Source of the DNA: Synechococcales cyanobacterium PMM_0073
GTDB taxonomy: Bacteria > Cyanobacteriota > Cyanobacteriia > Elainellales > Elainellaceae
Direction: 5' to 3'
Assembly: GCA_949127695.1 (NCBI GenBank)
Contig: CASBQH010000174.1
Coordinates: 1 to 19,589 of the forward strand
Length of the DNA stretch: 19,589 nt
Made by a program: the position numbers and the translations under genes. Below are positions 1 through 19,589 of this stretch, piece by piece. Each line of letters starts with the position of its first letter. Position 1 is the stretch's first letter. Below the pieces are notes generated by a model. That model searched no databases and was not told where the DNA came from. It saw only the letters and a list, made by a program, of their open reading frames with translations.

Positions 1-374
1 CTGGCTGTTTGATTCGCTGTTGACCATTGGGTCTTTACCTTAGAGTCAAAGAATTACTCATGGAATATAGCAGATTTAGCCAGCGCTGTCCCTAATCAAT
101 CAGACAGTTTTGATTCAATACTTTCGGCAATCTGGCGCTAAATCCCCATGCAGGTGATTTGGCAAGGAGCAGAAATTGCGACCGATGCAGGGGCAGAGCG
201 GCGGCGACGCTTTCGGCTAGAGCATGGCATTGCAGTGGCAAATAGCCTGCCTCTGCGCGGCTCAGCGCCAGAGTTTTCGCCTTTTTTGGCAGCAACGGGA
301 GCTTAGACAGCAGTTGCCGAGACGTGAGATTAGGTGCTATGAATCAAACTTGTCAGTTCTGATAGGTTCGTTTA
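1..374. other. Left-edge stretch without a confident gene
   Basis: No gene is confidently supported here. Two overlapping short open frames exist: a 52-codon frame on the plus strand (149-307) and a 67-codon frame on the minus strand (92-295). Neither has a good ribosome binding site or a product I recognise, and the two occupy the same bases, so at most one could be real. The right end (about 340-374) must hold the leader of the Crp/Fnr-family gene at 375. A weak TAGG at about 363-366 could serve as its ribosome binding site. Confidence 0.4.
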
Positions 375-995
375 ATGAAGATGGACAGCTTCAAACCTGA
401 GCAGCTCCCAATCGATTTGCAGGCATTGATCGAGTACCAAGACTTGGAAGAGAGAGAAGCGATATTTCACAAAGGCGAGGCAGCGCAGGCGATGTTTTGG
501 CTGGAGTCGGGTCAGATCCGGCTGTTGCACTACACGGCAGACGGGCAGACTGTGAATCACTATCGAGTTCAGGCGGGTGAAAGTTTTGCTGAAGTCGCGC
601 TGTTTATCGCAAGCTACGACTGCACGGCCATTGCTGAGTCTGCCTCACGCATTGCCATCTTGCCCAAATATCTACTGCTTCAGGCCATGCGGCAATCTTC
701 AGACTTAGCAGAGCTGCTGATGGCACAGCTCGCATGGCGACTGCACCAAGCCAAAATATTGTTGGAGCTGCGTAGCATTCGCTCTGCCCGCGACCGAATG
801 CTGCAATATCTGCTGATATCCATGCAGCCTGAGCAGAGCTTGATCAAACTTGACCAGCCGCTGCGCCGGATTGCGGAAGACCTAGCGCTCACCCCCGAAG
901 CGATCTCGCGGGCGCTGGCTCAGCTAGAAAATGAGGGCGTGATTGCCCGACAGAAACGCAGTATTCAGGTATTGCGAAGAAATGTTGCGACTTGA
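375..995 (+). CDS. Crp/Fnr-family transcriptional regulator
   Basis: This is a 206-aa cytoplasmic DNA-binding regulator of normal family length. Residues about 20-110 form the cyclic-nucleotide-binding-like beta roll, with the typical run HKGEAAQAMFWLESGQIRLL, then an AGESFAE turn and an LPK exit. A long dimerisation helix follows at about 110-150. Residues about 157-203 form the winged helix-turn-helix, with recognition-helix sequence LTPEAISRALAQLENEGVI. The glycine-glutamate pocket is incomplete compared with true cAMP receptors, so the ligand is unknown. Start ATG 375 is followed by a second ATG at 381, and the exact start is uncertain. It lies at the left flank of the peptide secretion locus and could control it, but no operator was identified. 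Family assignment is firm; the regulon is inference. Confidence 0.88.
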   Translation: MKMDSFKPEQLPIDLQALIEYQDLEEREAIFHKGEAAQAMFWLESGQIRLLHYTADGQTVNHYRVQAGESFAEVALFIASYDCTAIAESASRIAILPKYLLLQAMRQSSDLAELLMAQLAWRLHQAKILLELRSIRSARDRMLQYLLISMQPEQSLIKLDQPLRRIAEDLALTPEAISRALAQLENEGVIARQKRSIQVLRRNVAT

Positions 996-1052
996 TTTCA
1001 ATCATGGAACCCAATGAGCGTTGGGGATATGCTGCTCCCAGCCAATTTATGA

Positions 1053-1421
1053 ATGGACAAAATGAAATTAGCTTCCTGGGTTGCAGGTGTTGCATTGGCC
1101 GGTTTGGTCACGGTTTGGGACGTTCCGTTTAGAGCGATCAGTCCGGCGCTGGTTGAAGCAGCGGCGCAGGAGATGACACCTCAGCAAAAGATTGATTTGA
1201 TTACCCGCAGCAAAGGGCAAATTGGCAGTGGCGATCAGCTGCGTCGCTTTTTCTATGGCGATCTCGAACCCGTTGGAATTCAGCCCGGTGGCGCTGGCAT
1301 GGTCGTGAATCTGTACAACAAAGCCAACAACGTCACTTTTTCCTACTGCTCAACTTTCGATGTAGTAGTAGCAGTCGGCACAGGCAACGTCACTGAGTTT
1401 CCGTCTGATCAGGTGAAGTAG
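1053..1421 (+). CDS. Small exported or membrane-anchored protein, unknown function
   Basis: This 122-aa product is one I do not recognise. The first about 35 residues (MDKMKLASWVAGVALAGLVTVWDVPF and following) look like a signal peptide or anchor: two lysines, then a hydrophobic stretch, then an AAAQ-like region near residues 36-39 that could be a processing site. The remainder is a small soluble domain with MTPQQKIDLITRSKGQIGSG near its start and a single cysteine at about residue 99. No catalytic motif is obvious. The start could be ATG 1053 or the in-frame ATG at 1062; neither has a strong ribosome binding site. It follows the Crp-like gene by 57 bases and ends just before a hairpin. A role in the peptide locus is possible only from position. 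Confidence 0.6.
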   Translation: MDKMKLASWVAGVALAGLVTVWDVPFRAISPALVEAAAQEMTPQQKIDLITRSKGQIGSGDQLRRFFYGDLEPVGIQPGGAGMVVNLYNKANNVTFSYCSTFDVVVAVGTGNVTEFPSDQVK

Positions 1422-1478
1422 AGTAAGCCCTTGAGGCTGAATTTTCTATTTATCTTTTCCTGCAAAGGAACTGTATAT

Positions 1479-1500
1479 GAGACGCTATCGGCAGCGTCTC
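1479..1500 (+). terminator. Hairpin downstream of the small exported protein gene
   Basis: A perfect 8-bp inverted repeat, GAGACGCT (1479-1486) and AGCGTCTC (1493-1500), with a 6-base loop lies 58 bases after the stop codon of the preceding gene. The T run after it is weak (TATTCCGGTTTGG), so it could be a poor intrinsic terminator or an mRNA 3'-end stabiliser. Confidence 0.5.
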
Positions 1501-1670
1501 TATTCCGGTTTGGATTAGATTGCTTTAGCTCACGCATCGCTGTACAATCCACGCATATAGGCTAGACTTGCATGGTTGCAATTCAAAGACTTCCGCTCGC
1601 TCCAGGCAAGCGGGCGAGAATTGCTTATATTCAGTTGGCTCTCAGGCTCAGCTCAGCTTGCAGCGCTATT

Positions 1671-1703
1671 ATTTTAAGTAATCAAGCATTTTAAGTAATC
1701 AAG
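1671..1703. repeat. Tandem 17-bp direct repeat upstream of the Nif11-like peptide gene
   Basis: The sequence ATTTTAAGTAATCAAG occurs twice, at 1671-1686 and 1688-1703, with a 17-bp period. A partial third echo (TCAAGATTAATC) follows. It lies about 40-70 bases before the start codon of the Nif11-like peptide, where a regulator could bind or where slippage could alter spacing. The rest of the 320-base gap from 1422 to 1741 shows a hairpin at 1479-1500 and no gene I can support. Confidence 0.8.
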
Positions 1704-1741
1704 ATTGCTCAAGATTAATCTAGTAAGTCCAGGAGAGAAAT

Positions 1742-1975
1742 ATGTCAGTTAAAGCCGTGTTCAATTTACTTCAGTCGATTGGCAGCAGTGAAGCGCTTCA
1801 GGCCGATATGGTCAAGCTAGGAGCCGCTCACAGCTTTGAGTTTACCCCCGAAGACCTCAAGACTGGAATTGCCCAACTGGCGGCTGGAGAGCTAGCGCCA
1901 GAACAGCTAGCAGGTCTAGCAGGTGGCATCGACAATGGGTCAACCTGGGAGATTTACGACAATACTCAAGCCTAG
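1742..1975 (+). CDS. Nif11-like double-glycine precursor peptide
   Basis: This 77-aa peptide resembles the Nif11 leader class of ribosomal peptide precursors. Residues 1-48 look like the Nif11 fold (MSVKAVFNLL start, FEFTPEDL at 33-40). Residues about 50-62 are the export/cleavage segment ELAPEQLAGLAGG, with the double glycine at 61-62. Cleavage there would release a 15-residue core, IDNGSTWEIYDNTQA, which has no cysteine and so cannot carry lanthionine rings. A strong ribosome binding site (AGGAGA) lies 5-10 bases before ATG 1742, and a strong terminator follows, so it appears to be a free-standing transcript. The C39 peptidase-ABC protein encoded downstream is the obvious candidate processing enzyme. 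Family assignment rests on pattern recognition; the processing is inferred. Confidence 0.78.
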   Translation: MSVKAVFNLLQSIGSSEALQADMVKLGAAHSFEFTPEDLKTGIAQLAAGELAPEQLAGLAGGIDNGSTWEIYDNTQA

Positions 1976-1990
1976 CCTTAGTCTAGGCTT
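1968..1990 (+). other. Inverted repeat spanning the stop codon of the Nif11-like peptide
   Basis: A perfect 8-bp inverted repeat, AAGCCTAG (1968-1975) and CTAGGCTT (1983-1990), is separated by 7 bases. Its left arm includes the TAG stop codon. It lies 25 bases before the main terminator hairpin and may form a tandem hairpin with it. Confidence 0.5.
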
Positions 1991-2014
1991 TCGACCTATG
2001 GAGCTCCAATCTTC

Positions 2015-2043
2015 CCGCCGACTCAGGTTCGGCGGTTTTTTTT
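2015..2043 (+). terminator. Rho-independent terminator of the Nif11-like peptide gene
   Basis: A perfect 7-bp GC-rich stem, CCGCCGA (2015-2021) and TCGGCGG (2029-2035), with a 7-base loop is followed directly by eight T residues (2036-2043). This is a textbook intrinsic terminator 40 bases after the peptide stop codon. It separates the peptide transcript from the next gene. The remaining stretch to 2316 shows no gene I can support, only the tandem repeat at 2289-2310. Confidence 0.88.
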
Positions 2044-2288
2044 GCAGAATTTGGCACAGAGGGAGGGAAGCTGATAGGAGCCGCCATATCGAGATTTCAG
2101 CTCAAGATAACAGTTTTACGCTGATTTTCAGGAATAAAGCTAATTTCAAAGCGGCTGGCCTAACTGCTATTCTGGTGCTAACGCTAACTCCGCTGAAATT
2201 TATCTAGGCATCCTGTAGGCGCTCATACCTCAGCTGATTCTCAGGCTGTCAGAGACTTTTCTTGGTACACTCACCAGTAGATATCCTT

Positions 2289-2310
2289 ATCTAGTCAGGA
2301 TCTAGTCAGG
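2289..2310. repeat. Tandem 11-bp repeat upstream of the dual CNB-like gene
   Basis: ATCTAGTCAGG is present twice back to back, at 2289-2299 and 2300-2310, ending 6 bases before the start codon at 2317. The AGG at 2308-2310 in the second copy is also the best ribosome binding site candidate, so copy number could affect translation or promoter spacing. Confidence 0.8.
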
Positions 2311-2316
2311 TATGCC

Positions 2317-3348
2317 ATGACAGAAATTATGCTGAGAGAACTCACTCGGAGCGATATCGATTGGATGGCTGCCGTCGGGCAGAGTCGCCGATGGGAAACA
2401 GGCGAAACTGTGCTAGAGCAGGGAGCCACTGACTATGATATGTCCCTGATTTTGGAAGGTTCTCTGTCATTGCTATTAGGCGAAGGAAGTAGCCTATCAG
2501 AAATTGCAGTGCTGTCCTGCGGGGATATTATGGGCAGCTTCTTTTTGTTTAACAGCCACAGGCTGCCTGTAACGGTGCAGGCAAAAGAGCCAACGCTTCT
2601 GCTAGCGATTCCGCAATCTGTAATGCTGAACAAGCTACAGCAAGATGAAGCATTTGGCGCGCGGTTTTTTCGGGCGATAGCGCTGTTGCTCGCTCAGCGT
2701 CAGCAGGAAATTATTCAACGCTCGCCCCGCACGCTGGTAATGCAGTCACTCTTTCAAAAAGGAATGCTCTTAACCTTTAGCTGTTTACATGACAGCGACC
2801 TTTGCTGGTTCAGCAATCGAGGGCAGGTGCAGCGCGTCGAGCCAGGTTGGCGAATTTTAGAAGGTAAGCCATTAGATGCGATCTATATTTTGCTGAAGGG
2901 CAATCTGGCTCTGTTTGTTTGCAATCAGCAGCGTCAGGCGCTGTCACTAGCATTTGGGGCGGTCGAATCTACCGCCGCAGAATATGTCGCTGAAGTACAG
3001 CCCGGTGAAATCTTGGGCATTGGGCAGCTGCTGGGTCTGGGGGCAAATCCCTATACAATAGAGGCTCCAGGCGAGGCGCTGCTGCTGACCGTGCCGCTTT
3101 CGCTCTTGAATGCTCAGCTTCAGGCAGATCCCTGGTTTGCCTCCCGGCTTTATCGAGCCTTGGCCAGCCTGACTGCCGAACGCACCCAGCAGATTTTGCT
3201 GTATCTGCTGGCTGAGCGGCTCTCTCTGTCAGCGCTCAACCAGCTGCGCGATCAGGAGGAAGTCTTAAGTGGAGAAGTGTTACAGCAAATGACAGTGGCA
3301 CGCGCTAAGTTTAACTGGCTGTTAAAACAGCTGGATGTCAAAGTTTAG
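2317..3348 (+). CDS. Protein with two cyclic-nucleotide-binding-like domains, secretion locus
   Basis: This is a 343-aa protein with no signal peptide. Residues about 20-105 resemble a cyclic-nucleotide-binding (CNB) beta roll (WETGETVLEQGATDYDMSLI, then an IMGSFFLFN turn and an LAIPQS exit). Residues about 165-285 repeat the same plan (VEPGWRILEGKPLDAIYILL, then EILGIGQLLG and LLLTVPLSLLN). Each half is followed by a helix of the RFFRAIALLLAQRQQ or RLYRALASLTAERTQQ type. There is no helix-turn-helix at the C-terminus, so it is probably not a DNA-binding Crp. Pocket residues are poorly conserved, so nucleotide binding is doubtful. CNB-like proteins are often encoded beside NHLM-type exporters in cyanobacteria, where their role is unknown to me. 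A structural or regulatory partner of the exporter is the best guess. Confidence 0.75.
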   Translation: MTEIMLRELTRSDIDWMAAVGQSRRWETGETVLEQGATDYDMSLILEGSLSLLLGEGSSLSEIAVLSCGDIMGSFFLFNSHRLPVTVQAKEPTLLLAIPQSVMLNKLQQDEAFGARFFRAIALLLAQRQQEIIQRSPRTLVMQSLFQKGMLLTFSCLHDSDLCWFSNRGQVQRVEPGWRILEGKPLDAIYILLKGNLALFVCNQQRQALSLAFGAVESTAAEYVAEVQPGEILGIGQLLGLGANPYTIEAPGEALLLTVPLSLLNAQLQADPWFASRLYRALASLTAERTQQILLYLLAERLSLSALNQLRDQEEVLSGEVLQQMTVARAKFNWLLKQLDVKV

Positions 3349-3405
3349 ATCTCAAAAAGTTTAGCTCCAACCAACCTGTAAAAACTTTACTTCGCTCACG
3401 TTAGG

Positions 3406-3425
3406 TTCACTCGCATTCACTCGCA
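3406..3425. repeat. Tandem 10-bp repeat upstream of the HlyD-like gene
   Basis: TTCACTCGCA occurs twice back to back at 3406-3415 and 3416-3425, ending 11 bases before ATG 3437. The 88-base gap between the CNB-like gene and the HlyD-like gene holds no obvious terminator, so the genes may be co-transcribed. Confidence 0.75.
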
Positions 3426-3436
3426 TCACCCCAAAT

Positions 3437-4054
3437 ATGGCCAACGAACCGATCAATCGTCCTAACCCAATTTTCCGCCCGGAAGCGCTAGAGCAGGCTT
3501 CCTCAGTGGAACAGCTAGATCAGCTAATGCAGGTGACAAACCTCAAAGACTGGCTGCCGCTCGCTTCAGTTGGGCTGCTGTTGATCGGCGCGCTAATCTG
3601 GAGCGTGGTTGGCAAAATTCCTATGTCAGTCGAAGCGAGGGGACTGCTCTTGAGCGAAGCCCCCAACAAATCGCTGCTCAGCCTCAGCTATTTCCCGATT
3701 GCCCAAGGCAAGCAGATCCAGCCGGGGGATCGGATTTTGATTGTGCCAGATACCGTCAACGTGCAGGAATATGGCGGTCTAGAGGCAACTGTGACCGCCG
3801 TTTCGCCTACTGCCGTCACCGAGCAGGCCGTGGCGCATCGCATCGGCAACCCTGAGCTGGCGCAGCTGATCTACGTGCCTGCGGCACTAGAAGTCACCGC
3901 TGAACTAGATGCCAACCCCAATAACCTGACGGGATACCAGTGGTCAATGTCAGCTGGCCCGAACCAGCCGCTCTCCAACCAGATTCCCACTCGGTCTAAG
4001 GTCGTGTTGCAGCGACGTTCACCGATCAGCTATGTGTTTCCGTTCTTGAAGTAA
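3437..4054 (+). CDS. NHLM-type bacteriocin secretion adaptor (HlyD-like), short form
   Basis: This 205-aa inner-membrane periplasmic adaptor would couple the ABC exporter to an outer-membrane channel. Residues about 13-35 carry the family N-terminus (IFRPEALEQASSVEQLDQLM), and about 38-60 form one membrane helix. Residues about 92-205 match the C-terminal part of NHLM secretion proteins: GKQIQPGDRILIVPDTV, EYGGLEATVTAVS, TGYQWSMSAGP and the terminal RSPISYVFPFLK. The middle is missing: the lipoyl/barrel-sandwich hairpin and coiled-coil arm that family members normally carry between the first strand (about 65-75) and the IQPG strand. The protein is therefore roughly half the usual length. The reading frame is clean, so this looks like a natural short form. 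It sits directly upstream of the peptidase-ABC gene. No strong ribosome binding site is seen. Confidence 0.85.
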   Translation: MANEPINRPNPIFRPEALEQASSVEQLDQLMQVTNLKDWLPLASVGLLLIGALIWSVVGKIPMSVEARGLLLSEAPNKSLLSLSYFPIAQGKQIQPGDRILIVPDTVNVQEYGGLEATVTAVSPTAVTEQAVAHRIGNPELAQLIYVPAALEVTAELDANPNNLTGYQWSMSAGPNQPLSNQIPTRSKVVLQRRSPISYVFPFLK

Positions 4055-4077
4055 ATTTTGCAGTGAACTGCATCTTG

Positions 4078-4125
4078 ACTTCACTTAGCCGATACTTCAC
4101 TTAGCCGATACTTCACTTAGCCGAC
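4078..4125. repeat. Three tandem copies of a 16-bp repeat upstream of the peptidase-ABC gene
   Basis: ACTTCACTTAGCCGAT occurs three times in a row (4078-4093, 4094-4109, 4110-4125), with the last base of the third copy changed from T to C. It ends 35 bases before ATG 4161 in the 106-base gap after the HlyD-like gene. No gene or terminator is visible in this gap. Confidence 0.88.
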
Positions 4126-4160
4126 AAGCTAGCTCCATCCGTTACCGTGAGCATACCGCA

Positions 4161-6425
4161 ATGAATATCCTAACCGAACGCTGGGCAGAGCTTGGCAAGC
4201 CTTCACAGCAGCAGTCACCCACCCAGGCAAAAGCCAAGGCTCTACGAGTCAAAACGCCAGTGCTGCTGCAAATTGAGGCGGTTGAATGCGGCGCGGCAGC
4301 TCTGGGCATCATCCTGGGCTACTATGGCCGAATTGTGCCGCTGGCTGAGCTGCGGCAAGCCTGCGGCGTCTCGCGCGAGGGCAGTTCGGCAGCCAACATC
4401 CTTAAGGCCGCCCAAAACTACGGGCTGATTGCCAAAGGCTACAAAAAAACGCTAGAGCGTCTGCTAGAGCTGCCGCCGCCCTATATTGTCTTTTGGCGCT
4501 TCGAGCATTTTTTAGTCGTCGAAGGCTTCAACGCAGATCGCAGCCTGGTCTATCTCAACGATCCGGCCAGCGGGCGGCGCTCGATTGCGATGGAAGAATT
4601 CAATCAGAGCTATACCGGCGTGGTACTGACCATGCAGCCCGGTGAAGCATTCCAGCGCGGCGGGCGGAAAAAAAGCGTTGTGGGATCGCTGCGGCTGCGG
4701 CTGCGGCAGTCCTATCCGGCGCTGCTTTACTGCATTGCCGCCGGGTTTCTGCTGGTGATCCCCAATTTAGCGCTGCCGGTATTCAGCCAGCTATTTGTCG
4801 ATCAGGTGCTGGTGCGAGGGCAGCTCAGCTGGTTTCCAGGGCTGCTGCTGGCCACCCTGCTAGCGCTGACGCTGCAAGCTCTGCTGACGGCTTGGCAGCT
4901 TCAGGCATTGCGCAAACTACGGATGAAGCTATCGGTGAGCTTGGCCAGTCAGTTTGTCTGGCACGTGCTGCGGCTGCCTGCCGGGTTTTATGCTCAGCGG
5001 TTTCCGGGTGAAATCAGCAGCCGGGTTAGCATTAATGATCAGGTTGCTGAAGTGCTCTCTGGTGAAGTCACCACCACGATTATTAGCGCAGTGCTGGTCG
5101 GGTTTTATGCGCTGCTGATGCTGCAATATAGCCCGCTGCTGACGGTGATTGTGGTCTGCTTTGCCCTGCTCAACGTCGCGGTGCTGCAATGGGTGGCGCA
5201 GCGCCGGATTGACGTGAACAGCCGCATCTCGCGTGACTTTGGCAAAGTAGACGGCGTGGCGATTGCCGGACTGCAAAGCATCGAAACTCTGAAAGCTTCG
5301 GGGCTAGAGTCTGACTTTTTTGCCCGCTGGGCTGGGTTCTATACTAAGGCGACCAACGCTCGCTCTGAGCTGGCGCTGGTGTCGCAGCGGATTGGCGTGC
5401 TGCCTTCGCTGCTCTCCACGCTGAGCATGGTGGCGCTGCTGGGCGTGGGCGGCGGGCTGATTTTGCAGGGCAAGATGACCATTGGGATGCTGCTGGCGTT
5501 TCAGCTTTTAACCCGCAGCTTCCTGACGCCGATCAACAACCTGGTCAAGTTTGGCAAAACCATGCAGGATCTAGCTGGAAATCTGGTGCGCCTAGACGAT
5601 GTGCTGGATAACGCAGTTGACCCCACGCTGGCCAATATTACCGCTTTAGGACTAGATGCAGGCGCAACGCCGCAGCCGCTCAGCTTCACCGGCCATCGCT
5701 TACAGGGCTACGTTGAGCTAGAGCGCATTTCGTTTGGCTACAGCCAGGGCAGCGCGCCGCTGATTCAGGACTTTAGCCTCTCGATTGCGCCCGGGCAGCG
5801 GGTGGCGCTGATTGGCGGCAGCGGTTCGGGCAAATCGACCATCGCCCGGATTGTATCGGGTCTCTATGAACCCTGGCAGGGCGAAATTCGGTTCGATGGC
5901 GTTGCGCGGGCTCAAATTCCGCGCTCGGTGCTGACCGATTCGATTGCGGTGGTGGATCAAGATATTCTGCTGTTTGCGGATACGGTGCGCCACAACCTGA
6001 CGCTCTGGGATGCAACCATTCCCGATAGCGCGCTGCAAAAAGCCTGCGAGGATGCCGTGATTCACGATGTGGTGCTGTCGATTCCGGGCGGCTACAGCGC
6101 TGAGCTGAGCGAGGGTGCGACCAATCTCAGCGGCGGACAGCGGCAGCGGCTAGAGATTGCCAGAGCTTTGGTGAATCAGCCGTCGATCCTGATTATGGAT
6201 GAGGCCACCAGCGCCCTCGACTCTGAAACCGAGAAGCGGATTGACCAAAATCTGCGGCGACGCGGCTGCACCTGCCTGATTGTGGCGCATCGGCTCAGCA
6301 CCATCCGCGACTGCGACGAGATTATCGTGCTGGAACGCGGTAAGGTGGTGCAGCGCGGAACGCATGAGACACTCTGGGAGAATGACGGGTCGTACCGAAA
6401 TCTGATTAGCAGTGAAGCTGGGTAA
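4161..6425 (+). CDS. C39 peptidase-containing ABC exporter (PCAT, NHLM type)
   Basis: This 754-aa inner-membrane exporter cuts double-glycine leaders and exports the peptide. The C39 peptidase domain spans about 30-155: Q37 (oxyanion), catalytic C43 in VECGAAALG, H116 in FEHFLVV and D134 in LNDPASGRR. A six-helix membrane domain covers about 185-475. The nucleotide-binding domain covers about 515-750, with Walker A GGSGSGKST at 552-560, signature LSGGQRQR at 656-663, Walker [13 protein letters not shown] with D680-E681, and switch histidine H710. All catalytic residues are present and the length is normal. It is the likely processing enzyme for both precursor peptides in the window. The gene ends just before a long hairpin shared with the convergent precursor gene. 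Function is confident from family; which peptide it cuts is inferred. Confidence 0.95.
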   Translation: MNILTERWAELGKPSQQQSPTQAKAKALRVKTPVLLQIEAVECGAAALGIILGYYGRIVPLAELRQACGVSREGSSAANILKAAQNYGLIAKGYKKTLERLLELPPPYIVFWRFEHFLVVEGFNADRSLVYLNDPASGRRSIAMEEFNQSYTGVVLTMQPGEAFQRGGRKKSVVGSLRLRLRQSYPALLYCIAAGFLLVIPNLALPVFSQLFVDQVLVRGQLSWFPGLLLATLLALTLQALLTAWQLQALRKLRMKLSVSLASQFVWHVLRLPAGFYAQRFPGEISSRVSINDQVAEVLSGEVTTTIISAVLVGFYALLMLQYSPLLTVIVVCFALLNVAVLQWVAQRRIDVNSRISRDFGKVDGVAIAGLQSIETLKASGLESDFFARWAGFYTKATNARSELALVSQRIGVLPSLLSTLSMVALLGVGGGLILQGKMTIGMLLAFQLLTRSFLTPINNLVKFGKTMQDLAGNLVRLDDVLDNAVDPTLANITALGLDAGATPQPLSFTGHRLQGYVELERISFGYSQGSAPLIQDFSLSIAPGQRVALIGGSGSGKSTIARIVSGLYEPWQGEIRFDGVARAQIPRSVLTDSIAVVDQDILLFADTVRHNLTLWDATIPDSALQKACEDAVIHDVVLSIPGGYSAELSEGATNLSGGQRQRLEIARALVNQPSILIMDEATSALDSETEKRIDQNLRRRGCTCLIVAHRLSTIRDCDEIIVLERGKVVQRGTHETLWENDGSYRNLISSEAG

Positions 6426-6426
6426 G

Positions 6427-6467
6427 AACAGCTGACGGCGGCATAAAAAATACCGCCGTCAGCTGTT
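6427..6467. terminator. Long perfect hairpin between convergent genes
   Basis: A 15-bp perfect inverted repeat, AACAGCTGACGGCGG (6427-6441) and CCGCCGTCAGCTGTT (6453-6467), encloses an A-rich loop. It starts 2 bases after the stop codon of the peptidase-ABC gene and lies 53 bases beyond the stop of the convergent precursor gene. There is no long T run after either arm, so it may be a bidirectional stop of reduced strength or a 3'-end stabiliser. Confidence 0.65.
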
Positions 6468-6519
6468 TGGAGCTACGGCGGCATATTTAGATCACAAGAT
6501 CAGAGCGCAAACTCGATCC

Positions 6520-6867
6520 TTACTCTTCGCTGGAAGGCTTGTGGTAATATTGACCGCCATCGGCACCGCCCGCCACATTCGAGAGATCGTCGGTGCTCAG
6601 CTCTTCGCTGCGCTTAGAGTATTGGCCACCATCTGCACCGCCCGCAATAGTGGCAGTTTCATCAGCGCTCAGTTCTTCAGCGCTCAATCCCAAGTTTTTC
6701 TTAGAGTATTGGCCGCCGTCTTCACCGCCCGCAATAGTAGCAGTTTCATCAGCGCTCAGTTCTTCGGCGCTCAGTCCCAAGTTTTTCTTGGAATATTGGC
6801 CACCATCTTCGCCACCCGATACTGTGGTCAGTTCGTCCTGGTTCAGCTCTTCTTTTTCCGTAGACAT
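6520..6867 (-). CDS. Multi-unit double-glycine precursor peptide with four DGGQY cores
   Basis: This is a 115-aa precursor with four GG sites, at residues 18-19, 47-48, 76-77 and 100-101. Each is preceded by a leader-like segment (ELNQDELTTVSGG, ELSADETATIAGG twice, ELSTDDLSNVAGG) and followed by a core beginning EDGGQYSKKNLG (twice), ADGGQYSKRS or ADGGQYYHKPSSEE. Residues 20-48 and 49-77 are identical. It has no cysteine. Start ATG at 6867-6865 has an excellent ribosome binding site (AGGAG, 6 bases upstream). It lies opposite to and between the two ABC genes. The leader resembles the C-terminal part of Nif11/GG leaders but lacks their long N-terminal domain. Cleavage by the C39 peptidase at several GG sites is inferred. 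I do not recognise the core as a named family. Strong open frames on the other strand across this region are shadows. Confidence 0.88.
   Translation of the reverse strand: MSTEKEELNQDELTTVSGGEDGGQYSKKNLGLSAEELSADETATIAGGEDGGQYSKKNLGLSAEELSADETATIAGGADGGQYSKRSEELSTDDLSNVAGGADGGQYYHKPSSEE
6637..6810 (-). repeat. Two 87-bp tandem repeats inside the precursor gene
   Basis: Units 6724-6810 and 6637-6723 encode the same 29 residues (20-48 and 49-77). By eye they differ at seven of 87 bases; all seven are A/G transitions and all are synonymous. A third, shorter and more diverged unit (6565-6636) and a terminal core (6523-6564) follow. The period is a multiple of three, so units could be gained or lost without frameshift. 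Confidence 0.9.
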
Positions 6868-7569
6868 AAAATTCTCCTATGTATTTGCAAAATTGCCTGC
6901 AAAGGCATTCTGAGTTTGAGTTTGTTGAGGCAGCTTTAGCCGTCAAAACGAACAGGCAGTAACAAACAAATCGCGCTACAGGGGAAGTACGCTGACATAC
7001 CTGTCTATTTGCAACTATAGCGGATTAATTACGATTTTTCCAAAAATGATTGAGTGGGGTTTTCCGTACAGCACAAATTCTGCTAATTTCTGCTGCCTTA
7101 ATCTTTGCTTAACGTCAATCTCAGTTCTGCTGCCTAATTACAATTTAGCCAAAATCTGTAAACATATATTGAGATATTGATCTTTATTTTTCTAAGCTCT
7201 CAGATGAACTCACAGGTTGCAAATTTTCTCGTGATAGCGGAAGCTGGCCTGGGCGAAACCCAATTCCAGACTAACACTCAAGCTTAGACAGTATATCAGC
7301 ACCTAAAGCCCTATTGATGGCAGCAATTACCTGAGCATGTCATAAATCCTTGTAATTTACAGGGTTGATTGTTATCTGGTAGATTTAAGTCGCTCGCTGA
7401 TTTGATCCGCTTAGATCGACTCTACTAAATTGATTGAAGTCAATTATTTAGATTGATGATTTTAGTTTTAATTGAGGATAAATTTATGCCCTGTAATTTC
7501 TAAACTTTATGAGAATTACCCTGCGCTTTTCATAAGAATTTCCTGAGAAAAATTTCCCTATAGAAACCT
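6868..7569. other. Long AT-rich intergenic region with divergent promoters
   Basis: This 702-base stretch separates the minus-strand precursor gene from the plus-strand second ABC gene, so it must hold both start regions. It is clearly more AT-rich than the flanking genes. A candidate precursor promoter is listed separately. A small inverted repeat, AATTGA/TCAATT, lies near 7427-7446, and a 10-bp imperfect tandem repeat covers the ABC start codon. A 27-codon open frame at 7203-7286 has no ribosome binding site and is not called. I see no other gene. Confidence 0.6.
7014..7043 (-). promoter_or_regulatory. Candidate sigma-70-type promoter of the multi-unit precursor gene
   Basis: Read on the minus strand, TTGGAA (7043-7038) and TATAGT (7019-7014) form a -35/-10 pair with an 18-base spacer. 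Transcription would start near 7007 and give a leader of about 140 bases before ATG 6867. Both hexamers are close to consensus, but the region is AT-rich and chance matches are possible. Confidence 0.38.
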
Positions 7570-7576
7570 ATGGAAA
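7557..7576. repeat. Imperfect 10-bp tandem repeat covering the start codon of the second ABC gene
   Basis: CCTATAGAAA (7557-7566) and CCTATGGAAA (7567-7576) are back to back with one mismatch. The mismatch makes the second copy contain the ATG start codon at 7570, where the first copy has ATA. No strong ribosome binding site is visible before this start. Confidence 0.6.
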
Positions 7577-10422
7577 CCGAGTCGCTTCGGGCAAATGCAC
7601 CGCTATTGCTGAACCAACCTGATCAGGTTTATCTAATTCAGTCTGGTTCAGTGGCAGTTTTTGCGGTTTCGCTGGCGGCAGGCCGTCCAGTTGGCGAACG
7701 TCATTACCTATTCAGCTGTGCTGCTGGACAGGCGCTCTTTGGCAGCGATGCCCCTGATGCAGGGCTGCTGGCAGTGCCGATTGAGCCTGCTGAGCTTGCC
7801 ATGCAGCCCTTGAGCGCGTTGCCCGCCGCTGAACGCGCTGCTCTGGCAGAGGCTTGGCTGCTGCATCTAAGCCAGATTGACCGCTTGCCCCAGCCCGAAC
7901 CAACGCGCAGCCCTGACATTAGTGAATTTATGTCATTGATGCATGGGCAAGTTTTACAGCCACCCCGCAATCAGATGTTCTGGGTGCAAATCCGGCAGGG
8001 TGAAGCGCGCTGGCTGGGGCTGGAGGCGCTACGACTCACCGCTGAAACTGGGATCTTGCCGATCGCCGGCAGCTGGCTAGTCACCGCTAGCCCAGTCGAG
8101 CTTGAGACTCAGCCCACCGCCGCGCTGGATGCTGCCCAGATGCAGCAGGGGATTCGGCTGCTGCATCGCTGGCTGCTAGAAGCCCTGAGCGTGAGTGCAG
8201 CTGAGGCCGATCAGCTGGCTCAACAGCAGTTCGAGCAGCGGCAGCGGCTCAATCGACAGGCGATGCAGCAGACGTTGCAAAACCTGGCCTCGGTACTGAA
8301 GCCGATCTCGGTGCAGCCGCCCGCGACCCGCGACGAGCTAGACGCGCTGTTGAGCGTGGCTGGAGCTGTGGGTCAGAGGCTGGGCGTGACAATTCGACCG
8401 CCTGCTGATTCCGATCGCGGCGTGGTCATGCGCGATCCGCTAGAGGCAATTGGGCGAGCCTCTAGGCTGCGGCTGCGGCGGGTGCTGCTGCGCCAGGGCT
8501 GGTGGCAGCAAGACTGCGGGGCGCTGATTGCCTATCGCCGCGACAACCATGCTCCGGTGGCGCTGCTGCCGGTTGCTGGCGACCACTATCAGCTGTACGA
8601 CCCGCACCCAGAGCTAAACGCTTCGCCGCGACGGCAAATGGTCACAGCCGCCGTAGCCGCGACGCTAGAGCCACGCGCCTTTATGTTCTATCGGGCGCTG
8701 CCGCACCAGGCGCTGAACGTCTGGGATCTGATGCAGTTTGCGCTGCACGGACGGCGCAGAGATCTGCTGGTGTTTGGGCTGATGGGAATCGGAGTTACGC
8801 TGGTCAGCCTGCTGTTTCCGCTGGCGACTGGGCTGATTATTGATGCAGCGCTGCCTGTGGGCGATCAGACGCTCCTGTGGCAGGTGAGTCTGGGGCTGCT
8901 GTTTGCGGCGTTAGGCTCGGCTGGACTGGAGTTGATTCAAGGGATGGCAGCGATTCGGCTGAATACAATTTCGGAAGCCGAACTGCAAGCCGCAGTCTGG
9001 GATCGACTGCTTCAGCTGAAGCCGACTTTTTTCCGCGACTATGCGATTGGCGACTTAGAATCGCGGGTGTCGGGCATTAGCAAGATCTACCGCAAGCTGA
9101 CTGGCTCGACCATTCAAACCCTGCTCGCCAGCCTGTTTGCCCTGATCAGCTTTGGCCTGATGCTCAGCTATAGCCCGCAGCTAGCTTTGGTGGCGCTGCC
9201 TGTGGCGCTGACGACAGTGCTGTTTACGGTAGTTTCTGGAGTGCTGCTGCTGCGTAAAACCCGGCCTTTGCTAGAGATTGAGGGCGAAATTTTTGGGCTC
9301 CTGGTACAGCTATTAGGGGCAGTGCCAAAGCTGCGGCTGGCCGGCGCAGAAGAACGTGCTTTTGCCACCTGGGGCAAGAAATATACAGCGCGGTTAAAGC
9401 TGGATTTGAGCACGCAGTATATTGAAAACAGCGTCACGATTTTTAACACCGTCATGCCGACAGTGACCGCGCTGCTGCTGTTTTGGCTGCTGGTGCAGCT
9501 GATGCAGAGCGGCAACGGCATTTCGACCGGCACGTTTTTGGCCTTCAGCGCCGCATTTGGCATCTTTATGAGCGGTGTGACCAACCTCAGCAACACGCTG
9601 ATTAACGTCCTAGAAGTCGTGACGCTCTGGCAGCGCTCGCAGCCAATTTTGGCCGCCGAACCAGAAGTTGACCCCGACAAATCTGACCCCGGCAAGCTGA
9701 AAGGCCAGGTGCTGATCGATCGAGTGACCTTTCGTTACCGAACTGACGGGCCCTTGACGCTGGATCAGGTCAGCCTGCGGGCTGATCCAGGCGAGTTTGT
9801 GGCCATTGTTGGGCCCTCTGGCTCCGGCAAATCTACCCTGCTGCGGCTGCTGCTGGGGTTTGACAGTCCGGCGGACGGCACAATTTACTATGACGGCCAA
9901 GATCTAGCCGGAGTGGAAATTACAGCAGTGCGGCGGCAGCTCGGCGTGGTGCTGCAAAATAGCCGGATGAATGCCGGGACGCTGTTTGAGAATATTTCGG
10001 GGAATGCCTTAATTTCGATGACGGATGCCTGGGCAGCGGCTGAAATGGCCGGTCTGTCTGACGATATTCAGGCGCTGCCGATGGGAATGCATACGTTTAT
10101 CAGCGAAGGCGGCACCAATTTTTCGGGCGGACAGCGGCAGCGGCTGATGATTGCGCGGGCGCTAGCGCTGAAGCCGCAGATGCTGCTGTTTGACGAAGCC
10201 ACCAGCGCCCTTGACAACAATACGCAGGCGATTGTCACCGATAGCCTCGATCGCTTAGGCGTGACCCGTATTGTGATTGCCCATCGGCTCAGCACGATTC
10301 GCAGCGCTGACCGCATCTATGTGATCCAGGCGGGGCAGGTAGTTCAGCAAGGCGGATTTGAGGAATTAGTAGCACAGCCCGGACTGTTTAAGCAGATGGC
10401 AGAACGTCAGTTGGCGATGTAG
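7570..10422 (+). CDS. NHLM bacteriocin-system ABC transporter, ATP-binding protein without active peptidase
   Basis: This 950-aa membrane ABC protein is of the second NHLM type, which is normally paired with a peptidase-ABC partner. Residues about 10-75 resemble a degenerate CNB-like roll ([14 protein letters not shown]). Residues about 255-375 resemble a peptidase-like domain without a recognisable Cys-His-Asp triad. Membrane helices run from about 395 to 685. The nucleotide-binding domain spans about 710-945: Walker [10 protein letters not shown] at 748-756, signature FSGGQRQR at 851-858 (F replaces the usual L), Walker [13 protein letters not shown] with D875-E876, and H905. The motor looks intact. 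With the peptidase-ABC protein it may form a heteromeric exporter or a separate step. It is preceded by a 702-base intergenic region, so it is not in a tight operon with the other exporter genes. Confidence 0.93.
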
Positions 10423-10766
10423 CGGAAAAGCCCCGTATTGGCCATCGTCCATTTCTGGGGATAAATATGGCTGGCGATGTCGTTCTTAGCGTTCTTGGGT
10501 CAATTCTCATCAGAAAATCATTTTTTTCGAGGCCGACCAGGAGAAGATAACTTCAGGTTAAACATTGACCGTAACTCTTCACCGAACGCATCCAGCAGAT
10601 GAAAAGCTTAAACAAGCCTAGCTTAAGACTCGCCAACTACTTGAAGGAATCATTCAAAACGTGTTGATTCAAGAGCAGAATGCCGCTACAGCTCCGTCGC
10701 CGGGATAATGCGGAAGCTGCATTGACTATGCTTAGATCGGAGATGAAATTGAGGCAACTGCTGGTT
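10423..10766. other. Intergenic stretch with a possible decayed small reading frame
   Basis: No confident gene is seen. One plus-strand frame, from TTG 10565 to TAA 10708, reads as protein-like sequence (TVTLHRTHPADEKLKQA, stop at 10619-10621, then LKTRQLLEGIIQNVLIQEQ) interrupted by a single in-frame TAG. It may be the remnant of a small gene, or chance. A weak CCCC/GGGG pairing just after the ABC stop codon is too poor to call a terminator. An upstream in-frame extension of the next gene (ATG 10680 or 10743) overlaps the end of this stretch. Confidence 0.35.
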
Positions 10767-11333
10767 ATGTCTGATACAGCATTATTTATTCCGGTAATTT
10801 TGGGGACAACCCGGCAAGATCGTCAGAGTGAGCGAGTCGCTCAGTTTGTAGTGCAGCAAATTGAGCAGCTTCCTGAGCTAGAGACTGAGCTAATCGATAT
10901 CCAGACGCTAAATATTCCATTTAATGATGAAGGTGAAACAATCAAAGATCCGGGCTTCTCAGCACTGATGCAGCGGGCGGATGGGCTGATCATAGTGGTG
11001 CCAGAATATAATCACGGTTATCCTGGTTCGCTGAAGCATGTACTCGATACCTGTCTCAAGGAATATATCCACAAGGCAGTTGGGCTGTGCGGCGTTTCGG
11101 CTGGCTCGTTTGGCGGAGCGCGAGTGATCCAGAATCTTCTACCTGTGATGCGGGAGCTGGGGTTAGTCACCACCTTTTACGATCTAAATTTCAGCAATGT
11201 TCAGAGTCTATTTAATGATTCAAATCAATTAATTGATCTAGAGACATACCAGCGGCGGCTCAAGCGATTCATGGATGAATTAATTTGGATGTCTAAAACC
11301 TTGCGCGATGGAAGACAATCAGGTAATCATTAA
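10767..11333 (+). CDS. NAD(P)H-dependent FMN reductase-family flavoprotein
   Basis: This predicted 188-aa cytoplasmic flavodoxin-fold protein reduces flavins, quinones or related substrates with NAD(P)H. The phosphate-binding loop is GTTRQDRQSERVAQF near the N-terminus (VILGTTRQDR), and the flavin-stacking motif is VPEYNHGYPGSLKHVLD in the middle; both are hallmarks of the family. Length is normal. The frame is open from ATG 10680, but the segment before ATG 10767 is unlike family N-termini and GAGG lies 12 bases before 10767, so I chose that start; 10743 is an alternative. It precedes egtB by 82 bases and may share its transcript. A role in redox balance with the ergothioneine genes is possible but only positional. 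Confidence 0.85.
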   Translation: MSDTALFIPVILGTTRQDRQSERVAQFVVQQIEQLPELETELIDIQTLNIPFNDEGETIKDPGFSALMQRADGLIIVVPEYNHGYPGSLKHVLDTCLKEYIHKAVGLCGVSAGSFGGARVIQNLLPVMRELGLVTTFYDLNFSNVQSLFNDSNQLIDLETYQRRLKRFMDELIWMSKTLRDGRQSGNH

Positions 11334-11415
11334 ACCAGTATCTTTTACAGTCTAAATTAGAATCTCGCTCGTTCCCTCAATCCACCGCAGAATTCGCCGT
11401 TACTTTCTAAAATCT

Positions 11416-12693
11416 ATGCAATGTTCTACCCTTACGGAGCTTTCCTGTGAGAAATTGAGCTTGGCCGAGCGCTACCGGCAAGTCCGGCAGCTGAGCGAAT
11501 GGATTGCCCAGCCGCTGGCAATCGAAGACTATGTGGTGCAGAGTATGCCCGATGTCAGCCCGCCCAAGTGGCATTTGGCTCACAGCACCTGGTTCTTTGA
11601 GACGTTTTTGCTACTGCCTCATTTACCCAACTATCAGGTCTTTCACCCCCAGTTTGGCTATCTATTTAACTCCTACTACGAAACGATTGGTGCCCGCCAT
11701 CCCCGCGCTCACCGAGGGTTGCTCTCCCGGCCAACGGTCGAAACAATCTACCAATATCGCGCCTATGTCGATGCGGCAATGCAGGAACTCTTGAGCCGGT
11801 TTGGGGGGCAGCTTGCGCCTAGCTTGGCGTCACTTGTAACGCTGGGGCTGCATCACGAGCAGCAGCATCAAGAGCTGTTGCTGACTGACATCAAGCATAT
11901 TTTGGCGCTCAACCCGCTGCGTCCAGCCTATCGGGCTGATTTGCCTGCTGCTCCTGCGCCTATGGTCTCGCAGGAGCAGTGGCTCGACTATGCGGGCGGG
12001 CTGTACCCCATCGGCTACCAGGGTGATGACTTTGCCTTCGACAACGAGCTGCCGCGCCATCCGGTCTATCTACCCGACTACTATTTGGCGGCACGGCTAG
12101 TCACCAACGGTGAATATCTCGAATTTATCCAGGCCGGGGGATATTGCCAAGCTGCTCACTGGCTGGCCGAAGGCTGGGCGACCGTACAGGCTCAGCAGTG
12201 GCAAGCGCCGCTTTACTGGGAGCAAATCGACGGCGACTGGTGGGAGATGACGCTAGCTGGGCTGCGGCCTCTCAATTTGCAAGCCCCTGTTTGCCACGTC
12301 AGCTTTTACGAAGCCAACGCCTATGCCAGCTGGGCAGGTCAGCGGCTGCCGACTGAAGCCGAATGGGAAGTTGCGGCAGCGGCTACAGCAGTCGAGGGCA
12401 ATCTGCTGGGAGCAGGCTATCTGCACCCTGTCCCGGCGACGGGCAAAGCTCGGCCTGATCAGCTCTACGGAGAGGTTTGGGAGTGGACAGAGAGCGCCTA
12501 TTTGCCCTATCCCGGCTTTCAAATTGCAGCGGGAGCAGTCGGTGAGTACAACGGCAAGTTTATGTGCAACCAGATGGTGCTGCGCGGCGGCTCTTGCGTC
12601 ACGCCGCCTCAGCATGTTCGCCCTAGCTACCGTAATTTTTTCCCGGCAGCCACTCGCTGGCAGTTTAGCGGCATTCGCTTAGCCAAGCGTTAG
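11416..12693 (+). CDS. egtB: Ergothioneine biosynthesis sulfoxide synthase EgtB
   Basis: This 425-aa non-haem iron enzyme uses O2 to join hercynine to a thiol donor and form the sulfoxide intermediate of ergothioneine. An N-terminal DinB-like domain covers about 15-165: WHLAHSTWFFE at 52-62 (H56 a probable iron ligand) and LHHEQQHQE at 145-153 (H147 and H151 the probable HxxxH ligands). A C-terminal formylglycine-enzyme-like domain covers about 190-425, with RHPVYLPDYYLA, RLPTEAEWEVAAAA, YGEVWEWTESAY, LRGGSCVTPPQHVRPSYRNF and SGIRLAKR. Length is normal. Whether it takes cysteine or gamma-glutamylcysteine cannot be read here; no egtA, egtC or egtE is in the window, which leans towards a cysteine-type or incomplete local pathway. 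It lies 36 bases before egtD in the same direction, probably one operon. Confidence 0.95.
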   Translation: MQCSTLTELSCEKLSLAERYRQVRQLSEWIAQPLAIEDYVVQSMPDVSPPKWHLAHSTWFFETFLLLPHLPNYQVFHPQFGYLFNSYYETIGARHPRAHRGLLSRPTVETIYQYRAYVDAAMQELLSRFGGQLAPSLASLVTLGLHHEQQHQELLLTDIKHILALNPLRPAYRADLPAAPAPMVSQEQWLDYAGGLYPIGYQGDDFAFDNELPRHPVYLPDYYLAARLVTNGEYLEFIQAGGYCQAAHWLAEGWATVQAQQWQAPLYWEQIDGDWWEMTLAGLRPLNLQAPVCHVSFYEANAYASWAGQRLPTEAEWEVAAAATAVEGNLLGAGYLHPVPATGKARPDQLYGEVWEWTESAYLPYPGFQIAAGAVGEYNGKFMCNQMVLRGGSCVTPPQHVRPSYRNFFPAATRWQFSGIRLAKR

Positions 12694-12729
12694 CCGTATC
12701 CAGATTCATATTAATTTTTTAGGTTATCC

Positions 12730-13707
12730 ATGACAAATTCTCGCCTCCAGTCTACGGTTCAGCTGTATAATCTACATCCGCCATTGGATAATTTTCGTCG
12801 CGAAGTTTTGCAAGGATTGATGCAGTCTCCTAAGTCGATTTCGCCTAAGTTTCTCTACGACAAGCGAGGCGCAGAGCTATTCGATGCCATCTGCGAACTG
12901 GATGAATATTACCTCACCCGCACCGAAATCTCGATTCTGCAAGCTCATGCCCCAGAAATTGCGGCTTACTTGAATCAAAAAGTGCTGCTTGAGTTTGGCA
13001 GCGGCAGCAGTCAAAAGGTGCGGATACTGCTCGATGCTACGCCCGATTTATCCACCTACGTCGCGCTCGATATTTCCAAGCAGCATCTGCAAGAATCCTG
13101 CGAGAATCTGGTTGCAGCCTATCCAAAGCTTAACGCAATCGCAGTCTGCGCTGACTATACGCAGCCGCTAGAACTCCCCAACATTCCGGCCATTCAGCAA
13201 AAAAATCGCGTCGGTTTTTTCCCCGGTTCAACCATTGGCAACCTAGAGCCAGAAGAGGCCGTGCAGTTTCTCAACTCAGCAGCAGATCTGCTGGGAAGCG
13301 GCGGGGGCTTGCTAATTGGGGTCGATTTGCAGAAAAGTGCAGCAATTTTAGAACCAGCCTATGATGATGCTCAAGGTATCTCTGCTGCATTTGCGCTGAA
13401 CCTATTGACGCGAATCAATCGAGAACTAGACGCTGATTTTGATCTAAATCAGTTTAAATATTCTGCAACCTATAACCAGAGCGCTGGGCGGATTGAAATG
13501 TATATTGTCAGTCTGATAGCTCAGACCTTAAGTTTGGATGGCATTGAGATTCAGTTTCAATCAGGCGAACGGCTACGAACCGAATATTCCTACAAGTACA
13601 GCATTCCGCAGTTTCAAGCGCTTGCGGCCTTGGCCGGATTTCGGGCTCAGCAGGTTTGGACTGATCCAGAGAATCTGTTTAGCCTGCACTATTTGCAATT
13701 GAGCTAG
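12730..13707 (+). CDS. egtD: L-histidine N-alpha-methyltransferase EgtD
   Basis: This 325-aa cytoplasmic SAM-dependent enzyme adds three methyl groups to the alpha-amine of histidine to give hercynine, the first ergothioneine step. Family motifs are present in order: SPKFLYDKRGAELFDAIC at 38-55, LDEYYLTRTE at 57-66, the SAM loop LLEFGSGSSQK at 86-96, VALDIS at 111-116, FFPGSTIGNLEP, LLIGVDLQK, then YNQSAGRIEMY and the terminal TEYSYKYS and WTDPENLFSLHYL. Length is typical. ATG 12730 is preceded by TTAGG, a modest ribosome binding site. It follows egtB closely and probably shares its mRNA. The 251 bases after its stop hold no gene I can support, though a palindrome TTAGATCTAA lies at 13916-13925 ahead of the next gene. 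Confidence 0.95.
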   Translation: MTNSRLQSTVQLYNLHPPLDNFRREVLQGLMQSPKSISPKFLYDKRGAELFDAICELDEYYLTRTEISILQAHAPEIAAYLNQKVLLEFGSGSSQKVRILLDATPDLSTYVALDISKQHLQESCENLVAAYPKLNAIAVCADYTQPLELPNIPAIQQKNRVGFFPGSTIGNLEPEEAVQFLNSAADLLGSGGGLLIGVDLQKSAAILEPAYDDAQGISAAFALNLLTRINRELDADFDLNQFKYSATYNQSAGRIEMYIVSLIAQTLSLDGIEIQFQSGERLRTEYSYKYSIPQFQALAALAGFRAQQVWTDPENLFSLHYLQLS

Positions 13708-13958
13708 CGACCAGAAATGAGTCCCGTCTCCTCCAGGCACTTTCTCTTTCCTGCCCCTCGCAGCCTACCATATAGGGTAACAGAAGCTGGAGAGGACGAA
13801 GAGAAACATGGAGAGAAAAAACCAAATTAGACAAGTCCGACAGTGTTTCTCAGTATCCGATAACTCTCATCTGTCAGATTAAGTTTGATTTATTATAGAT
13901 TAGAGCTGAGTGGATTTAGATCTAAGCGTCAACATCAGCATCGTGAGAAAACGCAACT

Positions 13959-15305
13959 ATGTTTGAAGAACTGAATCAAATCAAATCTCCTATTACCCGG
14001 ATGATTATGGCAGGTGCAGCCGCAGGCTCAATTGTCACCTGCGGTGCAGCAGTCGCGCTGGGGATCACGAATGCTAAGCCTGAATCGGCAGCTTACAAAA
14101 CGGCGGTCTATGCAGCTTTGGTAGCCACAGGCGGCGGTGCGCTGGCTGGGCTGGCCGCAAGTGGCAGTAAAGACGAGCGACCTGCACCGCAGGCTGCGGC
14201 TGAATCAAGCATCTGGAGCGATTGGCGCAACTTTGTCGTATTGCGAAAAGTCAAAGAGAGCGAGGAGATTACGTCTTTTTACCTTGCGCCCGAAGATGGC
14301 CAAGCGATCCCCAGCTTTTTACCCGGACAGTTTCTCACCATCAAGCTAGAAATTCCTGGACAGGCCAGGCCAATTATTCGCACCTATTCGCTTTCAGATG
14401 ATCTGTCTGATTCTACAAATCAGCAGTATCGTCTCTCAATCAAGCGAGAGCCAATGCCTGCTGGATCAGATCTGCCACCCGGTGTTGCCTCCAATTTTAT
14501 GCATGATACCGTGCAGGTCGGCACGATCATTCCAGCTAAACCACCCAGCGGCAAATTCTTCATCGATCCGCAGAAAACGCTACCTGCTGTACTAATCAGC
14601 AATGGCGTTGGAATCACGCCGATGATCAGCATGGCCAAAGCTTGCAGTCGGCTCAATCCGAATCGCCTGATCTGGTTTGTGCATGGTGCAAGAGATGGGA
14701 GATTTCACGCCTTTCGAGATGAAGTCTCAGCTATTGCTCAGCAAAACTCAAGTCTACGGGTGCATTTTCGCTATAGCCGCCCCAAGCCTGAAGATGCAAG
14801 CCACTATCACAGCACTGGCTATGTGGATGCTGAGCTAATCGAGCGGCAGATTCGGCCAGAAGTCGCGCAGTCTGGTTCCGCCGAAGCCGAGTATTTTCTC
14901 TGCGGCTCGCCCGCTTTTTTGCAGGCGATGCGGGATGGTTTAAAAGCCGCAGGCATTCCCGACGAGCAGGTATTTTTTGAGTCATTTGGTGGTGCAAAGG
15001 TGGCCAGCTCAATCGCTGAACCTCAGGCTGCTCCCCAGAACGGCACGGGCGCAGAAATCGTCTTCGCAAAATCAGGCCAAACGCTGAATTGGCAGCCCGG
15101 TGACGGCACAATTCTCGAATTTGCCGAAGCTAATGATCTCAATCCCGACTACAGCTGCCGTCAAGGAATCTGCCTCACCTGCATGTGCAATCTAGAAGCT
15201 GGCGAAGTCGAATATCAAACGCCGCCCGTTGGCGAACCAAATGAAGGCGCTGTGTTGATCTGTATCTCTAAACCTAAGTCTTCTAGAGTTGTACTCGATC
15301 TCTAG
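13959..15305 (+). CDS. Membrane-anchored FAD/NAD(P)H reductase with C-terminal [2Fe-2S] ferredoxin domain
   Basis: This 448-aa protein is an electron-transfer reductase. Residues about 15-38 and 47-69 are two glycine/alanine-rich hydrophobic helices, followed by a polar linker. The FAD domain starts at about 89 and has the flavin motif RTYSLSD at 141-147. The NAD(P)H domain follows, with LISNGVGITPM at 212-222 and FLCGSP near 326. The C-terminal plant-type ferredoxin has the CX4CX2C pattern (C400, C405, C408) and a fourth ligand, C435. This layout matches reductases such as hybrid-cluster reductase, phenol hydroxylase reductase and GbcB, but the double membrane anchor is unusual. The terminal oxygenase or acceptor is not visible. 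A DUF2721 gene follows 13 bases later, probably co-transcribed. No sequence motif decides the substrate. Confidence 0.88.
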   Translation: MFEELNQIKSPITRMIMAGAAAGSIVTCGAAVALGITNAKPESAAYKTAVYAALVATGGGALAGLAASGSKDERPAPQAAAESSIWSDWRNFVVLRKVKESEEITSFYLAPEDGQAIPSFLPGQFLTIKLEIPGQARPIIRTYSLSDDLSDSTNQQYRLSIKREPMPAGSDLPPGVASNFMHDTVQVGTIIPAKPPSGKFFIDPQKTLPAVLISNGVGITPMISMAKACSRLNPNRLIWFVHGARDGRFHAFRDEVSAIAQQNSSLRVHFRYSRPKPEDASHYHSTGYVDAELIERQIRPEVAQSGSAEAEYFLCGSPAFLQAMRDGLKAAGIPDEQVFFESFGGAKVASSIAEPQAAPQNGTGAEIVFAKSGQTLNWQPGDGTILEFAEANDLNPDYSCRQGICLTCMCNLEAGEVEYQTPPVGEPNEGAVLICISKPKSSRVVLDL

Positions 15306-15318
15306 GCGAAAAGTGAAT

Positions 15319-15807
15319 ATGAATATTGCAGATGTGATTCAGACGATTCAGTTTATTATTGCACCAGTCGTTCTAGTTACGGCTTGTGCGATTATTCAAG
15401 GCGGCATTTTGGGACGGTTTATGTATGTAGGACAGCGGATTCGCTCGTTGGCCAGCGAACGGTTAGAACTTCTGCATAGAGGTAACATGAATGATGGCTT
15501 TACGATCGAGAGAATGCAAGAAATCGATCGTCAGATCCCCCTACTCAAGCAGCGACATCGCCTGCTGCAAAAAGCGGTCTTAATCATTTATAGCGCCATT
15601 TCAGTCTTTTTGCTCAGCATGTTCGTGATTGCCATCTCGGTAGCTTCAAAACTGCATCTCGTCGCCATGCTAGCGCTGTTCTGTTTTCTGGTTGGCACTT
15701 GGTTGCTGCTGTGCAGCGTTATAGTTGCGGGGCAGGAAGTGCGGATGTCTCACCATGCAATTTGCTACGAGGTGAATCGGATTGCCTCTTTAGACAAGTT
15801 CTTTTAG
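15319..15807 (+). CDS. DUF2721 family membrane protein
   Basis: This 162-aa membrane protein has unknown function. A hydrophobic helix lies at about 10-32 (FIIAPVVLVTACAIIQGGIL), then a conserved-looking polar segment GRFMYVGQRIRSLASERLELL, a charged cytoplasmic loop (ERMQEIDRQIPLLKQRHRLL), and two more helices at about 82-104 and 112-136. This order is typical of DUF2721 proteins, which are common in cyanobacteria. The frame opens at 15289, overlapping the reductase gene, but ATG 15319 matches family N-termini (MNIADVIQTIQF) and lies just past the reductase stop. The ribosome binding site is weak. Its adjacency to the membrane-anchored reductase suggests a shared transcript; a functional link is not shown. 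Confidence 0.85.
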   Translation: MNIADVIQTIQFIIAPVVLVTACAIIQGGILGRFMYVGQRIRSLASERLELLHRGNMNDGFTIERMQEIDRQIPLLKQRHRLLQKAVLIIYSAISVFLLSMFVIAISVASKLHLVAMLALFCFLVGTWLLLCSVIVAGQEVRMSHHAICYEVNRIASLDKFF

Positions 15808-15939
15808 AAATTATGAGTAGGTCTTGTTGAAGGACTGGTCTAGTCGATATCAGAAGTGTCAGAACCTCACAAGAACTGACCTTGTCCTAAAAAAATAGAC
15901 GTTTCCGAAGAGTTGATCATCTAGAAAAACACTCAGCGA

Positions 15940-16533
15940 TTAGCTTTGGTGAGGATAGTGAATGATGGTCAAAAACCGAATCGGCAGTTCCAGCAGCCTT
16001 TCAGGGCCGTGAGAAATATCGCCACGAAACGTGAGCGAATCGCCCGGTTCGAGTAAATAGGTCTGCTGTCCGTGCCGATATTCCAACTTACCCTTGAGCA
16101 TGTGAATGAACTCAACGCCGGGATGCTCAAATGTGGGGAAGACCTCAGAGGCATCGTCCATCGTAATCAAAAACGGCTCAAATAGCTTAGTCGGCCCTTG
16201 ATCATAGGCCAGCAGGTGATAGGTATGGCCGCGCTTGGTACCGCGCCGCACGACTTCCATGCCCTCACCCTGTTTTACAAGCTGAGCGCTACCCGCAGGT
16301 ACGTTATAGTTCCGAAACAGCGTTGCCAGCGATACGCCCAGCACTGCCGCGATTCGGGACAGCGTATCCAGGCTGGTGGCCGTTTGAGCATTTTCGATTT
16401 TGGAAAACATGCCGCGCGAAATCCCCACCTGCTCTGAGACTTCGGCAATGGTCAGACCGTGGTGCTGACGCAGGTCGCGGATTGTGTTGCCCAAGTAGCG
16501 TTCAAGGGCGTTGGCTGCGGTGACTTCTGCCAT
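15940..16533 (-). CDS. XRE-family regulator with C-terminal cupin domain
   Basis: This 197-aa cytoplasmic transcription factor has a Cro/C1-type helix-turn-helix at about 14-70: IRDLRQHHGLTIAEVSEQVG, then ISRGMFSKIENAQTATSLDTL and LGVSLATLF. A cupin sensor domain covers about 105-190 (HPGVEFIHMLKGKLEY, YLLEPGDSLTFRGDISHGPERL). This two-domain plan is common in regulators of amine, polyamine and amino-acid catabolism, where the cupin binds a small ligand. It is divergent from soxB with a 140-base shared promoter region, so control of the sarcosine oxidase operon, perhaps in response to sarcosine or a related methylated amine, is likely but inferred. Confidence 0.9.
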   Translation of the reverse strand: MAEVTAANALERYLGNTIRDLRQHHGLTIAEVSEQVGISRGMFSKIENAQTATSLDTLSRIAAVLGVSLATLFRNYNVPAGSAQLVKQGEGMEVVRRGTKRGHTYHLLAYDQGPTKLFEPFLITMDDASEVFPTFEHPGVEFIHMLKGKLEYRHGQQTYLLEPGDSLTFRGDISHGPERLLELPIRFLTIIHYPHQS

Positions 16534-16673
16534 GCGCGTCCTCTCGCTGAGGTTTTGAGATTTGGTTCATAGAGAACTAATCGGATTGTAGCAGGAAACT
16601 TTGTTGACATATATGAATCAAATCCGGCACTATGATGAGGCATCTTGCTCAGCCCTGGAGCTGTTGAACGACC
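16534..16673. promoter_or_regulatory. Shared regulatory region between the XRE-cupin gene and soxB
   Basis: This 140-base divergent intergenic region must hold promoters for both genes. A partly symmetric AT-rich element, TTGACATATATGAATCAA, begins near 16603 and has a perfect TTGACA hexamer at its left end and an ATATAT centre. A TATGAT hexamer lies 21 bases after TTGACA, which is longer than ideal for a sigma-70 promoter. The symmetric element is a candidate operator for the XRE-cupin protein. Confidence 0.4.
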
Positions 16674-17915
16674 ATGCCGCTGCGTCTAGTCAAGTTTGCG
16701 CTCTCCCCAGAGCATTCAGAACCGCCGATGTTTCGCCCGCCAGATCGGCTGAAGTCTAGCTACGATGCGGTAATTATTGGCGCGGGTGGACATGGGCTAG
16801 CAGCCGCCTACTATTTGGCGCGAGACCACGGGATACGAGATGTGGCGGTGCTGGAGCGTAGCTATTTGGGCGGCGGCAACACCGGACGCAACACGACGAT
16901 CATTCGCTCTAATTACCTGACTCCGGAGGGCGTCAAGTTTTACGATGAGTCAGTGCGAACCTGGCAGGATTTGTCGCAAGATTTTGATTTAAATCTGTTT
17001 TACGCCAATCGTGGTCACTTCACGCTGGCGCATACCGATGCCTCAGTGCGAACCATGCGCTGGCGAGCGGAAGTGAACAAGCACTATGGCATCGACAGCG
17101 AGCTGGTTAGCCCTGATCAAGTGCAGCAAGCCTGCCCGCAACTTGATCTGAGCTGTGGTGGCAAGGCTCCCATTCAAGCCGCTCTCTATCACGCTCCCGG
17201 CAGCATTGCGCGGCATGATGCGGTGGCTTGGGGTTACGGGCGCGGAGCCGATCAGCGCGGGGTAGAAATCCATCAGCAGACTGAAGTGACAGGGATTACG
17301 GTGAAGTCGGGGCGGGTGACGGCGGTGCAGACTACCAAGGGGCAAATTGAAACGCCGCGTGTCCTCTGTGCGGTGGCTGGATTTACACCGAGGCTTCTCG
17401 CAATGGTAGGGCTGCGTTCACCGCTGGTGATTCATCCGTTGCAGGCAATGGTGAGCGAGCCGATGAAGCCCTGGCTTAACCCGATTGTTGTCTCCGGCAG
17501 TCTGCATGTCTATGTCAGCCAGACGGCCAGAGGCGAACTGGTAATGGGGGCATCGCTCGATCCCTACGAGCTGCATTCGACCCGCTCCACGCTAGAATTT
17601 GTCGAAGGTTTGGCGGCGCGGATGCTAGAGCTGTTCCCGTTTTTGTCACAGGCTAAAGTGGTGCGGCAATGGGGAGGCATGGCCGATATGACGCCAGATT
17701 TTGCGCCGATTATGGGCAAAACGCCGATTCAAGGCTTTTATCTGGATGCGGGCTGGGGAACTTGGGGTTTCAAGGCCACTCCCGTCTGTGGAAAGACAAT
17801 GGCTTACACAGTGGCGAACGATCAAAATCATAAGCTGATTACCGAGTTTTCACTAGAGCGGTTTACTAACTATGCGCTGCTGGGTGAAAAGGGCGCAGCT
17901 TCGGTTGGACATTGA
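16674..17915 (+). CDS. soxB: Heterotetrameric sarcosine oxidase beta subunit SoxB
   Basis: This 413-aa FAD-binding catalytic subunit oxidises sarcosine. The dinucleotide-binding motif VIIGAGGHGLAAAYYLA is at 33-49, followed by the family signature GGGNTGRNTTIIRSNY at 66-81. H181 in IARHDAVAWGYGR matches the position of the histidine that carries covalent FMN in characterised beta subunits. The C-terminus has the expected GGMADMTPDFAPIMGKTPIQ and GWGTWGFKATPVCGK. ATG 16674 gives an N-terminus of the expected length, with GGAG about 15 bases upstream; ATG 16728 would be too short. It starts a soxB-soxD-soxA operon, divergent from the XRE-cupin gene. Such complexes are known mainly from proteobacteria and actinobacteria, so transfer is possible. 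Confidence 0.95.
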   Translation: MPLRLVKFALSPEHSEPPMFRPPDRLKSSYDAVIIGAGGHGLAAAYYLARDHGIRDVAVLERSYLGGGNTGRNTTIIRSNYLTPEGVKFYDESVRTWQDLSQDFDLNLFYANRGHFTLAHTDASVRTMRWRAEVNKHYGIDSELVSPDQVQQACPQLDLSCGGKAPIQAALYHAPGSIARHDAVAWGYGRGADQRGVEIHQQTEVTGITVKSGRVTAVQTTKGQIETPRVLCAVAGFTPRLLAMVGLRSPLVIHPLQAMVSEPMKPWLNPIVVSGSLHVYVSQTARGELVMGASLDPYELHSTRSTLEFVEGLAARMLELFPFLSQAKVVRQWGGMADMTPDFAPIMGKTPIQGFYLDAGWGTWGFKATPVCGKTMAYTVANDQNHKLITEFSLERFTNYALLGEKGAASVGH

Positions 17916-17937
17916 GGTGGATATTTAAAAGTGAACT

Positions 17938-18198
17938 ATGAAGCTAATGACTTGTCCGCTGAACGGAACCCGACCGATCTCTGAGTTTGCCTATGGCGGG
18001 GAGCTGCGGCAGGAGCCTGCTGTCACCGTGAGCGATCAGAGCTGGGCAGAATATTTATTTTATCGAAACGGCGCGCCGGGAATCAAGCAGGAATGGTGGT
18101 GTCATACGCCGAGCAATACCTGGTTTATTGCCGAACGAGATACGGCTAGAGACGCGGTTTTGCGAACTTTTTTGTTTGAATCTGAGGTGCAGGAATGA
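17938..18198 (+). CDS. soxD: Sarcosine oxidase delta subunit SoxD with incomplete zinc site
   Basis: This 86-aa small subunit of the sarcosine oxidase complex is of normal size. The N-terminus MKLMTCPLNGTRPISEFAYGG and the middle WAEYLFYRNGAPGIKQEWW and following W(F) and ERDT motifs match the family. In characterised SoxD, zinc is bound by CxxC near the N-terminus and by a His and a Cys four residues apart near position 59-63. Here C6 is kept but the second Cys is N9, and H56 is kept but its partner is N60; C55 is a possible substitute. Zinc binding is therefore doubtful. The gene lies 22 bases after soxB (GAGGTGG between them) and its stop overlaps the soxA start in ATGA, indicating coupled translation. 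Confidence 0.9.
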   Translation: MKLMTCPLNGTRPISEFAYGGELRQEPAVTVSDQSWAEYLFYRNGAPGIKQEWWCHTPSNTWFIAERDTARDAVLRTFLFESEVQE

Positions 18199-19589
18199 AC
18201 AGTGATCGATTGCCGCCGATATCGCATGAGTGGATTGAGCGAACGCAGCTAGTTTCGTTCAGCTACGAGGGTAGCCAATATACTGGCTACGCTGGAGATA
18301 CGGTTTCTTCAGCGCTTTGGGCGAACGGGCAGCGGCTGCTGGGGCGCAGCTTTAAGTATCACCGTCCGCGCGGCCTGTTGAGTCTGGCGAACCATGATGT
18401 GAATACGCTGATGCAGGCGGGGCAGCGGCTGAACCTGCGGGCTGACGTGACGCCGCTGGAGCCGGGAATCTCGCTGAAAGCCGTGAATACGTTTGGCGGA
18501 TCGGCCACAGATCGCGCCAGTCTGCTGGATGCTTTCTCTGCGTTTATGCCGGTTGGCTTTTACTACAAAGCTTTTCTAAACAAGCAGCTTTTTCCAATCT
18601 GGGAGCGGCTGATTCGCTACATGACCGGACTTGGCGAGCTGGATTTTGATACACCCCATATTCGCACGGCCAAGCGCTACGATTTTTGCGATCTGCTGGT
18701 GATTGGCGGCGGTATATCCGGACTCTCAGCTGCTTTTACTGCGGCAGAGGCTGGTGCAGATGTGCTGCTGGTAGATGAGAATGCCAAGCTGGGGGGAGCA
18801 GGTGGCTATCAGCTGGGCGGTGAGGCGGCGACTGTCTATCATCTGGTGGAAGCCGTGATCCAGCATCCCCGTATTCGCACCTATTGCAGCACGCAGGCCG
18901 CAGGCTACTATGCCGATCATTGGGTGGCGCTGGTGGAGCCAAATCGCCTGACCAAGCTGCGCGCTAAAGCGGTGATTATGGCCAGTGGAGCCTACGAGCA
19001 GCCGGCGGTATTTCGCAATAATGACCGACCGGGCGTGATGCTGGCCTCGGCAGCGCAGCGGTTGATCTATCGCTATGCGGTGCGGCCAATGCGGCGAGCA
19101 GTCCTGCTGACAGCAAATCGGGATGGCTACCGGGCGGCACTAGATTTGGCGGCGCATGGGGTCGAGTTGGCGGCGGTGGTTGATTTGCGAACCGCGCCAG
19201 ATGATCAGCTCACGCAGGCAGTCCGCGATTTGGGAATTCCGATCTACTCAAATCACTGCATCTATTCAGCCCAGACCAACCCGCAGGGTGACGGAATCTG
19301 CGCTGCCATAGTTCGCGCCCTTGACGGCTCAGGTCAGCGCAGCATTGCCTGCGACGGAATTATTATGAGCGTTGGCTGGGCCCCGGCTGCAAATCTGCTG
19401 TATCAGGCAGGGGCAACCCTACGGTTTGATCCGGCGCTTCAGCAGTTTGTGCCGCAGCATCTGCCGAATGGAATTTTTGCCTGTGGGCGAGTCAACGGAG
19501 TTTATGGCGACAAGCAGGCGGATGGACATAGAGCCGGGACGGCAGCGGCAACCTACCTGGGTTTACTGGATGCTGAACTGCTGCCGCTA
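18195..19589 (+). CDS. soxA: Sarcosine oxidase alpha subunit SoxA, cut by the window edge
   Basis: The first 465 codons of soxA are present; the frame is open to the end of the window. Residues about 15-75 are the N-terminal ferredoxin-like domain without cluster cysteines (TGYAGDTVSSALWANG, then LLGRSFKYHRPRGLLSL). Residues about 105-150 carry FMPVGFYYKAFL. The dinucleotide-binding domain starts with VIGGGISGLSAA at 169-180, followed by LLVDENAKLGG. The later SVGWAPAANLLYQAG and FACGRVNGVYG segments are typical. The C-terminal folate-binding GcvT-like domain, which passes the methyl-derived carbon to tetrahydrofolate, lies beyond the edge, as may soxG. The start ATG overlaps the soxD stop by 4 bases (ATGA), and AGGA lies 1 base before it. 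Confidence 0.95.
   Translation, partial: MNSDRLPPISHEWIERTQLVSFSYEGSQYTGYAGDTVSSALWANGQRLLGRSFKYHRPRGLLSLANHDVNTLMQAGQRLNLRADVTPLEPGISLKAVNTFGGSATDRASLLDAFSAFMPVGFYYKAFLNKQLFPIWERLIRYMTGLGELDFDTPHIRTAKRYDFCDLLVIGGGISGLSAAFTAAEAGADVLLVDENAKLGGAGGYQLGGEAATVYHLVEAVIQHPRIRTYCSTQAAGYYADHWVALVEPNRLTKLRAKAVIMASGAYEQPAVFRNNDRPGVMLASAAQRLIYRYAVRPMRRAVLLTANRDGYRAALDLAAHGVELAAVVDLRTAPDDQLTQAVRDLGIPIYSNHCIYSAQTNPQGDGICAAIVRALDGSGQRSIACDGIIMSVGWAPAANLLYQAGATLRFDPALQQFVPQHLPNGIFACGRVNGVYGDKQADGHRAGTAAATYLGLLDAELLPL

Follow-up and report, generated by a model that had tools for sequence, protein, structure and literature searches.

A candidate polyprotein precursor with tandem leader-GG-core units beside a cyanobacterial NHLM C39 exporter

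Introduction

A protein of 115 residues, encoded beside an NHLM C39 peptidase-ABC exporter in a cyanobacterial draft genome, is built of four consecutive leader-GG-core units and is probably a polyprotein, cut and exported by the adjacent exporter as several short peptides. Double-glycine (GG) precursors are usually taken as one leader followed by one core, and a chain with up to four leaders raises the question of how several sites within a single substrate are dealt with by one peptidase-exporter. The natural one- to four-unit variants described below form a test set for such multi-site handling, and the tandem leader-core arrangement provides a format for multi-peptide expression. Read directly from the sequences are the tandem units, the leader determinants, selection on the frame, variation in unit number, exporter linkage and a distinct exporter clade. 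The window, i.e., the whole stretch of DNA that was analysed, is one contig of 19.6 kb from a draft genome of 3.6 Mb (77.75% complete), and has no match among plasmid records.

The precursor and its repeated units

The precursor is specified by a minus-strand open reading frame with an ATG start (6520-6867), and the four leader-GG-core units in a single gene reported by the first-pass annotation are real. As it had also proposed, the cores read (E/A)DGGQY (EDGGQY at residues 20 and 49, ADGGQY at residues 78 and 102), and a leader-like segment ending in GG was located in every unit (Table 1), the bacteriocin leader model TIGR01847 (NCBIfam) matching two stretches of the protein with 41.9 bits against a cut-off of 15.7. 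At the DNA level the repetition appears as an 87-bp array (2.4 copies, 89% matches; Tandem Repeats Finder). Three further models score the window precursor below their cut-offs, namely TIGR03798 (10.3 bits, cut-off 32.3), the CTB family NF038167 (26.2 bits, curated cut-off 32) and Bacteriocin_IIc PF10439 (26.2 bits, gathering cut-off 27.1), and TIGR03793 (NHLP leader) has no listed match to it.

Chance produces two or more leader sites only rarely: three instances were seen in 8000 residue shuffles (40 family proteins, 200 shuffles each), in a control that picked sites by leader score. The DGGQY codon pattern occurs four times in the precursor's own genome at its present completeness, each time within the precursor gene, and the reversed pattern, serving as control, twice. 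AlphaFold returned a mean pLDDT of 43.7 from a 13-row alignment, with short helices in leaders 1 and 4 only; this result gives a folded repeat domain no support, and the absence of a confidently predicted fold suits a linear substrate.

Table 1. Features of the precursor and its exporter cassette (window positions), with the related Sec-like proteins
Feature	Location	Strand	Details
Second GG precursor, single-unit, Nif11-like	1742..1975	+	TIGR03798 24.1 bits, short of its cut-off of 32.3; matched up to residue 62
Cyclic-nucleotide-binding, bacteriocin transport-associated protein	2317..3348	+	TIGR03896 175.9 bits, cut-off 161.05
Short NHLM HlyD-like adaptor, 205 residues	3437..4054	+	TIGR03794 142.1 bits, cut-off 156.2
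C39 peptidase-ABC exporter NHLM_micro_ABC1	4161..6425	+	TIGR03796 1077.5 bits, cut-off 853.3; Peptidase_C39 domain
Intergenic region with 18-pair hairpin	6426..6519	-	Between convergent ABC1 and precursor genes
C-terminal core ADGGQYYHKPSSEE	6523..6564	-	Residues 102-115 (14 residues); stop 6520-6522
Core ADGGQYSKR and leader 4 (SEELSTDDLSNVAGG)	6565..6636	-	Residues 78-101 (24 residues)
Second 29-residue repeat, containing leader 3	6637..6723	-	Residues 49-77; protein-identical to residues 20-48, 7 silent differences
29-residue repeat: core EDGGQYSKKNLG and leader 2 (LSAEELSADETATIAGG)	6724..6810	-	Residues 20-48; Thr at -7
Leader 1 (MSTEKEELNQDELTTVSGG)	6811..6867	-	Residues 1-19; TIGR01847 match at residues 6-19
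Partner exporter NHLM_micro_ABC2, lacking the peptidase	7570..10422	+	TIGR03797 941.1 bits, above cut-off
Sec-like repeat proteins	L168-L176		Genomes G005, G030, G009, G020, G003

The exporter cassette

The adjoining C39 peptidase-ABC gene, said at first reading to have an intact triad, is confirmed as such by its TIGR03796 match and by residues C43, H116 and D134 of the C39 domain, which together with Q37 are invariant in 13 aligned sequences. The solved C39 domain nearest in sequence is LahT147 (6MPZ), and in an alignment read by eye Q37, C43, H116 and D134 fall on its Gln21, catalytic Cys, His101 and Asp117 (Gln21, His101 and Asp117 as named in PMC6363468); LahT150, a form of the same protein, has been described as substrate-tolerant (PMC6363468). 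The hydrophobic-knot residues A55 and I59 of PCAT1 correspond, again by eye, to Ala77 and Leu81 of the window ABC1, and Ala77 is invariant in the same 13 sequences.

The precursor gene is convergent to ABC1 and divergent from ABC2, with the genes for the cyclic-nucleotide protein and the short HlyD-like adaptor upstream of ABC1. The adaptor matches only positions 291-420 of the 421 in its model, TIGR03794, and has homologues of similar length in 13 other loci. The hairpin separating ABC1 from the precursor gene (fold z -6.69, with none of 200 shuffles equally stable) was not picked up by a simple terminator scan, and is perhaps a terminator shared by the two genes. The conventional single-unit, Nif11-like GG precursor (1742-1975) lies upstream of the cluster that holds the tandem precursor. 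Perfect short tandem repeats with 17- and 16-bp units occupy intergenic positions within the cluster (1671-1703, 4078-4124). The ergothioneine genes egtB and egtD (11416-13707) stand beside the exporter cluster; both are also found near the exporter in L028, and a piece of egtB in L025. Further downstream (16674-19589) are genes that by eye resemble sarcosine-oxidase subunits.

Occurrence among relatives and the exporter branch

The search of cyanobacterial genomes with the 115-residue protein that had been proposed at first reading did uncover relatives. A homologue search of 60 genomes, its own included, gave a match in 13 at E 0.1, one of the 13 being that genome itself and three (G040, G049, G057) weak (E 0.009 to 0.07) and probably due to chance, and a family profile search matched 16 of 36 genomes at E 0.01, including the class B precursors described below. 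A profile of class A, to which the window precursor belongs, matched at least 12 of 388 genomes of the class, all of family f1, with the best 12 candidates scored per genome, so that short distant members may escape; one of these 12 genomes (G014) matched only via a class B gene. Three protein searches returned 1, 24 and 17 proteins. The Pfam entries PF27893 and PF28158 are shown for some relatives and were absent from a Pfam scan of two such relatives, and no paper on either was found in the open literature.

The class A cores are EDGGQYSK in the window and, in relatives, HDSGQYSG, EDGG(F/Y)RRQ, EDGGFLHQ, EDGGFNHE and QDGGNRR, together with two-core forms (RDSGQYY/SGDGGQYY). Among 45 class A proteins, some of them near-identical (e.g., P0002 and L014) and therefore not independent, two have one unit, 30 have two, eight have three and five have four, copies of loci (P0001, P0011, P0012, P0014) being left out of the counts. 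The two single-unit proteins are P0019, by sequence P0005 minus one unit, and P0035, a 30-residue leader plus EDGGQYSTKKQ; both could be cut by contig ends.

In the stretches read, ABC1 neighbours eight of 14 class A genes (the window, L019, L020, L022, L023, L024, L026 and L028), and in each of these the precursor gene lies at the same place between ABC1 and ABC2 and is encoded on the opposite strand. Another two adjoin ABC2 alone, L021 with no ABC1 in 20 kb and L025 at a contig end; the presence of ABC2 and absence of ABC1 within the 20 kb read in genome G021 is counted against the best explanation. No exporter gene was seen in the stretch read for the other four, L027 and L052 (18-20 kb) and L029 and L030 (short contigs), and each of their genomes has a linked system elsewhere. 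The variation in unit number beside NHLM exporters that the first-pass annotation had thought worth looking for is thus found, with one to four units in the 45 proteins and exporter genes adjoining 10 of the 14 loci.

Exporters of these loci group together. In an ABC1 tree of 90 rows, built by a quick method with SH-aLRT support only, the eight class A exporters form one side of a branch (support 99), enclosed in a clade of 22 rows (support 100) that comprises these eight, all seven class B exporters in the tree, five rows without a precursor label and two labelled as having none. Of the latter pair, L071 showed no GG ORF within 21 kb, whereas the precursor of L108 consists of one leader and two cores. 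The tree does not include L021, which has no ABC1, nor L059, L060, L104, L131 and one L062 copy, dropped as duplicates; 25 of its 90 rows bear no precursor label, their contigs ending near ABC1. Among the matches listed for the best 80 ABC1 loci nearest the window, many of whose contigs likewise end near ABC1, six loci contained an ORF with two or more leader matches, of which that of L072 proved false on reading. The five true tandem loci all come from the 22-row clade, and at least 121 single-leader ORFs were found at the same 80 loci (a shuffled-DNA control gave no multi-leader and one single-leader ORF). The tandem form is therefore, in this sample, a speciality of one exporter branch, and the idea that tandem precursors are universal to ABC1 loci was rejected.

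Conservation of the internal leaders

Each unit was found by its core pattern directly behind GG or AG, and the residues ahead of that point were then scored, so that the GG counts are partly built in and endings beyond GG and AG are uncounted, whereas the leader positions are not built in. First leaders (n = 44, P0023 lacking the start of its own) have L-12 and L-7 in 44 of 44, V/I/L-4 in 42 and GG in 43. Later leaders are nearly as uniform: L-12 in 60 of 61, L-7 in 58, V/I/L-4 in 58, GG in 59 and AG in two. These three leader positions are the determinants recognised by PCAT1 (PMC6959990) and LahT (PMC6363468). The motif of C39/PCAT substrate leaders, L(-12)xxxE(-8)L(-7)xxxxGG, is found in window leaders 1 and 4, where L-12, an acidic residue at -8, L-7 and GG are all present. 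Of the three exceptions at -7, two are the Thr residues of window leaders 2 and 3, and the third is the Ala in leader 2 of the window's nearest relative, G002. Since L(-7)A strongly lowers the affinity of PCAT1 (PMC6959990), two of the three internal window sites are perhaps cut poorly, and the missing Leu-7 of leaders 2 and 3 is the main evidence against full processing of this precursor. Also counted against the best explanation is L004, which ends in a core copy without a GG leader. AG-ending leaders number three in two proteins (both leaders of L041, one of P0015); at L041/L052 (G010:C81), L052 has no exporter gene in 20 kb.

Between the window (G000) and G002, whose precursor has one internal repeat fewer, 41 synonymous and nine nonsynonymous differences were counted over 86 aligned codons (dN/dS 0.024, with dS near saturation), and within the window one 29-residue repeat departs from the other at seven of 87 bases, seven synonymous and none nonsynonymous. 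This bias toward silent changes implies purifying selection on the internal GGs and on leader and core residues alike. The first-pass annotation had allowed that only the first GG might be conserved in relatives, or that the repeats might belong to an unrelated protein not linked to an exporter. Later leaders and GGs do recur, as the above counts for L-12 and GG attest, and exporter genes do adjoin most class A genes (10 of 14). Both possibilities therefore fail, the first-pass interpretation is supported, and what is repeated is the leader-core unit.

Class B precursors and Sec-like proteins with the same core

Eight genes, termed class B, carry leader-GG-core twice with a different core, L(N/T)(E/D)RF..AR..NL(N/D)K, one of them (L058) scoring 32.6 with NF038167. 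All eight adjoin a cyclic-nucleotide gene and an HlyD gene, followed in seven by ABC1; in L054 the contig ends after HlyD. Other cyanobacteria have a leader-core-core arrangement, present twice over in L160 and L167. Nine further proteins, some of them in the same genomes (Table 1), carry repeats of the class B core and lack a GG leader; among these, L174 has five near-identical core repeats and no family match. Eight of the nine start with MKR and a hydrophobic stretch, read as Sec signal peptides, the start of L171 being uncertain. As far as their surroundings were read (contigs of 5-7 kb for L171, L172 and L176), none of the nine is at an NHLM cassette, and L170 and L174 have distant ABC homologues. 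In all nine, the repeat starts with Leu directly after Ala or Gly; in class B, Leu is the first residue after GG in 14 of 16 units, the two of L057 starting with Ile or Val. Comparison of the first GG core with the Sec-like repeats gave 74 and 68 within genome G020 against at most 53 elsewhere, 68-80 within G005 against at most 63, and 53 within G009 against at most 52, so that the difference is marginal in this third genome.

The core shared between the GG and Sec-like proteins marks the mature N-terminus and provides an independent handle on function; it is read as the active element in class B, which by analogy suggests a similar role for the core in class A. A Sec version of the class A core was not seen, either with the DGGQY pattern in the window's own genome or with EDGG(F/Y)RR in 36 family genomes, where 11 sites matched, nine in known precursors and two in unrelated ORFs. 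One or two proteins of a single family recur beside class B precursors (L053, L055, L058, L177); those scanned (L053, two copies in L055, L177) belong to AAA_35, an AAA-like domain, and a partner or sensor role in class B is possible for them.

Proposed mechanism and alternative explanations

From these comparisons we infer the cleavage of the precursor, the order of its cleavage, its export and its function as follows. On this view every unit would be a minimal precursor complete in itself, in which a 13-residue leader recognised by C39 and closing with GG precedes a linear core that is short, acidic and opens with xDGG(Q/F/Y). In the ABC1 dimer, the C39 domains would recognise the successive leaders and cleave behind GG at several positions, so freeing short peptides with the N-terminus E/A-D-G-G-Q-Y for export by ABC1/ABC2 and HlyD. 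Because the peptidase is cytosolic, separate peptides require the internal GGs to be cut before translocation, and cutting in the cytosol before the chain is translocated is the favoured order. Internal products would at first still end in the leader of the following unit, a tail that may be kept or trimmed; no tail-removing protease was recognised among genes common to at least three of the 16 loci. With tandem copies, each transcript would yield more peptide, and the chain may also be retained better by the paired peptidase domains. A PCAT1 dimer takes up two substrates via their leaders (PMC6959990), so that two leaders of one chain could occupy both domains. The exported peptide would most likely be an extracellular signal or a surface/matrix peptide rather than a modified antibiotic. 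No known peptide-modifying enzyme was recognised in gene clusters common to at least three of 16 loci (family scans covering some clusters), a comparison that distant enzymes may escape. Beyond the cassette, the genes recurring at class A loci are egtB, an oxidoreductase and a DUF2721 gene, in three loci each.

A broader reading is offered more tentatively, that tandem leader-core polyproteins, each giving several short linear signal peptides, have become the speciality of one branch among the cyanobacterial C39/NHLM exporters. It is conceivable, if somewhat short of an even chance, that this amounts to a bacterial prohormone system, with a sister branch in which one core, with the same N-terminus, is delivered by both of two unrelated routes, GG/C39 and Sec. 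The matching of GG and Sec cores within their own genome (three genomes, one marginal) is what a receptor or matrix partner common to the two peptides would lead one to expect.

Not every GG need be used, and a polypeptide cut only at the first (perhaps also the fourth) site and otherwise exported whole, as an acidic multi-copy multivalent ligand or matrix polymer, is an unlikely reading but the main rival, and corresponds to the multi-site polymer that the first-pass annotation had allowed for. C39 peptidases act in the cytosol and in step with translocation (PMC6959990), Leu-7 is missing from window leaders 2 and 3, the EbfG biofilm proteins with their C39-dependent secretion set a precedent (PMC4997328, PMC9981879), and the want of a recognised tail-removing protease among the genes shared by three or more loci fits an uncut chain. 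Such a polymer, however, would have no need for groove-binding residues at later sites, where L-12 (60 of 61) and V/I/L-4 (58 of 61) persist, and the two single-unit relatives, if complete, also speak against it. It is distinctly improbable that the internal leaders are merely extra docking sites, providing avidity for the two peptidase domains without being substrates themselves. A PCAT1 dimer does hold two leader-bound substrates with only one placed for cleavage (PMC6959990), but docking explains neither the GG kept at 59 of 61 later sites (AG at two, other endings uncounted) nor the repetition of cores along with leaders.

The kinship of the exporter to bacteriocin/RiPP exporters brings to mind an ordinary post-translationally modified bacteriocin precursor in which the duplicated segments are inconsequential. 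This is very improbable, given repeats under purifying selection, the lack of a recognised known modifying enzyme among genes common to at least three of 16 loci, and the scarcity of Cys, found in three of 45 class A proteins and there, by eye, only upstream of the likely start Met. Scarcely credible is a coincidental repeat protein unrelated to the exporter: four of 14 class A copies do lie away from exporter genes, yet the same opposite-strand slot between ABC1 and ABC2 in eight of eight ABC1-linked loci and a C39 leader model scoring above cut-off speak otherwise, and linkage and leader conservation already contradict it. The polyprotein reading, with cleavage at several internal sites, thus stays the preferred one.

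Relation to known systems

The leader, exporter and cluster are of known types. The leader motif, ELSxxxLxxVxGG, is that of GG-leader C39/PCAT substrates of the TIGR01847 type. In its make-up the cassette corresponds to group V as defined by Wang et al. 2011 (PMC3140520), with a bimodular cyclic-nucleotide (CAP_ED) protein, HlyD, a short C39-ABC and an ABC without peptidase, TIGR03896, TIGR03796 and TIGR03797 being above cut-off and the HlyD model TIGR03794 below; repeated leaders do not figure in the Results of that work, whereas here leader and core repeat two to four times per chain. Among the papers listed from the openly licensed literature, no title or abstract opening describes tandem leader-GG-core precursors, and passages of PMC13003496 and PMC8939145 deal with engineered multi-leader constructs and graspetides instead. 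Equally undescribed in the papers listed is the repeated leader-core with variable unit number and its own exporter branch.

The nearest precedent is the fused NHLP-Burk pair (TIGR03795) of Delftia and Acidovorax (Haft et al. 2010, PMC2887384), in which two precursors likewise share one polypeptide. The NHLP-Burk leaders average 108 residues, with a two-peptide product presumed for the pair (PMC2887384), in contrast to the 13-residue leaders and up to four near-identical units, in variable number, found here. Microviridins share the trait of several cores per chain in cyanobacteria, but have one leader for several cores and a modifying cyclase (PMC5934393); here the leader itself repeats and such an enzyme was not recognised. 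EbfG1-4 and PteB of Synechococcus elongatus provide a case of cyanobacterial GG proteins secreted in dependence on a C39 transporter and functioning in biofilms, three of the EbfG proteins being amyloid-forming (PMC4997328, PMC9981879); they are encoded by four separate genes in an operon, and the likeness is one of description rather than of compared sequence. The polyprotein logic is shared with Kex2-processed fungal repeat precursors, which hold many peptide copies per precursor (PMC7329392), Kex2 being a eukaryotic secretory protease and the peptidase here a bacterial, exporter-linked C39. With this substitution, the precursor looks like a bacterial counterpart of the animal and fungal repeat precursors that yield several peptide messengers.
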